Below, one piece after another: positions 1-64,000 of a stretch of DNA of 64,000 nucleotides. The notes under the pieces were generated by a model, which worked only from the letters and a program-made list of their open reading frames with translations, made no database searches and was not told the DNA's origin. The DNA is from Bryobacteraceae bacterium (GTDB lineage: Bacteria > Acidobacteriota > Terriglobia > Bryobacterales > Bryobacteraceae). The stretch spans positions 54,914 to 118,913 of the forward strand of contig JAICJH010000012.1 of NCBI GenBank assembly GCA_025928545.1, written 5' to 3'. Within the stretch, counting starts at the first letter, position 1; each line of letters opens with the position of its first letter. The translations under genes and the position numbers were made by a program.

Positions 1-830
1 CGAAGTTTGGCGCTTCGCGACGGCGGATTTTCCCTTAATTCCCGCTCACCGGGTACTACAGGCTTTTTGGTCAGTAATACCGCTTTGCCCGTGCGCGCCA
101 GCTCGCGAAAACTGTTCTTTACTTTGCGATCTTCCAAAGAGTGAAATGAAATTATGACGATGTGTCCGCCGGGGCGAACCATGCGCGGCGCGCTTGCCAG
201 CAGCGCGTCCAGCTCTTCCATCTCCTGGTTGACCACCATCCTCAGTGCCATGAAAGTGCGAGTCGCAGGATGAATGGGTCCCGTCCTTGGTACAGCCCGT
301 TCCACGATATCCGCCAGATGCCGTGTGCTCCGAACGGGCCGACCTCGGATCAGTGCTCCAGTAATCTTCCGCGCTCTCCTTTCTTCGCCGAGCTGGTAGA
401 GCCAGTCGGCTAGTTGTTTTTCCGCACTGTGATTCACCAGATCGGCCGCCGTCATGCCCCTCGTTTGATCGAGACGCATATCCAGCGGTCCATCCGACAT
501 AAAAGAAAACCCGCGTTCGGGATCCGTTAAGTGAAATCTGCTCACTCCGAGATCCGCAAGCATGCCGTCCAGATTGGAGTGTTTCAACTCCGAGAACGCC
601 GCATGCTGAAATTCGATTCGATCCCAATACTGCGCGGTATTCGCGCGAGCCATATCCAGCGACTGCGGATCGCGATCGTTCGCAATCACCGTGCCCGCTT
701 CCGACAGCCTGGAGGCGATAGCCCCCGTGTGACCGCCCATACCGGAGGTGCAATCGAGATACGTTCCATCCGGCCTGATATTGAGCAGCTCGAGCGATTC
801 CTCCAGCAAGACCGGATAATGTTGCGTCAT
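1..830 (-). CDS. rsmH: 16S rRNA (cytosine-1402-N4)-methyltransferase RsmH, 3' end outside window
   Basis: S-adenosylmethionine-dependent methyltransferase that modifies C1402 in the decoding centre of 16S rRNA. I read this frame by hand: it opens with ATG at 830 and begins MTQHYPVLLEESLELL, the typical RsmH start. It continues with the SAM-binding stretch DCTSGMGGHTGAI, a DLGVSRFHL motif, the ERGFSFMSDGPLDMRLD block and near the window edge IISFHSLEDRKVK; all are family hallmarks. The frame stays open to base 1, so about 276 residues are visible and the last part is missing. A GAAGGA ribosome site lies just before the ATG, and the gene starts 15 bases after the mraZ stop. The mraZ-rsmH order is that of the division/cell-wall cluster, which should continue beyond base 1. 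Confidence 0.96.
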   Translation of the reverse strand, partial: MTQHYPVLLEESLELLNIRPDGTYLDCTSGMGGHTGAIASRLSEAGTVIANDRDPQSLDMARANTAQYWDRIEFQHAAFSELKHSNLDGMLADLGVSRFHLTDPERGFSFMSDGPLDMRLDQTRGMTAADLVNHSAEKQLADWLYQLGEERRARKITGALIRGRPVRSTRHLADIVERAVPRTGPIHPATRTFMALRMVVNQEMEELDALLASAPRMVRPGGHIVIISFHSLEDRKVKNSFRELARTGKAVLLTKKPVVPGERELRENPPSRSAKL

Positions 831-845
831 ATTCCTTCACGGAGC

Positions 846-1340
846 TCATTTGGGAAGCCCAGCCTTCCGCATACTCTCGTTCAGGGCGGCTGGACTGGCG
901 TTCGCCAGCAGCTCTTCGGTGGCATCGAAGGCGGCCTTCGGCACCAGTTGAATTCGGCTGCGCCGGTAAGGCTCGGCATGCAGTTCCTGCCCATCCAGAT
1001 TCAGGGCGCGGCGCAGGTCGGCGTGAATGTTGACGCGTCCCTGGCTGTCTACCTTCGACATGGCACCGAGGCGTACGGCATTCTTCGAGGCGAGGAAGAT
1101 CTCGGGATTGGATTCGTGCTCCTCGAAGAAGTCCTCCATCAGGCGCCATTTTGCGATGGGGAAGATTTCTGCTACACTCCGGTCGAGCGAAGTCACGAAA
1201 ACGTCCTGCTCGGGCAAGGCCTCGAAATAATGAAGATACTCCGCCGACAACTTGATACGACCTTTGTCGTCGATCCTTACATTGGCTGTGGAGCGGGGAA
1301 ACTCGACTGCTAACACCGAATTTTGGGAAATTGGATCCAC
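846..1340 (-). CDS. mraZ: Transcriptional regulator / nucleoid protein MraZ
   Basis: Small AbrB-fold DNA-binding protein that forms rings and controls its own division/cell-wall cluster. The protein of 164 residues has the two expected half-domains: the first around NVRIDDKGRIKLS, the second around MSKVDSQGRVNIHADLR. Both carry the D-x-(K/Q)-G-R signature. The start is uncertain. The frame can open with GTG at 1340, but another in-frame GTG (residue 8) exists and neither has a convincing ribosome site. The N-terminus is more diverged than in most MraZ proteins, and the C-terminal tail is about 15-20 residues longer than the usual 140-150. It is followed immediately by rsmH on the same strand, the canonical order. 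Confidence 0.93.
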   Translation of the reverse strand: MDPISQNSVLAVEFPRSTANVRIDDKGRIKLSAEYLHYFEALPEQDVFVTSLDRSVAEIFPIAKWRLMEDFFEEHESNPEIFLASKNAVRLGAMSKVDSQGRVNIHADLRRALNLDGQELHAEPYRRSRIQLVPKAAFDATEELLANASPAALNESMRKAGLPK

Positions 1341-1378
1341 TTGCGCTCAAGTTTCGTTCCACAACGCTGACACAACAG

Positions 1379-1407
1379 ATTGTGCCACTTCCGTAACGGA
1401 AATACAA
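1379..1407 (-). promoter_or_regulatory. Candidate sigma-70 promoter of mraZ with palindrome in the spacer
   Basis: Read on the minus strand, a TTGTAT -35 (1402-1407) and a CACAAT -10 (1379-1384) are separated by exactly 17 bases. The spacer contains a perfect 13-base palindrome, TTCCGTTACGGAA (1389-1401). The distance to the mraZ start (about 40 bases) is reasonable. A palindrome between -35 and -10 is a good place for a repressor. The promoter is inferred from sequence only. Confidence 0.5.
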
Positions 1408-1485
1408 GCGGAATTTTGCTGTGATCTATCTTACTTATGAGTGAGTTAGGTGGGGCGCTAGATAGCCTGTGTTTTGGTAATACTA

Positions 1486-1524
1486 CCACTATTAGTGGGG
1501 AAGTAGGCGAAAGTGTGGCGAAAG
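1486..1524. promoter_or_regulatory. Palindrome and GG(C/G)GAA repeats upstream of mraZ, possible MraZ boxes
   Basis: The 245 bases between the mraZ start and the next gene hold no ORF but are structured. A perfect inverted repeat CCACTATTAGTGG lies at 1486-1498. It runs into a series of related words on the plus strand: GTGGGGAA (1495), TAGGCGAAAG (1504) and TGTGGCGAAAG (1514), spaced about 10 bases apart. MraZ is known to bind short G-rich direct repeats about one helical turn apart upstream of its own gene. This match is by analogy and about 150 bases from the start codon. Confidence 0.35.
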
Positions 1525-1548
1525 CTTAAATCGTCGAAAAAACTCTCA

Positions 1549-1570
1549 TGGCCGCCGATGCACGCCGATA
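1549..1570. repeat. Short copy of a dispersed intergenic repeat
   Basis: The stretch GGCCGCCGATGCACGCCGAT matches the core of the longer repeats at 19275-19329 and 45333-45386. It lies in the non-coding gap downstream of the barrel-protein gene. Confidence 0.5.
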
Positions 1571-1586
1571 AGAAGTCAGAAATTAC

Positions 1587-2153
1587 TTAAAAGTGCAGAC
1601 CGAGGAGGAATTCGGCCTGGTTTAGCTGGGAGAGGCTTACTATGGCGTCGTTGAACTGGCGGGTGTAGCGCAATTCGCCGCTCAGGCGGAGAACTTTGAG
1701 TTTTAGGTCTATGCCTCCATCGATCAGCATGCCGGCGGGGGAGTTGCTGGCGAAGCTGCCGGTTCCGGAGGTGACGGCATTCTTAATTTGATAAAGATGC
1801 GCGAAGGAGGCTCCGACACCTACGAAGGGGACGATGGGTCCTTTGGTGAGGCGGTACTGGGCGATCAGGGGGAAGCGCCACTCGGTGGCGGAGGTATTAT
1901 TCACCAGGTTGGACGCTTTGAAGCTGGCGGGGCGGACGAGGGCGTCCAGTTCCAGGCGAAGGCGCAGGGGGAGGTTGACCTGGAGGCCCGCGCCGACGGT
2001 GAATTTCGGGCTTTTCGCCAAATAGGAAATACCGCTGAGTGTGGTGGTCTTCTCCACATCGGCGAACGGGGCGCCGGCATAGGCTGCCACGGAAAGACCC
2101 TGCGCACAAGCCGCCGCAGCGGTCAAAAGACCAACAAGAACAATCTTTCGCAT
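1587..2153 (-). CDS. Predicted outer-membrane beta-barrel protein (OmpA/OprF-N or porin-like fold)
   Basis: Protein of 188 residues with a Sec signal peptide (MRKIVLVGLLTAAAACAQG). The mature chain is made of alternating polar/hydrophobic strands, for example KFTVGAGLQVNLP, LRLELDALVRP, FPLIAQYRL and LRLSGELRYTRQF. It ends in Phe (LLGLHF), the C-terminal signal recognised by the BAM complex. The pattern suits an eight-stranded barrel, but I recognise no specific family or substrate. The gene starts 28 bases after the glmS stop on the same strand, so it may be the last gene of a purS-glmS transcript. The upstream site is a weak AAAAAG. Confidence 0.7.
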   Translation of the reverse strand: MRKIVLVGLLTAAAACAQGLSVAAYAGAPFADVEKTTTLSGISYLAKSPKFTVGAGLQVNLPLRLRLELDALVRPASFKASNLVNNTSATEWRFPLIAQYRLTKGPIVPFVGVGASFAHLYQIKNAVTSGTGSFASNSPAGMLIDGGIDLKLKVLRLSGELRYTRQFNDAIVSLSQLNQAEFLLGLHF

Positions 2154-2181
2154 CTTTTTACAAGATAGCCTACGCGGTGCG

Positions 2182-4086
2182 CTACTCGACGGTTACGCTT
2201 TTTGCGAGATTGCGGGGCTGGTCCACATCGCAGCCGAGGCGCACGGCGATGTGATAGGCCAACAGCTGCAGGGGCACGATTTCGAGGATCGGCGCGAGGA
2301 GGTCGGGGACGGCCGGGATTTCGATGATGTCGTCGGCAATCTTGCGCGCTTCGGTGTCGCCTTCGGTGACAATCGCGAGGAGGCGGCCTTCGCGCGCCTT
2401 TACTTCCTGCATGTTGGAGAGAGTTTTCTCGTAGAGCAGGCAGCTGGCGGGATCGGACCGGTCGTGAGTCGCAAGAACGACTACCGGCAGATTTTCATCG
2501 ATCAGGGCGTTGGGGCCGTGCTTCATCTCGCCGGCAGGGTAGCCTTCAGCGTGAATGTAGGAGATTTCCTTGAGCTTGAGGGCGCCTTCGAGGGCGATGG
2601 GGAAATGCGCGCCGCGGCCGAGGTAGAGAAAGTCGCGGGCGCGGAAAAGCTTGCGGCCGAGATCTTCGTAGAGCTTGTCATTGCCGAGGATGGTTTCGAT
2701 CTTGCCGGGGATGAGCAAAAGCTCCTGGACGAAGTTGCGAGCGGCTTCCTCGCCCAAATGATGGCCGGAGTGAGGAGTGCGGGGATGGCCGTTGGTGCCG
2801 TGAGCGGGATCGCTGCGAACCTGAGCCAGATAGAGGGCGAGGATTGCGAGCGCGGTGAGCTGGCAGGTAAATGCCTTGGTTGAGGCGACGCCGATCTCAG
2901 GGCCGGCGTGGGTGTAGATGGCGCCGGAGGCTTCGCGCGTGATCATGGAACCGACCACATTGCAGATGGCGAGAGTTTTCGAGCCTTTCTGTTTGGCTTC
3001 GCGCTGAGCGGCCAGCGTATCGGCGGTTTCGCCGGATTGCGAGATGACGATGGTTAGTGAGTCGGGCGTGACGATGGGATTGCGATAGCGGAATTCGCTG
3101 CCGTAATCGACTTCGACGGGAATGCGGGCGAGCTGCTCGATCATGAATTTTCCCGCCAGGGCCGAGTGCCAGGAGGTGCCGCAGGCGATGATGCGAACCT
3201 GGCGGAAGGCCTGGAATTCGGCGGGAGTGATATCCATTTCTTCGAGGAAGATGCGGCCGGTTTCCTGGCTGACGCGGCCGATGGTGGTGTCGCGAATGGC
3301 GCGCGGCTGCTCGAAGATTTCCTTGAGCATGAAGTGCTTGTAGCCGCCCTTTTCGGCCATGATGGGATCCCAAAGGACGTGCTGCACGTTGCGGTTTACG
3401 GGCACGCCTGAGAAATCGGTCAGCTTGACGCCATCGGGAGTGAGGATAGCCATATCGCCATCGGCGAGAAAGAACATGTCGCGGGTGTGGCCGAGAATGG
3501 CGGGGACATCGGAGGCGACGAAGTATTCGTTCATGCCGAGGCCTATCACGACGGGAGGGCCTTCGCGGGCGGCGACAATCTTGTGGGGATCGCGGCGGGA
3601 AAGCACGGAGAGGGCAAAGACGCCGCGCAGCTGCTTCACGGCCTGGCGGACGGCGGTTTCGAGGTTCCCATCGAAATACTTTTCGACGAGGTGGGCGATG
3701 ACTTCGGTATCGGTCTGGGTCTTGAAGGTATGGCCTTCGGCCTGGAGCTGTTCTTTGAGGGGCAGGTAGTTTTCGACGATGCCGTTGTGGACGACTACGA
3801 TATCGCCAGTGCAATCGCGGTGCGGGTGTGCATTTTCTTCCGTGGGACGGCCGTGCGTGGCCCAGCGGGTGTGGCCGATGCCGTAACAGCCATCGACGGG
3901 GTCGATCTGGAGTACGTCTTCGAGATTGCGGAGTTTACCGGAGGCGCGGCGGACGCCGAGGGATTCGTTGTCCTGATAAACGGCTATGCCTGCGGAATCA
4001 TAGCCGCGGTACTCGAGGCGCTTGAGGCCGTCGAGAATGATGGGAACAGCTCGCTGGGTACCGACATAACCGACAATTCCACACAT
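2182..4086 (-). CDS. glmS: Glutamine-fructose-6-phosphate aminotransferase (isomerizing)
   Basis: Makes glucosamine-6-phosphate from fructose-6-phosphate and glutamine, the first step to UDP-GlcNAc for peptidoglycan. The N-terminal glutaminase domain begins [11 protein letters not shown], with the nucleophile Cys2 exposed after Met removal. It is followed by [19 protein letters not shown] and HNGIVENY. Two SIS sugar-isomerase domains follow ([25 protein letters not shown]), and the protein ends in the conserved [11 protein letters not shown]. At 634 residues it is about 25 longer than usual. The excess is a His/Pro/Gly-rich insertion between the SIS domains, after [15 protein letters not shown]. 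No glmS ribozyme is visible: only 65 bases separate it from purS. Confidence 0.98.
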
Positions 4087-4151
4087 AGGTTTATTGTACG
4101 AAGTAAGTTCGGTGCTGGATGAGCATGTGAGATTCCAAACGGAATCCCGGG

Positions 4152-4379
4152 TCAGGAGCTTAGCTTTTCTATTCTGTAGTCTTCGATGACGGGGTTGCTG
4201 AGGACATCGCGGGCGATGGCGTCGAGGTCTTCGGAGGGATCGAGGGTGATTTCGAAGAATTTGCCCTGGCGGACGTCTTCGATGCCTTTGTGTCCGAGGC
4301 CCTTCAGGGCGGCGCGAATGGTCTGACCCTGGGGGTCGAGGACGGATTGTTTGAAGGTAACGTAGACGCGAGCTTTCAC
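4152..4379 (-). CDS. purS: Phosphoribosylformylglycinamidine synthase subunit PurS
   Basis: Small subunit of the three-part FGAM synthase (PurS-PurQ-PurL) of purine synthesis; it forms the bridge needed for ammonia transfer. The 75 residues begin [18 protein letters not shown] and contain [16 protein letters not shown], both diagnostic, with the C-terminal IEDYRIEKL. The length is typical. purQ and purL are not in the window. It lies between the small Cys-rich gene (50 bases upstream) and glmS on the same strand. Confidence 0.95.
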
Positions 4380-4428
4380 TGAACTATGTTAGCCTGCTTC
4401 TTCCTGTGTCAGCCTGCTTCTCCCTGTG

Positions 4429-4674
4429 TTAACCAACTTCTTCGAACAGGCCGATCTGGAGGTCGGGCAGGGCCGGTTTGGTTCGCTTCCTGTCTGTGGG
4501 CGGAGCGAAGGTGCGCATCAGGGCGAGCATTTTCTGATGGGTTTCGCAGATTTCGACGAGGGACAAACAGCGCGGGCAGCCGCCCCGGACGGCGCCACGG
4601 CCGCCTTCGAAGGGGTCGAACATCGGGTGTCTGGAGCATTTGCCGCGCCAGCGCACGGTGCCGATTTTCAACAT
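4429..4674 (-). CDS. Small Cys/His protein of unknown function
   Basis: Protein of 81 residues starting with ATG one base after the stop of the RND adaptor gene, so probably translated with it. The core has KCSRHPMFDPFEGGRGAVRGGCPRC and then EICETHQKM. The spaced Cys and His residues (C, CxxC, later C and H) suggest a small zinc site, and the Arg/Lys-rich C-terminal part could bind nucleic acid or another protein. I do not recognise a named family. Overlapping reading frames exist, but this one keeps the Cys/His pattern and fits the gap between neighbours without overlap. The product is unknown. Confidence 0.55.
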   Translation of the reverse strand: MLKIGTVRWRGKCSRHPMFDPFEGGRGAVRGGCPRCLSLVEICETHQKMLALMRTFAPPTDRKRTKPALPDLQIGLFEEVG

Positions 4675-4675
4675 A

Positions 4676-6040
4676 TTATTGTCCGGCGCGACCGGCGGGG
4701 GGAGCGGTGTAGGGCTTTACGATCGCGCCCTCTCTGACATCATCGCCCGGGCTCGCTACAACCATTTCGCCGCCTTTCAGGCCTTCGGCGATTTCGATTT
4801 CCGCGCCGTAATCTCTGCCCGGCTGGACCGGGGTCAGATGAATTATCTTCAGACCGCCGCCCTGGGGGGCGTCGCGCAGGATCGCTACTTTGATGCCGGA
4901 GGCGTTGGTAATCAGCGCATCGCCGCGGACAAGAAGCGGTGGAGCGTCGCGATGGTTGCGGAAGTGAATGCTGGCATACATGCCGGGGAAGAGCTTGCCG
5001 TCGTTATTGGGTATCTGCAATTCAGTCAGCATGGTGCGGGCCGTAGGATCGAGAGTATTGGAGGTACGGGTGACTTTGGCCGGCAAGACTTTGCCGGGGA
5101 GGTTGGCAAAGGTGATGGTCGCCGGCATGCCGACGCGGATTGTGGCTGCGATAGACTGCGGCACGCTCACGAAGATGCGGAGAGTGCTCAGCTGAGCGAC
5201 CCGGAACATTTCATTGCCGTAACCGGGACCGCTGCCGACCACGCCGGATTGGGTGGAGGGGGATACGCCCTGACCGCCGCCACCGGATGAGATCAGATAG
5301 CCGACATCGACGTTGCGCACGGTCACGACGCCCGCGAAGGGGGCTTTGACGCTTTTGAACTGCTGGAGGGCGGTCACGCGATCCAGATTGGCCTGGGCCT
5401 GATTCACATTTTCCTGGCCGCTGCTGACGTTGGCCTGCTGGGCCATTACGAGGGCTTCCGTGGTTTTAGCCGCGGAAACCTGGTTTTCGTAATCCTGCTG
5501 GGCAACCGCTCCGCTCTTTACGAGGTTGGTGTAGCGGGCGAGGGTGGCTTTGGCGAGATCGCGTTGGGCCTCGCTCTGAATTACGGAAGCCTGCGACACG
5601 CCGAGTAATTGCTTCGCCTGGGCCACGGCGGCGCGAGCCTGGGCAACCTGCTGATCGAGATCGGGAGCGTCGATTTCGGCTAGCAACTGGCCTTCTTTGA
5701 CGCGATCGCCGATATCGACGTAACGCTTCCTGAGGTAGCCTGTGGCGCGGGCATAGATAGAGGCTTCCGAGAGAGCGGTCAGGCTGCCGGGCAGGACAAT
5801 ATCCACGTCGGCGGGGGCCCGGCGAACCTCGGCGGAGGTGACGGTCGGAACCTGGGACTTGACTTCGTTCGCCGCGGCGACGGCGGCATTCTCTCTGTCT
5901 TTGCGGGGCAGGTAACCAGCCAGCCATGACGCGACAACGAGGATGCCGAGGATCACAACGATGAGTGTGACCTTGCCGCGGGAGATGTGGTGCTCGTGTG
6001 GCGGGTTACCTGTCGTCGTTTCCGGCTTAGTTTCTGTCAT
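4676..6040 (-). CDS. RND efflux periplasmic adaptor (HlyD/AcrA family)
   Basis: Periplasmic fusion protein that links an inner-membrane RND pump to an outer-membrane TolC channel. It is 454 residues long: a His-containing cytoplasmic tail, one N-terminal membrane segment (KVTLIVVILGILVVASWLAGYL, about residues 23-44), a lipoyl half-domain (RATGYLRKRYVDIGDRVKEGQLLAEID), a long Ala/Gln-rich coiled coil with the barrel domain, and a proximal domain near the C-terminus. Its start overlaps the pump stop by 4 bases. The order pump then adaptor is the reverse of the common arrangement, and no TolC gene is adjacent. Substrate unknown. Confidence 0.92.
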   Translation of the reverse strand: MTETKPETTTGNPPHEHHISRGKVTLIVVILGILVVASWLAGYLPRKDRENAAVAAANEVKSQVPTVTSAEVRRAPADVDIVLPGSLTALSEASIYARATGYLRKRYVDIGDRVKEGQLLAEIDAPDLDQQVAQARAAVAQAKQLLGVSQASVIQSEAQRDLAKATLARYTNLVKSGAVAQQDYENQVSAAKTTEALVMAQQANVSSGQENVNQAQANLDRVTALQQFKSVKAPFAGVVTVRNVDVGYLISSGGGGQGVSPSTQSGVVGSGPGYGNEMFRVAQLSTLRIFVSVPQSIAATIRVGMPATITFANLPGKVLPAKVTRTSNTLDPTARTMLTELQIPNNDGKLFPGMYASIHFRNHRDAPPLLVRGDALITNASGIKVAILRDAPQGGGLKIIHLTPVQPGRDYGAEIEIAEGLKGGEMVVASPGDDVREGAIVKPYTAPPAGRAGQ

Positions 6041-9000
6041 TCGGCAACCTGCGTTCCATTCTGCCCGAGGGCGAGTATTTCATGCGACTCGTCTTCGATG
6101 AGGCGGTCGTGATTCACCGGAGGCTTCCGGCGCAGAAAGGTGTAAACCATTGGAACAAAAAACAGCGTGCTGAGTGTTGCGAACAGCAGGCCGCCGATGA
6201 CGGCGCGGCCGAGAGGCGCGTTTTGCTCGCCGCCTTCACCCATGCCGAGCGCCATGGGCAACATGCCGACAATCATGGCGAGGGCGGTCATAAGTACGGG
6301 GCGAATGCGGGTTACTCCGGCGGAAAGGGCGGCTTCGATATGGTCCTTGCCTTCGAAACGTTCATCGTTGGCGAACGTGACTACCAGAATGCTGTTGGCG
6401 GTGGCGACGCCGACGGCCATGATCGCACCCATGAGGGATGGCACGTTGATTGTGGTTTGGGTGATGTAGAGCATCCAGAGAATCCCGGCGAAGGCGCCGG
6501 GCAGCGCGGTGAGAATGATGAAGGGGTCAAGCCACGACTGGAAGTTGACGACCATCAGGAGATAGACGAGCAGCACGGCGAAAACAAGACCGAGGCTGAG
6601 GCGCCTGAACGACGATTCCATGGTTTCAATTTGTCCGCGCAGAGAGATGGCCAGGCCTTTCGGGACGTCTTTGGCGCTGGCGTCGAGAACCTTCTGGATG
6701 TCGGTAGCGACGCCGCCGAGATCGCGCCGATCCGTATTGGCGTAGACGTCGAAGACCGGCTGCACGTTGTAGTGATTCAGCATGCCGGCGGTCACATTGC
6801 GGCGGGTGCCGGCCAGGAGGTTGTCGAGCAACTGAGGCTGCTGAGAACTGGAAAGGGCGCTGATGGGGGTCTGGCGGATGGCGTCGACGGAATCCATTCT
6901 CGACTGAGGGGTCTGGACGGCCACCTGGTAACTGACGCCGTTGGCGGGATTCAGCCATTGGGTGGGGGCGATCTGGCCGCTGCCGCTGAGGGAAATCATC
7001 ATGCTGTTGGCGACGTCGCGCTGGGTCATGCCGGCCTGGCCCGCTTTTTCGCGATCGACGATCAACTCGATGGCGGGCGAGCTCATTTCCTGGCGGATAT
7101 GGACATCGACAGCGCCGGGGATGACTTCGAGGCGCTTCTTGAGGAGTTTGGTGAGGTTGTAAGCGGCTGCCTGGTCGCGGCCTGTGACTTGAACGTCGAT
7201 CGGGGCGGGAATACCGAAGTTCAGAATCTGGTTGGTAATGTTGGCGGCCTGGAAGAAGAAGACCTCATCGGGAAATCTGGAATTCAGCATCCTGCGGAGC
7301 TTGCGCTGCACATCCGGCACGGCGAGGTGAGCATCGGGATTGAGGGAGAGCAGAATCTCGCCGTCACTGCCGCCGATGGTGGCGGAATCGCCGAAGGCAA
7401 GATTGAAGCCGCCCTGAGGCAGGCCGATATCGTCGATGACTTCGGAAAGCGCGCCGACGGGCAGGGTGGCGCGAATGGCGTCTTCCACACGACCGAAGAC
7501 GCGCTCGGTTTCCTCAATGCGCAGGCCTTCGGGGGCGCGGACGTGAAGGCGCATCTGGCCGGAGTCGATGGTCGGAAAGAAGTCGGTCCCCACGACGGCA
7601 ATGAGCAGGACGGAAGCTCCGACGAACACGCCGTAGACGATCGAAACGCGGCTGCGGTGATGCAGGCACCAGCCGAGGGCTTTGGCGTATTTCGCGCGCA
7701 TCTGTTCAAAGCGGATGTTGAACATGTGGTGCACTTTCCAGATGAGACCTTTGGCGTGGGCCAGGCCTGCTTCGCCGCGGGCATAGATTTCGACTTCCGG
7801 CCGGAGCATGAAGTGCATCATGGTCGGAACGAGGGTGCGGGAGAGGAAATACGACATCATCATGGCGAACACGACGGCATAGGCCAGAGGTGTGAACAGG
7901 AATTTCGCCGGGCCGGTGAGCAGCAGCACAGGCACGAAGACGATGCAGATGGCCAGAGTGGAAACGAATGCGGGGACGGCGATCTGCTGGGAGCCATCGA
8001 GAATAGCCCGGGTGAGCGGCTTCGCGAGGCCCATGTTGCGGTGAACGTTTTCGATTCCGACGGTGGCATCATCGACAAGGATGCCGACGGCGAGGGCCAT
8101 ACCGCCGAGGGTCATCGCATTGATGGTGTGGCCCATGGCCCAGAGCGCGATGCACGAGGTGAGAATCGCCAAAGGAATGGAGGTGCAAACGATGAGGGTG
8201 CTGCGCCAACTGCCGAGGAACAGCAGAATCATCAGGGCGGTGAGGCCGGCGGCGATCAGAGCTTCGCGGGCGACGCCGACAATGGCGCCTTCGACGAAGA
8301 GACTTTGATCGAACATCGGCTTGACGTCGAGGGTGGAGGGCAGCCCGGCCAGAATGGAGGGCAAGAGCTTCTTCATCTCGCGGACGATATCGAGGGTGGA
8401 GGCCTGACCGTTTTTCAGGATGGTGATCAGGGACGATCGGCGGCCATTTTCGCGAACAATATTTGTCTGGACGCCGTAGCCATCGCGAACCTGAGCGACG
8501 TCGTGGATGTACTTGACGGAACCGTTGACGACTTTGAGGGGAAGATCGTTCAGACCCTGGATGGTGGTGGGGCTGCTGTTGAGGCGGACGAAATAATCGC
8601 GGTCGCCCATTTTTGCGGCGCCGGCGGGGAGAATCAGATTCTGCGCGCCGATGGCGTTGGATACATCGGTGGCGGAGACGTTGTTGGCGTACAGAGCCTT
8701 GGGGTCGAGATCCACCATGATCTGGGCGAATTTGCCGCCGTAGGGGAGGGGGACCGACGCGCCCTGGATGCTGGCCAACTGGGTTCGGATGAAATTTTGT
8801 CCGAAGTTAAAGATTTCCTGCTCGCTGAGAGTCTTGCTGGAGAGGCCGAGCTGGAGGATGGGAACGCTGGAAGCGTCGTATTTCAGGATGGCGGGCGGGA
8901 AAATGCCCGGCGGCATGGCGCGGAGGATGGGCTGGCTGATGGCCCCGATCTGGGCGATCGCGAGGTCGATTTTTACGTTCGGCTGGAAGAAGACGCGGAC

Positions 9001-9273
9001 CACGGCGACGCCGGTGTAAGACGACGATTCGATGTGTTCAATGTCGTTAACCGTGGTGGAGAGCGCGCGCTCGAAGGAGACGACGATGCGGCTGCTCATC
9101 TCTTCCGGAGAGATTCCACCGTAGGTCCAGACGACGCTGACGACAGGGATATCGATGTAGGGAAAGATATCCTTCTGCATCGTCTCGATGGCGAGGCCAC
9201 CCAGAACGGCAATCAGGACCGCCATTACGACAAATGTATAGGGGCGGCGTAAAGCGAGCTTAACTATCCACAC
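6037..9273 (-). CDS. RND-family efflux pump, inner-membrane subunit
   Basis: Proton-driven export pump of 1078 residues. It starts with GTG at 9273 (MWIVKLALRRPYTF). Family features: the first membrane helix followed by DIFPYIDIPVVSVVW and GGISPEEM; the TM4 proton-relay pair in AVGILVDDATVGIENVHRN; and the second-half counterpart starting YGVFVGASVLLIAVVGTDFFPTIDSG. Two large periplasmic loops and about 12 membrane segments fit the HAE1/CusA-like architecture. The twin Asp in TM4 points to drugs or other amphiphiles rather than metals. It is co-transcribed with the adaptor (4-base overlap). No local regulator is present. Confidence 0.95.
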   Translation of the reverse strand: MWIVKLALRRPYTFVVMAVLIAVLGGLAIETMQKDIFPYIDIPVVSVVWTYGGISPEEMSSRIVVSFERALSTTVNDIEHIESSSYTGVAVVRVFFQPNVKIDLAIAQIGAISQPILRAMPPGIFPPAILKYDASSVPILQLGLSSKTLSEQEIFNFGQNFIRTQLASIQGASVPLPYGGKFAQIMVDLDPKALYANNVSATDVSNAIGAQNLILPAGAAKMGDRDYFVRLNSSPTTIQGLNDLPLKVVNGSVKYIHDVAQVRDGYGVQTNIVRENGRRSSLITILKNGQASTLDIVREMKKLLPSILAGLPSTLDVKPMFDQSLFVEGAIVGVAREALIAAGLTALMILLFLGSWRSTLIVCTSIPLAILTSCIALWAMGHTINAMTLGGMALAVGILVDDATVGIENVHRNMGLAKPLTRAILDGSQQIAVPAFVSTLAICIVFVPVLLLTGPAKFLFTPLAYAVVFAMMMSYFLSRTLVPTMMHFMLRPEVEIYARGEAGLAHAKGLIWKVHHMFNIRFEQMRAKYAKALGWCLHHRSRVSIVYGVFVGASVLLIAVVGTDFFPTIDSGQMRLHVRAPEGLRIEETERVFGRVEDAIRATLPVGALSEVIDDIGLPQGGFNLAFGDSATIGGSDGEILLSLNPDAHLAVPDVQRKLRRMLNSRFPDEVFFFQAANITNQILNFGIPAPIDVQVTGRDQAAAYNLTKLLKKRLEVIPGAVDVHIRQEMSSPAIELIVDREKAGQAGMTQRDVANSMMISLSGSGQIAPTQWLNPANGVSYQVAVQTPQSRMDSVDAIRQTPISALSSSQQPQLLDNLLAGTRRNVTAGMLNHYNVQPVFDVYANTDRRDLGGVATDIQKVLDASAKDVPKGLAISLRGQIETMESSFRRLSLGLVFAVLLVYLLMVVNFQSWLDPFIILTALPGAFAGILWMLYITQTTINVPSLMGAIMAVGVATANSILVVTFANDERFEGKDHIEAALSAGVTRIRPVLMTALAMIVGMLPMALGMGEGGEQNAPLGRAVIGGLLFATLSTLFFVPMVYTFLRRKPPVNHDRLIEDESHEILALGQNGTQVAE

Positions 9274-9305
9274 GGGTTAAGAACCAGTGTAACGGACGAG
9301 GCGAT

Positions 9306-10316
9306 TCAGTCGTTTAGCGAGGCGGAAATCACGTGGCAATGGGCCAGAGTGGGGATCGGTTTGCCCGATTGCAGGCCGGCTTCCGCGAGCCAGGAGCGGT
9401 ATTCCGCGGCGGAGTAGGCGCGGCCTTCGGTCAGAGTGAAAAGCTGGGCGGAATAGCAGGCTACGGCGAGTGGGCCGTCGAGCGCGTCGTTCAGCAGAAC
9501 GTCATGAATCAGGAGCTGGCCACGGGGCTGGAGGCAGGCCGCAGCTCGGCGGATCAGTGTTCTGCAATCGGCGGTGTCCCAATCGTGCAGGATGTTGGAA
9601 AGCAGAACGAAATTGGCAGGCGGCATGGGGCTGGTGAACATGTCGCCTTCCAGAAATTCCATGCGGTCGGTTACGCCGGAGTTTTCGGCGAACTCCTTTG
9701 CTACGCGCAGAACTTCGGGCCGATCAAGGGTGATGGCGCGGAGTTGGGGGTTCTTTTGCAGGAAGGCGATGGAATAGATTCCGGTGCCGCCGCCGATATC
9801 GAGGAGAGTTCCGGGGCCGAGAGGGAGGCGATCCGCCAGCACCGGAGCGACGTTCTTCGCGCGGCCGGCGAGGGCAAGGGTCAGATGGCGGGCGGAGGCT
9901 TCCTTCTCCATCGCGGCGGATTCCATGCCTTCCTTATATATGAAGGCGGCATTGGGTGGCCGATTGTTGCGGAGGGTTTGAACGAGGTCGAGGACGGCGG
10001 GGGATTCGGCGGCGAGGCCGATGTAATCCGCAATGCTGAAATAGCTGGCGGGCGACAGGTGTTCGATGGCGATGGGGGATAGCTCCAATTGGCCCGATGC
10101 GTTCGCGACGATCAGATCCATGGCGCGGAGGGCTGTGATCAGGACGTTGGCGGGGCGTTCTTCGAGTTGCGTGGCTTCGCGAAGATCGGCGAAAGACCTG
10201 GGGCGTTGGCTCAATAGCTCGAAGATTCGGAAGTGGGCTACTCCCGCAATCAGGAGGTTTGAGGCAAAGCCCGCGCGGAAGTATTCAAAGATGGGAGTAG
10301 GATCGGAGGGCCGCAT
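9306..10316 (-). CDS. SAM-dependent O-methyltransferase (PF00891-type)
   Basis: Small-molecule O-methyltransferase, 336 residues from the ATG at 10316 (MRPSDPTPIFEYFRAG). The frame is open further upstream, but that part reads as low-complexity sequence and overlaps the preceding gene. The N-terminal half is the winged-helix dimerisation domain typical of this family. The catalytic half has the SAM loop LLDIGGGTGIYSIAF, an acidic EFLEGDMF segment and the motif LLSNILHDWD, where His is the usual general base. It starts 32 bases after the STAND NTPase stop on the same strand, so it could be the last gene of the gasdermin block, but it may be unrelated. Substrate unknown. Confidence 0.85.
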   Translation of the reverse strand: MRPSDPTPIFEYFRAGFASNLLIAGVAHFRIFELLSQRPRSFADLREATQLEERPANVLITALRAMDLIVANASGQLELSPIAIEHLSPASYFSIADYIGLAAESPAVLDLVQTLRNNRPPNAAFIYKEGMESAAMEKEASARHLTLALAGRAKNVAPVLADRLPLGPGTLLDIGGGTGIYSIAFLQKNPQLRAITLDRPEVLRVAKEFAENSGVTDRMEFLEGDMFTSPMPPANFVLLSNILHDWDTADCRTLIRRAAACLQPRGQLLIHDVLLNDALDGPLAVACYSAQLFTLTEGRAYSAAEYRSWLAEAGLQSGKPIPTLAHCHVISASLND

Positions 10317-10347
10317 TGGCGTTTCAGTTTGAATTGTAGCCGTGCAG

Positions 10348-13300
10348 CTATTTATTTTTTTGTTTTTTTGTGGACGCGGGCTTCGCGTTTTCCGCATCCG
10401 CCTGTTTCTTCTTGCTCAGACTGCTGATCACCACGTGGCGCACCGCGTGCTCCGCCGTGATGTGGTCGCCAAAAACCAAACCCGTGGAAGCGCCGAAGCC
10501 GATCCAGCTGCCCATCCCGTTCATGTCGATGTGGCTGTTCAGAACCTCGGAACCTTCGTAAATCACGCGTACGGTTCCGATCGTGCGATTGACTTCGACC
10601 CTGACACGGCGCCACTGTCCGTTACTGTAAACGTCCGGCATGGAACGCACCTGGCTGACCTGAAGCGCCTCTTTCTCGTCGACACCGCAGCCATTTTTCC
10701 CACACAGAGTGATGGATCGACGCCCATAGGTGTTGAAGTTGACACCAAACCCCGAGCCTGGCAGAAAACCTTTTTCGAGAGGCGCGGCGAGATTCTCGGT
10801 TTCGTAAGGCTTCTTATCCTTGCCGAACATGAAAACCAGACCGTAGCCGGTGTAATTCGGGTCCGATGACACGGCGTTCTTAATGGAATATTCGAAGTCC
10901 ACGGCGAAATCTTTCGTGATTCCGGGCAACGGGCTGGCGCCCTTCTTCTGTTTTTGCTGCGCCGGTGTGGTGTCCATCAACACGGCGGTGGTCTGCGAAT
11001 ACTCCTGATCGTGAGTCAGGATCAGTTTATTGTCCTGATAAACCGGATAGTTTCCGGTGGCAACGCGGTGGGCGCGAAGGGTCCCATCGAGAGTGAATGC
11101 CAGAGCAGGATCCGGGGATGCAGCGCCGGCGGGGGTAATCCTCACGTTACGAATGTCCTGTTTCAGAACCGCTTCGCCGGTTGCGGCGCCGAACCCAAAG
11201 CCTCCGTAGCTGTTGTTCATTGGCCCCGGGCGAGACAAAGCGAGACGGCCATCGAGATAAACCCTCATCCCCTGGAAATCGGGTCCGCCCGGAACGCACA
11301 TGGGCTTGCCGGTCACAGGAAGGACATCAATGCAGGCTTTGATCCACTTGCCGGGGGCGAATACTCTGGTGTCCCCGACCGACATATCGGGCCGATCATC
11401 CGTTGTGGTCGCCGGAGAATAGACCCGCAAGCCGATTCCAGGGCTTCGGTAGGTATAGGCGTTGAAAACGAGGCCATAGCCGTTGCCCCAGGCGAAGCCG
11501 AACGCCGTGTCCGGTACTGTGTTGTTCACATATGGTGTGCGGTCTTTGTAAAACATGAACGCGAAGCCGTCGCCGATGAGGCGGCTGTCGCCGAGCGTGT
11601 TTTGCATCTGGTACTCGAATTCCGCTTTGAAGGCCCCTTTGAGATCCTGTTTACTCATGACGCTGGATCGTGCTCCCTGCACGCGATCGGGCATCAGCGA
11701 AATCTCCTCACCGCGCAGGAGGGGGAAAGCCACCGGGAGCGTTCTTTGCCGCTTCAGTAAATCATTTCCCGCGAGATCGTTTTTGGTGAAACTTTCGATC
11801 TGAACATCGCTCCCGAAGTACTTGAGAGCGGCCGACATGGCCGAATCCGTCGGGGTGAGATCGTCCTCTTCGAGTTCGTGTCCTCCGCCGATATTCTTGT
11901 AGCCCAGTTGTTCGAGGGATCGGTGGAGCATCTTATGCCGCAATTCACCCCCCTGTTCGGACAAGATTTTTTTCAAATCGAATTCCTCGTTGAACACCGA
12001 GTTCTGCAGCGGAAGATCCTGCAAGTCGTTATCGGAGGCGCTGAACAGCTCCTCGTAATCTTTATCGAAGTAAAGCGCCAGTACGGCGGATTCATGGAGA
12101 GGTGTTCGGGCCAGCAGTTTCCCCGAATTACGATCGAGCACCCGCACCGTGCCATCGCCGTGACCGGTAACCACTGTGCCGGAGTTTCCCCAGAAGGCTA
12201 CGGAAGTTACGCCCGCGGTGGCGCTGTTTGTAGCAGAAGGCCGACCTGCGGAAATCAACTGGTTTCCGGAATGCGCTACCCGATAGTAAGAGACCGATCC
12301 ATCGCCCATGCCCGCAGCCAGTACCGGATCCCGCTCGCGGGACCATGCCAGCGCCTGCACCGCGGGGCACTTGTCGCGTGAAACGCGGCAAGGCAATTCG
12401 ATTGCTTTTTCCAATTTTCCTGGCCCGACCACGAGTAAGATGATTCGCCCATCTGTAGTGCCGGCTGCCAGATATTCCGGTCCGAATGCCAAAGCCCGGA
12501 CTGAATCGGGGCTGGTCCACTGGAGCATTGCGCCCTTACCTTCGTACACGAATACGCTATGTTCTGTTTGCTGGCCGCCGGGGTTTTCCACGGTTCTGTC
12601 CAATCCCACGGCGAACTGTTTTTCCGTAGCGTCTGTAGCCAGCGACCGAACGAGACCAGCGGGAATCTGGAGCGCTGCCGGAAGCTTGCAATCAGAGCAG
12701 TGCAGCCGGGATTGCTGGCTGGAGTTGTCACGGCTGTAGAACAAGTCTCCCGAGTCATTCATAATCGTCGCTCTTGTCATTCCCGCGACGCTATTGTCTT
12801 CACCAGGATCTGTGTCATCATCCTCCGGGTCGTCGGGAAGAACCGAGAGTTCATCGACCCGCAGCAGGACGCCTGCCACATCGGGAACGGGGGCGGTGGC
12901 ATGATCGAGCGTTGCCAGGGTGTAAAGCCATACGTCGCGCGCGTCTTCCGGAGATACATTGTCCGAGGCCATGACCCGGGCATCCGCATCACGCGCTTTT
13001 TCGGTGAACAGCCGCAGGATGGCGGCATCAGCTTTGGCGAGCGCTCCGTCCGCTATCTGTTTCTTGTTGGTGGCATCTAACTGAGCGGCACCGGCGACCC
13101 TTGCCGCTTCTTCAGCAATTCCTTTATCCCGTAACGCAGCGACTTTCGCATCCCGCGCGGCCTCCGCACTGACGCTCGCGGCATTGGCACTGTTGCGCGC
13201 TTCTTCCGCACTTGTCCTCGCGACGTTCCACAGCAACCCGGCGGCGACGACTGCCAGTACGGCAAACCCGAGAGCTATGCGGAGGAAAATGTTTCGCTTG

Positions 13301-14733
13301 CGAAGTTTTTCCGCCTGTTCTCTCTCGCGTTGCGCCTGCTCTTTCTCTCGCTGGGCCTGCTCCCTCTCGTGCAACTCGGCGGCCGCCTGCCGGTCCACAT
13401 CGGCTTGAGCGCTCTTCGAAGCCTTGAGGAATTCGTCTTCATTGGGCTGTAATTCGAGACCCTCGGCTTCCGCCAGTGCCGCGGAGAGTTCATCGCCGAG
13501 CAGGAGCAACGCAGGTTTCCGGCCTTCGGCTATCCACAACCTGGCGCTTTTCTGCAGCTTGTTGAGATGCGCGTCCAGCCATGCCGTGTTACTTTCACGG
13601 ACGGGCGCGACCAGGCGGTCGTGCGCGAGTTCGTACCAGATGGAACTCCCGCGGGGTTCGCCCCGGACCAGATATGTATCGAGGAGGTCCTGCACAACAT
13701 CGTTCGCAAGGCCGCCGCTGACTCCGGCCGGGTCATGCCGTACCTGGTCACGGACGCCTTCCGGCGTGATCAGCTTGTTCTGAAACCATTCGCGAATGGC
13801 CCGCTCGCGGCTTTCATCGTATCGCCGCACAGAGTTCGGGCCCGCCGGTTTCGGCAGCGGCGAAGCCGCGATCCGCGCGGCGGTATTGTAGTAACTCTTC
13901 AAAGCGCCGCCGACATCTCCGATGTCGTGCTCTTCGATGAACAGATCGTTCGGGTGATCGCGCTCCATGCGCTCCCAAAGATCGAAGCAGACAACCTGGA
14001 GCTGAAGAGGCTCCACGTAATCGCCTACCTGTTCCTCGACGACGCCCAGAGCGTTCTGCACCTTGACCGTTGCCAGATTTCTCGCCAATGTTTCGACGAC
14101 TCCCGGGGCAAAGTGCCTGGCAAGTTTCTCTGTTGGATTACGGATCGCGTCTTCCGCACCTTTGACTGTGAGGCGGTCAATCCGGTAACGGTTTTTCAGA
14201 TGCGTAGGAATCAGCATCGCGAAGGGATCGAGCGGGGCCAGATAATCCTCGCGCAGGATCAGCAGCGCCCAGATGCCGGGATCGCTCAGGACCTTGCCGA
14301 GCTGAGCGAAAAATTCCTGCTTAGGCGCGGAATTCGTCGGATCGATGCGCAGAATTTCTTCAAACTGGTCGATGACGATCAGCGGATATTTATCACGTGG
14401 CCGGCTGGCGACATATTCGGACAGGGTGACATCGTCGTGTTGATCGGTTCCCGCAAGGCCGGCGATCGCGCTCCATACAAAACGATTGTTGACCGGTACC
14501 GGAGGTTCCGTGTTGACGCGCGTCGGACCCCAGATGTCAAACCGCTTCATGAGTTGCGGAATGAGTCCCGCATGAACGAGGGAACTCTTGCCCGCCCCGG
14601 AGGGCGAATAGAGCAGAACAATGCGTTCGGAAGTAATCAGTCCGCGAAGTTCGACGACTTCGCGATCCCGCCCGGACAATTGCTGCGTACGCGAGAAGGG
14701 CTGCGGGCCTACGTAGGGATTGGGGATCGGCAT
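10348..14733 (-). CDS. STAND NTPase (nSTAND1-like) with membrane helix, beta-propeller and two lectin-like domains
   Basis: Very large signalling NTPase of 1461 residues. It starts MPIPNPYVGPQPF, followed by a P-loop at residues 43-51 (SPSGAGKSS) and a Walker B at 117-126 (PLIVIDQFEE), the usual nSTAND1 pattern. The segment to about residue 440 is the winged-helix/helical part (YELAHDRLVAPVRE). A charged coiled coil (about 450-480) leads into one membrane helix (482-503). Next comes an Ala-rich stretch, then WD-like repeats (VRALAFGPEYLAAGTTDGR, VTSVAFWGNSGTVVTGHGDG). Two concanavalin/L-type lectin-like domains end the protein, with signatures GDGFAFMFYKD, GGFGFGAATG, GYGLVFMFGKD and WIGFGASTG. 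If the single helix places the N-terminus inside, the propeller and lectins face outwards. It is 18 bases downstream of the CHAT-SIR2 gene, suggesting it senses a trigger for those proteases. Confidence 0.85.
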   Translation of the reverse strand: MPIPNPYVGPQPFSRTQQLSGRDREVVELRGLITSERIVLLYSPSGAGKSSLVHAGLIPQLMKRFDIWGPTRVNTEPPVPVNNRFVWSAIAGLAGTDQHDDVTLSEYVASRPRDKYPLIVIDQFEEILRIDPTNSAPKQEFFAQLGKVLSDPGIWALLILREDYLAPLDPFAMLIPTHLKNRYRIDRLTVKGAEDAIRNPTEKLARHFAPGVVETLARNLATVKVQNALGVVEEQVGDYVEPLQLQVVCFDLWERMERDHPNDLFIEEHDIGDVGGALKSYYNTAARIAASPLPKPAGPNSVRRYDESRERAIREWFQNKLITPEGVRDQVRHDPAGVSGGLANDVVQDLLDTYLVRGEPRGSSIWYELAHDRLVAPVRESNTAWLDAHLNKLQKSARLWIAEGRKPALLLLGDELSAALAEAEGLELQPNEDEFLKASKSAQADVDRQAAAELHEREQAQREKEQAQREREQAEKLRKRNIFLRIALGFAVLAVVAAGLLWNVARTSAEEARNSANAASVSAEAARDAKVAALRDKGIAEEAARVAGAAQLDATNKKQIADGALAKADAAILRLFTEKARDADARVMASDNVSPEDARDVWLYTLATLDHATAPVPDVAGVLLRVDELSVLPDDPEDDDTDPGEDNSVAGMTRATIMNDSGDLFYSRDNSSQQSRLHCSDCKLPAALQIPAGLVRSLATDATEKQFAVGLDRTVENPGGQQTEHSVFVYEGKGAMLQWTSPDSVRALAFGPEYLAAGTTDGRIILLVVGPGKLEKAIELPCRVSRDKCPAVQALAWSRERDPVLAAGMGDGSVSYYRVAHSGNQLISAGRPSATNSATAGVTSVAFWGNSGTVVTGHGDGTVRVLDRNSGKLLARTPLHESAVLALYFDKDYEELFSASDNDLQDLPLQNSVFNEEFDLKKILSEQGGELRHKMLHRSLEQLGYKNIGGGHELEEDDLTPTDSAMSAALKYFGSDVQIESFTKNDLAGNDLLKRQRTLPVAFPLLRGEEISLMPDRVQGARSSVMSKQDLKGAFKAEFEYQMQNTLGDSRLIGDGFAFMFYKDRTPYVNNTVPDTAFGFAWGNGYGLVFNAYTYRSPGIGLRVYSPATTTDDRPDMSVGDTRVFAPGKWIKACIDVLPVTGKPMCVPGGPDFQGMRVYLDGRLALSRPGPMNNSYGGFGFGAATGEAVLKQDIRNVRITPAGAASPDPALAFTLDGTLRAHRVATGNYPVYQDNKLILTHDQEYSQTTAVLMDTTPAQQKQKKGASPLPGITKDFAVDFEYSIKNAVSSDPNYTGYGLVFMFGKDKKPYETENLAAPLEKGFLPGSGFGVNFNTYGRRSITLCGKNGCGVDEKEALQVSQVRSMPDVYSNGQWRRVRVEVNRTIGTVRVIYEGSEVLNSHIDMNGMGSWIGFGASTGLVFGDHITAEHAVRHVVISSLSKKKQADAENAKPASTKKQKNK

Positions 14734-14737
14734 CGTA

Positions 14738-14763
14738 GTTACTCGCTCCTGTTACTCGCTCCT
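14738..14763. repeat. 13-base perfect tandem duplication at the CHAT-SIR2 / STAND junction
   Basis: The plus-strand unit GTTACTCGCTCCT occurs at 14738-14750 and again at 14751-14763. On the coding strand each copy contains AGGAGCGAGTAAC. The first copy provides the last codons and stop of CHAT-SIR2. The second repeats an AGGAG ribosome-site-like core and an extra TAA just before the STAND start codon. Confidence 0.8.
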
Positions 14764-16875
14764 GTCGACTGGCATGGCTTCGAGTTGCGATTGCAGTTGT
14801 CTCAGGAAATCCGCCGCTGTGCCCCAATAGATGTTGATATCCATTGGCGTGAAGTATTGCCGGAGATACTCCTTCGCCATACGCGCATTGGCAAGCGTAG
14901 TTTCAGCAGGATCAACCTGTACAGCGACGTGTTTGTACTTGGAGCGCTGTTTGCCGCCTTCCTGAGAGAAGATCATCCGGAAGAGCACGCGGAACTTCCA
15001 GTCATCGAGGGGGAAGCCCAGAAAAAGCAGCGAACCGTCGGCGAGGGCCTCGCCGACCACGCCGGGCATGAGTTTGTAACCCGTCGCGCGGATCAGGTAG
15101 TCGAAAAAATTATCTTCCGTCAGAACCCAGGTGCTGTCGTCCGCCTTTCGTCTGTTGCCGAAAACGTAATAGACGAACGGCTTTTGGACGGTGGCATCGC
15201 CCATGAATTCGGGGACCTTAACGGGGTCCCACTGGGTTGTCAATGCGATAGGCTCTTTCTTGTTGCCCTCGAATTCCGCCTCCCGCACATAGGCTTCGAG
15301 AAGCGTGTCATATCCGGCGTTCACGAATACGCGGGCGTCGAAACCGGCAACAATCCTCAACGGATCGCGTTTCGATGAATCGCCGTCCAGGGTAGCCGCA
15401 TTGGAGGCGAGCGCCTGTTGCAGTGCCGGCATGGCGAGCTTATCGACCGGCCGGTTCAGAATGCGTGCGCCGGATTTGTAGATCTCGTCGGTGAAGGCCT
15501 GACGGACCGTTGCCCGCGCGCTGACCAGATCTCCCTTTGTCGCGAGATATTGGGACACCTTGGCAAGGTCGAACTGATCCCGCGTATCCAGCGGGAAATT
15601 TTCCTTACGGGCGATTTCCGAGGAGATGGCGCGGCTGTTGCCGGTGATATGTTCGGCGACATCGGGACCGACGATGGGAACGCACTGACCGCTGCGAACC
15701 GATTCGCAGATAAACTTCCACTGGCCGTTATCTTCGTTGCCTTTGGCGTCTTTGAAGCCTGGGTTGTACCAGATGCGGCCGTTGCGCAGGCGCATAAAGA
15801 GCGCGGGCATCCAGCAATCCGGCTTGTCTCTGACGGCGCCGCGGGCCATGGATGCGGCTCTATCGATCTGTCCGTCCCGAACAAGTTGAGTAAAAAATTC
15901 CTTCATGAACACAGCGGAGGTGTCCATGCTGAAGTTGCCCTGCATTGCGATCACCGCGGGAACGCCGGCGTTCGCCAACTGGGGCCCGAGGGCGGCCAGG
16001 CCGACACCTCCTTTGCCCGCGCTCTGGCAGGAAGCGAGCACGATCAGACGGGGCCGCTGATCCAGTTCCCAAATCCGGCGGACCAACTCCGCGCCCAGGA
16101 CCGGCTTTTTCTCTTCGAGAAAGATATTCGGCTGATTCTTTATCAGCGCGCCGTGGCAAACGAGATACAGGATGTCATAACCTTCGCCCTTCGCCAGCTC
16201 ATCTTCAATACTTTGCAGGGAAACAGGGCCGCCGGGCGCGAGGGGAGTTACCCTTTTCCGGATTCCACTCTGCTCAAATACCGACTGCACGTTGGCAAGT
16301 TCGTCGGTGACTTTAACCTTTGCCAACTCGTACTCTTCAATCAGATCCGCCGGATTCGCCACCACAATCAGGGCGCTGAGTTCGGATTCCTGGCTGAGAC
16401 GCACCGGTTTCGAATCGATGCCGCTGGCAAGGAAACGCGAGACGATGGTCGTCGATCCCATGAACAACCACGCGTCCGGCATCAGCGGATCGGGCAGGGT
16501 CTCCCAATGAACGGCGTGCAGATCCTGAGCGCTGGATTCTATCGAGATGCGCACGCGCAGCGAAGACGAGAGAGTTGTCGCCTCGTTGCGAAAGGCGTTG
16601 AATTGTTCCAGCAGATCGCCCTGGAAGAAGCCCTCGCCGAGTTTTTTTCCGTAGGCAAGCGGATCGAAAATCCCCTGTAGTGCGGGGAGATCGACGGTGA
16701 ACACGGGGTCTGCCGTCGCGGGCCGCTGCTCCGCGGCATCATCGGGTCCATTGAAGCGCAATCCGGCGGTGTAGGTGTTGCCGCTGCGCCGGAGCGCGAT
16801 TTCCAGATCCGAATAGCGGAGGGTCCGTGAGTCGGGTTTTGGGGCCGACGGATCGGGGCTGACGCCGGGACTCAT
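14752..16875 (-). CDS. CHAT-domain cysteine protease fused to a SIR2-like domain
   Basis: Protein of 707 residues. The first 370 are a CHAT (caspase-HetF-associated with TPRs) protease domain of clan CD. The catalytic His is in LVCHGAL (His241) and the catalytic Cys in VLASCQSAGKGG (Cys283), followed by the GVPAVIAMQGNFSMD loop usual in CHAT. From about residue 385 to 680 follows a SIR2-like domain (VPIVGPDVAEHI, FVNAGYDTLLEAYV, WVLTEDNFFDYL, SLLFLGFPLDDWKFRVL). The usual catalytic His of the SIR2 HG motif is replaced (YYVFGN), and the first glycine loop is GPD rather than GAG, so NAD hydrolysis is doubtful. The ATG directly follows the gasdermin-like gene's TAA (TAAATG), implying coupled translation. 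CHAT proteases are known activators of bacterial gasdermins. Confidence 0.88.
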   Translation of the reverse strand: MSPGVSPDPSAPKPDSRTLRYSDLEIALRRSGNTYTAGLRFNGPDDAAEQRPATADPVFTVDLPALQGIFDPLAYGKKLGEGFFQGDLLEQFNAFRNEATTLSSSLRVRISIESSAQDLHAVHWETLPDPLMPDAWLFMGSTTIVSRFLASGIDSKPVRLSQESELSALIVVANPADLIEEYELAKVKVTDELANVQSVFEQSGIRKRVTPLAPGGPVSLQSIEDELAKGEGYDILYLVCHGALIKNQPNIFLEEKKPVLGAELVRRIWELDQRPRLIVLASCQSAGKGGVGLAALGPQLANAGVPAVIAMQGNFSMDTSAVFMKEFFTQLVRDGQIDRAASMARGAVRDKPDCWMPALFMRLRNGRIWYNPGFKDAKGNEDNGQWKFICESVRSGQCVPIVGPDVAEHITGNSRAISSEIARKENFPLDTRDQFDLAKVSQYLATKGDLVSARATVRQAFTDEIYKSGARILNRPVDKLAMPALQQALASNAATLDGDSSKRDPLRIVAGFDARVFVNAGYDTLLEAYVREAEFEGNKKEPIALTTQWDPVKVPEFMGDATVQKPFVYYVFGNRRKADDSTWVLTEDNFFDYLIRATGYKLMPGVVGEALADGSLLFLGFPLDDWKFRVLFRMIFSQEGGKQRSKYKHVAVQVDPAETTLANARMAKEYLRQYFTPMDINIYWGTAADFLRQLQSQLEAMPVDRSE

Positions 16876-17712
16876 TTACGCGCCATGGGCGAAGCTGCCC
16901 GCAAAATCGATTTCAACCAGTTCCGCCGGCGCCACAATGGGGAGGTCCTGAGTGTCTGCGCCCGAAATTTCGGGATCCGCATCCGAAAACGACGTGGCGC
17001 CGCTGGGCGCGACGCCGCGAACATTCCACTGACCCGCCACCCAGGCGATTTCGAAAAGCTGAAAACCGAAGACCAGTGGTTCGGCGTTTTGGTAAGTGAC
17101 TTCGGTGTTGTCGCTTCCGCCCACGGTCACTCCGACTTTGGCCCCCAGAGCGGCTTGAATAGCGGGTACGTTCACGTTCACCGATGTGCTGTTATCTTTT
17201 TTCGCAGTAACTTTGATTGACTTCGCCATGAGGACCTGTGAGATCACCAGAGCCTGCGTACCTTTCTGACCAAAATATTTTCGGACGAAAGGGTTCTGGC
17301 TGGCCAGTTCGCCCTTTGCAATGTAGTTGCCGATGACGAAGGGATCGATGCCGGAAGTAGTGACATCGCCCAATTGAAACTGCACAGACTTCGCGTCCGA
17401 GTATGCACCGTTCACGCTGGGCGCGGAGCCTCCAAACATGCCGTTGAGCGCGTTGGCAAGGATGTCGAGACCTGCCGAGAGTTTCAAATCGCTGGTGCGA
17501 AATCCGGAGATCGCGCCCGAGAGTTGGGGGGCGCCGACCGGTGGCACAGATACGGCGGATTTCCAGATTTGATCCAGGGTTCCCAGCCATGCTTTTGACT
17601 TACCGTCGATTCCGATAATGCCGAGGGGAACAATCCCCTGGCGGGGCAGCCGCAGCACGCTGTAACCGAGTTCATTCAGATAAGTCAGTTTTGGATCTAC
17701 GCACAGGGCCAT
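16876..17712 (-). CDS. Bacterial gasdermin-like pore-forming protein
   Basis: Protein of 278 residues with no signal peptide. It starts MALCVDPKLTYLNELGYSV and then RLPRQGIVPLGIIG. This resembles my memory of bacterial gasdermin N-termini, which have a short tail with a Cys, then G-Y-x-V-x-x-LPR, a P-L pair and a G-x-LD-x-IW segment (here GTLDQIWKS). Cys4 matches the position of the acylated Cys near the N-terminus in characterised members. The long amphipathic stretches (VQFQLGDVTTSGIDPF, SVNVNVPAIQAALGAKVGVTV) suit membrane-inserting strands. A polar tail from about 236 to 278 (SGATSFSDADPEISGADTQD) could be the protease-removed inhibitory end. Length fits the family. Its neighbours strongly support the call: a C25 protease gene 5 bases upstream and a CHAT protease gene directly abutting. 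Assigned by motif memory and context, not by alignment. Confidence 0.68.
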   Translation of the reverse strand: MALCVDPKLTYLNELGYSVLRLPRQGIVPLGIIGIDGKSKAWLGTLDQIWKSAVSVPPVGAPQLSGAISGFRTSDLKLSAGLDILANALNGMFGGSAPSVNGAYSDAKSVQFQLGDVTTSGIDPFVIGNYIAKGELASQNPFVRKYFGQKGTQALVISQVLMAKSIKVTAKKDNSTSVNVNVPAIQAALGAKVGVTVGGSDNTEVTYQNAEPLVFGFQLFEIAWVAGQWNVRGVAPSGATSFSDADPEISGADTQDLPIVAPAELVEIDFAGSFAHGA

Positions 17713-17717
17713 GTGGA

Positions 17718-19259
17718 TTAACTGAGTATATCCATAACTTCTGTGCGTAACCGTACAGCCGGATCCCCGAAGACAATATAGTTACGTGCGTCGTCGCGGG
17801 CAACCCACTGGATTGCCAATGCCTTCATTTTTTCCGGAGAAAGTACGCGGTCGCCATTCTGCACGTCCCGCATCAGGTCTGAAATTTCATGCGAGAGCGC
17901 GCCCCAGTTGGTATTGAATTTGTCGGTGGCATGGCCGATGCGAACCCCGCTCATCAGGTTATTCAGAATCATGCGGAAGTCACCGTTTTGCGCCGTGCCG
18001 TTATCGGATGCGAAAGAATAACCCCACGCACGGTCGATGTGGCCGACGACTGCCAGTGCGCCGCCATCGCTATGAGAAAGGAGTTTACGGGGCAGGCTGG
18101 AGAGTGAACTTTGGGATGCGATCGGCTTCTTCCCCTGTTTGGTGCGACTGAACGTATCGAATTCGGGCCAGCCCACTCCGTAACAGGCAAACATGAAATG
18201 GATCATGCCGTGAACTCTGGCGCTTTGATCGATGTCGGAAGCCGCAACAATCTGGTCGTCTGTGGCGGCAACTCCCTTGACCCATTCCTGACAGAGAAGC
18301 GCGCCGCGTTGGGCTGCGATTAAGCTGTCATCCGCCGGGTCATAAAATGAATTGCCATTGGCATCGCTCCGCATGACGGACTTTCCGTGTGAGCCGGTGA
18401 AGAGTAAAGCCGGGCGGCCTCCGGGAATATCGCCGCGCATGATTCTGAGCAGCGAGTCCTTATTGGCGCTGTCTCCGTTGCCTGTTCCGGCGCCTAAAAA
18501 AGCCTGGAGCGCGAAATTCTGTTTTCTGGCCTTGCCGATGCGGCTGTTGTCATCCGTTCCGTTTACCAGTGGATTGGCGACCTGTTCCGTCAGAAGCCTG
18601 GTTGCGTAATCGCCCTGATTGCAAGCGGCGAAGAACGCGACCTGCCGCGAGGTGGGCACGGTGGCGTCCTTCTCGTATTTGACAACCGAATCCGCATATT
18701 GGCGGAATTCATCGGGTGTGTCGAACCAGATGCGGCCCACGGCATAGAAGATGTCGAGTTCGTATTGAAATTCAAACGGGATGTCGAGCGGCGAGCCCAC
18801 GATCAAGACGTAGTAGGGAACCTTCCATGGTTCGGTGACGGTGCGGAGATCAGTATTGTGGCGGGTGAGCCAGGCTTTGGCGGATTCTCCGGTTACATAG
18901 TCGCCATCGAATTTGATGAAACGCCGCGGGTCCCGGACTTCCTCGTCAGCCGGCGGTTCCTGGACCTGCAACCTGCGCCATTCGATCAGAGGGTCGAGTG
19001 CATCTTTAATATCCTGGCTCACGCCTGGCGCAAACAGGACTGCCCAGCCGGATTCGTTGAGCTTGGCTGGATCGATCACGCTGTCGTCAACGCCCCAGTG
19101 GGCGGCGGCCTTGGCAGCTTTGAGGGCGATGGCGTCGGGGTCGACGTTTTCCGGCAGCGGCGGTGCGACGAGGAGCGCCTCGCGGTAGACGTCTTCCAGG
19201 ACAGAACCATCTTCGCGGACGCCGAATGGTACCGGTCCTGAAATGAAATCGTCAGTCAT
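17718..19259 (-). CDS. C25/caspase-fold (clan CD) cysteine peptidase
   Basis: Protein of 513 residues without a signal peptide. The likely catalytic dyad is His291 in ALLFTGSHGKSV and Cys359 in IHFMFACYGVG, each at the end of a hydrophobic strand as in gingipain/caspase-type enzymes. The C-terminus ends in YIVFGDPAVRLR, a pattern common in C25-like peptidases. The N-terminal 140 residues appear to be a separate domain of unknown role, followed by the parallel-strand element YYVLIVGSPLDIPF. The gasdermin-like gene begins 5 bases downstream, so the two are almost certainly co-expressed and this peptidase is a candidate activator or a second trigger. There is no obvious ribosome site before the ATG at 19259. 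Confidence 0.78.
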   Translation of the reverse strand: MTDDFISGPVPFGVREDGSVLEDVYREALLVAPPLPENVDPDAIALKAAKAAAHWGVDDSVIDPAKLNESGWAVLFAPGVSQDIKDALDPLIEWRRLQVQEPPADEEVRDPRRFIKFDGDYVTGESAKAWLTRHNTDLRTVTEPWKVPYYVLIVGSPLDIPFEFQYELDIFYAVGRIWFDTPDEFRQYADSVVKYEKDATVPTSRQVAFFAACNQGDYATRLLTEQVANPLVNGTDDNSRIGKARKQNFALQAFLGAGTGNGDSANKDSLLRIMRGDIPGGRPALLFTGSHGKSVMRSDANGNSFYDPADDSLIAAQRGALLCQEWVKGVAATDDQIVAASDIDQSARVHGMIHFMFACYGVGWPEFDTFSRTKQGKKPIASQSSLSSLPRKLLSHSDGGALAVVGHIDRAWGYSFASDNGTAQNGDFRMILNNLMSGVRIGHATDKFNTNWGALSHEISDLMRDVQNGDRVLSPEKMKALAIQWVARDDARNYIVFGDPAVRLRTEVMDILS

Positions 19260-19274
19260 GTTGGTTGGTTTTGA

Positions 19275-19329
19275 CAGGATGCGGAAAAACCCAAATAGCC
19301 GCCGATGAACGCAGATGGACGCCGATCAA
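19275..19329. repeat. Dispersed intergenic repeat, copy near the C25 protease gene
   Basis: Begins CAGGATGCGGAAAAACC and continues AAATAGCCGCCGATG, then related ACGC(A/C)GATG words. It matches, in the opposite orientation, the sequence at 45333-45386 over about 54 bases with few differences, and its core also occurs at 1549-1570. It lies in the 155-base gap between the repeat-peptide gene and the C25 protease gene, where the protease promoter or leader would be. Confidence 0.75.
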
Positions 19330-19350
19330 AAGTGAACCCATCCCACCAGG

Positions 19351-19406
19351 CCACTTGCTGACCCGCATGGCTCGAAAGATGCTGAGCCGCGCGCGTCAGC
19401 AAGTGG
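19351..19406. repeat. Large REP-like hairpin between repeat peptide and protease genes
   Basis: Arms CCACTTGCTGAC (19351-19362) and GTCAGCAAGTGG (19395-19406) are perfect 12-base inverted repeats. Inside them GGCTC (19369-19373) pairs with GAGCC (19384-19388), and most bases between the two stems can also pair. The structure lies 8 bases after the peptide's stop codon. There is no T-run after it on either strand, so it is not a normal intrinsic terminator. It resembles REP-type palindromes; it could act as a transcript-processing or attenuation site. Confidence 0.7.
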
Positions 19407-19414
19407 TCATTTCA

Positions 19415-19588
19415 CTAGCTGGCCGCCGCGCCGCCTGTTCCGCCATCGGAAAAGCTCGGTTTATCGTCAACGTCCGAAAAGCTGGGCTTATCGTCGACGT
19501 CCGAAAAGCTGGGCTTGTCGTCGACATCGGAAAAGCTCGGCTTATCGTCTGGTTCGGAACATCTCATATACTCTGTTTCTCTGTTCAT
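19415..19588 (-). CDS. 57-residue peptide with four DDKPSFSD repeats
   Basis: Starts with ATG at 19588 behind a strong AAAGGAG ribosome site that lies directly after the kinase stop codon. A longer reading from 19654 would run inside the kinase gene and has no such site. The leader is MNRETEYMRCSEP. Four copies of DDKPSFSD follow, joined by V, and the tail is GGTGGAAAS. At DNA level the repeat unit is 27 bases with mostly synonymous differences between copies, so the peptide repeat itself appears to be maintained. It has no signal peptide. I know no family for it. Possible roles, all inferred: substrate of the adjacent kinase (each repeat has two Ser beside acidic residues), protease target or decoy, or multi-core precursor peptide. 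Confidence 0.7.
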   Translation of the reverse strand: MNRETEYMRCSEPDDKPSFSDVDDKPSFSDVDDKPSFSDVDDKPSFSDGGTGGAAAS

Positions 19589-19610
19589 ACCTTCGATCTC
19601 CTTTATCCAA

Positions 19611-21767
19611 TCACTTACTCTTTGCTTCGATGGCGGCAAATCTCCGGTCGGCAATCAGTGCCGCCATTTCCGGGTTTCGTTTCAGTTGTTCCAGCGGATA
19701 CTTCTTTTCCAATGCCTTCCCGATCCATCGCAGAGCGTCATCCCTGTGATGGAGGAGTTCATAGCCTTCACCGGCGCGATAGAGAACGGTAGGATTATCG
19801 GGATCCAGAGCCGCGGCCTGCCGTAACAAGGGCAAGCTCTTGTCGCCCAGGCCAATCGTCGCATAATACGAACCGAGACGGGAGAGAACAGTTGCATCCT
19901 GCGGCTGCCGGGCTCGGTCTTCTTCCGCCAGTGCGATCGCCTTCATGTAGTTCTCGCGCGCCAGAACCTTGTCACCGGTTCGATCATAGACATACGCCAG
20001 ATTTGCAACCGTGAGGTAATTCGAGGGATTCAGTTTAACTGCCTTAAGGTAAAGATCGACAGCTTCCCGGTAGCTTCCTTCCTGTTGCAGCACGTTTCCC
20101 AGATTCGCAAAATAATTGTCGGCCGGATAGAGGTCGATCGCCTTATAATACGCTTTTTTTGCCTCTGCGGAATTGCCCAGCCGACGGTATGCGATCCCCA
20201 GGTTGTTCCACACCTTGGAATTATCCGGAGTCAGGCTTACCGCGAGTTTAAACTGATTCGCGGCTTCTTCAAAACGGCCGTTGGTGAGAAAGAAGTTCCC
20301 GAGCTGATTGGGCCAGCGCCAGTCCCGCGGCCCGAAGTCCTCGGCTTTCTGATACTCGGGCTCCACTTCCGCATTCCTTCCCTGTCTGATAAACAGTTCG
20401 GCGCGCGCCGCGATGGCCTCGGCATTCTTCTTATCTATACTCAGTGCCGCCTTGATCTCCTGCTCCGCCAAATCGTTTTTTGTAAGCAGCGTATAGAGCA
20501 TGCCGCGCGTCACATGAACCGACGCCAACTCCGGATCTATGCTCAGTGAACTTGAACACGCAGCCTGTATCTTGTCGACAAGCTCGGGTGATCCGAGGTC
20601 GCGATAGTTAATAAAATAAGCGCGGCAAAGTCCGGCAAAAGCCACGGCGTATCTGGGATCCGCAGTCACCACTTTCTGGAATCCGGCGATTGCTTTATCG
20701 AGATTGCCTGGAATGTAGTATTTGTCGAGATAGCTTTGCGCTGTGAAATAAGCTGCATCCGAACCGCCGGCTGACGCTGCCGCCGAACCTTTCGGCAACA
20801 ACCCGCGCACGGGAAACCACAAGGCCGCTCCCAGAATTCCCAGCGCAGGCACTGCCATCCACCAGTGAAATCGTTTTCCGCCGGGCACCGCATTTGCGGA
20901 CACCATAGTTTGCGTGGAACCTGAACCTAAGCTGTCTGAAAGCGCCGAAAGCATTTGTCCCGCGCTCTGAAAACGTTCCGCCGGATTCTTGCGGGTGGCC
21001 GTTTCAATAGCCTGCACCAGCTTTTCGGGCAAATCGGCGCGGTCGTCGTACAGGGAGCGCCGTTTGTTGGTTTCATGCTGCGCGGTGAATTCCGGCAGGG
21101 TCGGGGCATCCACCGGATATTTCGTCGTCAACAGGTGATACAGCAACACTCCCAACGCATAGATGTCGCTGGCAACGGAGGCCTGTCCCCCGGTAAATAA
21201 CTCCGGCGCCATGTAGGTAGGGGTGCCGCCCAGATGGTGGTGTACCTGTTCTTCCAGCGAGAGCCCGAAATCCATCAGGAGAATGCGGCCGCCCTCTTCT
21301 CGCATGGCGTTGCTGGCTTTGATGTCGCGATGCAGCAATCCAGCGGTATGTACGGCGCTGACCGCTTTGCAAAGGTCGATTCCGACCAGCGCAGCTTCAC
21401 GGGGGCCGAACGGGCCCTGCATCGCGAGAAGTTGAGTCAGGGTGTGGCCGCGTACAAAATCGCTCCAGAAGCCGACGCGGCCGTCATGCGTGTCGACACC
21501 GTAAACCGACACGACGTTCGGATGCCGAACCTTGGCCAGCAAACGCGCCTCGCGCAGGATCTCCTTGTGCTGATCGGCCTGGCTTGAAACACGAGGAAGC
21601 AGCACCTTGAGCGCGACCTCGCGCTGCAAGACGGTATCGAACGCGCGATATACCTCACCGAATCCGCCGGCGCCAACCTGCTCGAGGATCTGAAACGGTC
21701 CCCAGACTTTCAGCGGCTGCTTTCCGTACTGAGGATCGCCCTCGTGAATTGTGAGGGTGTTATCCAT
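19611..21767 (-). CDS. Membrane Ser/Thr protein kinase with TPR domain
   Basis: Protein of 718 residues. The N-terminal Hanks-type kinase has the Gly loop VGAGGFGEVYRAF, Lys54 in VALKVL, HRD at 146-148 (LLHRDIKASN), DFG at 166-168 and the APEL segment, so it should be active. One membrane helix follows (about 301-322), then a C-terminal part built from several tetratricopeptide repeats (for example VWNNLGIAYRRLGNSAEAKKAYYKA and PTVLYRAGEGYELLHHRDDALRW). Such kinase-TM-TPR proteins are common in Acidobacteria. It is the first gene of the gasdermin block. It begins 29 bases after the truB stop, with a short AT-rich stretch containing a TATAG/CTATA inverted repeat (21785-21801). The downstream peptide gene is 22 bases away. 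Confidence 0.93.
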   Translation of the reverse strand: MDNTLTIHEGDPQYGKQPLKVWGPFQILEQVGAGGFGEVYRAFDTVLQREVALKVLLPRVSSQADQHKEILREARLLAKVRHPNVVSVYGVDTHDGRVGFWSDFVRGHTLTQLLAMQGPFGPREAALVGIDLCKAVSAVHTAGLLHRDIKASNAMREEGGRILLMDFGLSLEEQVHHHLGGTPTYMAPELFTGGQASVASDIYALGVLLYHLLTTKYPVDAPTLPEFTAQHETNKRRSLYDDRADLPEKLVQAIETATRKNPAERFQSAGQMLSALSDSLGSGSTQTMVSANAVPGGKRFHWWMAVPALGILGAALWFPVRGLLPKGSAAASAGGSDAAYFTAQSYLDKYYIPGNLDKAIAGFQKVVTADPRYAVAFAGLCRAYFINYRDLGSPELVDKIQAACSSSLSIDPELASVHVTRGMLYTLLTKNDLAEQEIKAALSIDKKNAEAIAARAELFIRQGRNAEVEPEYQKAEDFGPRDWRWPNQLGNFFLTNGRFEEAANQFKLAVSLTPDNSKVWNNLGIAYRRLGNSAEAKKAYYKAIDLYPADNYFANLGNVLQQEGSYREAVDLYLKAVKLNPSNYLTVANLAYVYDRTGDKVLARENYMKAIALAEEDRARQPQDATVLSRLGSYYATIGLGDKSLPLLRQAAALDPDNPTVLYRAGEGYELLHHRDDALRWIGKALEKKYPLEQLKRNPEMAALIADRRFAAIEAKSK

Positions 21768-21796
21768 GTTCCGCCATCACGACGTATAGCTATTCA

Positions 21797-22699
21797 CTAT
21801 AAGCTAAAAACCACCACCGGGTGATAAATATGGGGTAATGCAATACGGCCGATGGCGACCAGCGACCCATCGGGGCCGATTGCTTTCACGTGTTCCGAGC
21901 CCGGGTTGGCGCGGAAAGCCGAAACGCTGAAGTCGCGCCCCTGACGGATCTGGCGGGCCGTCAAATCGTCGATCTGTACGCCAGGGAACTCGGGCAGGAG
22001 CTGCGCCATGGGCAGGAGGGCCTGGTGTAAGCGGTCCTCGCCCTTCAGCTTTTGCAGCTCTTCGAGCGAATGTGCGTCTTCCAGGCGAAATGCGCCGGAT
22101 GCTGTGCGTACTAACTGTTCCACATGCGCGCCGCACCCGAGAGCCATACCAAGTTCGTGCGCAATCGACCGGATATAAGTGCCGGGGGAACACCGGACGC
22201 GGAGACGCGTTCGGTCGCTGTCGAGACCGAGCAGGGTTAATTCGTAAATCGAGACAGGAACGGGGGCCAGTTCCACCGGCAGGTTCTTGCGCGCGAGCTT
22301 ATATGCCGGAACCCCGCCGATCTTCTTCGCCGAAACCGGCGGCGGCATCTGCGATATATCGCCGCGCATGTGCGCCAGGCATGCTTCCACCTGTTCGGCG
22401 GTGATATTGACGTCCACGGGCGTGGTTACCGGATCGCCTTCGCGATCATAAGTGGTGGTGGCAAAGCCGAAGCGCACTTCAGCCTCGTAGGCTTTTTCCG
22501 ATTTTTCGAAGTAGCGGGCGAGCCGTGTACACTGGCCCACCATCACGGGCAAAACCCCGGTGGCGATCGGGTCCAGAGTCCCCAGGTGCCCGACGCTTTT
22601 GGTGCCCGCGATGCCGCGCATTTTCGCCACAACGTCGTGTGAAGTCCAGCCGGTGGGTTTGTTCACGACGATGACGCCGTCCAGATTTTGTCCGTTCAC
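21797..22699 (-). CDS. truB: tRNA pseudouridine-55 synthase
   Basis: Isomerises U55 in the T-loop of tRNAs. The protein of 300 residues begins GVIVVNKPTGWTSHDVV and carries the catalytic Asp in GHLGTLDPIATGVLPV. The YEAEVRFGFATTTYDREGD and RVRCSPGTYIRSIAHELG motifs are also typical. A short PUA-like C-terminal end is present. Its start codon overlaps the last base of the upstream M28 gene, suggesting coupled translation. Confidence 0.97.
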   Translation of the reverse strand: MNGQNLDGVIVVNKPTGWTSHDVVAKMRGIAGTKSVGHLGTLDPIATGVLPVMVGQCTRLARYFEKSEKAYEAEVRFGFATTTYDREGDPVTTPVDVNITAEQVEACLAHMRGDISQMPPPVSAKKIGGVPAYKLARKNLPVELAPVPVSIYELTLLGLDSDRTRLRVRCSPGTYIRSIAHELGMALGCGAHVEQLVRTASGAFRLEDAHSLEELQKLKGEDRLHQALLPMAQLLPEFPGVQIDDLTARQIRQGRDFSVSAFRANPGSEHVKAIGPDGSLVAIGRIALPHIYHPVVVFSL

Positions 22700-23589
22700 T
22701 ATGGTTTTTCCGCTTCCAGTTCGGGAATGACGCGCATCAGAACATTACCGATGATTTCGAAGCTGCGCGGTCCCAGCTTATCCATCGTGTCCTGCGGAGT
22801 GTGCCAGTAAGCGTTGCGGGGGCCGTAGTTGAAATCGATGATGTCGAGCGCGCGCACCCCGGCTTCAAGAAAGGGAAGATGGTCGTCTTCCACGGTGCTG
22901 GGCTGGCGGAGGAATTGGCCGGAATACCCAAGGGCATCCGCGCTATCCCAGACCAGCTTGCGCAGCGATGCCGAGGATGAGTATTCATCCACGATGTCCA
23001 GATCCTTGTCGCCTGTCATATCCACATTGATCAGGGCCTTGAGCCGGCGGTTCGTGCCGTCGGCGCTCCATTTCTGTGCGAGGTGACGGCTGCCGTAAAC
23101 GCTGTCGGTCGAAGTCCAGTCGCGCACGGCTTCTTCTCCATCGAAGAAAACCAGGTACAGGTCGTCGACGCGAGGACGGCCTTTCAATACTTCCGCGAGT
23201 TCGAGAAGGATTCCGGTGGACGAGCCTCCGTCATTGGCGCCGACGAAGTTCGTCATTTTCTTGGTGTCGAAGTGCCCCGTTATCGCAATGGCGCGGCCCG
23301 ATTTTCCAGGGAACTTCGCGATGATGTTTTCCATCGCCACCGGCCCATCGGGAGTCTGGACTGTGAACGCATCGGACGAAACCTCACACCCGCAGCCAGC
23401 CAACTGCGCGTGGATGAACGCCCGCAACTTCGTGTTCGCGGCGCTTCCCGAGGGGCGAGGGCCAAAAGCAACCGCTTTCCCGGTGAGGTTGAGGGCTGCG
23501 GCGCCGCTGAAGTTCTTCGCCGCGGGTTGCGATAAACAAAGTAGCGGAAGCGCACAGATCGCGAGAAATCCAAAACAAACTCGGTTCAT
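22699..23589 (-). CDS. Secreted M28-family protein resembling glutaminyl-peptide cyclotransferase
   Basis: Exported zinc enzyme of 296 residues from the ATG at 23589 (MNRVCFGFLAICALPLLCLS, a Sec signal). An upstream TTG at 23616 is possible but has no ribosome site. Zinc-binding stretches are visible: ITGHFDTKK, GANDGGSSTGILLELAEVL, VFFDGEEAV and DDHLPFLEAGV. The segment FFDGEEAVRDW followed by DSVYGSRHLAQK is close to glutaminyl cyclases, which turn N-terminal Gln into pyroglutamate, more than to ordinary aminopeptidases. I prefer the cyclotransferase reading but an M28 aminopeptidase cannot be ruled out. It sits directly before truB. Confidence 0.8.
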   Translation of the reverse strand: MNRVCFGFLAICALPLLCLSQPAAKNFSGAAALNLTGKAVAFGPRPSGSAANTKLRAFIHAQLAGCGCEVSSDAFTVQTPDGPVAMENIIAKFPGKSGRAIAITGHFDTKKMTNFVGANDGGSSTGILLELAEVLKGRPRVDDLYLVFFDGEEAVRDWTSTDSVYGSRHLAQKWSADGTNRRLKALINVDMTGDKDLDIVDEYSSSASLRKLVWDSADALGYSGQFLRQPSTVEDDHLPFLEAGVRALDIIDFNYGPRNAYWHTPQDTMDKLGPRSFEIIGNVLMRVIPELEAEKP

Positions 23590-23781
23590 GTTTTTGTATT
23601 CTTTCAGGGTACTCAAAAGGGAAGGGGGACGATTTCGGGTGGCTCTTCCCAGCGGGGTAAAAATCCGATCATATCAGCCAACTCCCTACCCCGTAACAAC
23701 TTGCTGCCATTATGTTGTAATATAACTGGAAAGAGTCTGGAGGGATTGTCGGGATTTTGAGTACCTGAGGAAGGAACGGAA

Positions 23782-24654
23782 TTGGCAGCGAAAGGTATCG
23801 GCGACGAACTTCGGCGGGAACGGCTGCGCCAGGGGCTCACCCTGGATGCCATCTCCGGGCGCACCAAAATCTCCCTTCGCTCACTGGAAGCGATTGAAGC
23901 CGATGCTTTTGACCGTCTTCCCGGCCTCGTGTTCACCCGCAATTTCGTCCGGCTTTACGCCCTTGATCTCAAGATGGAACCGGATGGGCTGTTAGACCGG
24001 CTTCCGAGGTTCAATATTGAGGCAGCCCCCTTGCCAGACCCGCCAGCGCGGACAGGCCGAACACAATGGGATCCTCGTCTGACGGCGGCACTGGTATCGG
24101 CGCTCTGGCTTGTGACCGCCGGCGCGGCCGGTTCCGGCGCCTGGTATTACTACAATCACTACGGTCGGCATCTGCTAACCGCCGTGGCTGCCGCTCCGGC
24201 TCCGAAACCCGCGAATCCGGTATCGTCGGTCAAGCCAGCTGCGGTTACGCCAGCTGCCGTTACCCCAGCTGAGCCACCTCAGGTACCTTCCACATCACCG
24301 GCAACGGACAAAATCACACCCGCTCCGCGTTCAAACGAGGCGCCGCCAACGCAAGCTTTTGACAACAGCCGGCCCGTGCAGGTGATTCTGACGGCACGCG
24401 ATGTAGTGTGGGTTCAGGTGAGCGCGGATGGCAAAACGGCGTTCGTGGGCACGCTGCATCCCAACGATACCCGCAGCGTTGCCGCGGATGCGCAGGTGAA
24501 AATTCTTACGGGGAACGCCGGTGGCCTGGATATTTCACTGAATGGCAGACCGCTTGATCCTCTTGGACCGAAAGGCCAGACCCGCACGGTCAGGTTGACG
24601 GCGGCAGGTCCACAGTTTGGGCCGCAAAATCCGCCCGTTTCTTCTCCGCTCTAG
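23782..24654 (+). CDS. RodZ-like membrane protein (HTH_25 + TM + DUF4115)
   Basis: Protein of 290 residues starting with TTG at 23782 behind GAGGAAGGAA. Residues 1-75 are a helix-turn-helix of the RodZ type (IGDELRRERLRQGLTLDAISGRTKIS, LEAIEADAFDRLPG, FTRNFVRLYA). A single membrane helix follows (about 98-118), then a Pro/Ala/Thr-rich linker and a C-terminal beta domain (VQVILTARDVVWVQVSADGK) matching the DUF4115 domain of RodZ. RodZ links the MreB cytoskeleton to the wall machinery and shapes the cell. The linker is long but otherwise the layout is standard. Its last 65 bases overlap the convergent pgsA gene. Confidence 0.85.
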   Translation: MAAKGIGDELRRERLRQGLTLDAISGRTKISLRSLEAIEADAFDRLPGLVFTRNFVRLYALDLKMEPDGLLDRLPRFNIEAAPLPDPPARTGRTQWDPRLTAALVSALWLVTAGAAGSGAWYYYNHYGRHLLTAVAAAPAPKPANPVSSVKPAAVTPAAVTPAEPPQVPSTSPATDKITPAPRSNEAPPTQAFDNSRPVQVILTARDVVWVQVSADGKTAFVGTLHPNDTRSVAADAQVKILTGNAGGLDISLNGRPLDPLGPKGQTRTVRLTAAGPQFGPQNPPVSSPL

Positions 24655-25312
24655 CCTGACGCCGCTCCAGCATCGCATCCCGCTTCTCAGCAAATAAGGC
24701 GCGCCTGCGTTGCCGGTCCGCCGCCAATAACTCCGCGCGCCGGCGCTGTTTGATATTGGTATCGAGCATGCGCCAAAACCGCGCAAAATAAGCAATTGCC
24801 GACCAGGTGGAGAACAACACGACAACGTACAGCGACAAATCTGCCAGAGCTGCGATCTTCGGCTGCCGCACGCCGATCATCAGCAGGGAAATGGCAATCA
24901 CCTGAAAAACTGTTTTCGTTTTACCCAATTCACTGGCGCTGATGGTGAAACCCTCGGTTGCCGCGATACTGCGTAATCCGGATACGGCAAACTCGCGCCC
25001 GATCAGCAGAATCACCAGCCAGGCGGGAACTACCTTTTCCTGCACGAGGGCAATGAGAGCCGCCGAAACCAGCAGCTTGTCGGCGATAGGATCAAGCAGC
25101 GTTCCAATCGTGGTCACCTGCTTCCAGCGCCTGGCGAGATATCCATCCAGTAAATCTGTGGCAGCTGCGACCCAAAAAATCATCAGGGCGATGAGATCGT
25201 TGTTAACGACCGCGCCGTTGAAATGGAGCTGTATCCTTTCCTGAACGAGGACAGCTACCAGCAGCGGTACAAAGAAGATCCGCGCGAGGGTCAGACTGTT
25301 TGGGATATTCAT
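24590..25312 (-). CDS. pgsA: CDP-diacylglycerol-glycerol-3-phosphate 3-phosphatidyltransferase
   Basis: Integral membrane enzyme that makes phosphatidylglycerolphosphate. The CDP-alcohol transferase signature is complete: DLLDGYLAR at residues 53-61, then Gly70, Asp74 and Asp78 in IGTLLDPIADK. The start MNIPNSLTLARIFFVPLLV is typical. At 240 residues it is about 50 longer than usual. The extension is a highly charged, Arg/Lys-rich helical tail (KQRRRAELLAADRQRRR and beyond), part of which is encoded in the region overlapping the RodZ-like gene. Confidence 0.93.
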   Translation of the reverse strand: MNIPNSLTLARIFFVPLLVAVLVQERIQLHFNGAVVNNDLIALMIFWVAAATDLLDGYLARRWKQVTTIGTLLDPIADKLLVSAALIALVQEKVVPAWLVILLIGREFAVSGLRSIAATEGFTISASELGKTKTVFQVIAISLLMIGVRQPKIAALADLSLYVVVLFSTWSAIAYFARFWRMLDTNIKQRRRAELLAADRQRRRALFAEKRDAMLERRQARAEKKRADFAAQTVDLPPST

Positions 25313-25600
25313 TACGTTCTAAAAGGGTTACCTTCAGCTTGCCCCGCTCGCTCTGGACGAAATCAAGCCGACTGTGGAAATCGTATCGAATTCCGAGCTA
25401 AAAAGCCAGCAAGAATTAAAACCGTTGCACTTTCATGTCAGGCGTGCTAAACCGTTCATGACAACGGGCTTAATCGGATTGCTGCATTGCGGTTCAATAC
25501 ACGAGAACCCCTTTTGTAATAAGCACTTGGCAGCTTGACCGAGCAGTTTCTCACAGAATTTTCCACAGGCTGGACAGCCTTCTGCAAGACTGCAACCCCC

Positions 25601-26794
25601 TTAAGACTGGGGTGAATCGACCCGAAACCGGTGCAATTGGCGGCGGAGCGATTCGGGAGCCTCGGCTTTAATCCGGCACGATTCTCCATCATAATCCTCA
25701 GCCAGCACTCTGCCGCGCCGGTGCACCATTGCGATGGCGCCGCCTTCCTCAAGCGGAATAAGGAAATTTACGGTTTCAATCGTATCGAACGTGAGCACGG
25801 TATCGATCTGCCGGAACAGTTCGGCAATGCCGTCTCCCGTCAGGCCGCTGACCAGCACCGCGGGCACGTGGCCTTCATGGCCCGCATCGCTCAATAAACG
25901 CGCTGCCAGAACTTTGGCGTCAACGGCTGCCGCATCGGGCAGGGAGATTCGATCGGACTTATTCAGGACCAGAATCTGCGGTGTTTCGGACGCGCCTATT
26001 TCCGCGAGGATACGAAAAACTTCCCGGACATGGACGTGCGCATCGGTCGCGGAAGCATCGACCACATGCAGGATCAGAGCCGCCTCCGCCACCTCCTCAA
26101 GTGTTGCGCGAAACGCCTGCACGAGCGTGGTGGGCAGATTGCGAATGAAGCCGACGGTATCGCTCAGCAGCACCGTGCGGCGCGAAGGTAACACGATGGG
26201 GCGCACCGTGGGGTCGAGTGTGGCAAACATTTTTGCGTCCGCCAGTACGCCTGCCGACGTGAGCCGGTTAAACAAAGTCGATTTCCCGGCGTTGGTGTAG
26301 CCCGCGAGCGAAACGGTGGGGACCGGTACGGAATCGCGCTTGCCGCGATGCAAAGCGCGTCCGCGGCGCACGCGCTCCAGGTCTTTTTCAAGCTTGCTGA
26401 TTCTCACGCCGATGCGCCGGCGGTCGGTTTCGAGCTTGGTTTCACCAGGGCCACGAGTCCCGATACCGCCGCCGAGGCGCGAAAGCGCCGCGCCTTGTCC
26501 CGTCAGTCGCGGCAGCAGATACTTCAGTTGAGCGAGTTCCACCTGAAGGCGGCCTTCGGCTGTGCGGGCGCGGTGGGCAAAGATGTCGAGAATCAATTGT
26601 GTGCGGTCAATGACACGCGTGCCGACCGCAGCCTCAAGGTTGCGCTGCTGGGTCGGCGTCAGATCGTTGTCGACGATCACAACATCGGCTTCGAGTGCGG
26701 CGGCGAGCTGTTTCAGTTCCTCCACCTTGCCCTGTCCGAACAAAGTGGCGGCCTCCACGTTGGGGCGGACCTGAAATAATTCGCCGACCACCAT
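25601..26794 (-). CDS. hflX: GTPase HflX (ribosome-rescue / splitting factor), N-terminus uncertain
   Basis: Ribosome-associated GTPase. It carries the HflX N-domain ([25 protein letters not shown]), the long coiled segment and [19 protein letters not shown], then the G domain with G1 [11 protein letters not shown]3 DTVGF and G4 NKSD. The ATG at 26794 gives 397 residues but cuts off conserved sequence. The frame is open upstream to a TGA at 26930-26932, and it encodes [10 protein letters not shown]..., the normal HflX start, plus [14 protein letters not shown]. That extension contains no ATG, GTG or TTG; candidates are an ATC at 26918-26920 or another non-standard codon. hfq ends just before, as in the classic hfq-hflX arrangement. 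Confidence 0.92.
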
Positions 26795-26941
26795 TGCATC
26801 GGCACTCAGTGCGAGTTCTTTCAGTTCGAGGAAGGATTCCCCGGCAGCGGCGGAAGCGGAGCCGCGCCTTCGTTCAAAACCGGCAAGGATGGCTCGCTCG
26901 GGAGTTTGTGCTAATGAGATCGTGTGAGTTCAGCCCCCGAA

Positions 26942-27223
26942 TTAACCTTCGGAACCGGAACCAGCGGTGGAAACGGCCGGAGGAGCGGCGGTCGCCGGGG
27001 GCGGCGCGTGATGTACGCTGCGCACAATTACAACGGTCGAGATGGCATGCTTGAAGATCAACTGCTCCTGGTTGTTGGTTTCGAGCACAAGGGAATATTT
27101 ATCGAAGCTCTTGATTCGGCCTGTGAGTTTTACACCACTCAGAAGGTAGATAGTAACTACGCCCTTTTCTTTGCGCGCATTGTTTAAAAAACTATCCTGA
27201 ATATTTTGCGCCGGTTTGTCCAT
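26942..27223 (-). CDS. hfq: RNA chaperone Hfq
   Basis: Hexameric Sm-like protein that helps small RNAs pair with mRNAs. It has 93 residues: [31 protein letters not shown] (Sm1 region), FDKYSLVLE and the Sm2 motif with FKHAISTVV. It ends in a 25-residue Pro/Ala/Gly-rich tail. The Q and F residues used for poly-U binding are present. It is followed on the same strand by hflX. Confidence 0.97.
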
Positions 27224-27365
27224 CGTGCAGAATCCTGACCCGAAAAATTGAATGTAAGCAGGCGGGCTTTCATCGCATTGTATCAGGAATAGTCAGGCCC
27301 CGCTTTGAATCCTTCGCGAATCGCTCGTCGAAATCGTGAAGCTAATGTTTTCCTTAGTTATACGT

Positions 27366-28757
27366 TCAGGCGTCCGGCGGCACATCGCCCAGATCTTCGG
27401 CACGGTTTTCGAATCGTGTCTGTGCGTGCAGAAATACAAGATCGATCTTGCCGATGGGCCCGTTACGCTGTTTAGCCAGAATGAGTTCCGCCAGACCTTT
27501 CAGATCTTCGCGATCGCGCTGATAAACTTCCGGACGGAAAATAAATCCAACAAGATCGGCATCCTGTTCGATCGAGCCCGATTCGCGCAGATCGCTCAGC
27601 TGCGGTTTGTGGTCGCCCTGGCGGGTTTCCGTGGCGCGGCTTAACTGCGACAGCACCAGGAAAGGGCAGTCCAGTTCCTTGGACATCAGTTTGAGTCCGC
27701 GCGACAACTGGCTGACTTCCTGGTTCCGGTTTTCCGTGCGTCCGCGCATGCTCATCAGCTGGAGGTAATCGACGACTACCAGCCCGATACTGCCCTGCTG
27801 CTGTTTAAGTTTCCGCAGCTTGGCATGCATATCCATCAGATTGGCGCCCGCTGTGTCGTCGATGTAAAGTGGCGCTTCCACCATCTGATTGGCTGCGGCG
27901 CGCAATTTCTGGCGCTCCTGCTCGTTGAGATATCCTGCGCGAAACCGCTGGCTATCCACGCGGGCGGCCGCGCACAACATACGAGTGAGCAGGGATTCCT
28001 GCGACATTTCGAGCGAGAAAATCGCTACAGGCTGAAACAGCCGCGACGCAATGTGCCACGCCATATTGAGTGCGAGCGCGGTTTTGCCCATGGAAGGCCG
28101 CGCCGCAAGGATGAAGAGTTCGCCCGAATGCAGTCCGCTGGTCATTTCATCCAGCTTGGTGAAGCCGGTGCTGATTCCCTTGATCCGTTTGCTGGGATCG
28201 AGAAACGCGTTGAGGCCGCCCTCATAGCCCTGAATCACTTCGAGCGGGGTCATCAGCCCCTTCTCGCCGCGCGCCTCGCCGAGGCGAAGCAGGGTTTCTT
28301 CCGCGCCCGCCAGAATCGTGTTGGGATCTTCCTCGGCCAGCAGCGCCCTGTTCATCAGGTGCTGTGACGCCATGGCGATCCGCCGCAATGTCGCCTTGTC
28401 GCGAATGATACGGACATAGCTGTCGAGATTCGCGATGTGCGGCAGACCGTCGTCGAGTGAAACAAGATAGCTCAGGCCGTCGATCGATTCCAGTTCGTTG
28501 CGCCGCAGCAGCTCGTTGGCGACGGTGACGCGGTCGATCTTTTCCCCGCGTTCGTGAAGTTCCGACATGCGCTGGAAGATACGGCGATGCTTCTCGAGCG
28601 CGAAATCGTCTTCGAGCAGAATGCCGGCAATTTCGATGAAGCGGGCGTCGTCCAGCAGGAGAGAGCCGAGAATAAATTTCTCGGCATCGATATTGGCAGG
28701 TAGACCCTTCTCGTGAGCAAGGGTCGCGGGCGTTGACATGGGAACGGAATTCAGCAT
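27366..28757 (-). CDS. dnaB: Replicative DNA helicase DnaB
   Basis: Hexameric helicase that unwinds the chromosome at replication forks. The 463 residues include the N-terminal DnaB domain (NIDAEKFILGSLLLDD, LHERGEKIDRVTVANEL), a linker, and the RecA-like ATPase. The ATPase has Walker A ARPSMGKTALALN, Walker B LVVVDYLQLM, and the motifs SQLSR and RESGSIEQDADLV. ATG at 28757 has an AGGGAA site 8 bases upstream; a second Met (28739) starts the alternative MSTPATLAHEKG. Confidence 0.97.
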   Translation of the reverse strand: MLNSVPMSTPATLAHEKGLPANIDAEKFILGSLLLDDARFIEIAGILLEDDFALEKHRRIFQRMSELHERGEKIDRVTVANELLRRNELESIDGLSYLVSLDDGLPHIANLDSYVRIIRDKATLRRIAMASQHLMNRALLAEEDPNTILAGAEETLLRLGEARGEKGLMTPLEVIQGYEGGLNAFLDPSKRIKGISTGFTKLDEMTSGLHSGELFILAARPSMGKTALALNMAWHIASRLFQPVAIFSLEMSQESLLTRMLCAAARVDSQRFRAGYLNEQERQKLRAAANQMVEAPLYIDDTAGANLMDMHAKLRKLKQQQGSIGLVVVDYLQLMSMRGRTENRNQEVSQLSRGLKLMSKELDCPFLVLSQLSRATETRQGDHKPQLSDLRESGSIEQDADLVGFIFRPEVYQRDREDLKGLAELILAKQRNGPIGKIDLVFLHAQTRFENRAEDLGDVPPDA

Positions 28758-28957
28758 AGCCGCGTTCCCTGTGGAGAATTTTTGTGATTATCCGGAATCG
28801 CTCGCAGTGCCGTTTTCATTGTGTTTCAGACCAGAAATCCTCATCGGGTTCCCCCGATATCCACAACGACATTTTAACGCAAAAATGTTTGCGATGGGAT
28901 CCCTTTTCGGCCCACACGGGGAACTGATAGAATCTCATGGAGGGTCCAAAAAATCTC

Positions 28958-29455
28958 ATGTTCAGAAACATCGCACTTCCACTGATCGTGGCGGCATTTG
29001 CCGCAGGTGTTGTCGTCGCCCAACAGGACGAACTGCTGCAGCCCGCCATGGAACCAACCGGCGGGTGGGCATCGGCCGGCACCATGGGCAAGGCTGGCGA
29101 CTGGACAGCTACGACGGTTGCAGCCGGAGTCGCGCAGAAGCCGCTGCCGGGGAAACCAGCCACCATCGTGGGCGAGATTGTAGATGTTTCCTGCTACCTC
29201 CAACTCGGCAAACATGGCGCCGCGCATGCCGCGTGCGGCAGCAAGTGCCTCACAGCCGGAGAAGCAATCGGCATCCTGACGAAGACCGGCCAGCTTTATC
29301 TTGCGATGGCGGAAGAGCACGATCAGCGGCGCGATGGCAAGACCACGTTCCGCAAGGCTGCGGCGGATAACTTCGCCAAGGTCATGACCGTGACCGGCAC
29401 CACGACGACGGTAAACGGCATCAAGACGATCTACGTGCAGGGCTACACGATGTAA
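28958..29455 (+). CDS. Secreted protein of unknown function with conserved Cys-rich core
   Basis: Exported protein of 165 residues from the ATG at 28958 (MFRNIALPLIVAAFAAGVVVAQ, a Sec signal) behind GGAGGG; an ATG at 28937 would add seven residues. The mature part contains IVGEIVDVSCYLQLGKHGAAHAACGSKC and then LTAGEAIGILTKTGQLYLAM. The arrangement C, H, C, C with a following G-x-x-G-ILT suggests a small metal- or haem-binding OB-like domain, and I have seen similar sequences in Acidobacteria without an assigned role. It converges on the ROK kinase gene with a 13-base overlap. Confidence 0.75.
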   Translation: MFRNIALPLIVAAFAAGVVVAQQDELLQPAMEPTGGWASAGTMGKAGDWTATTVAAGVAQKPLPGKPATIVGEIVDVSCYLQLGKHGAAHAACGSKCLTAGEAIGILTKTGQLYLAMAEEHDQRRDGKTTFRKAAADNFAKVMTVTGTTTTVNGIKTIYVQGYTM

Positions 29456-30336
29456 GGTGCGTCGTGTGCCAGCCCCGATTCGGCCAGTGCCGATTCGGCC
29501 AGCACCAGCGCGCCGCAAACCCCGGCGCGTTCGCCCAGAGCGGGCGGAACGATTTCAGGCAAGGCGACGTAGCCGTTCATCAACCGTTCAACCTCACTTC
29601 GAAGAAGCGGAAACAACTGCCGCTGACGCATCACCCCTCCGCCCAGAATTACACGGGCCGGCGCCAGCGTGCAAATGAAACCAGCCAAAGCCAGCGCGAG
29701 GTAGCGGGCTTCCAACAGCCATGCCGGATGTTCCATCGGCAACTGGTCAGCCGGCTTGCCCCAGCGCGCTTCGATCGCAGGCCCGGACGCCAGGCCTTCC
29801 AGGCAATCTCCGTGATAGGGGCAACAGCCGCCGAAAGGGTCGTCGGTACGGTCGTGCGGAATCCGAATGTGCCCCATCTCCGGATGCGACATGCCATGCA
29901 CAACGCGTCCCGATGCGATTGCGCCGCCGCCAATGCCGGTGCCAACCGTTAAGTAGAGTGAGTCCGAAACGCCGCGTGCCGCGCCCCAGCGGGCTTCTGC
30001 CAGTGCTGCCGCGTTAACGTCTGTGTCGAACCCGACCGGCATTCCGAAAGCGGCGCCGATCGGGCCGGCCAGATCGCAATTCCGCCATGCCGTCTTGGGT
30101 GTGGATGTAATGTGTCCCCACTCGGCAGACTGCCGGTCCGTACACACGGGGCCAAATGAGCCGATTCCGATAGCCGATAGCTTTCCTCCGCCGGCCTCGC
30201 GCAGAAATGAAATGACGTCCGCAATTGTGCCGGCAGGTTCGGCTGTGGGTATCCGAACCGTGCGCAGATCGTCCGGACTGCTTCCCACGCCGCAGACAAA
30301 TTTCGTCCCTCCGGCTTCAATCGCGCCGTAGAACAT
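29443..30336 (-). CDS. ROK-family sugar kinase (fructokinase-like)
   Basis: Phosphorylates a hexose with ATP. The 297 residues begin MFYGAIEAGGTKFVCGVG (phosphate-1 loop) and contain LTVGTGIGGGAI. The zinc/signature region HPEMGHIRI then CCPYHGDCLEGLASGPAIE is typical of ROK fructokinases rather than glucokinases. It is the last gene of a five-gene operon and overlaps the epimerase gene by 20 bases, so it may phosphorylate the epimerase product. The exact sugar is not known. Confidence 0.88.
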   Translation of the reverse strand: MFYGAIEAGGTKFVCGVGSSPDDLRTVRIPTAEPAGTIADVISFLREAGGGKLSAIGIGSFGPVCTDRQSAEWGHITSTPKTAWRNCDLAGPIGAAFGMPVGFDTDVNAAALAEARWGAARGVSDSLYLTVGTGIGGGAIASGRVVHGMSHPEMGHIRIPHDRTDDPFGGCCPYHGDCLEGLASGPAIEARWGKPADQLPMEHPAWLLEARYLALALAGFICTLAPARVILGGGVMRQRQLFPLLRSEVERLMNGYVALPEIVPPALGERAGVCGALVLAESALAESGLAHDAPYIV

Positions 30337-31165
30337 TGGCCTTCAGGAATTTGATGCCCTCGAATGCAATCGAGTCCGGCGTCTTCTCGATATCCCGCCA
30401 GATCGCGGCGGCGGCGCTGACGTCGCCGATATTGAAGCCGAAGCTTTCGATCGTCAGCCAGCCGTCGTACCCGATGTCCCGCAGTGCTTCAAACACTCCG
30501 CGCCATCCGACATGGCCGCTACCGGGGATCCCACGATCGTTCTCGCAGGTGTGGACGTGCCGCAGGTGCCTGCCGATCGTGCGATACGCCGCCCCGATAT
30601 CTTTTTCTTCAATATTCGCGTGAAAGGTGTCGAACAGAATTCCAATGTTCGGGTGATCGATTTCATCGCAAAGGCGCGCGGCGTCGGCCGCCGTGTTGAG
30701 GAAATAAGTTTCAAAACGATTCAGCGGTTCCAACGCCAAAGTGACCCGGTTGGTTGCCAGCGTGTCGCCCAGCGACTGCAAGCCTTCTACCGCGCGCTTC
30801 CATTCATCCGCCGTGCGGCGACGGCCTGGCAGATATCCAAGGGAGCTGTATAGAGGACCTGCAAGAATCCTGCCGCCCGCTTCCGCAGTCACGCGGATCA
30901 GATCTTTTGCGTGCTGCAGGGCGTCCTTGCGAACCTGCGGATCGTCACTGATCGGGCTGAGTGGCTGGATGTATGCCGTAGCTGCCGTGCATTCCAGGCC
31001 AGCGGCCTCCGTGTCCCGCCGCAGGCCGGCTGCATCAAAGGTGGCTGGACGGAACAAAGGAAACTCAATGCCGTCGAACCCCTTTTCTTTTATCAGCGGC
31101 AGGAGCTCCCGGACGTTGCTGTCGTATTCTCCGGACCAGATAAATGTGTTGACGCCGAATTTCAT
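30317..31165 (-). CDS. Sugar phosphate isomerase/epimerase (ketose 3-epimerase-like TIM barrel)
   Basis: Protein of 282 residues of the xylose-isomerase-like TIM-barrel family. The likely metal ligands are Glu in ALEPLNRFE, Asp in ILFDTFHANIEE, His in HVHTCENDRG and Glu in LTIESFGFN, in the same order as in tagatose/psicose 3-epimerases. N-terminus MKFGVNTFIWSGEY is typical. Its start overlaps the YceI stop by 4 bases and its end overlaps the kinase start by 20. A ketose 3-epimerase feeding a ROK kinase is a sensible pair, but substrates are inferred. Confidence 0.85.
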   Translation of the reverse strand: MKFGVNTFIWSGEYDSNVRELLPLIKEKGFDGIEFPLFRPATFDAAGLRRDTEAAGLECTAATAYIQPLSPISDDPQVRKDALQHAKDLIRVTAEAGGRILAGPLYSSLGYLPGRRRTADEWKRAVEGLQSLGDTLATNRVTLALEPLNRFETYFLNTAADAARLCDEIDHPNIGILFDTFHANIEEKDIGAAYRTIGRHLRHVHTCENDRGIPGSGHVGWRGVFEALRDIGYDGWLTIESFGFNIGDVSAAAAIWRDIEKTPDSIAFEGIKFLKANVLRRD

Positions 31166-31728
31166 TTCAGCGTAATTATACAGGCCGCCTCAACCGATAC
31201 CTGCACAGTCTTATTCACTTTCAGCAGAAAATTGCTCGGATCTTTCATTCCCCACGCAACGTAAGGAATCTCGAACGCCATCGTCGCGCGGGTCTGATCG
31301 GGTGTCGAAATCGCCTGCACATCCATCGTCATCTCGTGGGACGCGCCATGAATCGTGAACATGCCATGCACTCTGAGACTGGATGTTCCGGACATCGAAA
31401 GCGCGCCTTCCACGCGATCCGGCGCAAACACCGCTTCGGGAAACTTTTTCGATTCGAGGACATTCGCGTGCATTCTGGAATCCCGCGCCTCACTCCCGCT
31501 GTTGCCGCTGGCCACATCGACGACTATCTGTCCCGATGCTTTTCCCGTGTCGGTATTGAACTCGATCGCGCCGCGCTTCAACTGGAATTTCCCGTGTACG
31601 GTATGGAGAACATCCGCCAACGTGAATTGCACTTTCGTATTCTCCGGTTTCAACTCCAGACTGTATTCCCCTGAAAACGCCGGTAGCGCAACAGCAGCCA
31701 ATATCAGGAGCCGTTGGAAAGCCTTCAC
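31162..31728 (-). CDS. YceI-family periplasmic lipid-binding protein
   Basis: Secreted protein of 188 residues with a Sec signal (MKAFQRLLILAAVALPAFSG). It has the YceI lipocalin-like barrel: YSLELKPENTKVQFTLADVLHTVHG at the start, SGNSGSEARDSRMHANVL in the middle, and LRVHGMFTIHGASHEMTMDV later. Known YceI proteins bind isoprenoids such as polyprenyl quinones or long lipids. Its start overlaps the FAD-reductase gene's stop by 4 bases (coupled translation). Confidence 0.9.
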   Translation of the reverse strand: MKAFQRLLILAAVALPAFSGEYSLELKPENTKVQFTLADVLHTVHGKFQLKRGAIEFNTDTGKASGQIVVDVASGNSGSEARDSRMHANVLESKKFPEAVFAPDRVEGALSMSGTSSLRVHGMFTIHGASHEMTMDVQAISTPDQTRATMAFEIPYVAWGMKDPSNFLLKVNKTVQVSVEAACIITLK

Positions 31729-32747
31729 AGGACATGCACCTCAAGGAGCTTGCGGAAAATCCACGGCTGCGCGGAGAGCACGCCCATCGCACAACTCTGA
31801 ATCAACTGTCCGCGATCCAGCTGCAGCATTGCTTCCGCTATCAACCGCGGCCGAAGCGCCAGACGCGCATGCTGCCGGTTGTATCCCTGCAGATCGTTGT
31901 TCGCCATGCACCGGGCCAGAGCGACCGCCTGACGAAAACTCAGGCAGATGCCTTCTCCCGCGATCGCATCCACCGAGCCGGAAGCGTCGCCGATGAGTGC
32001 CACGTTACCTCGCGCGACCGCCCTTAAACTCACGTTGCCGGTCACCGCTCCGCGCTCGCGGCTTGCCGCGGCGCTGGCAGGCAGGCGCTCGCGCAGAAAC
32101 GGGAACTGGCTGCGCAGAGCGCCATCCAGCCTCAACTCGGAGTTCTTCGAGACCAGCGCCACGCAGACTTCGCGCGCACCGACGGGCGTCACATAAATCT
32201 GGCAACCCTCGCCCCAATAGATTTCCATGTGATCGGTCCACGGCGTAACGGCGAAGTGTTGCCGGAATGCATAGCGCCGCGCAGCGGATCTGACAGCGTC
32301 AAGCCCTGCCCATCGCCGCACCAGCGACGAGGATCCATCGGCTCCCACGATCCAGCGGGCGTTTTTCATCTCGGAATTGTTGCCAAAACCGGACATCGGT
32401 GTTGACCAGCGAAACTCCACGCCGGCTCGCTCCGCCGCCTGCACCAATGCTCTGTGAAGGGTAGTTCGGCGCACCCCGATACCGCGTCCTTCACGGAAGT
32501 CCGCCTCCACCGTTCTTCCGGCGCCGTGGAACCGAATACCACGAAACTCATATCCGGTGGATTGGGAAACCTCCACTCCGAGTTGCCTGGCCAGTTGCCT
32601 CGAATCCGGCATCAGGCCCTCGCCGCAGGGTTTGTCAATCGGCGGCCTGTCGCCATCCGCAACTACAACGCGCATGCCCTCACGCCTGGCCGCAATTGCC
32701 GCCGCCAGACCCGCGGGTCCGCCCCCGATTACGAAAACGTCAAACAT
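31725..32747 (-). CDS. FAD-dependent oxidoreductase, geranylgeranyl-reductase-like
   Basis: Flavoprotein of 340 residues. It opens with the Rossmann motif DVFVIGGGPAGLAAAIAARREG, has the PCGEGLMP block seen in geranylgeranyl-reductase-type enzymes, and carries the second FAD motif LIGDASGSVDAIAGEGI. These enzymes reduce or oxidise lipid-like or aromatic substrates. The next gene encodes a YceI isoprenoid-binding protein, which would fit an isoprenoid substrate, but a halogenase/hydroxylase-like role is also possible. It overlaps the aminotransferase gene by 8 bases. Confidence 0.85.
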   Translation of the reverse strand: MFDVFVIGGGPAGLAAAIAARREGMRVVVADGDRPPIDKPCGEGLMPDSRQLARQLGVEVSQSTGYEFRGIRFHGAGRTVEADFREGRGIGVRRTTLHRALVQAAERAGVEFRWSTPMSGFGNNSEMKNARWIVGADGSSSLVRRWAGLDAVRSAARRYAFRQHFAVTPWTDHMEIYWGEGCQIYVTPVGAREVCVALVSKNSELRLDGALRSQFPFLRERLPASAAASRERGAVTGNVSLRAVARGNVALIGDASGSVDAIAGEGICLSFRQAVALARCMANNDLQGYNRQHARLALRPRLIAEAMLQLDRGQLIQSCAMGVLSAQPWIFRKLLEVHVL

Positions 32748-34098
32748 TCAGAGCCCGCCGGGCCAGTCCCAGAGCGTCGGTCCAGAAAGACGCTGAATTG
32801 TGCATCAGATCCACTACGTCTCGCACCGAAGCAACGAAAGCATTGATCTGTTCCTCGCCAACCACAAGAGGTGGAGCGACTTTCAGAACCATGAAGTTGT
32901 TGCCGCAGACCTGAGTGAGAATGCCGTGGTCGCGATATAGCCGCATCACCACAATCTGACCGAACATTGCCTGATGGATGTGGTGGAAGGCCTGAAACAG
33001 CGCGCGCCGCCGCATGTCTTTCGGAGGCTGAAACTCAATCCCCGAAAGCATTCCCGCACCGCGGATATCACGCACCATTTCATAGCCAGCCAGCGCTTCC
33101 CGCAGGCGCTGCCGCAGGATATCGCCCATCACCAGCGCGCGCTCGCCCAGGTTTTCGCGCTCCAGAACTTCCAGTGTGGCAAGTCCCGCTCGCATTGACA
33201 TCGAATTCTCGCCGAAAGTGGAGGTATGGACGATGGACCGTTTCAGCGAATCGTAGACCGATTCGTACACTCGGTCTGTCATCAGGACCGCGCTGCACGG
33301 GATGAGCCCGCCACTCAGCGCCTTCGCCAGAATCACCATGTCGGCTTCCACACCGTAGTGATGCGCCGCAAGAAAAGGTCCCGTCCGGTACATTCCGGTC
33401 TGCACTTCATCGAGGACAAGCAGCGCGCCACATCGTGCGCAGAGTTTTTGTGCTTCCATGAGGTAATCGGCATCCGGCAGACGAATGCCCGCTTCGGATT
33501 GAACAGGCTCCACAAAGAACGCGGCAATTTGTTTTCCCGAAAGCTGCTGTTCGAGCGCGGCCAGGTCGTTAAATGGAATGGCCGTGGTGCCCTGCAACAT
33601 CGGGCCGAACTTGCCGCGCCAGAAATCGTCGCCCATCAGCGAAAGTGCGCCGCAGGTCAATCCATGAAAGGCGCCGGTCGCATACAGTAGTTTTGTTCTG
33701 CCCGTGGTTGCGCGCGCGAACTTAATCGCACTCTCCACCCCTTCGCTTCCGGAGCATGCAAAATGTGCCCTGTTCAGTTTCCCGCCTGCAAGCCTGCATA
33801 AACGTTGTGCCAGTTCACCCGCAAGATCCGGAACATGGCTTTGCAACATCGCCGGGCCACACCTTGCCAGTTCGCTGTGTAACTGTTCGATGATCGCCGG
33901 ATGATTGTGCCCCGCGTTGTGAACACAATACCCCGAGAGAAAATCGAGAATCACCCGACCTTCGCCGGTAGTTAACTCGACGCCTTCGCAGCGCGTATAT
34001 CGCGCGTTCATCTGGAGTAAATCGAGCAGTCTGACCCACTGCGGGTTGACGTGCTCGTCGTAATCCTGAAGAAACGCTGAAACAGCAGATTCGGTCAT
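32740..34098 (-). CDS. Class III PLP-dependent aminotransferase
   Basis: Aminotransferase of 452 residues related to ornithine/acetylornithine enzymes. Visible motifs: the N-terminal FLSGYCVHNAGHNHP, the PLP phosphate region ACSGSEGVESAIKFARA, the Asp of LLVLDEVQTGMYRTG, and the Schiff-base Lys in VILAKALSGGLIPCSAV. The Thr/Gly loop HTSTFGENSMSM follows. The gene has an ATG at 34098 with only a weak ribosome site. It is the first gene of the five-gene operon; the amino acceptor is unknown. Confidence 0.9.
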   Translation of the reverse strand: MTESAVSAFLQDYDEHVNPQWVRLLDLLQMNARYTRCEGVELTTGEGRVILDFLSGYCVHNAGHNHPAIIEQLHSELARCGPAMLQSHVPDLAGELAQRLCRLAGGKLNRAHFACSGSEGVESAIKFARATTGRTKLLYATGAFHGLTCGALSLMGDDFWRGKFGPMLQGTTAIPFNDLAALEQQLSGKQIAAFFVEPVQSEAGIRLPDADYLMEAQKLCARCGALLVLDEVQTGMYRTGPFLAAHHYGVEADMVILAKALSGGLIPCSAVLMTDRVYESVYDSLKRSIVHTSTFGENSMSMRAGLATLEVLERENLGERALVMGDILRQRLREALAGYEMVRDIRGAGMLSGIEFQPPKDMRRRALFQAFHHIHQAMFGQIVVMRLYRDHGILTQVCGNNFMVLKVAPPLVVGEEQINAFVASVRDVVDLMHNSASFWTDALGLARRALNV

Positions 34099-34123
34099 GG
34101 AAAGTTTCTTTTCCGGCTCGCCC

Positions 34124-34226
34124 GGTCAGGCAACGAAATCCAACGAAAGGAGGATACAGAATCGACGTAAGCCCGCAGCCCACGGTTTCATGCGGGGATG
34201 AAACGTACAGTTCGGTTGCCTAAACC
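34124..34226. other. Candidate structured RNA or intron-end remnant between divergent genes
   Basis: An imperfect long-range stem pairs GGTCAGGCAACGAA (34124-34137) with TTCGGTTGCCTAAACC (34211-34226). Inside lies a perfect 7-bp hairpin, GTTTCAT/ATGAAAC with loop GCGGGG (34185-34204). On the plus strand the end ACGTACAGTTCGG looks like the 3' strand of a group II intron domain V, but the 5' strand does not pair accordingly. Read on the minus strand it would be the leader of the aminotransferase operon. I cannot assign a known riboswitch class. Confidence 0.35.
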
Positions 34227-34282
34227 CTTTATTCGCGAATCAGTCCACACGAGACTAATCTGAAGCCCGTGGGATAACCGCG

Positions 34283-34319
34283 AATTGTCCTTGACAGTTG
34301 TTGACAATTTGTTGAACTG
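34283..34319. promoter_or_regulatory. Phased TTGAC repeats upstream of the EF-hand gene
   Basis: Three similar words TTGACAGTTG (34291), TTGACAATTTG (34301) and TTGAACTG (34312) are spaced 10-11 bases, about one helical turn. A perfect 7-base inverted repeat AATTGTC/GACAATT (34283-34289 and 34303-34309) overlaps them. TTGACA at 34301 could be a -35 box, but the -10 candidate (CTTATT at 34324) is poor, so an activator may be needed. Confidence 0.4.
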
Positions 34320-34377
34320 AAACCTTATTGATTGGACCTCACGTCGGATATTCTGAACACAGGAGTAATTTACGTCC

Positions 34378-35115
34378 ATGAGATCGGCACTGCTCTTAGT
34401 TCTTGCCTCCGGAACGCTGCTGGCCCAGGGTGGGCCGGGCGGAATGTCTTTTATCCGATCAAGCCCCATCCTGAATACTGTCGATGTCAATCAGGACGGA
34501 AATCTTTCCTCGCGGGAAATTTCCGACGCCCCCGCACAACTTCGAAAGCTCGACAAGAACGCAGACGGCAAGCTCACGCAGGATGAAGCGGGCCTTCAGT
34601 TTGGGCGCGGCGGACGCGGAGAAGGCGGCAGAGGTGAAGGTGTCGGCGACGAACCGCCGGCAGCCGCGCCCACCGCCGACGAACTCACCACGACACTGAT
34701 GACGTTCGATGCCAATCACAACGGCAAGCTTGAGAAGACCGAAGTTCCCGAACGCATGCAGGGCATGTTCGACCGCGGCGATACCAACCATGATGGAGTG
34801 CTCACGCGCGACGAAATCGCGAAACTCGCAGAGGCCAATCGCCAGCAGGCGAACGGCGGTGGGCGCGGCGAAGGCGGACGCGGTGGACGCGAAGGTTTTG
34901 GCGGTGCACGAGGCGGCTTTGGCGGCGGACGAGGCCCCGGCCAGTTCGATCTCGCTTTCAACGCGCTCGACACAGATCGCGATGGCGAGATTTCCGCTGA
35001 TGAAATTAAGAACGCGGGAACTTCTTTGAAGACGCTCGACAAGAATGGTGACGGTCAAATCACGGACGACGAAGTAACTCCGAACTTCGGCCGACGCGGC
35101 GGTTTTGACCGCTGA
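34378..35115 (+). CDS. Secreted protein with six EF-hand loops
   Basis: Protein of 245 residues with a Sec signal (MRSALLLVLASGTLLAQ) and an AGGAG site upstream. Six 12-residue calcium-binding loops are visible: DVNQDGNLSSRE, DKNADGKLTQDE, DANHNGKLEKTE, DTNHDGVLTRDE, DTDRDGEISADE and DKNGDGQITDDE. They come in pairs separated by two Gly/Arg-rich linkers (GRGGRGEGGRGEG; GGGRGEGGRGG). It probably binds calcium or another divalent metal outside the cytoplasm. The ApbE gene follows 55 bases downstream. Confidence 0.88.
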   Translation: MRSALLLVLASGTLLAQGGPGGMSFIRSSPILNTVDVNQDGNLSSREISDAPAQLRKLDKNADGKLTQDEAGLQFGRGGRGEGGRGEGVGDEPPAAAPTADELTTTLMTFDANHNGKLEKTEVPERMQGMFDRGDTNHDGVLTRDEIAKLAEANRQQANGGGRGEGGRGGREGFGGARGGFGGGRGPGQFDLAFNALDTDRDGEISADEIKNAGTSLKTLDKNGDGQITDDEVTPNFGRRGGFDR

Positions 35116-35170
35116 TCGTCGATTTCAATCGGGATTCATACCTAAATACCAAGCCACTGGATAAATCAGA

Positions 35171-36709
35171 ATGAGAATACTGGCAATCACCTCCGCTGTT
35201 GCCGTCGCGCTGGCCCTGGCCACCGCCGGTAGCTCTGCCGTAACCGGCGCCCATGATCGAATTTTCTACTTCAGCTACGACAACGTGCTCGGCACCTCGC
35301 TGGATCTGAAAGTCGTCGCACCTTCCATAGCTCAGGCGCACAAAGCCGAAACGGCCGTTCTAAACGAGATTGGCCGCGAATCGAAAATACTGAGCTCCTG
35401 GGACCCCGACAGCGAATTCAGCCGCTGGGCCCGCACGCAGGATCAGGCTGTTCCCGTCTCTCGCGACCTGTTCGAAGTGCTTGGAATGTATGACCAGTGG
35501 CGCACCCGCACCAACGGAGCTCTCAATCCGTCGGCCGAATCCGTGATTAAGGTCTGGCAGGCCGCGGCCCGGGCGAATCGTCTGCCATCGGATTCCGATC
35601 TTTCCGCGGCGGTCGCCACGACGCGCGAGACACAGTGGACACTCAATCCATCCACCCAGACCGCGACCCATACCGGTAACGCGGCCCTCGTTCTGGCCTC
35701 GTTCACCAAGAGCTACATCATCGATCACGCCGCGGATGCCGCCATCCGAACGGGTGTGCCTTCCGTGGTCGTGAATATCGGCGGCGACCTTGCCGTGCGT
35801 GGCTCTCTCGCCGAGCCTGTCGATATCGCCGACCCGCGAGCCTCGCAGGAAAACGCCGATCCGATCTCCCGCATTGTCGTTCACGATATGGCCGTCGCAA
35901 CCAGCGGGGATTATCGGCGAGGCGTCGAAATCGCAGGCCGGCATTACTCGCACATTGTCGATCCGCGTACCGGAATGCCGGCCGAAAACATCATTAGTTC
36001 CACAGTAGTGGCGCCCAACCCGGCCGATGCGGGTGCGCTCGCCACTGCATTCTCCATCCTCGCCCCGGAAGAAAGCGCGAAGCTCGCGGCATCCATGCCC
36101 GGCGTCCGCTACCTTCTGGTCAGGAAGAACGGCCAGCAAGTGAAGAGCGATAACTGGGGTGCGCTAGAAGCTCCTGTTCAGATGGCGGCGGTCACGAAGC
36201 CGGCAACTGCCCGCCTGGGATTGGCGGCTGCGACTGGCGGCCCCGTCTGGGATCCGTCGATGGAACTGACCATCGATTTCGAAATCGCGCAGCCGCGCGG
36301 AATGGCCAAGCGCCCCTTTGTCGCAGCTTGGGTGGAAGATGCCGATCGCTTTCAGGTGAAAACGATCGCGCTCTGGTATCACGAAGATCGCTACCTCACC
36401 GAAATGAAAGCGTGGTACCGGTCGGATCGCGTACGCGCCATGGCGGAGGGCCGCGAAATCGTGCGGTCCGTTTCCAGCGCGACCCGCGGGCCCGGCAAAT
36501 ATTCGCTGAAGTGGGATGGGAAAGACAACGACGGCAAGCCCGTTAAGGCCGGCAAATACACCGTGTACCTGGAAGTGGCGCGCGAACACGGAACCCATCA
36601 GCTTGTGAAGCAGGAAATGGATTTCACCGGTACGCCCAAACAATTTCAGTTCCCCGCAAATACGGAGGTCGCGGCGTCGTCCTTTGACTACCACAAGCTT
36701 GCCAAATAA
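35171..36709 (+). CDS. FAD:protein FMN transferase (ApbE) fused to a DUF2271 domain
   Basis: Protein of 512 residues with a Sec signal. ApbE attaches FMN to Thr residues of exported flavoproteins. The ApbE part (to about 330) has a magnesium/FAD region with GALNPSAES, SFTKSYIIDHAADAAI, VVVNIGGDLAVRG and GRHYSHIVDPRTGMPAEN. The C-terminal 150 residues match DUF2271 (LTIDFEIAQPRG, FVAAWVEDADRFQVKTIALWY, GKYSLKWDGKDNDGKPVKAGKYTVYLEVAREHG), usually a separate periplasmic protein found beside ApbE and PepSY proteins. Here the two are one chain. The downstream PepSY gene overlaps it by 26 bases. Confidence 0.92.
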   Translation: MRILAITSAVAVALALATAGSSAVTGAHDRIFYFSYDNVLGTSLDLKVVAPSIAQAHKAETAVLNEIGRESKILSSWDPDSEFSRWARTQDQAVPVSRDLFEVLGMYDQWRTRTNGALNPSAESVIKVWQAAARANRLPSDSDLSAAVATTRETQWTLNPSTQTATHTGNAALVLASFTKSYIIDHAADAAIRTGVPSVVVNIGGDLAVRGSLAEPVDIADPRASQENADPISRIVVHDMAVATSGDYRRGVEIAGRHYSHIVDPRTGMPAENIISSTVVAPNPADAGALATAFSILAPEESAKLAASMPGVRYLLVRKNGQQVKSDNWGALEAPVQMAAVTKPATARLGLAAATGGPVWDPSMELTIDFEIAQPRGMAKRPFVAAWVEDADRFQVKTIALWYHEDRYLTEMKAWYRSDRVRAMAEGREIVRSVSSATRGPGKYSLKWDGKDNDGKPVKAGKYTVYLEVAREHGTHQLVKQEMDFTGTPKQFQFPANTEVAASSFDYHKLAK

Positions 36710-37337
36710 ATCGCCGGTTGCGGGCTCGGCCGCCAAACCGCCGGTGCATATTCCACTCTGGAAGAGGAAAACGGCGCACTGGTCGCGCTGGCTGCACACA
36801 TATCTTTCGATGGTGAGCTTCACCATCCTGCTGTTCTTTGCCCTCACCGGCATAACGCTCAATCACCAGGCGGCGTTTACCGGCGAGGTGAAACCGCACC
36901 GCTACACGGGCAGTCTCGACGCGTCCTGGATGAAGACTCCCGATGCCAGGAAACAGGACATCGTCGCCCTCCTGCGCAGTCGCCATGGCGTAAAAGCCGA
37001 TTTGAGCGACTTCCGCGTGGATGACGACCAACTCCAGATATCCTTCAAAGGTCCGGGCTACGCGGCGGATGGCTTCATCGAGCGCAGCACCGGCAAATAC
37101 GAACTGATGGAGAGCCGCCTCGGCTTCGTCGCCGTTGTCAATGACCTGCACAAAGGCCGCGACACCGGCAAAGCCTGGGCGGGTATCATCGACATCTCAG
37201 CCGTGCTGATGACGCTGGTTTCGCTCACCGGCCTCGTGTTGATTTTCTTCCTGCACAAGAAGCTGCGAGCCGGTTTATATGCTCTGGCGATCGGTACAGT
37301 GCTCTGCTACGTCGTCTATCTCATCTGGGTGCCGTAG
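36684..37337 (+). CDS. PepSY-associated membrane protein (PepSY_TM_like type)
   Basis: Protein of 217 residues. A first membrane helix after RWLHTYLSMVSFTILLFFALTGITLNH is followed by an external PepSY-like domain (about 60-150) and a C-terminal helical pair (GIIDISAVLMTLVSLTGLVLIFFLHKK, YALAIGTVLCYVVYLIWV). Proteins of this type work with ApbE/DUF2271 in transmembrane electron transfer or flavin handling. It overlaps the ApbE gene by 26 bases and is clearly in the same operon. Confidence 0.85.
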   Translation: MTTTSLPNKSPVAGSAAKPPVHIPLWKRKTAHWSRWLHTYLSMVSFTILLFFALTGITLNHQAAFTGEVKPHRYTGSLDASWMKTPDARKQDIVALLRSRHGVKADLSDFRVDDDQLQISFKGPGYAADGFIERSTGKYELMESRLGFVAVVNDLHKGRDTGKAWAGIIDISAVLMTLVSLTGLVLIFFLHKKLRAGLYALAIGTVLCYVVYLIWVP

Positions 37338-37340
37338 CCA

Positions 37341-37871
37341 TCAGTAGTCGTCCGCATAATACTGTTTCTGGCGGATGCTCAACTTGATCGTCGTGGTGGG
37401 ATGCGCCAGGAATCGCGCAATCACTCGCCCGGCGACCGTCAGAAAAGCAGCCGTCAGAATATTTGCGAACGCTGCCCGGTCGCCATTCGTGGCCGTCGCA
37501 AAAATGCCTATCGGTACCACCCCGACGCCCACGCAAAGCAGGCCGATGGACGTTGCCAGCCATCCCATCATCCGGTACGTGACGATGAACGCCTGCCACC
37601 AGCACACCAGCCCGATGAAAAGCGTAGACAGCCGTAGTGACGATGCGATCAACGGATGCATCCTGCGAAAGATGGACATCGGCAGCAGCACCGCAACCCA
37701 GTAGTAAACGACCAGCATGACTGCCAGCCGCAGCGGCGGGAGCGCGGATTCCATCCACCGCACCGCGGTCTCCCAAATCAGCGATCCTTCCATGTAGGGG
37801 CCCGGCAGAATATCCATTTGCCCGAATAATGGAAAGAAACTCAGCGAATCGTGGCTATGAAGGAGCAGCAT
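37341..37871 (-). CDS. Four-helix membrane protein of unknown function
   Basis: Protein of 176 residues with about four membrane segments (LRLAVMLVVYYWVAVLLP, LSTLFIGLVCWWQAFIVTY, TSIGLLCVGVGVVPIGIF and ILTAAFLTVAGRVIARFL). The helix pattern resembles Yip1-type membrane proteins but I see no decisive motif. ATG at 37871 has an AAAGGA site; a second Met lies at 37817. It converges on the PepSY gene with only 3 bases between stops. Confidence 0.65.
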   Translation of the reverse strand: MLLLHSHDSLSFFPLFGQMDILPGPYMEGSLIWETAVRWMESALPPLRLAVMLVVYYWVAVLLPMSIFRRMHPLIASSLRLSTLFIGLVCWWQAFIVTYRMMGWLATSIGLLCVGVGVVPIGIFATATNGDRAAFANILTAAFLTVAGRVIARFLAHPTTTIKLSIRQKQYYADDY

Positions 37872-37964
37872 TCAAACATCCTTTTACCTTGCTGGCCTGG
37901 TACTTTAGTTTTAGCCAGATTTCGAATGGACGCAAGATGCCGTTGGTTAACACGCTCAATAGCA

Positions 37965-39899
37965 CTAGTGATGCGCAGCCGGACTTCCCCCCGCTCCGCC
38001 AATCAAATTCTCCAGCTTCAGACCTTCCACCGGCCCGCCGCTATAAACCGTCCCGCCTGCCGGTTGTGCATCGTTGCCGGACTCCTTATCCAGCATCTCC
38101 AGCCATTTGTTACCAAGGAACGAAGCTCGATTCTTCGCGCTCTCCAAAAACGAGAAACCGTCCGACGACCAGGCCACCGCGTCATTCGGCGGCAGTACGA
38201 CAAAACGAACGGGCTGCGTCAACGTGGCGGCGCCCGATAGTTTTATCTGCCCTTCGTGAACACCGGGCGTTGCCGCTGAACTGAAAACGTGGAAGCTGAT
38301 CTCACGTGCGACAGACGCTCCCACACTGACGGTCAGCTTCTCGGGCGAGAATTCAAGCCCGGGAACATTCAGGGTCACATCGAACGTTCGGATCTCAGGC
38401 GCATTATTACGAAGATCGAGCACGATCTCGCGTCCCGACCTCCGATTTACCGGAACAGTAGCCGGCATTACAGGCGCAGATGATCCGGGCGCCACACGCA
38501 CGGAAACAGCGTTCTCCAGCATGATCGTCGCGGAAGGTAACACGCGAAGCTGAGCATGGCTAAGCTGAATGCCGTCGGCTTCCACGGAAAGCTGCGCCAC
38601 ATCGCCCGCGATTGCAGTGGAGGGCACGGCGATCCTGTACGACAATCGCGCTGGCTGATCCTGTTTGATCTGTTCCGCGGCTTCCTCCTGCGTGACCGTT
38701 AATTCGCCACCGGCGCGAAGCCGCGAACGTGCCGCAACGCCGGCCGGAGAAAACTGCACAGCCAACCGATTTGTCTCGCCGATCAATAATGCCGGCGTGC
38801 TCTCGAACGATGCAGTGGCGGGCGGCGCATCAATCGCCAGCGCCACCCGCACATGACCGGTTCTGGCGTTGCCGGCCGGAATCGGCAGGCGCGCCCGCTG
38901 TGTCTTCGGATCCCAGTCGAAAACGGACGGGTGCCCGGCTGCGATCAGTGGTCCCGGCGGCTCATGCGAAAGCTGCAGCACCACTTCGCCCGCGGCAGGT
39001 GCGACGAACTCCATTGCCAGTATCCCGTTTTCGTATTCCATGCCGGTGAGTTCCGCGGTTGCGTAGGCAACATGGTCCCCCGGCGCAAAGCCTGTGCAAC
39101 CGGCGCAAAGCGAACCCGCAGCCAGAGGAACGTTGACCGGCAGCCACAGCAGGTCATAACGTGCCAGGCTCACCGACGGCAGAGCAATGGCGCGCTGCAA
39201 TGCCGGATACATCACGCGAACCTCGCCCTTCCACGCCGTTGGCGAATCGTTGATCACAGTGGCCAGCGAGAGTCCGCCAGGCAGATCCGGATTCTTATCC
39301 GCGATGTATTGATGTACCGACACGCCTTCCACCGGTACCGACAATCGGGCTCCCGGCGATTCGGCGAGTGCGGAAAGCTGCGAACCCCAGAACCGCGCCA
39401 GTTGCGCTTCACGGCGTATCAAGGCTGCTGCAACCCCCTCGGCGCCGGTCAGCGCGATAGCGCCGGGCTGATACGCGGGAGCGAGCGTTTCGAAAACATC
39501 CGTCCAGACGATCGCCTGCGTTCCGGCGCTCAGCAGTTTGCGCTCGTTCTCCAGCGCGCGGGGCATGATGGCCGATATCCGGATCGCGGCCAGCGGTTGT
39601 GTCAGCGGCCCTCCGTGCGATTTTTCCAGCGGCAGCAGGCGGTCCGGTATCGCGGCTTCCAGATCCGCTTCCAGCCCAAGCCGTCGAACAATGCGGATCA
39701 CGTCATCCAGTTCCGCGGCGCCCGCTGAGGCGTCCTTCGCCGGAGGCAGGCTCACGTGATTCACGCCCATTTCCTTCAGGTGCGCGAGCTCGCGTTCCCG
39801 AATGGATCGGGGCATCCCATTCCACGGAAATTCCACCGACATTGTCCATGCGGGCAACAGCGTGGCCGTCAGAAGAGCGAGAATTCCCGCGGATCTCAT
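37965..39899 (-). CDS. Large secreted protein of unknown function
   Basis: Exported protein of 644 residues from the ATG at 39899 (MRSAGILALLTATLLPAWT, a Sec signal); the frame opens further upstream but overlaps the DnaC-like gene. The first third (FPWNGMPRSIRERELAHLKEMGVNHVSLPP and VSVHQYIADKNPDLPGG) reads like a TIM-barrel of the glycoside-hydrolase kind. The rest consists of several beta-sandwich domains (for example DLRNNAPEIRTFDVTLNVPGLEF). No catalytic pair can be named. The tail GGAGGSPAAHH is unusual. It is 17 bases after the DnaC-like gene stop. Confidence 0.75.
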   Translation of the reverse strand: MRSAGILALLTATLLPAWTMSVEFPWNGMPRSIRERELAHLKEMGVNHVSLPPAKDASAGAAELDDVIRIVRRLGLEADLEAAIPDRLLPLEKSHGGPLTQPLAAIRISAIMPRALENERKLLSAGTQAIVWTDVFETLAPAYQPGAIALTGAEGVAAALIRREAQLARFWGSQLSALAESPGARLSVPVEGVSVHQYIADKNPDLPGGLSLATVINDSPTAWKGEVRVMYPALQRAIALPSVSLARYDLLWLPVNVPLAAGSLCAGCTGFAPGDHVAYATAELTGMEYENGILAMEFVAPAAGEVVLQLSHEPPGPLIAAGHPSVFDWDPKTQRARLPIPAGNARTGHVRVALAIDAPPATASFESTPALLIGETNRLAVQFSPAGVAARSRLRAGGELTVTQEEAAEQIKQDQPARLSYRIAVPSTAIAGDVAQLSVEADGIQLSHAQLRVLPSATIMLENAVSVRVAPGSSAPVMPATVPVNRRSGREIVLDLRNNAPEIRTFDVTLNVPGLEFSPEKLTVSVGASVAREISFHVFSSAATPGVHEGQIKLSGAATLTQPVRFVVLPPNDAVAWSSDGFSFLESAKNRASFLGNKWLEMLDKESGNDAQPAGGTVYSGGPVEGLKLENLIGGAGGSPAAHH

Positions 39900-39916
39900 A
39901 CTCGTGAATCGGTGCT

Positions 39917-40684
39917 TCAGTTGTTCTGTTTGCGGACCCGATAGTCGCCCAGCGACGGCATCTTGATCACCCGGCACATTTCAAACAGCCGCGAACGTGC
40001 GCGCGGGCCAACGCGCTCCGCGAGAGTTGTCCGATGATCCACTTTTCCCGACCCCGCGCCTTCGTACGTGACGTACCCCGCATCCGGATCGATCAAATTC
40101 GTAGTGGCGATCAGCGGCTTACGATGATTGCACCGCGCCGTGATGATGGATGTCACCGTATCTTCCACCCAATCGGTCACGCGATGCGCGCCCAGATCGT
40201 CCAGCAGAAGAACCTCTTTATCCATCGCGATCCGGTACGCCTCTTTGTCGCTGGTCTGGGAAGTTTGATCGTAGCTGGAGCGAATACGATCCAGCAGATT
40301 CTGATAATCGAAAAACAGCCCTTCGAATCCCTTCGCCAGAATGGCGCGGAAGGCTGCGACAGCGAGATGCGTTTTGCCCGATCCTGGATCGCCCATCAGC
40401 AGCAGCCCCGGCTTCGCTGGATTGGGGAAGTCGCGCACGTAACTGCGCACCGCAAGAAAAACCTTCGTGAGTTCGCTATCGCGCAGTGTGGAGAAATTAT
40501 CGAACGATGCGTTCTCATAAAGCGGTGGCAGGTCGCTCTCGGCGACCACGCGTCCTGCCCGCTCCACCGCCACACACCCGCAGCGAACCGCGCCCGACAC
40601 CTCGTCGCGCTCTACGATCTTCCAGCCGGTTCCATTGCAATCGGGGCAAACAGCGGCCATAGTTCCCTCTATTATCGCGCCCAT
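39917..40684 (-). CDS. DnaC/DnaI-like ATPase with N-terminal zinc finger
   Basis: Protein of 255 residues. The N-terminus has a Cys4-type motif (CPDCNGTGW ... CGC). The AAA+ domain has Walker A LLMGDPGSGKTHLAVA, Walker B VLLLDDLG and sensor-like ATTNL. This is the arrangement of helicase loaders DnaI/DnaC and of IstB-type ATPases; no transposase is adjacent, so a replication role is more likely. Its ATG overlaps the TAA of the biotin-carrier gene (TAATG), giving coupled translation with a carboxylase operon. Confidence 0.85.
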   Translation of the reverse strand: MGAIIEGTMAAVCPDCNGTGWKIVERDEVSGAVRCGCVAVERAGRVVAESDLPPLYENASFDNFSTLRDSELTKVFLAVRSYVRDFPNPAKPGLLLMGDPGSGKTHLAVAAFRAILAKGFEGLFFDYQNLLDRIRSSYDQTSQTSDKEAYRIAMDKEVLLLDDLGAHRVTDWVEDTVTSIITARCNHRKPLIATTNLIDPDAGYVTYEGAGSGKVDHRTTLAERVGPRARSRLFEMCRVIKMPSLGDYRVRKQNN

Positions 40685-41130
40685 TATGGAGTGACCCCCG
40701 GCTCAATCACGGCGAGGACGGCACCCGCTACTACGCTGTCGTTCTCCCGAACCTGGATCGCGGCCACACGCCCCGCCCGCGGTGCTTTCATCTCGTTCTG
40801 CATCTTCATGGCTTCCACAACCACGATTCCCTGGCCGGCTTCCACCTCGTCCCCCGCGGCGACCAGAATCCGGACTACCTTACCCGGCATTGGCGCCAGA
40901 ATCGCCGCGCGCCCGTGCCCGCCAGCCGCATCGTCCGAACGCTTCCACTGCCGCGGATCGACAACGTCATATTCAAAGCGCCGGCTTCCAACCGCAACGT
41001 GTCCGGCTTCCATCCGTACTTCATGCGACGCGCCATCCACAAGAATGGAGTACACGCCTTTCTCGACTTCCACGACTGAGCCGTTCGCAGGCTCGGTAGC
41101 TTCACCGTTGATTCGAATGACGGGTTTCAT
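40684..41130 (-). CDS. Biotin carboxyl carrier protein of an acyl-CoA carboxylase
   Basis: Protein of 148 residues from the ATG at 41130 (MKPVIRINGEATEPANG). The longer open frame upstream lies inside the carboxylase gene in another phase and is not real. The C-terminal biotinyl domain has APMPGKVVRILVAAGDEVEAGQG and the biotin-accepting Lys in VVEAMKMQNEM. It overlaps the biotin carboxylase gene by 4 bases (ATGA). Together they make a split version of the alpha subunit of propionyl-/methylcrotonyl-CoA-type carboxylases; no carboxyltransferase is nearby. Confidence 0.92.
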   Translation of the reverse strand: MKPVIRINGEATEPANGSVVEVEKGVYSILVDGASHEVRMEAGHVAVGSRRFEYDVVDPRQWKRSDDAAGGHGRAAILAPMPGKVVRILVAAGDEVEAGQGIVVVEAMKMQNEMKAPRAGRVAAIQVRENDSVVAGAVLAVIEPGVTP

Positions 41131-42620
41131 CGCAGCAGCCCTTCCCGTCCGCCGCTGAGCCAGCGGGAAGGTGTGACCGCCGCTTCCGCAAGCCCCGGTT
41201 CCCGCTTCGTGTCCGTGGCAATAGCTGCCACTGCGATTGCGGCCAGTTCCGGTGCCGGAGGCAGCTCCAGCAGACCGGGACGTTTCAGCAGCGCGTCCAG
41301 ATAACCCGTGTGAAGATCGCCTGTCCGAAACGCCGGGTCGCGCAGAATGGCATCGAACAATGGAATGTTCGTGCGTATTCCGCCAACGTGATATTCCCCG
41401 AGTGCGCGCTGCATCCGTTCGATCGCATGCTCGCGCGTATCCGCCCAGACAATCAGCTTCGCCAGCATCGGGTCGTATTCGAGTGGCACGTTCCAGCCCG
41501 GATAGATCCCGGAATCGAGACGCACGCCAGGCCCCGCGGGCTCCGCCAGCTGCGTGATCAGACCGGGCGACGGCATGAAATTGCTCGCCGGATCTTCCGC
41601 GTAAATCCGGCACTCGATTGCAGCTCCCCGCAGCGCCACCTGATCCTGCGTAAACGGCAGGCGGCCCCCGTCGGCTATTTCAAGTTGCAGCCGAACCAGA
41701 TCCAGACCGGTCACCAACTCGGTAACCGGATGCTCCACCTGAAGCCGTGTATTCATTTCCAGGAAATAAAAGTTGCCGTCGTTATCGGCAAGAAACTCCA
41801 CCGTGCCCGCGTTAAAATACCCGGCGGCGCGCGCGGCCAGCACCGCTGCTTCACCCATCCTGTTCCGTAACTCCGGCTGGAGCGTAACCAGTGGGGAAGG
41901 GGACTCCTCAATCACTTTTTGATGACGCCGCTGCACCGAACATTCCCGCTCGCCCAGGTGAACCATGTTGCCGTGGCGGTCGCCAAAGATCTGGATTTCG
42001 ATATGGCGCGCGTTTTCTACCAGCTTCTCTACATAGACGCGGCCATCGCCGAACGCGCGCAACGCTTCGCTCGATGCGGCTTCGAAATGCGACGCCAGAT
42101 CCTCCGCGCGGTCGACGCGCCGCATGCCTTTTCCCCCGCCTCCGGCAACCGCCTTCAGCATCACCGGGTATCCTGCGGTCTGCGCGAAAGCTGCGGCAGC
42201 CGGCAGCAGACCTTCTTCCGAGCCCGGCACCACAGGCGCGCCGCCATCGCGGGCGATGCGGCGGGCAGCGGTCTTCGATCCCATTGCTGCGATCGCGGAA
42301 GCCGGCGGTCCGATGAAAACAAAACCCGCGTCCGTGCAGGCCTGCGCGAATTCGGCGTTCTCGCTGAGGAACCCGTAGCCAGGATGGATCGCATCCACCC
42401 GATGTCGCCGGGCGGCATCGAGAATACGCTCGATGTTCAGATAACTCTCCCGCGACGGCGCAGGTCCCAGATGCGCGGCTTCATCCGCCTTGCGAACGTG
42501 AAGCGCCGCACGATCCACATCGGAATACACCGCGACGGAGCGTATCCCCATCTCGCGCAGTGTGCGAATGATCCGCAGCGCAATTTCGCCGCGGTTGGCT
42601 ATCAGAACCTTTTGAAACAC
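41127..42620 (-). CDS. accC: Biotin carboxylase subunit (acetyl-/acyl-CoA carboxylase)
   Basis: ATP-grasp enzyme of 497 residues that carboxylates biotin. It has the N-terminus MFQKVLIANRGEIALRIIRTLREMG, the Gly-rich loop VAGGGGKGMRRV, the cluster EMNTRLQVEHPVTELVTG and the metal site YFNAGTVEFLADNDGNFYFLE. It is about 45 residues longer at the C-terminus than AccC of fatty-acid synthesis, as expected for acyl-CoA carboxylase alpha subunits, so the symbol is used loosely. The carrier-protein gene follows with a 4-base overlap. Confidence 0.93.
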   Translation of the reverse strand: MFQKVLIANRGEIALRIIRTLREMGIRSVAVYSDVDRAALHVRKADEAAHLGPAPSRESYLNIERILDAARRHRVDAIHPGYGFLSENAEFAQACTDAGFVFIGPPASAIAAMGSKTAARRIARDGGAPVVPGSEEGLLPAAAAFAQTAGYPVMLKAVAGGGGKGMRRVDRAEDLASHFEAASSEALRAFGDGRVYVEKLVENARHIEIQIFGDRHGNMVHLGERECSVQRRHQKVIEESPSPLVTLQPELRNRMGEAAVLAARAAGYFNAGTVEFLADNDGNFYFLEMNTRLQVEHPVTELVTGLDLVRLQLEIADGGRLPFTQDQVALRGAAIECRIYAEDPASNFMPSPGLITQLAEPAGPGVRLDSGIYPGWNVPLEYDPMLAKLIVWADTREHAIERMQRALGEYHVGGIRTNIPLFDAILRDPAFRTGDLHTGYLDALLKRPGLLELPPAPELAAIAVAAIATDTKREPGLAEAAVTPSRWLSGGREGLLR

Positions 42621-42662
42621 GGTACCCCGATTGTAACGGGCACGCCGTCAGCCGCGTATCTT

Positions 42663-43274
42663 TTACTTCCGGAGCCGTCCCCAACCAATTACGAGAGCCG
42701 CAAAAACCAGGCCAAAGGCTCCAAACCCAATCCTGGCGCGCTCGCTGATGTTTTGAATGGACCAGTGCTGCTGTGCAACCGCCGTCCCGACCGGTGGCGG
42801 AACATCAACTTCCGCGCGGCCACCTTGCTGCTCTGGCGCTTGCGGCTGCACCACCTGCGGCTGTGCTGGCTGTGGGGATTCTTTTTCCGGCGGAGGCGAT
42901 GCTTTCTCGGGTTGTGGCGGTGCCGGAGTCTGCGGTTCCACTGAAGGCTCAGGCGCCGGCTTGCGCGCCTGCGCCTGCTCCCGCTCCTGCTCAGCCAATT
43001 GACGCAGCACCAGTGCCTGTCGCGTTTGTTCCTGGAGCATCTGCTGCTGATCCGCGATTTGCCGCTGCTGCTCAGCCTGCTGGTTCTGAATCTGCTGAAC
43101 CTGATCCAGGCGAAGATCGTGCTGCTGCAAATCCGGCTGCACCATCAGCCGCTGGTTCTCCTCAATCTGCCGCTGAGGAGCCTGCGGATACAATGTTTGC
43201 GCCCTTGCAACCGACGCGGTCAATCCGATCATCCCGCCGAACGCGAATGCCGTCACTCTGCAACGCCAAAACAT
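42663..43274 (-). CDS. Gln/Pro-rich secreted protein with C-terminal membrane helix
   Basis: Protein of 203 residues. It has an N-terminal Sec-type signal (about 26 residues), a Gln-rich coiled coil (LRLDQVQQIQNQQAEQQRQIADQQQML), and a Pro/Gln/Glu-rich spacer (PAPEPSVEPQTPAPPQPEK). A C-terminal membrane helix ends in GRLRK (FGAFGLVFAALVIGWG). The layout suggests an extended envelope protein anchored at its end, but I recognise no family. It precedes accC by 42 bases on the same strand and is divergent from the matrixin gene. Confidence 0.7.
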   Translation of the reverse strand: MFWRCRVTAFAFGGMIGLTASVARAQTLYPQAPQRQIEENQRLMVQPDLQQHDLRLDQVQQIQNQQAEQQRQIADQQQMLQEQTRQALVLRQLAEQEREQAQARKPAPEPSVEPQTPAPPQPEKASPPPEKESPQPAQPQVVQPQAPEQQGGRAEVDVPPPVGTAVAQQHWSIQNISERARIGFGAFGLVFAALVIGWGRLRK

Positions 43275-43325
43275 CTTCGCTACTCCGCCCCTATTCTAAC
43301 TGAAATTCTGCGCTACAATCCCAGC

Positions 43326-43901
43326 GTGGCGCGCCTTATCCTCCTCGCTCTCCTCCTGACTGCCGGCTTACCAGCCGCGGACCTGTGGACATGGTGGGTG
43401 GATGATTGCACCGGCCCCGCCACAGCCTCGGGCTGTCACAAAGACGACGCCGAACTTGCCCGCTGGGCCTTCGAAGCCTGGCAGCGCGAATCCGGCGGCC
43501 AAATCGTATTTCAGAAAAGCACTACGCCGCAGCATGCGCGTCTCACTGTGCACTGGGAAACAGGAGCCAGCCTTTATGGCGAAACGCGCCCTGTCACCGT
43601 GGATGGCCGGCGCGGAGCCGAAATCTACATCCTGCCCGGAGCCAACGCCACGCGCGTCACCGACCCGCTGTTGCGCGCCACCATCGTCTTCCTGACTTTT
43701 GTACACGAAACCGGTCACGCCCTGGGCCTGAGCCATACTTCGAACTTTGCCGACATCATGTACAGTTTTCAATACGGCGGCGACATCGACGCTTACTTCG
43801 ATCGCTACCGGCGTCTTTTGATCGCGCGCCCGGATATCGCTCTCCACTCCGGACTTTCCGATGGCGATCGCAGTGCGCTCCAGGCGGTCCTGGCCCGTTA
43901 G
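43326..43901 (+). CDS. Secreted matrixin-type zinc metalloprotease
   Basis: Protein of 191 residues from the GTG at 43326 (ARLILLALLLTAGLPAADLW, a Sec signal). The frame is open further upstream but overlaps the divergent gene. The zinc-binding motif HETGHALGLSH fits HExxHxxGxxH exactly, and the Met-turn-like ADIMYSF follows. The rest is short, so this is a compact M10-like protease. It shares a 51-base gap with the divergent Gln-rich gene. Confidence 0.85.
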   Translation: MARLILLALLLTAGLPAADLWTWWVDDCTGPATASGCHKDDAELARWAFEAWQRESGGQIVFQKSTTPQHARLTVHWETGASLYGETRPVTVDGRRGAEIYILPGANATRVTDPLLRATIVFLTFVHETGHALGLSHTSNFADIMYSFQYGGDIDAYFDRYRRLLIARPDIALHSGLSDGDRSALQAVLAR

Positions 43902-44027
43902 CTCACCGGGATGCGGCCTGCGGAGCTTTGGAAGCTGACATGCTCCAGCCAAAGTGCCCGGGCTAATGTGCCTCGGCTAATGTGACTGAGCTGACGTAAT
44001 GAAAGATCTCTGCCAACCGGTCGACGC

Positions 44028-45329
44028 ATGCAGCCAACTTTGGAACAACCGGAAAATCTGAAGAGTCGGCGAACCGGTTTCTGGAGTCGCGTCAAAGCTC
44101 ACCCATTGGCGAAGGTTGGCCCTGGTCTGATTACGGGCGTAGCCGACGATGACCCCAGCGGCATCGCCACCTACTCCCAGGCCGGCGCGCAGTTCGGTCT
44201 CCATACTCTCTGGACAATGGCGCTGACATTCCCACTGATGTCCGCCGTCCAGTACATGTGCGCGCTCATTGGAAGGGTCACGGGCAAGGGTCTCGCTGCG
44301 AATATCCGGAAAGCGTTTCCCCCGGTTGTTGTTCGCGGCGTCGTGGTGCTGCTGCTCATCGCGAATACTCTGAACATCGCCGCCGACGTGGCCGCTATGG
44401 GTGAAGTCGCGGAATTAGTTACTGGTCTGAACCGCCATATGATGACGGCGGCCTTTGTCTTTGCAACACTGGGAATGCAGCTCTTCATCCCCTATCACCG
44501 CTATGTTCGTTTCCTGAAGTGGCTGACCCTTTCCCTCCTGGCCTACGTGGCCGTGCTTTTTACCGTGAAGATACCGTGGAGCGAGGTTGCTCTCAGAACG
44601 GTTTGGCCTCAATTTAAATTCGACAGAGCCGGCGCCTCGGTAGTCGTCGCGCTCTTCGGTACCACCATCAGTCCATATCTCTTCTTCTGGCAGGCATCCG
44701 AGGAAGTGGAGGACATGCATGGTCACCGCGCCGCACCTCTGGTTCGCAACACAAAGAAGGCCCCGAAAGAACTTCGCAGAATTCGCTGGGACACCTGGAG
44801 CGGTATGTTCTTTTCGAACGTGACCGCGTACTTCATCATCCTTGCCACGGCTGTGACGCTGCACAACGCGGGAGTCACTACGATCGATACGGCAGCCAAA
44901 GCGGCGAGTGCACTGAAACCGGTGGCGGGAAATTTCGCTTATCTGCTTTTCGCCGTCGGCATTCTCGGGGTCGGTCTGATCGGTGTACCCGTGCTCGCAG
45001 GCTCCGCTGCCTATGCGATGGCGGAAACGATGGGTTGGAAAGAAGGCCTGGAACGGACCACCAGCGATGCCCGCGGCTTCTACAGCGTGATCGCCGTGAG
45101 CGTTCTCGCGGCGCTGGTCATTCAGTATTCGCCCATCAGTCCGATGAAAGCGTTGTTCTGGAGCGCGATCATCAACGGTGTCATCGCGGTGCCCCTGTTG
45201 GTAGTCGTGGTTCTCCTCGTCTCGAAGAACTCCATCATGGGTGAATTCACTGCCAGCCGCACCATAATCGTTCTCGGTTGGATCACGGTCGCCATCATGG
45301 GAGCCGCAGCCCTGAGCCTCTTGTTCTAA
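44028..45329 (+). CDS. Nramp-related divalent metal transporter with altered metal motifs
   Basis: Membrane protein of 433 residues with about 11 helices and the Nramp fold. In canonical Nramp/MntH proteins helix 1 has DPGN and helix 6 has A-Met-x-H. Here helix 1 reads VADDDPSGIATYSQAGAQFG and helix 6 reads TTISPYLFFWQASEE, so the Asn and the Met that bind Mn/Fe are missing. That suggests a different ion, for example Mg as in the Nramp-related magnesium transporters. The extended loop KKAPKELRRIRWDTWSG is also unusual. Confidence 0.85.
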   Translation: MQPTLEQPENLKSRRTGFWSRVKAHPLAKVGPGLITGVADDDPSGIATYSQAGAQFGLHTLWTMALTFPLMSAVQYMCALIGRVTGKGLAANIRKAFPPVVVRGVVVLLLIANTLNIAADVAAMGEVAELVTGLNRHMMTAAFVFATLGMQLFIPYHRYVRFLKWLTLSLLAYVAVLFTVKIPWSEVALRTVWPQFKFDRAGASVVVALFGTTISPYLFFWQASEEVEDMHGHRAAPLVRNTKKAPKELRRIRWDTWSGMFFSNVTAYFIILATAVTLHNAGVTTIDTAAKAASALKPVAGNFAYLLFAVGILGVGLIGVPVLAGSAAYAMAETMGWKEGLERTTSDARGFYSVIAVSVLAALVIQYSPISPMKALFWSAIINGVIAVPLLVVVVLLVSKNSIMGEFTASRTIIVLGWITVAIMGAAALSLLF

Positions 45330-45332
45330 AAG

Positions 45333-45386
45333 ATATCGGCGTGCACCGGCGTGCATCGGCGGCTATTTGGTTTTTCCCGCATCCTG
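45333..45386. repeat. Dispersed intergenic repeat, copy after the Nramp-like gene
   Basis: Its reverse complement reads CAGGATGCGGGAAAAACC, then AAATAGCCGCCGATGCACGCC and TGCACGCCGATATC. It is nearly identical to the copy at 19275-19329 and shares its core with 1549-1570. It fills the 71-base gap between two convergent genes. Confidence 0.75.
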
Positions 45387-45400
45387 GTCTGTACGCGATA

Positions 45401-46819
45401 CTACCCGCGAATTTCGCCCGCCAGCCGCCCCAGTTTCACCAGCGCCCGCTCATACTTCTCTGACCACGTATGCCCGCAGTTAATCCGTATGTAATTGCTG
45501 AATCGGTTGGCACAACAAAACACCGGGCCCGGCAGGATCGTGATGTGCTCCGTCAATGCGGCCTCATAAAGCTTCATTGAATTCGTCTTCGGCGGCAATT
45601 CCACCCACAAAAGATGTCCGCCCGCCGGTCTGCTGATACGCGTCCCCGCTGGAAAATACCGCGCAATTGCGGTCCGAACCGACTCTACCTGTCCGGCCAC
45701 CTCCGCTCGCAACCGCTTCACATGCCGGTCGTAACCACCGGACTCCAGAAAGTCCGCAACCACACGTTGCGAGAGCGAATTGCTCGCGACAGTCGTGACA
45801 AACTTGAGCCTTTCCACCTCGGCGCGAAATCTTCCCGCCAGAATCCACCCCACGCGGTATCCGGGTGGCAGTGTCTTCGAAAAAGACGAGCACAGAATCA
45901 CCAGCCCCTTCTTATCGAAAGATTTCACAGTCGATGGCCGCGTGCCGTCAGCCGCCAGATCGCCATACACGTCGTCTTCGATCACGGCCACGTTGGCGCG
46001 TCCGGTCAACTCCGCCAGAGCGCGTTTATGTTTATCCGGCAGCACATAGCCCAGCGGATTATGGCAATTCGACATCGTAACCACCGCTTTGATCCTGTGC
46101 TTGCGGATCGCTCGTTCCAGTTCATCCAGGTCCATGCCGTCCTGCGGATGCGTCGGTATCTCGACGATCTTCATCCCCATGGACGCAATGTTCGCGAGGA
46201 TGCCGAAATATGTCGGGCTTTCCACCGCGATTGCGTCTCCGGATCGCGCCGTCGCGCGCAGGCCAAGGCTCACCGACTCCAATGCTCCATCCGTGATCAC
46301 AACATCCCGCAGCGAAATACTCTGGTCGATGTGTGCCGCCCGCCGCGCAATTTGCCGTCGCAGACTTTCGAGGCCCGGCGGAACGTCGTAGCGCGAGCTG
46401 TGCGCCGGATTCCGATGCACAATCCGCCGCAGGTTCAGATTCAGCCTGCGGATGGGAAACAGTTCCGGACTCGCACATCCCGCACCGAAGCCAATGTTCG
46501 CCGGATCGTTAGCCGCTGCGAAGACGTCGGACAGAATGTCATCCATACCCGGCGTGCGCTCGCGTGCGCTGCCGGCTTGGAACTTCGGTTCCGGAATCTC
46601 ACTGGCAAACGGCTGACGGACAAAAAATCCCGAGCGCGGACGCGCTTCCAGATATCCGCGATTTTCCAGCCAAATATAGGACTGCAATGCCGTTGTCACA
46701 CTCACCCGATGTTGCGTGCTCAGCTTGCGCAGCGAAGGCGCGCGGTCTCCCGCCCGCAATACCCCGCCTTCCATTTGCCCAATCAGGCTTTCTGCAATCC
46801 GGACATAACGTGTCGCCAT
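45401..46819 (-). CDS. MocR-type regulator (GntR HTH fused to aminotransferase-like domain)
   Basis: Protein of 472 residues. The N-terminal GntR winged helix (about 1-70) includes LRKLSTQHRVSVTTALQSYIWLENRGYLEARPRSGFFV. The rest is a class I aminotransferase domain with the PLP Lys in CSSFSKTLPPGYRVGWIL. MocR regulators bind short direct repeats and sense an amine or vitamin B6 compound. It is divergent from the LytTR regulator, with direct repeats in the shared gap (next feature). The effector is unknown; PdxR- and GabR-like roles are the usual ones. Confidence 0.92.
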   Translation of the reverse strand: MATRYVRIAESLIGQMEGGVLRAGDRAPSLRKLSTQHRVSVTTALQSYIWLENRGYLEARPRSGFFVRQPFASEIPEPKFQAGSARERTPGMDDILSDVFAAANDPANIGFGAGCASPELFPIRRLNLNLRRIVHRNPAHSSRYDVPPGLESLRRQIARRAAHIDQSISLRDVVITDGALESVSLGLRATARSGDAIAVESPTYFGILANIASMGMKIVEIPTHPQDGMDLDELERAIRKHRIKAVVTMSNCHNPLGYVLPDKHKRALAELTGRANVAVIEDDVYGDLAADGTRPSTVKSFDKKGLVILCSSFSKTLPPGYRVGWILAGRFRAEVERLKFVTTVASNSLSQRVVADFLESGGYDRHVKRLRAEVAGQVESVRTAIARYFPAGTRISRPAGGHLLWVELPPKTNSMKLYEAALTEHITILPGPVFCCANRFSNYIRINCGHTWSEKYERALVKLGRLAGEIRG

Positions 46820-46849
46820 TTAAATAACATATAACAGATTTGTGTGATG

Positions 46850-46892
46850 TGAATCTGTACTGGTCATACATTCACAGATCTGAATCTGTACT
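46850..46892. promoter_or_regulatory. Direct repeats in the MocR/LytTR intergenic region, likely MocR operator
   Basis: TGAATCTGTACT occurs at 46850-46861 and again at 46881-46892, 31 bases apart start to start (about three helical turns). Related half-sites CAGATTTG (46835) and CACAGATC (46873) are nearby. MocR-family regulators such as GabR bind two direct repeats about this far apart. The repeat pair starts 31 bases upstream of the mocR start codon. Confidence 0.55.
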
Positions 46893-46963
46893 TCTGCCTG
46901 CGATTTCGGTTACCGTTGAATTCAGGGTATTGTCCGCACCTGAATGAAGGAGTTCCTGGTCGA

Positions 46964-47719
46964 ATGTCCCGCTTCAGAATCCTCATCGTCGATGACGAGC
47001 CGCTCTCACGGACCCGCCTGCGCCGACTGATCGCACTGGATCCGGATTGCGAGTTGGTTGGCGAGTGCGTCAACGGAGCCCAGGCGGTTACGCTTCACCG
47101 CGACCTGCGCCCCGACGTGATCTTTCTCGACGTACACATGCCGGAAATGGACGGCTTCGCTGTCCTGCGCGCGATCGCAGGCTCCGAGGCTCTTGTAATT
47201 CTGGCGTCCGCCCATGGAGAACATGCCGTGAAGGCCTTCGAATCCGCCGTGTTCGATTACCTGCTGAAACCGTTCGGTCGCAGGCGCTTCCATGAATCGT
47301 TACAGCGCGCCAAAGCACGAATTCTTTCGAACCGCTCTACTGATGTTGCGATACCGCCGGAGTCCGCCCCGACCGTTCCTCATCCCGAACGAATTGCCGT
47401 TCGCAGCAACGGCACAGTTCTGTTTTTGAAGCTGGAGGAAGTTGACTGGTTCGAAGCCGCCGATAACTACGTCCTGGTTCATCGCGGTCGCGAGACGTTC
47501 ATCATTCGCGCGACCATGGCCGACCTCGAATCGAAGCTCAACCCCGCACAGTTTCTCCGCGTGCACCGATCCAGCATCGTGAATCTGGACCGGATAAAAG
47601 AACTCCGTCCCTGGTTCCGCGGCGACTACCTTGTCGTACTTCGTGACGGCACCGAACTGACGCTGACCAAGACCCACCGCGAAAATCTCGAATCGCGTCT
47701 GCTGCTGGGCGCTGCCTGA
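46964..47719 (+). CDS. LytTR-family response regulator
   Basis: Protein of 251 residues from the ATG at 46964 (MSRFRILIVDDEPLSRTR) behind AAGGAG. The receiver domain has the phospho-accepting Asp in VIFLDVHMPEMDGF and the later Lys in YLLKPFGRRRF. The C-terminal DNA-binding domain is LytTR (IAVRSNGTVLFLKLEEVDWFEAADNYVLVH, FLRVHRSSIVNLDRIKELRP). Its partner kinase is not in the window. It is divergent from the MocR gene. Confidence 0.93.
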   Translation: MSRFRILIVDDEPLSRTRLRRLIALDPDCELVGECVNGAQAVTLHRDLRPDVIFLDVHMPEMDGFAVLRAIAGSEALVILASAHGEHAVKAFESAVFDYLLKPFGRRRFHESLQRAKARILSNRSTDVAIPPESAPTVPHPERIAVRSNGTVLFLKLEEVDWFEAADNYVLVHRGRETFIIRATMADLESKLNPAQFLRVHRSSIVNLDRIKELRPWFRGDYLVVLRDGTELTLTKTHRENLESRLLLGAA

Positions 47720-47771
47720 CCGGGGGCCGCGCTTTACAGAGGGTGGCAAACGGCTCGCGGTAGCATGTGAA

Positions 47772-48962
47772 TTGGCTTCCACCCGGTCCCCTTTGCTGCC
47801 TATTTTTCTGATCGTTCTTGTCGACATCCTCGGCATGACGATCATTCTGCCGTTGCTGCCGTTTTACGCGATCCAGTTCGGCGCATCGGCTACCGTTGTC
47901 GGTCTTCTGATCTCGACGTACGCTCTCTGCATGTTGGTCGCCGGACCAATCCTCGGCAGTTGGTCTGATCGCATCGGTCGCAAGCCGCTGCTCATCCTGA
48001 GTCAGATCGGAACTTTCGCCGGTTTCCTGATTCTGGCTGCGGCAAATTCGCTTTGGATGGTTTTTCTGGCTCGCATCATCGACGGCCTCACGGCAGGCAA
48101 CCTGTCGCTGGCCCAGGCCTACATTGCCGACGTGACCGAGCCGCAGAATCGTGCCAAATCTTTCGGAGTGATCGGCGTTGCTTTTGGCATAGGTTTTCTG
48201 ATCGGTCCCGCAATCTCCGGCTTCCTTTCGCAATACGGCTATGCCTATCCCGTTCTGGCGGCTGCGGCGCTTTCGGCCCTCAGCGTCGTCTGCACCGCAA
48301 CGCTGCTCCCCAAGGCCGAACCGCACCTGGCCGACGAAGCCCCAGGACCCGGCGGCAAACGCCTTGGCCTGATGGACTGGGGCCGCTATGCGGAATACTT
48401 CGCGCGCCCCGGCCTGGGCAAACTTTTGTGGGAGTTTTTCTTCTTCGCGTTCCCGTTCTCGCTCTTCATCAGCGGTTGCGCGCTGTTCGCGCGTCAACGC
48501 TTCACCTGGCACGGGCATCCGTTTGGAGCCAAAGAAGTCGGCTACGTCTTCGCGTACACAGGATTCCTCGGCATTATCCTTCAGGGTGGTTTGCTCGGCC
48601 GCCTGGTAAAACGCTTCGGCGAACGCGCTCTGGTCCGGACCGGTTACCTGACCACCGGCGTTGGCTGCGCCTTCCTCGGCTGGTCGCGCACCATTGCTCA
48701 ACTGCTTGGCGCCAACACGCTGAACTCCTACGGCATGGGCGTATTGCGTCCCGCTCTCACATCTTTGATCACCCAAAAAACAGGTCGGCACGAACAGGGT
48801 GTTGTCCTCGGCCTCACGCAGTCGATCACATCGATTTCGTCCATCATCGCTCCGGCCATTGCCGGCGCCATGATTGATCGCCAGTGGCTCGCCGGGTGGG
48901 CCCTCCTGATGGCCGCGATTTCTTTTGTCGGTCTGCTTCTGAGCTTTAGCAGCGCGGATTAG
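47772..48962 (+). CDS. MFS efflux transporter, TetA/multidrug-like
   Basis: Membrane protein of 396 residues with 12 predicted helices. It has the MFS motif A GSWSDRIGRKPLL after helix 2 and the helix-5 region SFGVIGVAFGIGFLIGPAISGFL with the antiporter motif C. It resembles the DHA1 family (TetA-like drug/H+ exporters). The frame opens with TTG at 47772. Its end overlaps the convergent small Cys gene by 17 bases. Substrate unknown. Confidence 0.88.
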   Translation: MASTRSPLLPIFLIVLVDILGMTIILPLLPFYAIQFGASATVVGLLISTYALCMLVAGPILGSWSDRIGRKPLLILSQIGTFAGFLILAAANSLWMVFLARIIDGLTAGNLSLAQAYIADVTEPQNRAKSFGVIGVAFGIGFLIGPAISGFLSQYGYAYPVLAAAALSALSVVCTATLLPKAEPHLADEAPGPGGKRLGLMDWGRYAEYFARPGLGKLLWEFFFFAFPFSLFISGCALFARQRFTWHGHPFGAKEVGYVFAYTGFLGIILQGGLLGRLVKRFGERALVRTGYLTTGVGCAFLGWSRTIAQLLGANTLNSYGMGVLRPALTSLITQKTGRHEQGVVLGLTQSITSISSIIAPAIAGAMIDRQWLAGWALLMAAISFVGLLLSFSSAD

Positions 48963-49128
48963 ATGTAGCGCCGCCCGCCGCCTCAAAACCCGCGCATTGC
49001 AGCACCGGAAGTCGCGGATATTTCGGGAACCGCGGGTCCACCTTCGACATCTGGCATAACAAAAAAACACTCCCGCGGTCGTTGCGGATTTCCTTCGCGT
49101 GGATGCATGTCGAGCACAGGCCAGTCAT
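48946..49128 (-). CDS. Small Cys-containing conserved protein
   Basis: Protein of 60 residues from the ATG at 49128; a TTG at 49152 would extend it but overlaps the DegP terminator. Core: LCSTCIHAKEIRNDRGSVFLLC, then VDPRFPKYPRLPVLQCAGFE. The CxxC ... C ... C pattern looks like a small zinc ribbon. Short proteins of this shape (with DPRFPKYPxLPVLxC) seem familiar across many bacteria, but I know no function. Confidence 0.7.
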   Translation of the reverse strand: MTGLCSTCIHAKEIRNDRGSVFLLCQMSKVDPRFPKYPRLPVLQCAGFEAAGGATSNPRC

Positions 49129-49150
49129 CGAATCCCAGGCTCGATCATAC

Positions 49151-49187
49151 AAAAAGGCGGGGCCCCCTTGCGGAGAACCCCGGCCTT
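49151..49187 (-). terminator. Intrinsic terminator of the DegP-type gene
   Basis: On the minus strand AAGGCCGGGG pairs with CCCCGCCTT with one bulged base and is followed by a T-run (plus-strand A-run at 49151-49155). It lies 24 bases after the protease stop. Confidence 0.7.
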
Positions 49188-49210
49188 CAACTCCAACCTG
49201 CTTGCTGGCG

Positions 49211-50680
49211 TCAAACTGCCAGGTACAACTTATTCCCTTTACGATTGATCAACAGCAGCGACTCGCCTTTTGAACGCTGCAGTGCGCTCGCGAATTCGCT
49301 GGAGTTTGCCACTTTGCTGTGGTTCACTTCCTGAATCACGTCGCCTTCCTTCAGCCCTGCGCTCGCTGCCGGGCTCGCCGGGTCAACATCGGTGACCACC
49401 ACTCCCGGCGTTCCGGGAGCTACACCCGCCTGCCGCGCCATCTGCGGATTCAGGCTTTCCACCGAAACTCCGTTGAGTGCGCTGTTCGATGGCGTCGCCT
49501 CATTGCTGGCCCGCTCCACCGGCTTGCCCGGCATTTCCGCCGTGACCGCTGTAAGATTCACAGTCGAACCATTCCGGAATACCTGAAGCTTCAGCGGGGC
49601 ATTCGTACCCATCATGGAAATCTCCATGCGCAGTTGATTGGTCTCCAGCACCGGCTTGCCGTTCACTGCTGTAATCACGTCGCCCGATTGCAAACCAGCC
49701 TTCTGCGCCGGACTGCCCGCCGTTACATCGCTCACCAGCGCGCCCTTCGGTCCTTCGAGGCCCATGGCTCTCGCGATGCCAGGCGTCACTTCCTGAATCG
49801 ACACGCCGAGATAAGCGCGCGTCACATGGCCGTTTGTCGCGATCTGATCCATCACCTGTCTCGCCAGGCTCACGGGCACCGCGAAACCAATCCCCTGATT
49901 CCCGCCCGAATTCCCGGCCAGAATCGCCGTATTGATGCCAACCAGTTCACCGCGGTCGTTGACCAGCGCCCCGCCGGAATTACCAGGGTTGATGGAAGCG
50001 TCGGTCTGGATGAAGTCTTCGTAGTCTTCGATGCCCAGATTCGCGCGCCCCGTCGCACTCACTATGCCCTGCGTTACGGTTTGGCCGACGCCATACGGAT
50101 TCCCGATTGCCAGCACCGAATCGCCAACCTGCAGCTTATTGGAATCACCGACCGTAATTGCCGGCAGATTCGCCGCGTCGATGCGGATCACTGCGATATC
50201 CGTTTTGGAGTCTGCGCCGATGACCTTCGCCTTAAACTCGCGTCGGTCCGGCAGCGTAACCAGAACATCAGTCGCGCCATCCACCACATGGTTATTCGTC
50301 AGAATGTAACCGTCGGGACTGATGATCACGCCGGAACCCAGACCACCTTCGCGATGAGAGGATGGCGGCGCCTGGAAATTGCGGCCATTGCGTCCCCCGA
50401 AGAACTGCTGAAACAAATCGGATTGATCGCCCTGAAAAGCCGTGGGCGTTTTAACCACTTTGGACGCGGAAATCTTGACTACCGACGGCATGGCCGCATG
50501 TGCCGCGGGGGCCATCGTCAAACGGGCGCCGCCTTCGTTCGGATCGGCCATTTTCAGATGAATATGCGCCGGATCCACGCCGCCGTGGGCCACTACTGCC
50601 AGCGCGCCCGCCAGCACGAGTGCACCCGATACTGCCTGAAGTTTAGCTTTGGTTGTTTGGAAAAAGGAAAAATGTCTCAA
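49211..50680 (-). CDS. DegP/HtrA-family periplasmic serine protease (Do type)
   Basis: Envelope protease/chaperone of 489 residues with an N-terminal membrane/signal segment (VSGALVLAGALAVVAHGG). The catalytic triad is His in LTNNHVVDGA, Asp in KTDIAVIRID and Ser in NPGNSGGALV. Two PDZ domains follow (AYLGVSIQEVTPGIARAMG... and GVVVTDVDPASPAASAGLKEGDVIQEVN). It deals with misfolded envelope proteins. The gene stands alone with its own terminator. Confidence 0.95.
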   Translation of the reverse strand: MRHFSFFQTTKAKLQAVSGALVLAGALAVVAHGGVDPAHIHLKMADPNEGGARLTMAPAAHAAMPSVVKISASKVVKTPTAFQGDQSDLFQQFFGGRNGRNFQAPPSSHREGGLGSGVIISPDGYILTNNHVVDGATDVLVTLPDRREFKAKVIGADSKTDIAVIRIDAANLPAITVGDSNKLQVGDSVLAIGNPYGVGQTVTQGIVSATGRANLGIEDYEDFIQTDASINPGNSGGALVNDRGELVGINTAILAGNSGGNQGIGFAVPVSLARQVMDQIATNGHVTRAYLGVSIQEVTPGIARAMGLEGPKGALVSDVTAGSPAQKAGLQSGDVITAVNGKPVLETNQLRMEISMMGTNAPLKLQVFRNGSTVNLTAVTAEMPGKPVERASNEATPSNSALNGVSVESLNPQMARQAGVAPGTPGVVVTDVDPASPAASAGLKEGDVIQEVNHSKVANSSEFASALQRSKGESLLLINRKGNKLYLAV

Positions 50681-50767
50681 GAGGAAACTCCTTAAGTGAC
50701 GGGCGTTGGCGCCCTGTTCTTAAGACGTTCCTGTTTTCAATTCGTCACGGTGGCGCGCGCGGGCAAC

Positions 50768-51664
50768 TCAGTTCGGCGACGGTTTCTCGATGTGATCGAT
50801 TACGTACACATCCGCATTGCCAGTCTGCGCTTCCATCTTCAGTCCGAGGCGTTCAAACATCTGGTAAACCGTCGGTACATCGGCCATATCCGTACCGTCT
50901 TCAGCTTTCGCGCCGGGCGCCGGTGCGGGAGCGGCATCCATGGGAAGCCAGCCTGTGGTCTCGATTTTATAGAGTCCTTTCAAACCCGTCTTATCGAGCA
51001 ACGGCCGGTCTGTCCAGTTCTCGACAAAGCCTGCAAGGTCCGCCATATTCACAGCCCACGCATGAATTCCGCGTCCGCGGCCTCCGTTGATCACATGACA
51101 CACCGGAGGTGCCCCCACTGCGGGCCCAGTTGGTGCTGCGGTAGTTTCCGGGCAGTCTTTTTCGTCAACGTCCGCTTTTTGCAGTTTGGGTCCGCCTTTG
51201 GCCAGCACCAGCGCGTATACAGGCATCTGCTTTTTTTGGCGGCGGATTGCCAGCTTAAATCGGTCCTCCAGCAACGTCTGGACCATCGCCCTGATCCGAT
51301 CTTCGCGAGCCTCGACCGTCAATCCGGCGGGCAGTTTACCGGTCGCTTCGATGTCATAAAAGCCGGCCATCGTGCGCCGGTCCCCGCGAATCCAATCAGG
51401 TACACCAGTCAGGCGGACGCTCGGATTATCGGGCAGCCGGTACGCGAAAGAAATAAGCATGGACCCTGGAAACTTCGCGACAAACCTTCCACCCGGCAGA
51501 ATTGTAGGCGGCATCAGTGAGCGATCGTCCGGAGAATGAGGCTTGACCGACGCCGCTTCGAATGCCGGTCTCGACTGGGCCTCGATCGAAGAAGAAATGC
51601 CGGTCAGCGCAACCATCGCTGCCAGCAGCGATCGGTCAATTTTCTGTAGGTACTTTATCGGCAT
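50768..51664 (-). CDS. TIGR03435-family secreted protein (first of tandem pair by position)
   Basis: Secreted protein of 298 residues from the ATG at 51664; an in-frame TTG lies at 51676. It starts MPIKYLQKIDRSLLAAM with a signal-like helix, then has the family pattern PAFEAASVKPHSPDD, GGRFVAKFPGSMLISFAYRL, GFYDIEATGKLPAG, MVQTLLEDRFKLAIRRQKKQMPVYALVLAKGGPKLQ, and later MADLAGFVENWTDRPLLDKTGLKGLYKI. Function unknown; the family is expanded in Solibacter-like Acidobacteria. It overlaps its paralogue by 29 bases. Confidence 0.9.
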   Translation of the reverse strand: MPIKYLQKIDRSLLAAMVALTGISSSIEAQSRPAFEAASVKPHSPDDRSLMPPTILPGGRFVAKFPGSMLISFAYRLPDNPSVRLTGVPDWIRGDRRTMAGFYDIEATGKLPAGLTVEAREDRIRAMVQTLLEDRFKLAIRRQKKQMPVYALVLAKGGPKLQKADVDEKDCPETTAAPTGPAVGAPPVCHVINGGRGRGIHAWAVNMADLAGFVENWTDRPLLDKTGLKGLYKIETTGWLPMDAAPAPAPGAKAEDGTDMADVPTVYQMFERLGLKMEAQTGNADVYVIDHIEKPSPN

Positions 51665-52445
51665 GCTCGACAACAAGTGATTCGACTATCGCTCTTCTGC
51701 GCTCCAGCGTCAATCCCAGTTGCTTTTCGAGCGCAGGCTTTAAACCCGCCAGCATCTCTTCGCCTGACTGATCGATGACATCCGGATCAAGTAGCAGGGT
51801 AAGATCGAAACGCCCCGACAACCCGGTCGAATCGATCACTGGCGTGCTATTGGAGGACCCACCCGCCGTTGTCAGCGCGCCGGCAAACAGAGGCATGGAA
51901 ATATTTGTGAAGGAGTCGCGCACCCGGCCTCCTTCGAAGTTGATTTGCATATGTACGTCGTCGCTGTATCCCGCGAAAGGAAACGGCATTTCGGGGCCTC
52001 GCGCTGGCTCGTAGTTCCCGCCGGATTCGCGAAACCTGACTCCATCCTTAGCAATCGACAGCGCCCAGACCGGCATCTCCTTCTTCTCCACGCGAACGGC
52101 CAGGTGGAACCGCTGCGCCAGCAGAGTTCGCAGCATAAGGCGTAACTCGCTCTCCGAAACACCCCCGGAAGCCCTGGCCTGAATATCGTAGAACGGGGCG
52201 CCCTGCATTCCCTGCGTTCCGGAAATCTGGAAGTTGCCTGCCGCGTACGCCCATTTCAGGGCCGCTGAAAAGGAAACCTGCCGCATCGTAAGCGAGTTTG
52301 AAGAGACGTGTATTGCCGAAGTCGGCAGACCGGGACTGTCGTTCATCCGGATGGAAGCGACGTCGAAAGCCGGACTCTGCGCGTTTCCGTGAACACTGAA
52401 TAGCAGCGCTGCCGCCACGGCGAGCAATGCGCGGGCCGGTTTCAC
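51636..52445 (-). CDS. TIGR03435-family secreted protein (second copy)
   Basis: Paralogue of the previous gene, 269 residues starting with GTG at 52445. Signal MKPARALLAVAAALLFSVHG, then PAFDVASIRMNDSPG, MRQVSFSAALKWAYAAGNFQI, FYDIQARASGGVSESEL, LMLRTLLAQRFHLAVRVEKKEMPVWALSIAKDGVRF, and STGLSGRFDLTLLLDPD. These correspond block by block to its neighbour. Start and the slipin stop overlap by 4 bases (GTGA). Function unknown. Confidence 0.92.
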   Translation of the reverse strand: MKPARALLAVAAALLFSVHGNAQSPAFDVASIRMNDSPGLPTSAIHVSSNSLTMRQVSFSAALKWAYAAGNFQISGTQGMQGAPFYDIQARASGGVSESELRLMLRTLLAQRFHLAVRVEKKEMPVWALSIAKDGVRFRESGGNYEPARGPEMPFPFAGYSDDVHMQINFEGGRVRDSFTNISMPLFAGALTTAGGSSNSTPVIDSTGLSGRFDLTLLLDPDVIDQSGEEMLAGLKPALEKQLGLTLERRRAIVESLVVEHADKVPTEN

Positions 52446-53356
52446 TGCGGCTTCACCCCGCCCAGCGATGCCGTTCCCAGCATTCCGCCCAGGCCCATCG
52501 TCTCGACTGCGGATGAAGGCACAATCACCATGGATCCCTTTTCCTTGATTGCTTCATACAACATGTTCATCGCGCGCAGATGCAGCGCCACAGGGTTGTC
52601 CTGGTACATCGCAGCCGCCTCCGAAAACTTCTGCGCGATATCGGTCTCGGCCTGGCCAAGAATGATTCGGGCCTGCCGTTCGCGCTCGGCCTGCGCCTGT
52701 CGCGACATGGCATCTTCCAGGCCCTGCGGAATCCGTACATCGCGAATCTCGACCGATTGCACGGTGATGCCCCAGGGGTTTGTCTTTGCGTCGAGAATCC
52801 GCTGCAATTCCCGTCCCATCGTCTCGCGTTCGGTAATCAACTGCGCCAGTTCGTGTCGTCCGATCGATTCCCGCAGTGCCGTCTGCGCGCTCGTCGTAAT
52901 TGCCTGAACGAAGTTTTCGACTTCCAGAATCGACTTCTCGGCGTTCCAGACAAGCCAGAACACCACGGCGTCCACATTCACCGGGACCGTGTCGCGGGTG
53001 AGAGTTGATTCTGCCACTACACTCGATACCCGCACCCGCTGGTCTACCTTCTGGCTGAGCCTGTCCATCACCGGCACGATATAGAACAGGCCTGGGCCGC
53101 GCAGACCTATGTACCGCCCCCTGCGAAGCACGGCGATCTTCTCCCACGGGTCCGCGACCTTGATGGAAAACAGGAGATAAATTCCAATCGCCGCTCCCAC
53201 AATAAATGGCGCGCGGCCACGACCCGCCATCTTCTCCAGTTCCGACCGGGTCTGGTCGTCGAACAAAATCATGAGTGCCGCCCCGAACACGAGCGAAGCG
53301 ATCAAAAGAGCCACCGCGGTACCACTGATCTGATTCCTGTTACCGTCCTGCAACAT
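52442..53356 (-). CDS. SPFH/Band-7 membrane protein (slipin/stomatin-like)
   Basis: Membrane-scaffold protein of 304 residues. Two hydrophobic N-terminal segments (VALLIASLVFGAALMILF and PFIVGAAIGIYLLFSIKV) precede the Band-7 domain (PWEKIAVLRRGRYIGLRGPGLFYIVPVMDRLSQKVDQRVRVSSV, LTRDTVPVNVDAVVFWLV, GITVQSVEIRDVRIPQGLEDAMSRQAQAERERQARI). No partner NfeD-type protease is present. It is 6 bases downstream of the GntR gene and joined by a 4-base overlap to the TIGR03435 genes. Confidence 0.93.
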   Translation of the reverse strand: MLQDGNRNQISGTAVALLIASLVFGAALMILFDDQTRSELEKMAGRGRAPFIVGAAIGIYLLFSIKVADPWEKIAVLRRGRYIGLRGPGLFYIVPVMDRLSQKVDQRVRVSSVVAESTLTRDTVPVNVDAVVFWLVWNAEKSILEVENFVQAITTSAQTALRESIGRHELAQLITERETMGRELQRILDAKTNPWGITVQSVEIRDVRIPQGLEDAMSRQAQAERERQARIILGQAETDIAQKFSEAAAMYQDNPVALHLRAMNMLYEAIKEKGSMVIVPSSAVETMGLGGMLGTASLGGVKPQ

Positions 53357-53362
53357 AGCGCC

Positions 53363-53767
53363 TCATCTCCTCTTTCTTGCCACCTGCAACTGTTCCAGTA
53401 ATTCATCAATCGTGAATCCGTTGGCGCCGGCGCGCGAAACAACGTCGTCCGCGAATTTTTCGAGCAGCCGCTTCCGTTCCGTCGCGTCGCGGGTATCGTT
53501 TAGAGGAGCGATAAATGTTCCCGTCCCCTGCTCGGTGTTCAGCACGCCGCGGATTTCCAGCTCGTTGTAGGCCCTGATGACCGTGTTTGGATTGATAGCC
53601 AGATCCACCGCCAACTGGCGGACAGTCGGAAGCTGCACGCCTTCCTGCAAAGCGCCCGCCGCGATTCCTCCGGTCACCTGATCGATGATCTGCCGGTAAA
53701 TGGGAACCCCGCTTTGCGAATCCAGGCGGATTCGGAAGGGCTCGGCTTTGTCGATTTTTTTAGCCAC
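53363..53767 (-). CDS. GntR-family regulator, YtrA subfamily
   Basis: Short regulator of 134 residues: GntR winged helix (PIYRQIIDQVTGGIAAGALQEGVQLPTVRQLAVDLAINPNTVIRAYNELEIRGVLNTEQGTGTFI) followed by a short C-terminal helical stretch, as in YtrA-type proteins without an effector domain. It starts with GTG at 53767. It is the first gene of the slipin-TIGR03435 operon and likely represses it (promoter below). Confidence 0.92.
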   Translation of the reverse strand: MAKKIDKAEPFRIRLDSQSGVPIYRQIIDQVTGGIAAGALQEGVQLPTVRQLAVDLAINPNTVIRAYNELEIRGVLNTEQGTGTFIAPLNDTRDATERKRLLEKFADDVVSRAGANGFTIDELLEQLQVARKRR

Positions 53768-53775
53768 CTGGATAT

Positions 53776-53804
53776 ATAGTGTACTAGTTGTATAGAACAG
53801 TCAA
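53776..53804 (-). promoter_or_regulatory. Promoter of the GntR operon, overlapping an AT-rich operator-like site
   Basis: Minus-strand TTGACT -35 (53799-53804), 17-base spacer and CACTAT / TATATAT -10 region (53776-53781). The predicted transcript start falls within a few bases of the GTG start codon at 53767, so the mRNA may be nearly leaderless. ACTAGT (centre of GTACTAGTTG) is a palindromic core, in the region where GntR/YtrA repressors normally bind. The surrounding sequence is GC-rich, so the AT block stands out. Confidence 0.5.
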
Positions 53805-53975
53805 GCAATATCGTACGCCGCCCGGGGTCAAACGCCTCCGCCGGCGTCAAAGCTTCGCTCCCGATGCTCGTGATTGAGAGCATTGAACGCCCCACCGCGA
53901 ATTGAAAATTGCGCCGGCTCGCTCCGGTTGGCCCGCTCTGTGCCAAACTGTGTTCGAGAGGGTCATATCAAGCGG

Positions 53976-55832
53976 TTGTCGGAATCGGGCAATATTACGC
54001 GCAGAGAACTGGTCGGCACGCTGGCGCTCGCCGGTGGTGCGATCAATGCCTTTGCGCAAACCGATCAGCGTGCCCCCTCCGAATCGGATCCGCTTCATCA
54101 GCTTCACGCCGGCCATCCGCGTCTCATTCTGCTCGATTCCGATTTCGACCGTCTTCGCCTGCTCTATCGCGAGAATCCTCTGGCAAAGCGCCTTTACGGC
54201 GATCTCGAGAAAGAATGCGATCGCATCCTTTCAATTCCACCTGTCGAATACAGATTCACCGGGCCGCGTCTCCAGGTTCAGACTCGCCGCGCGATTGACC
54301 GTATTACTTCACTGGCGTTGATGTACCGGCTTTCCGGCCGCGATCCGTGGCTGCGCCGGTGCATGCTCGAAATGAACGCCGTCGCGGCCTTCCGCGACTG
54401 GAATCCCGGCCGCCTCATCGACACCGCCGAAATGGCCTACGCTTTCGCTGTCGGCTACGACTGGCTTTATAACGCGCTGACTCCCGACGAGCGCGGCACG
54501 ATCCGCGACGCCATCGTCACAAAAGCTCTCGATCCCGTGCTCCCCGTTTATCAGCGGCCAGGTGTCTGGATGCGCGATCGCCCGCACTGGAATCTTGTCT
54601 GCAACTCCGGGTTTGCCATTGCGGCCCTTGCCGTAGCGGAAGATGTTCCCGAGAAGAGCTCAGCCGTACTGCGCGCGGCATTGGATTCTGTTCCTCGCGG
54701 CCTCCAGGCCTATACGACGGAAGGCGCCTGGCCCGAGGGCCCCGCTAACGGTGAGTACGCGATGCGATATGCCTGTCTCCTGTTCGCGTCGCTCACGACC
54801 GCGGTGGGTTCCGACAGCGGCCTCAGCGGCGCGCGCGGTTTCGACCATGCCGCTCGGTTCCGCATCTATACAACGGGGCCAGGCAATCGCACCTTTAATT
54901 TCGCGGGCTCGCCCGATGACGCGATGACGACCCCGGAACTATTCTGGCTGTCAAAGCGCTTCTCCAGCCCCACGCTTGCCTGGTTCGAGCAAAAGCAATG
55001 CGAACGGAGTCAGCACGCGGACCCGCTGGATCTGGCCTGGTTCGAACGCGACACGCGGCCGCCGCAAGCGCCGGGGTGGCCTCTCGATTCCGTTTTTCAC
55101 AGCGTCAACGTCGCATCCTTTCGCAGCACGTGGGACGATGCGAACGCTCTCTTTTTTGCCATCAAGGGCGGGGACAACAAAGCCGGGCGTTTCCATCTGG
55201 ATCTGGGCAGCTTTGTGCTGGACGCGGGAGGTACCCGATGGGCCATTGATCCCGACCTCGGCGACACGCCTTCGGTTGCGCCCTCCGGTGCGGGCGCTCC
55301 GCCGCAATCGTGGATCACCCGCACGGAGTCGCACAACACGCTGTTGATCGATAGCGAAAACCAGGATCCGCGCGCCGAAGCCGTCATTACCCACCAGGAA
55401 TTTTCGCCGGACCTCAGTTGGGTTCAGCTCGATCTCGGCAAGGCGAACGGCGCCAGAATCCGGCAGTGGGTGCGGCGTGCCGGAATCCTCCAGCGTCAGG
55501 CAGTCCTCATCCACGACGTGCTGAGGGCCGCCCAGCCGGTGGACGTGGTTTGGGGCATGGTGACCGATTCCGATGTATCTCTGAACGGTCCCGCTGCCAC
55601 GCTGAAGAAGGGCGCATGGAATCTGGCGTTGGAGATACGCACGCCGCGCCACGCTGTTTTCGACACGATTGCAGTCGGCCCGCTGCTCAAGAAGTTGATT
55701 GTCCGGTTAGGCGACAAAACAGCCGATCTGGACCTCAGCATCCTGCTGACTCCATATAAGGATGGCCAGCCGAAGCCGAAGGTCACCGGGCAGTTTCCGG
55801 AACTGACGGTAGCGCAGGCAGCGCCAAAATAG
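53976..55832 (+). CDS. Tat-exported heparinase II/III-like polysaccharide lyase
   Basis: Secreted enzyme of 618 residues if started at the TTG at 53976; the frame opens upstream at a TTG at 53874. The N-terminus has a twin-arginine signal (TRRELVGTLALAGGAINAFA). The first half is an alpha/alpha-barrel (LMYRLSGRDPWLRRCMLEMNAV, YAFAVGYDWLYNALTPDERGTIRDA, WNLVCNSGFAIAALAV). The second half is a beta-sandwich, with FFAIKGGDNKAGRFHLDLGSFVLDAGGTRWAIDPDLG and RTESHNTLLIDSENQDPRAEAV, typical of heparinase II/III-like lyases. Substrate unknown, possibly uronic-acid polymers. Confidence 0.85.
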   Translation: MSESGNITRRELVGTLALAGGAINAFAQTDQRAPSESDPLHQLHAGHPRLILLDSDFDRLRLLYRENPLAKRLYGDLEKECDRILSIPPVEYRFTGPRLQVQTRRAIDRITSLALMYRLSGRDPWLRRCMLEMNAVAAFRDWNPGRLIDTAEMAYAFAVGYDWLYNALTPDERGTIRDAIVTKALDPVLPVYQRPGVWMRDRPHWNLVCNSGFAIAALAVAEDVPEKSSAVLRAALDSVPRGLQAYTTEGAWPEGPANGEYAMRYACLLFASLTTAVGSDSGLSGARGFDHAARFRIYTTGPGNRTFNFAGSPDDAMTTPELFWLSKRFSSPTLAWFEQKQCERSQHADPLDLAWFERDTRPPQAPGWPLDSVFHSVNVASFRSTWDDANALFFAIKGGDNKAGRFHLDLGSFVLDAGGTRWAIDPDLGDTPSVAPSGAGAPPQSWITRTESHNTLLIDSENQDPRAEAVITHQEFSPDLSWVQLDLGKANGARIRQWVRRAGILQRQAVLIHDVLRAAQPVDVVWGMVTDSDVSLNGPAATLKKGAWNLALEIRTPRHAVFDTIAVGPLLKKLIVRLGDKTADLDLSILLTPYKDGQPKPKVTGQFPELTVAQAAPK

Positions 55833-55975
55833 GCCGGCTCGCGGCTGTGGCCCTTGTTTCACACCGTGACCCTAACTGACCGATCCGGAGGTGAATCAAT
55901 TCCGTACAACTGGTTTGTTTCCAGTGGATATCTCCCACAAGCCGGTTGGCACACCGGATGCACATTGAATCTGCG

Positions 55976-56212
55976 ATGACTTCGCGGATTTTTGCCGTCA
56001 CCCGATCCGGTCTGGTCGCCCTTTCGATTTCCGTGGCGGCGCTTTGGGCCTGCGTGGGGGCCGAAGCGGCCACCCGCCATCTGGCCGACCGGGAAGCCAC
56101 TGCCAGCATCCGGAGGCTGGCCGAACTGCGGCGCGCGATCGGAAAATCAGACCTCACCCCGGCCCGCGAACCGAGACCTGTATCTAACCGTCCCCGACCC
56201 TCGATTTCATAA
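55976..56212 (+). CDS. Small membrane/secreted protein, uncertain
   Basis: Protein of 78 residues if started at the ATG at 55976 (MTSRIFAVTRSGLVALSIS); an ATG at 55958 also exists. One hydrophobic segment (SGLVALSISVAALWACVGA) is followed by a charged part (DREATASIRRLAELRRAIGKSD). It is consistent with a short membrane-anchored protein. There is no clear ribosome site, so it is tentative. It lies 63 bases before the Gly-rich protein gene, same strand. Confidence 0.4.
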   Translation: MTSRIFAVTRSGLVALSISVAALWACVGAEAATRHLADREATASIRRLAELRRAIGKSDLTPAREPRPVSNRPRPSIS

Positions 56213-56280
56213 ATAAATCTTTACAGACCGGGTCGCCAACCTGTTACAAAGAATCGGTTCCGAGCGCCTATACTGGTGCT

Positions 56281-57516
56281 ATGCGAACTGTCAGACATAC
56301 GGCATTACTGGCGATGCCACTTCTTGCTCTTTCCGGCCTGGTCCAGGTCGCCAGTGCTCAGGCACCGGCTGCGGCGTCACCTTACACGAGCGTCAGCGGC
56401 ACTATCAGCAAGATCGATCTGGCCGGCAAGGTGATCGGCGTCAAGACCGATTCAAGCGAAACAACCGTCAAGTACAGTGACCAGACGAAGCTGATGCAGC
56501 TTCCTCCCGGGGAAGCCGATACGAAGAAAGCAACCCCGCTCAAGGCGGAAGAAATCTCGGTGGGCGATCATATTCTCGCCCGTGTCCAGACCAAAGATCT
56601 GACGGGCCTTCCCGCCGGCACGATTTACGTGAACCGCGCTTCCGATATCGCGAAAGAAAACGCGGCTAAGGCGCAGGAGTGGCAGACTCAGGCGGTGTCG
56701 GGTTTTGCCGACAGCGTGGATGGCAAAAAAGTCATGATGAAAGTGAAGGGCGCCGCGGGTGCTCCGGATCATGATGTGACTCTCGATCTCAGCGGTAACG
56801 TGAGCTACCAAAAATTCAGCGATAAGACTTTCGAGTATGAACGCTCGGACGCTTCCGCCATCAAGGTTGGCGATCATCTTCGCGTTCTCGGCACGAAAAA
56901 CGCCGATGTCACCCAGATCAAAGTGACCGATATCGCGGCTGATGCCATTAAGCAGATCGGCGCGACGGTCAAGTCGGTGGACCCGGCAACCGGCCAGATT
57001 ACTGCCACCGATACCGCCAAGAAGAACGTCACGATTACGATCCGGCCAACGACGAAAGTAAAGCGTCTGGACGATCCGACCGCCCTGATGATTGCGCGAA
57101 TTGTGAATCCGTCGTTTCAGGGTACGGGCGGCAGAGGTGGTGGACGGGGCGCAGGTGGCCCGGCGCCCGACGGCGCAGCCCCGGGTGGCGGCGGTCGTGG
57201 CGGTTTCGGCGGACAGGCTGGCGGCGGTGCTCCCGGCGGCAGCGGCTTCGGTGGACGTGGCGGCGGTCGTGGCGGACGCGGTGGAGCGGCACAGATCCAG
57301 ACCATCGTGGATTCGCAGCCGGACGCAAAAGTCGCCGACCTGAAACCCGGCGAGCCGATCATCGTTTCCGGTCCCGCTTCGGCGGATGCATCGAGCTTTT
57401 CGGCGATGATGGTGCTGGCGGGCGTGGATCAGATCCTGCGGGCGGCGCCTGCAACTGGTGCCGATCCTCTGGGCAGCGGCTGGAGCAATGTCGGCGGCGG
57501 TGGCGGCGGCGAGTAA
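56281..57516 (+). CDS. Secreted protein with DUF5666-like domains and a Gly-rich segment
   Basis: Protein of 411 residues with a Sec signal (MRTVRHTALLAMPLLALSGLVQVASAQ). Several small beta-barrel modules follow (SVSGTISKIDLAGKVIGVKTDSSETTVKY, VGDHILARVQTKDLTG, QTQAVSGFADSVDGKKVMMKVKG, and VKSVDPATGQITATDTAKKNVTITIRPTTKVKRL), resembling DUF5666-like OB-fold repeats. A very Gly/Arg-rich segment (about residues 281-338) lies before the last module. The similar Gly/Arg composition of the EF-hand protein suggests a shared style of secreted protein. Function unknown. Confidence 0.75.
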   Translation: MRTVRHTALLAMPLLALSGLVQVASAQAPAAASPYTSVSGTISKIDLAGKVIGVKTDSSETTVKYSDQTKLMQLPPGEADTKKATPLKAEEISVGDHILARVQTKDLTGLPAGTIYVNRASDIAKENAAKAQEWQTQAVSGFADSVDGKKVMMKVKGAAGAPDHDVTLDLSGNVSYQKFSDKTFEYERSDASAIKVGDHLRVLGTKNADVTQIKVTDIAADAIKQIGATVKSVDPATGQITATDTAKKNVTITIRPTTKVKRLDDPTALMIARIVNPSFQGTGGRGGGRGAGGPAPDGAAPGGGGRGGFGGQAGGGAPGGSGFGGRGGGRGGRGGAAQIQTIVDSQPDAKVADLKPGEPIIVSGPASADASSFSAMMVLAGVDQILRAAPATGADPLGSGWSNVGGGGGGE

Positions 57517-57543
57517 CGCCCATCCATCGACGAGCGAAGATTT

Positions 57544-57583
57544 AAAAGCAAAGCGCCGGTCGAGAGACCGGCGCTTTGCTTTT
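57544..57583. terminator. Perfect 18-bp hairpin terminator before asnB
   Basis: AAAAGCAAAGCGCCGGTC (57544-57561) pairs perfectly with its reverse complement (57566-57583) around a GAGA loop, with A/T-rich ends giving a T-run on each strand. It ends only 14 bases before the asnB ATG, so it either ends the upstream transcript or controls read-through into asnB. Confidence 0.85.
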
Positions 57584-57597
57584 GTTACCCTGGTGTC

Positions 57598-59535
57598 ATG
57601 TGCGGCATCGCCGGATTTACTAACAGCGGTGACGCTTTCGGCGGCGAAGATCTGATTCGCCGGATGACCGCTACCATCGTTCACCGCGGTCCCGATCAGC
57701 AGGGCTGCTACACCTCCACCGGTATCGCGCTCGGCGCCGTGCGGCTTCAGGTGATCGATCTGGATGGTGGCGAGCAGCCGGTCCGTTCCGGCCTCGAGAA
57801 TGACCCTGGCCAACACACGGTAATCGTCTACAACGGGGAGATTTACAACTTCCCGGAACTGCGCGCCGAACTGGAAGCGCTCGGCCACCGGTTCCGCTCC
57901 GATTGCGATACCGAAGTTGCTCTGCGTGCTTTCCTCCAGTGGGATACGGGCTGTTTCCAGCGGCTGCGCGGGATGTTCGCGATGGCGATCTGGTGCGAGC
58001 GCGACCGGCGTCTGGTGCTGGCCCGCGACCGCATGGGAATCAAGCCGCTCTACATTCGGCGGGTCGGCAGCGACCTTGTCTTCGGTTCGGAACTGAAGGT
58101 TCTGTTCGAACATCCCGGAGTTTCGCGGCAGCTGGATTTAGCTGCGCTAAGTGATTTTCTTTCATTACTGTACGTGCCAAGTCCTCGGACTCTGGTTGAG
58201 GGCATCGAGAAGCTTCCTTCGGGACATTACCTGGAGTGGCGCGATGGCATTTCGAAGGTCACGCCTTACTGGAAGCTGCAATTTGCGCCTGACCGATCGA
58301 TCACGGAAGAAGACGCCCGTGCGGAACTCGATGGCCTGCTCCGCGAAGCTGTTCGCGAAGAACTGGTAAGCGACGTTCCGCTGGGAGTCTGGTCGAGCGG
58401 CGGAATCGATTCCTCGACGCTGCTCCATTACGCGGCTGAGATGGGTGCCGGTCCGATAAAGACTTTCTCGATGGTCTTCGAGTCAAAGTCCTGCGATGAA
58501 AGCCCTTACTTCCGCGAGATCGCGCGCATTTACGGTACCGAGCATCATGAGTTCGAACTGAATCGCGATTCCGAAATTGTAGGTGCGATCGAAGATTTCG
58601 CCTTCTATTCGGACGAACCTGGCGCCGATGCGGGGGCGCTGCCGGTCTGGTTTCTTTCGAAGATGAGCCGGCAGGATGTGACGGTGGCACTCTCGGGCGA
58701 GGGCGGCGACGAATTATTCGGTGGCTATCTGACCTATCGGGCAGACGGGCTTGCGCGCGGGTTACGCGCGGTGCCGCCGGTGTTCCGGCAAATGGCCTTG
58801 TCGGCCGCCCATGGAGTTCTTCCCGCATCCGACGACAAGATCGGTTTCGAATACAAAGTGAAGCGGGGAATCGAGGGCTCCCTGCTGCATCCCGACGAGG
58901 CGCATCTTTTCTGGAACGGCGCGTTCTCCAGGGAACAGAAAGCCGCGATTCTGCCGACTCTGCCTTATCACGATCTTCGGAGGCTGACTGCCGGGTTGCC
59001 CTCCGCGCGCGAGATCGGATTTCTCAACCGATACCTGTTGCTCGACCAGCACTATTACCTTCAGGACAATCTGCTCTGCAAGGTCGATCGTATGAGCATG
59101 GCGCATTCGCTGGAAGTTCGTCCACCGCTGCTCGACCATCGGATTGTGGAGTTCGCGGCCCGCTTGCCGGAGAAACTGAAGATCGATGGCCCGCGCCAGA
59201 AGATCATCCTCAAAAGCCTGATGCGCGACAAGCTGCCTGCTTCCGTGCTGAACAGGAAAAAAGCCGGGCTCGACATTCCCGCGCACGAGTGGTTCCGCGG
59301 GCCTCTGCTGCCGATATTCGAGGACACGGTGAATGCTCAGGCGGTGCGCGACAACGGCCTCTTCGACCATGCGGCAATTCAACAACTGCTGAACGATCAC
59401 AAGACCCGGCGGATCAATGCGGGGTATCAGCTATGGGCGCTGCTCACGCTGTTTCTTTGGCTGAAGAAGTGGAAGATCGAAATGCCGGATGGGCACGAAG
59501 GTCGCCGCGCCGGAACGCTTGCCGCGATTCCATGA
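57598..59535 (+). CDS. asnB: Asparagine synthase (glutamine-hydrolysing)
   Basis: Converts aspartate to asparagine with ATP and glutamine. The 645 residues begin MCGIAGFTNSG with nucleophile Cys2, then RGPDQQGCY and YNGEIYNFPELRAELEALGH. The synthetase half has the ATP loop GVWSSGGIDSSTLL, VALSGEGGDELFGGYLTYR and the MSMAHSLEVRPPLLDHRIVEF block. Large AsnB-type proteins sometimes amidate other substrates. No ribosome site is visible; the ATG is 14 bases after the hairpin terminator. Confidence 0.94.
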   Translation: MCGIAGFTNSGDAFGGEDLIRRMTATIVHRGPDQQGCYTSTGIALGAVRLQVIDLDGGEQPVRSGLENDPGQHTVIVYNGEIYNFPELRAELEALGHRFRSDCDTEVALRAFLQWDTGCFQRLRGMFAMAIWCERDRRLVLARDRMGIKPLYIRRVGSDLVFGSELKVLFEHPGVSRQLDLAALSDFLSLLYVPSPRTLVEGIEKLPSGHYLEWRDGISKVTPYWKLQFAPDRSITEEDARAELDGLLREAVREELVSDVPLGVWSSGGIDSSTLLHYAAEMGAGPIKTFSMVFESKSCDESPYFREIARIYGTEHHEFELNRDSEIVGAIEDFAFYSDEPGADAGALPVWFLSKMSRQDVTVALSGEGGDELFGGYLTYRADGLARGLRAVPPVFRQMALSAAHGVLPASDDKIGFEYKVKRGIEGSLLHPDEAHLFWNGAFSREQKAAILPTLPYHDLRRLTAGLPSAREIGFLNRYLLLDQHYYLQDNLLCKVDRMSMAHSLEVRPPLLDHRIVEFAARLPEKLKIDGPRQKIILKSLMRDKLPASVLNRKKAGLDIPAHEWFRGPLLPIFEDTVNAQAVRDNGLFDHAAIQQLLNDHKTRRINAGYQLWALLTLFLWLKKWKIEMPDGHEGRRAGTLAAIP

Positions 59536-59782
59536 CACAGGCCGCCGGCGAGCGCCCCGAAATATTCAGTTGGCAAGGATCATGCGGCCGGAGCTCTTTG
59601 GCGGAGACGACCTGAACAGCTGAGATGGTAATTCTCCCGATTGAAAGTAGCATGCCGGAGCGTAAAAGGCGTGCTGCGGAGGGCCGTGGCTGCGACGTGA
59701 AATCTATCCTAAACGGCTTCAGGGCAGTAAGATAGCGGCGACCGAAGATTTCCTAACTTCACTGTGACTCGCGTTCACCCCC

Positions 59783-61642
59783 CTAGCGGGAGAGGTGGCC
59801 GGCTTTAGCTTCGGACAACACGATATCGTTGGTTTCGACGATCGTGCCGGTGATCGAATCGAGGTTGATGCGACCGCTCTGATAGCTTACGGTGGCGGAT
59901 AATTCGGAGGCCTTCGCGGCAGCGAGATCGCGCTGCTGCTGGATCACGTTGTAGGCAGTCGATTCGCCCAGCTGGAACTTTTTCTGCTCCGCTTCGAGCA
60001 ACTGCTGCTGGAGGATGAGATTGGCATGGGCCGCCTGATATCGGGCTCTCGCCTGGCGTAACGCCACTACTGAGTTCGTCACATCGACTTCCACCTGATT
60101 CCGGGTGGCTGCCGTGGTCAATTGGGACTGCCTGTACTGCAGTTGATCGATCCCGAAATCGGCCTGTGCCGCCCGGTTGCCGATGGAGGCACTGGCGAAG
60201 ATGCCGGCGGACTGGGTGGGGTAGTCGCGGCCGAAAACCTGCCGGAGAGCGGTTCCCGCGCCGCCGATCAGGAAGGCGTCCGGCAACTGCCCGCTGACAG
60301 CGTGCGGCGCGCCGGCGAGACCTGAGTTGGTGACCGTTGCGAACACCTGTGCCGAGGGCAACAGGCCATTTCGCGTGCCCAGATTGGAGATTTCCGTATT
60401 CTTCAGATCCAACTCGTCCGTCTTCAGATCGCTGCGGTTGGCATAGGCCTTCGCGACGAGTGCTTTGATATCGAAGGTTTCGTCGGTATCGGAAATAGAG
60501 ATGGTGCCGGTTGGAACGATGGAAACTCCCGCGAGTACAGGGTCGGCGGTGCCGGTGCGGCTGATCAGATTCTTGAGCTGTAGTTCGCCCTGAGCGAGCG
60601 AGGTCTGCGAATTGACGAGGGCAAGCTTGCTGGTGGCCAGTTGGTTTTTCGAGGTGATCAGATCGATGGCGGCGAGATCGCCGAGGTCGACGCGTTTCTG
60701 GTTGTCGGTGACAAATTGCTGCGCGGTATCGAACGCGCTCTGCTTTGAAGTCACGTCTTCGTACGCGTTGGCCAGAGACCAATAACTGTTGAGCACAGTC
60801 GCGATGGTGCGGGCCACGGTGGTATGGAACTGGAGATCCGACATGGCGAGGTTGTTGCGCGCCACCGTAATGTTGCGTTCACCAACCGCGATTCCAAAGC
60901 CGCGCAGCAGGTTGTGATTGACAGAAAGCGACAGCGATTGCGCGACTGAAGGATTCAGCGCATCGGTGGGCGAGTTTTCTTTCAGATAACTGTCTTTGAA
61001 GGTGAGAGTTGCGGAACCGCCCGTCACAAAGCCCTGCTGGAAATTAGCGGAATGATTGCGCGAATCGTCAATCAGGGCCGTGGTGGCGCTCTGCGTCGAA
61101 TTGGCCTGGGGAGTTGTGCGATGGGCGAAAGTGGAAGCTTCCTGAATGGACGGATCGAGCGTCTGCGTCACTGGACCGATTTGCGAGACTGTCGCGTTGC
61201 CGGCATTGCCGCCGCTACCGGCGTTGCCACCGCCGCCTACACCCGCGGCAGCCTGGCTACCCTGGACGCCCTGACCGCTGGTAACGGAGCTGGCTTGTGA
61301 TGCGCCGCTCGGAACGCCCGGTAAAGCACCACCAGCCTGGGACCGTTCCAAACGCCACTCGAGCATCACGGGATTGTAGCGGGCGACTTCGATATCGATG
61401 TTGTTTTCGAGCGCGAGCGCAATGGCATCGTGCGGAGAGAGATACAGTTTGCCGGCGCGGATCAGACTCTGGAGCCGGTCCGAATTGCCGAGGCGAATTG
61501 GCGGAACGGTGGCCTCGGTATAGGGCCGTTTGTACAGGGGCGCAACCGGGCGGACCGGGTTTATGCCGGCCTGCTGGGCGAAGATGACCTGGGAAAAACA
61601 CGCAGCGATTGCGGTGGCGCGCCGCCTGACTCCAAACGTCAT
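59783..61642 (-). CDS. TolC-family outer-membrane efflux channel protein (1)
   Basis: Outer-membrane channel of 619 residues with an N-terminal signal (to FAQQ). TolC-like repeats are seen in the long helical segments: LSLSVNHNLLRGFGIAVGERNITVARNNLAMSDL, TIATVLNSYWSLANAYEDVTSKQSAFDTAQQFVTDNQKRVDLG, and near the end LRQARARYQAAHANLILQQQLLEAEQKKFQLGESTAYNVIQQQRDL. A Gly-rich insert lies near residue 120-150. Its start overlaps the next TolC gene's stop by 4 bases. It has no pump or adaptor nearby; the RND pump at 6-9 kb lacks a channel. Confidence 0.9.
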   Translation of the reverse strand: MTFGVRRRATAIAACFSQVIFAQQAGINPVRPVAPLYKRPYTEATVPPIRLGNSDRLQSLIRAGKLYLSPHDAIALALENNIDIEVARYNPVMLEWRLERSQAGGALPGVPSGASQASSVTSGQGVQGSQAAAGVGGGGNAGSGGNAGNATVSQIGPVTQTLDPSIQEASTFAHRTTPQANSTQSATTALIDDSRNHSANFQQGFVTGGSATLTFKDSYLKENSPTDALNPSVAQSLSLSVNHNLLRGFGIAVGERNITVARNNLAMSDLQFHTTVARTIATVLNSYWSLANAYEDVTSKQSAFDTAQQFVTDNQKRVDLGDLAAIDLITSKNQLATSKLALVNSQTSLAQGELQLKNLISRTGTADPVLAGVSIVPTGTISISDTDETFDIKALVAKAYANRSDLKTDELDLKNTEISNLGTRNGLLPSAQVFATVTNSGLAGAPHAVSGQLPDAFLIGGAGTALRQVFGRDYPTQSAGIFASASIGNRAAQADFGIDQLQYRQSQLTTAATRNQVEVDVTNSVVALRQARARYQAAHANLILQQQLLEAEQKKFQLGESTAYNVIQQQRDLAAAKASELSATVSYQSGRINLDSITGTIVETNDIVLSEAKAGHLSR

Positions 61643-63534
61643 GGCCGCACCGCCTGGGCAGGTGGATTCGACGGGATCGCGCTCGGCTGCGCGGCTACCT
61701 TGCCCGACATGGCTTCGTTGATCGAGATCTGGTTGACATCCATGGTGACGCCGAGCGCCTGATCGAACTGAATACGGGCATGCGTGTAGTTCGCCATTGC
61801 CTGCACTTCGGAACTTTGCGCACTTGCAAGATCGCGCTCGTCCTGCACTACCTGATAGGAAGTGGAGGCGCCGAGTTCGTACTTCCTCTTATCGCCATCA
61901 AAAGTCTGTTGCGACAAGGTACGCGCTTCCTGTGCGGCGACGTAGCGGGCACGCGCCTGCTGGAGCCCGATGACGGCATTCTGAACATCCACCCGAACCT
62001 GATTCATCTGCTTTTGCAGGTTGAGCTGATTCTGCCGGATTTCGAGCTGGCTGGTGACGTAGTCGGACTGCGCGGCCCGGTTGCGCAGGGGAATATTGAG
62101 CGAAATGCCGGCCGAATAATTCGGAAAATTGCGGCGGGCCAGCTGTTCCAGAAGGTTGCCGTAGCCGCCTTCGAAGTACGTGATGCCGGGATTTGTTGCG
62201 ACCGCGGAGGGTAAAACAGTACCGCTGAGACCGTTGTTGGTGAGCTCGGCAAAGGCCTGGAGGGAGGGCTTGAGAGAGCTCTTCACGCCGACGAGATTCA
62301 CGTTGTTGCTTTCGAGATTAATGCGCGCCTGTTCGAGTTCGACGCGATTGGACATGGCAACGTTGACCAGTTCGGGAACGGTGCGCGGATCGTCCTGGGC
62401 GGGAATCGAGATGGTATCGAGCGGAACGATGTGCACGTCAGCCAGATCGGCGCCGGCGATGCCGGAGCGACTGAGGGCATTCTTGAGAATCGTTTCCTGC
62501 TGCAGCAGATTGGTCTGGGCAATCAGCAAATCCTGACGAGCGGCAAACAACTGAGACTGTGCGCGGGTTACTTCGATTTCGGCGAGCGTTCCGATGCGCA
62601 CCTGCTCCTGATTATTTTTCAAAAGCTGGTCTGCGGTATCGACGGCGGACTGACGGGATTTCACTTCTTCGTTGAAGCCGACCAGATCCCAGTAAAGATT
62701 CAGCACGGCGGAAACGGTGGTGATGACCTGTTGTTTGAACTGCAGATCGGTGACCTTCAGGTTGTTCTTCTGGACCCGGATATTACGGGTATTCACGGCC
62801 CGCCCGAAGCCGTTCAGAAGATTCTGTGTGACCGTAAAATCGATGTCGCCGGAGGTGTAGGGATTCAGCGCGAACCTTGTGCTGTTTACGTTGATGTGAT
62901 TGCTGGCGTAGGTCAGCTGGGCATTCAGGCCCGTCGCAAAAGTCTGGGAATACGACGCCTGAAAAGAGCGGGTTCCCGTCACGAGAGCGGTGGTTCCGGT
63001 GAGAAACGTATTGCTCTGCGGCGAAGTGTTGTGCGCAAAGTTCATGAAGCCGGAAATGGTGGGATCGAACGATGGGATGGAAGGGCCAAGCTGAGTGACG
63101 ATGCCACCACCGGAACTGACGCCCGAACCTCCGGCTGAAGAAGGCGCGCCGTTGGTATTGATGCTGACTCCGGAAAGGCTGACGCTGGAGGGACCGGCCG
63201 CGACTCCGGAGCCGACGCTGCGCAGAGCGCCTCCGCCCTGAGCGCGATGCAGTACTTCGCGGGCCAGAAGCGGGCCGTAGCGCTGGACTTCGATATCGAT
63301 GTTGTTTTCGAGCGCGAGCGCCACAACATCGCGGGATGTGAGATAAAGATTGCCACTGCGGACCAGGGAGGCGATTCGGCTCGTGTTGGCGAGGTTAATC
63401 GGGGGCACGGAGCGGGGCTGGTAATTTCTGGTCAGCCAGCTGAAACGGCCTGTGGGCGCGTCATCGACGCGGATGGCCGTCTGGGCGTTGGCAAGGCTCG
63501 CACAGAGGAGCAGGATCAGAATCCGATTCGTCAT
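61639..63534 (-). CDS. TolC-family outer-membrane efflux channel protein (2)
   Basis: Paralogue of the next gene, 631 residues with a Sec signal (MTNRILILLLCASLANAQ). Both begin with an unusual proline-rich stretch (VPPIRLGN / VPPINLANTSRIASLVRSGNLYL) before VALALENNIDIEVQRYGP. TolC helical pairs are seen in FTVTQNLLNGFGRAVNTRNIRVQKNNLKVTDLQ, TVSAVLNLYWDLVGFNEEVKSRQSAVDTADQLL and LQQARARYVAAQEARTLSQQTFDGDKRKYELGAS. It is the first gene of the pair. Confidence 0.9.
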   Translation of the reverse strand: MTNRILILLLCASLANAQTAIRVDDAPTGRFSWLTRNYQPRSVPPINLANTSRIASLVRSGNLYLTSRDVVALALENNIDIEVQRYGPLLAREVLHRAQGGGALRSVGSGVAAGPSSVSLSGVSINTNGAPSSAGGSGVSSGGGIVTQLGPSIPSFDPTISGFMNFAHNTSPQSNTFLTGTTALVTGTRSFQASYSQTFATGLNAQLTYASNHINVNSTRFALNPYTSGDIDFTVTQNLLNGFGRAVNTRNIRVQKNNLKVTDLQFKQQVITTVSAVLNLYWDLVGFNEEVKSRQSAVDTADQLLKNNQEQVRIGTLAEIEVTRAQSQLFAARQDLLIAQTNLLQQETILKNALSRSGIAGADLADVHIVPLDTISIPAQDDPRTVPELVNVAMSNRVELEQARINLESNNVNLVGVKSSLKPSLQAFAELTNNGLSGTVLPSAVATNPGITYFEGGYGNLLEQLARRNFPNYSAGISLNIPLRNRAAQSDYVTSQLEIRQNQLNLQKQMNQVRVDVQNAVIGLQQARARYVAAQEARTLSQQTFDGDKRKYELGASTSYQVVQDERDLASAQSSEVQAMANYTHARIQFDQALGVTMDVNQISINEAMSGKVAAQPSAIPSNPPAQAVRP

Positions 63535-64000
63535 CTAATTAGTACCTAACGGTTCATTCAGGCTTCTGGTTCGCAAAAAGTTGCCTGAAAGGGAGTGGGA
63601 TAGCGGTAGACGCAGCAATCCTCTATTATCTTCCACGACTGTCGATGCACTCCGCTGCACTCGACGGAAAAAACCGACACTTGTGCCGCAGCGTGAAACG
63701 TCGATGGCGGCAGGGGGCGCCTTGTTATAGCGTTGTGTCCTGCCGCCCATGAATCGAGCGGGATCTATCGGGCTGTCGGCCCGCGGTTAGTAAGTACATA
63801 TGCCCGCGTGCATAGCGCCAATTTCGATCTTCCGCCCTCTGGTACCCAGCTTCACTTTTTTTCGCTGTGGCTGGTAGTTATCCAAACTAGTCTGGAAAGT
63901 CCTCTCGTCGACACGGTCCCAAGGGCCGCTGCCGTGAGCCCTTAACAGGCACCCGAGAGTCCAGTTTCACCTCAGTCGACGTTTCCTGGCCAGGAAATAA
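63535..64000. other. 466-base region without a convincing gene
   Basis: Only short open frames are seen, none with a ribosome site or recognisable protein. The first 30 bases next to the TolC start are AT-rich and include ACCTAACGGT (63544-63553). A hairpin GTCGATGCA/TGCACTCGAC is at 63641-63665. The rest probably contains the upstream promoter region of the TolC pair. Confidence 0.5.

What the first reader, a model, noticed from the sequence alone, without database searches (positions are those of the whole stretch)
9306..21767. Candidate gasdermin-based cell-death (anti-phage) locus with two clan-CD proteases, a STAND sensor, a kinase and a repeat peptide
Seven consecutive same-strand genes lie here. 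Seen in the sequence: kinase-TPR, 57-residue repeat peptide, C25 peptidase, gasdermin-like protein, CHAT-SIR2, STAND NTPase, O-methyltransferase. Junctions from the C25 gene to the STAND gene are 5, 0 and 18 bases, with TAAATG between the gasdermin-like and CHAT genes. Known: bacterial gasdermins are encoded next to CHAT/caspase-type proteases and often STAND-type NTPases, and are cleaved to make pores that kill infected cells. Inference: this is such a system with an unusually large set of upstream signalling proteins. The kinase and repeat peptide are not standard parts that I know of.
Basis: partly seen in the sequence, partly recalled or inferred. Interest (0 to 1): 0.93.

Follow-up and report, generated by a model that had tools for sequence, protein, structure and literature searches.

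The report
Gasdermin operon with kinase-peptide switch
In an Acidobacteria genome, a bacterial gasdermin (kin of the proteins that punch holes in dying animal cells) is encoded in one gene row with two cysteine-protease genes, a STAND-type sensor gene, a kinase gene predicted to span the membrane, and a small repeat peptide gene of a kind that follows most examined relatives of this kinase, so a kinase-peptide pair likely decides when the pore is released.

Summary
The 278-aa protein is a bacterial gasdermin by profile (NCBIfam E 1.7e-52), sequence (PDB 7n51, E 7.8e-41) and predicted fold (Foldseek E 1.1e-23, TM 0.80). It lies between C25 and CHAT proteases, both with intact Cys-His dyads, followed by a STAND NTPase predicted to span the membrane. 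The O-methyltransferase is not part of the system: in relative G008 it sits beside the same efflux gene without the others.

The unexpected parts are real. This kinase-TPR subfamily is followed by a small, mostly acidic, fast-changing peptide gene in 22 of 24 loci by eye; under a strict rule 14 of the first 18 (and 2 of 6 later ones), against 8 of 182 other ORFs and 1 of 19 other kinases of the genome. The kinase lies near C25 in 10 of 22 loci and near the gasdermin in 5 of 12 gasdermin genomes, on two branches of its tree. Kinase-C25 also occurs without gasdermin, so the pore looks like a plug-in effector.

Likely mechanism (untested): kinase and peptide gate the proteases, which cut the gasdermin tail. 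Anti-phage function is untested. Repeat-gasdermin resemblance holds in the window, not in its two closest relatives.

The parts
19611..21767 (-). Ser/Thr kinase, one hydrophobic segment (residues 304-320), then TPR domain (718 aa)
   Evidence: Pfam; segment position; a 17-residue hydropathy peak of 1.6 or more in 22 of 23 family members and HRD/DFG motifs in 23 of 23; with a 19-residue window the window's own kinase stays under 1.6; topology is inferred
19415..19588 (-). 57-aa peptide, 9-residue unit KPSFSDVDD, 4 copies; 22 bases after the kinase stop
   Evidence: eight relatives in the protein database; repeat codons 15 synonymous, 0 nonsynonymous differences
19351..19406 (-). hairpin between the peptide and C25 genes
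   Evidence: 91-nt stretch folds at -46.3 kcal/mol against shuffles -30.4, z -4.8
17718..19259 (-). C25 (gingipain-type) cysteine peptidase, 513 aa
   Evidence: PF01364 6.2e-10; His and Cys conserved in 20 of 20 aligned
16876..17712 (-). bacterial gasdermin, 278 aa
   Evidence: NF051890 1.7e-52; PADLOC bGSDM 1.7e-58; 7n51; fold
16975..17007 (-). gasdermin residues 236-246 (holds SFSD 241-244): low-confidence linker between pore domain and C-terminal tail, candidate cleavage region
   Evidence: pLDDT under 50; Phe242 column F in 45 of 49; cleavage is inferred
14752..16875 (-). CHAT protease with C-terminal SIR2-like domain, 707 aa
   Evidence: CHAT His and Cys conserved in 14 of 14 aligned
10348..14733 (-). 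nSTAND1 NTPase, one predicted TM helix (482-500), WD40 and further C-terminus, 1461 aa
   Evidence: hydropathy peak 2.43
9306..10397 (-). O-methyltransferase: neighbour, not part of the system
   Evidence: in G008 (L153) it sits beside the RND gene without the other genes

Best explanation
This is a bacterial gasdermin locus in which a predicted membrane receptor kinase and its companion peptide likely control two clan-CD proteases that would cut the gasdermin's C-terminal tail and so release a presumably lethal membrane pore. Shown by sequence: gasdermin identity, intact protease dyads, intact kinase motifs, the peptide gene and its recurrence beside this kinase. Inferred: the TPR part of the kinase and the WD40 part of the STAND protein face out of the cytoplasm and sense an envelope event; the kinase acts through the small acidic peptide (as a dedicated substrate or adaptor) on the C25/CHAT/STAND module; the protease cuts in the flexible linker that starts near residue 236; the pore kills the cell. 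Untested: whether phage is the trigger.
For: Gasdermin; Cys4 (known bGSDMs are palmitoylated on an N-terminal Cys, passage) in 47 of 47 rows with a residue there. Proteases: dyads intact, C25 20 of 20 and CHAT 14 of 14 aligned. Kinase link: kinase-peptide-C25-gasdermin-CHAT-STAND in L009 and kinase-peptide-gasdermin in L010; gasdermin-C25 with a convergent kinase in G474 and G328 of another family, on a separate branch of the kinase tree. Of the 22 kinase loci have C25 in the fetched stretch and 1 has gasdermin only, though C25 gave only 18 hits in 151 genomes. Peptide link: 14 of 18 kinases against 8 of 182 other ORFs, Fisher p 7e-13; 1 of 19 readable other kinases of the window's genome, 23-36% identical; 22 of 24 by eye. 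The KPSFSD form was found in 3 of 251 genomes (a fourth, weak hit set aside), the three that also hold the 70% identical kinase and the gasdermin of 75% or more among the 151 genomes of those two calls.
Against: In 11 of 22 kinase loci neither C25 nor gasdermin was found, so the kinase-peptide pair has other uses. In G012 no protease adjoins the gasdermin (that genome is listed as 10% contaminated). In 7 of 12 gasdermin genomes the family kinase is not in the stretch read. Related kinases are not independent, so the Fisher p is too small; under the strict rule only 2 of the 6 later kinase loci pass, one of them doubtful. The tree's starred branches alone force only one change for the gasdermin label, so one origin is not excluded. 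The repeated motif of some peptides holds no Ser or Thr (L080, L083, L084), against its being the phosphorylated part. No experiment supports kinase action on the peptide, cleavage, or phage defence.
Confidence: 0.55

Rival explanations
1. Ordinary gasdermin-protease-STAND defence system; the kinase and peptide form a separate two-gene signalling pair that only happens to sit upstream in the same direction.
For: Half of the kinase loci (11 of 22) lack C25 and gasdermin; kinase-peptide-gasdermin and C25-CHAT-STAND lie on different contigs in G012; a hairpin separates peptide from C25.
Against: Kinase and C25 lie together in 10 of 22 loci though C25 is rare (18 hits in 151 genomes), in different orders and strands; gasdermin-kinase pairing on two branches.
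Confidence: 0.25
3. RRNPP-like peptide pheromone: the peptide is the ligand of the kinase's own TPR domain, so cells agree on death by density.
For: TPR receptor gene directly followed by a small peptide gene, some with tandem repeats, as in RRNPPA systems (passages of PMC9765709); repeats in L071 (6 copies), L077, L083, L084, L131.
Against: No clearly hydrophobic N-terminus in the 18 peptides measured (12-residue peak at most 1.28); the TPR domain is predicted to lie across a membrane from the peptide; several peptides show no repeat.
Confidence: 0.1

Closest known systems
Bacterial gasdermin-protease systems (bGSDM; Johnson et al. 2022, not held; seen through passages of PMC9612521 and PMC10989679)
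   Same: Gasdermin with short C-terminal tail and N-terminal Cys, beside a caspase-like (C14 or CHAT) protease and sometimes an NLR-type sensor.
   Different: Two clan-CD proteases of different families (C25 and CHAT), plus a kinase and its peptide; the word kinase has 0 occurrences in the main text of either paper.
CARD-NLR gasdermin systems (Lysobacter; Wein et al. 2025, not held; seen through passages of PMC13236601)
   Same: Multi-gene sensor-protease-gasdermin design; there too gasdermin is replaced by other effectors in some variants.
   Different: No trypsin-type Pfam hit here; CARD presence not tested by structure.
Defence kinases PD-T4-6 and MADS mad6 (PADLOC models)
   Same: Kinase domain matches (best E 1.5e-63).
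   Different: The match covers the kinase domain only and many kinase models match; no TPR part or companion peptide is implied.
RRNPPA quorum-sensing pairs (PMC9765709, passages)
   Same: TPR protein gene immediately beside a small peptide gene, sometimes with repeats.
   Different: Here a predicted membrane Ser/Thr kinase; peptide without an evident secretion signal.
Fungal HET-Q1/HET-Q2 (PMC10989679, passages)
   Same: Gasdermin of 278 aa cut at F238, 40 residues from its end; here Phe242, 36 from the end, is F in 45 of 49 relatives.
   Different: Subtilisin-type protease; cleavage at Phe242 here is only inferred.

Membership tests
Bacterial gasdermin | Profile and sequence match over the pore domain | tested here: met
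   NF051890 178 bits against cut-off 100; 7n51 E 7.8e-41 over residues 2-245
Bacterial gasdermin | Gasdermin fold | tested here: met
   AF2 pLDDT 82.2; the 13 Foldseek hits with E up to 0.001 are all gasdermin entries, 7n51 TM 0.80
Bacterial gasdermin | N-terminal Cys for palmitoylation | tested here: met
   Cys4 in 47 of 47 rows with a residue there; palmitoylation itself not testable
Bacterial gasdermin | Short autoinhibitory C-terminal tail | tested here: inconclusive
   Conserved tail after a disordered linker; autoinhibition not testable
Bacterial gasdermin | Adjacent protease | tested here: met
   C25 and CHAT adjoin with intact dyads
Bacterial gasdermin | Pore formation after cleavage | not testable with these tools
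   needs protein work
CARD-NLR gasdermin system | Trypsin-like protease and CARD domain | tested here: inconclusive
   No trypsin-type Pfam hit in the block; CARD not sought by structure
RRNPPA pair | Peptide gene immediately beside a TPR receptor gene | tested here: met
   22 of 24 loci by eye; strict rule 14 of 18 and 2 of 6
RRNPPA pair | Secretion signal on the peptide and cytoplasmic receptor | tested here: not met
   12-residue hydropathy peak at most 1.28 in 18 peptides measured; TM-like segment in 22 of 23 kinases; both are hydropathy estimates
SIR2 NADase effector (ThsA type) | Catalytic His of the SIR2 domain | tested here: inconclusive
   The residue before the conserved Gly, where His is expected from recall, is F or Y in 6 of 6 CHAT-SIR2 proteins aligned, but 3 of 6 have a His two residues earlier

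The most novel reading that the evidence does not exclude
A new signalling unit in Acidobacteria: a receptor Ser/Thr kinase that travels with its own small acidic, fast-changing, often tandem-repeat peptide, and that has been coupled on two branches of its tree to protease-gasdermin death machinery. The peptide is the cytoplasmic messenger between a kinase sensing the envelope and the death proteases, which would make this the first kinase-gated bacterial pyroptosis, with gasdermin as one exchangeable effector of a kinase-C25-CHAT-STAND core.
Probability: 0.35. Interest if true: 0.88.

Novelty: new variant of a known kind. Interest (0 to 1): 0.72.

Why it matters
How bacterial gasdermins are switched on is largely open outside a few operons. 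This locus and its relatives point to a receptor-kinase input, as in eukaryotic innate immunity, and to a recurrent kinase-peptide pair whose peptide can be read from the genome beside each kinase. That makes a concrete, testable set: the same kinase family with gasdermin, with proteases but no gasdermin found, and alone. In the listings of nine full-text searches no report of a kinase or such a peptide in a bacterial gasdermin system was seen; searches matched over a thousand papers each and showed 8 to 20, and the two founding gasdermin papers are not held.

Tried and rejected
Decoy idea (repeat mimics the gasdermin cleavage site): strong in the window, fails in L009 and L010, kept as a minor rival. 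O-methyltransferase as a system part: rejected. SIR2 half as an active NADase: doubtful. Peptide as PqqA or another known family: only sub-cut-off hits. The G159 hit of the peptide profile (E 0.0028) was set aside as probable chance. Small ORFs at L132 (37 aa, GTG) and L133 (35 aa, GTG, no ribosome site) were counted as doubtful, not as positives. The strict control did not pass L071, L072, L081 and L083; probable reasons, are antisense ORFs over L071 and L083, no recognised ribosome site in L072, and a start 67 bases away in L081. Of the six later loci, L128, L129, L131 and L133 do not pass it. L076 and L077 came from the C25 search, so they are not in the 10 of 22; the L077 kinase is split into two ORFs. 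Kinase searches scored only the best 7 or 2 candidates a genome and the gasdermin search the best 6, so the counts are of strong hits. Promoter and terminator scan: nothing above the shuffles.
Full report
Identity of the genes. All seven ORFs exist as described. The 278-aa protein has no significant Pfam hit in the local library but passes NCBIfam prok_gasdermin (178 bits, cut-off 100) and PADLOC bGSDM, and matches the Vitiosangium gasdermin 7n51 at E 7.8e-41 (named). All 54 rows of the protein search, the query included, carry PF26164. The AlphaFold2 model (pLDDT 82) is closest to 7n51, then to other bacterial and animal gasdermins. Residues 236-246 have low confidence and precede a conserved tail; Phe242 is F in 45 of 49 relatives. 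Neither the cut site nor pore formation was tested.

Proteases and sensor. C25 and CHAT both keep the Cys-His dyad, in 20 of 20 and 14 of 14 aligned proteins. In the SIR2-like half the residue before the conserved Gly is F or Y in 6 of 6, with a His two residues earlier in 3 of 6, so its activity is doubtful but not excluded. The STAND proteins have a hydrophobic peak near residues 430-505 in 6 of 6 examined.

The same block in relatives. L009 (same contig as G001, same genus, titled uncultured Acidobacteriia) has M28-TruB-kinase-peptide-C25-gasdermin-CHAT-STAND-OMT-RND in the same order. L010 (G012) has kinase-peptide-gasdermin and then two ORFs without Pfam match in the 2 kb left on the contig; a C25-CHAT-STAND row of lower identity (53 and 47% for the first two) lies on another contig of that genome. 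G012 is listed with 10% contamination and C25 stands near that contig's end, so this split needs caution. In G008, OMT and RND sit together without the system genes, so OMT bounds the block on that side; the TruB side was not tested in a genome without the block.

Gasdermin neighbourhoods. Searches (151 genomes; 399 genomes of the class, overlapping sets) give 12 gasdermin genomes. C25 with CHAT: G000, G001, G011, G029, G088; C25: G474 and G328 (the latter also a weak CHAT hit); C14 caspase-type: G151, G394; none of these adjacent: G012, G008, G050. The family kinase is near in 5 of 12 (G000, G001, G012, G474, G328). Outside this count, L011 (Acidobacteriota MAG) has C25-gasdermin-CHAT on a 5.5-kb contig. 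In G011, G029 and G088 a 430-440-aa protein stands between CHAT and C25 (the one scanned, from G088, has no Pfam match). The same trio is found without a gasdermin hit in L073, L074 and L075, though L074 ends at a contig end beside C25.

Kinase-C25 without gasdermin. Eight such loci (L067-L072, L076, L077) gave no gasdermin hit with three gasdermin queries. CHAT is present in 4 of 8 (L067, L068, L072, L076) and STAND in 4 of 8 (L067, L068, L076; weak in L070). L068 also holds the 430-aa protein of the other type (43% identity), linking the two kinds of system. L069 is only a 10-kb contig.

The kinase-peptide pair. A search with the kinase gave 16 hits in 13 of 151 relatives at E 1e-150 and six further loci at E 1e-140 in the class. 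Of these 22 loci, 10 have C25 in the fetched stretch (G000, G001, G003:C37, G040, G081, G088:C4, G018:C51, G009, G474, G328), one has only gasdermin (G012:C157), 11 have neither. C25 homologues number 18 in 17 of 151 genomes, so the closeness is far above chance, even allowing for shared ancestry. After each kinase stop lies a small ORF in all 18 loci and clearly in 4 of 6, with two doubtful. Under a strict rule (ribosome site, start within 60 bases, 33-260 aa, little overlap with other genes) it is 14 of 18 kinases against 8 of 182 other ORFs in the same loci, 2 of the 6 later kinases (L130, and the doubtful L132), and 1 of 19 other kinases of the window's genome whose 3' ends could be read, two more running off the fetched stretch. 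Pairs of peptides align far above shuffles: L068/L078, L081/L082, L083/L084, L079/L080, L129/L130. Their sequences change between kinase clades; 16 of 18 measured are acidic, L067 and L069 being basic. Several have tandem repeats, such as six 34-residue units in L071, whose stop abuts the C25 ORF.

Kinase tree. The five gasdermin-linked kinases fall on two branches (window/L009/L010 and L129/L130). The tree needs two changes of the gasdermin label among the 12 labelled rows, and so do the bootstrap trees from the 5th to the 95th percentile, but starred branches alone force only one (the other 12 of 24 rows carried no label).

The window's peptide form. Eight database relatives share KPSFSD.DD-type units, most of them with an EYYEQFG-like stretch and a Cys in front. 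Copy number is 4, 6 and 8 in window, L009 and L010. The repeats are kept at the protein level: over six codons 15 synonymous to 0 nonsynonymous pairwise differences in the window, 23 to 18 in L009 (5 units) and 81 to 8 in L010 (pairwise counts are not independent). The profile is found in 4 of 251 genomes, one of them a weak hit set aside; the other three are those with the 70% identical kinase and the gasdermin of 75% or more.

Mechanism. The kinase has a TM-like segment (22 of 23 with a 17-residue window; 12 of 18 with a stricter 19-residue one, the window's own not among them), so its TPR domain likely faces out while kinase domain and peptide meet in the cytoplasm. The peptide follows the kinase whether or not proteases are near, so it most likely works with the kinase: substrate, adaptor or restraint. 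Where the pair stands beside C25, CHAT and STAND, with or without gasdermin, it would feed the death module. I commit to a kinase-gated protease-gasdermin switch (0.55); the exact role of the peptide is open, and the decoy idea is weakened.

Novelty. Gasdermin with a caspase-type protease and an NTPase sensor is known (passages). A receptor kinase with its own peptide as part of it was not seen in the listings of nine full-text searches, which do not cover most subscription papers.

Noticed in passing
window 19351-19406: Strong hairpin (z -4.8) between peptide and C25 genes; its arm was found in the window only there, apart from one 2-mismatch match at 29235. It may divide the transcript into a kinase-peptide and a protease-gasdermin half.
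   Followed up: partly
L015, L016, L017, L068, L073, L074, L075: A 430-440-aa protein (no Pfam match in the one scanned) accompanies CHAT and C25, with or without gasdermin: another unnamed part of such systems.
   Followed up: partly
L129:8075-8473 and L130:11472-11864: Where the kinase stands with gasdermin in the other family, its companion is a 130-132-aa protein, related between the two loci, ending in a Gly-rich tail, instead of a short repeat peptide.
   Followed up: partly
L080:8393-8530 and the small ORF before it: Two successive small peptides after one kinase, both ending in GDPAGN, as if duplicated around a C-terminal motif.
   Followed up: no
L072:2343-6800: CHAT fused to a long WD40 array directly upstream of kinase-peptide-C25: sensor and protease in one chain.
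   Followed up: no
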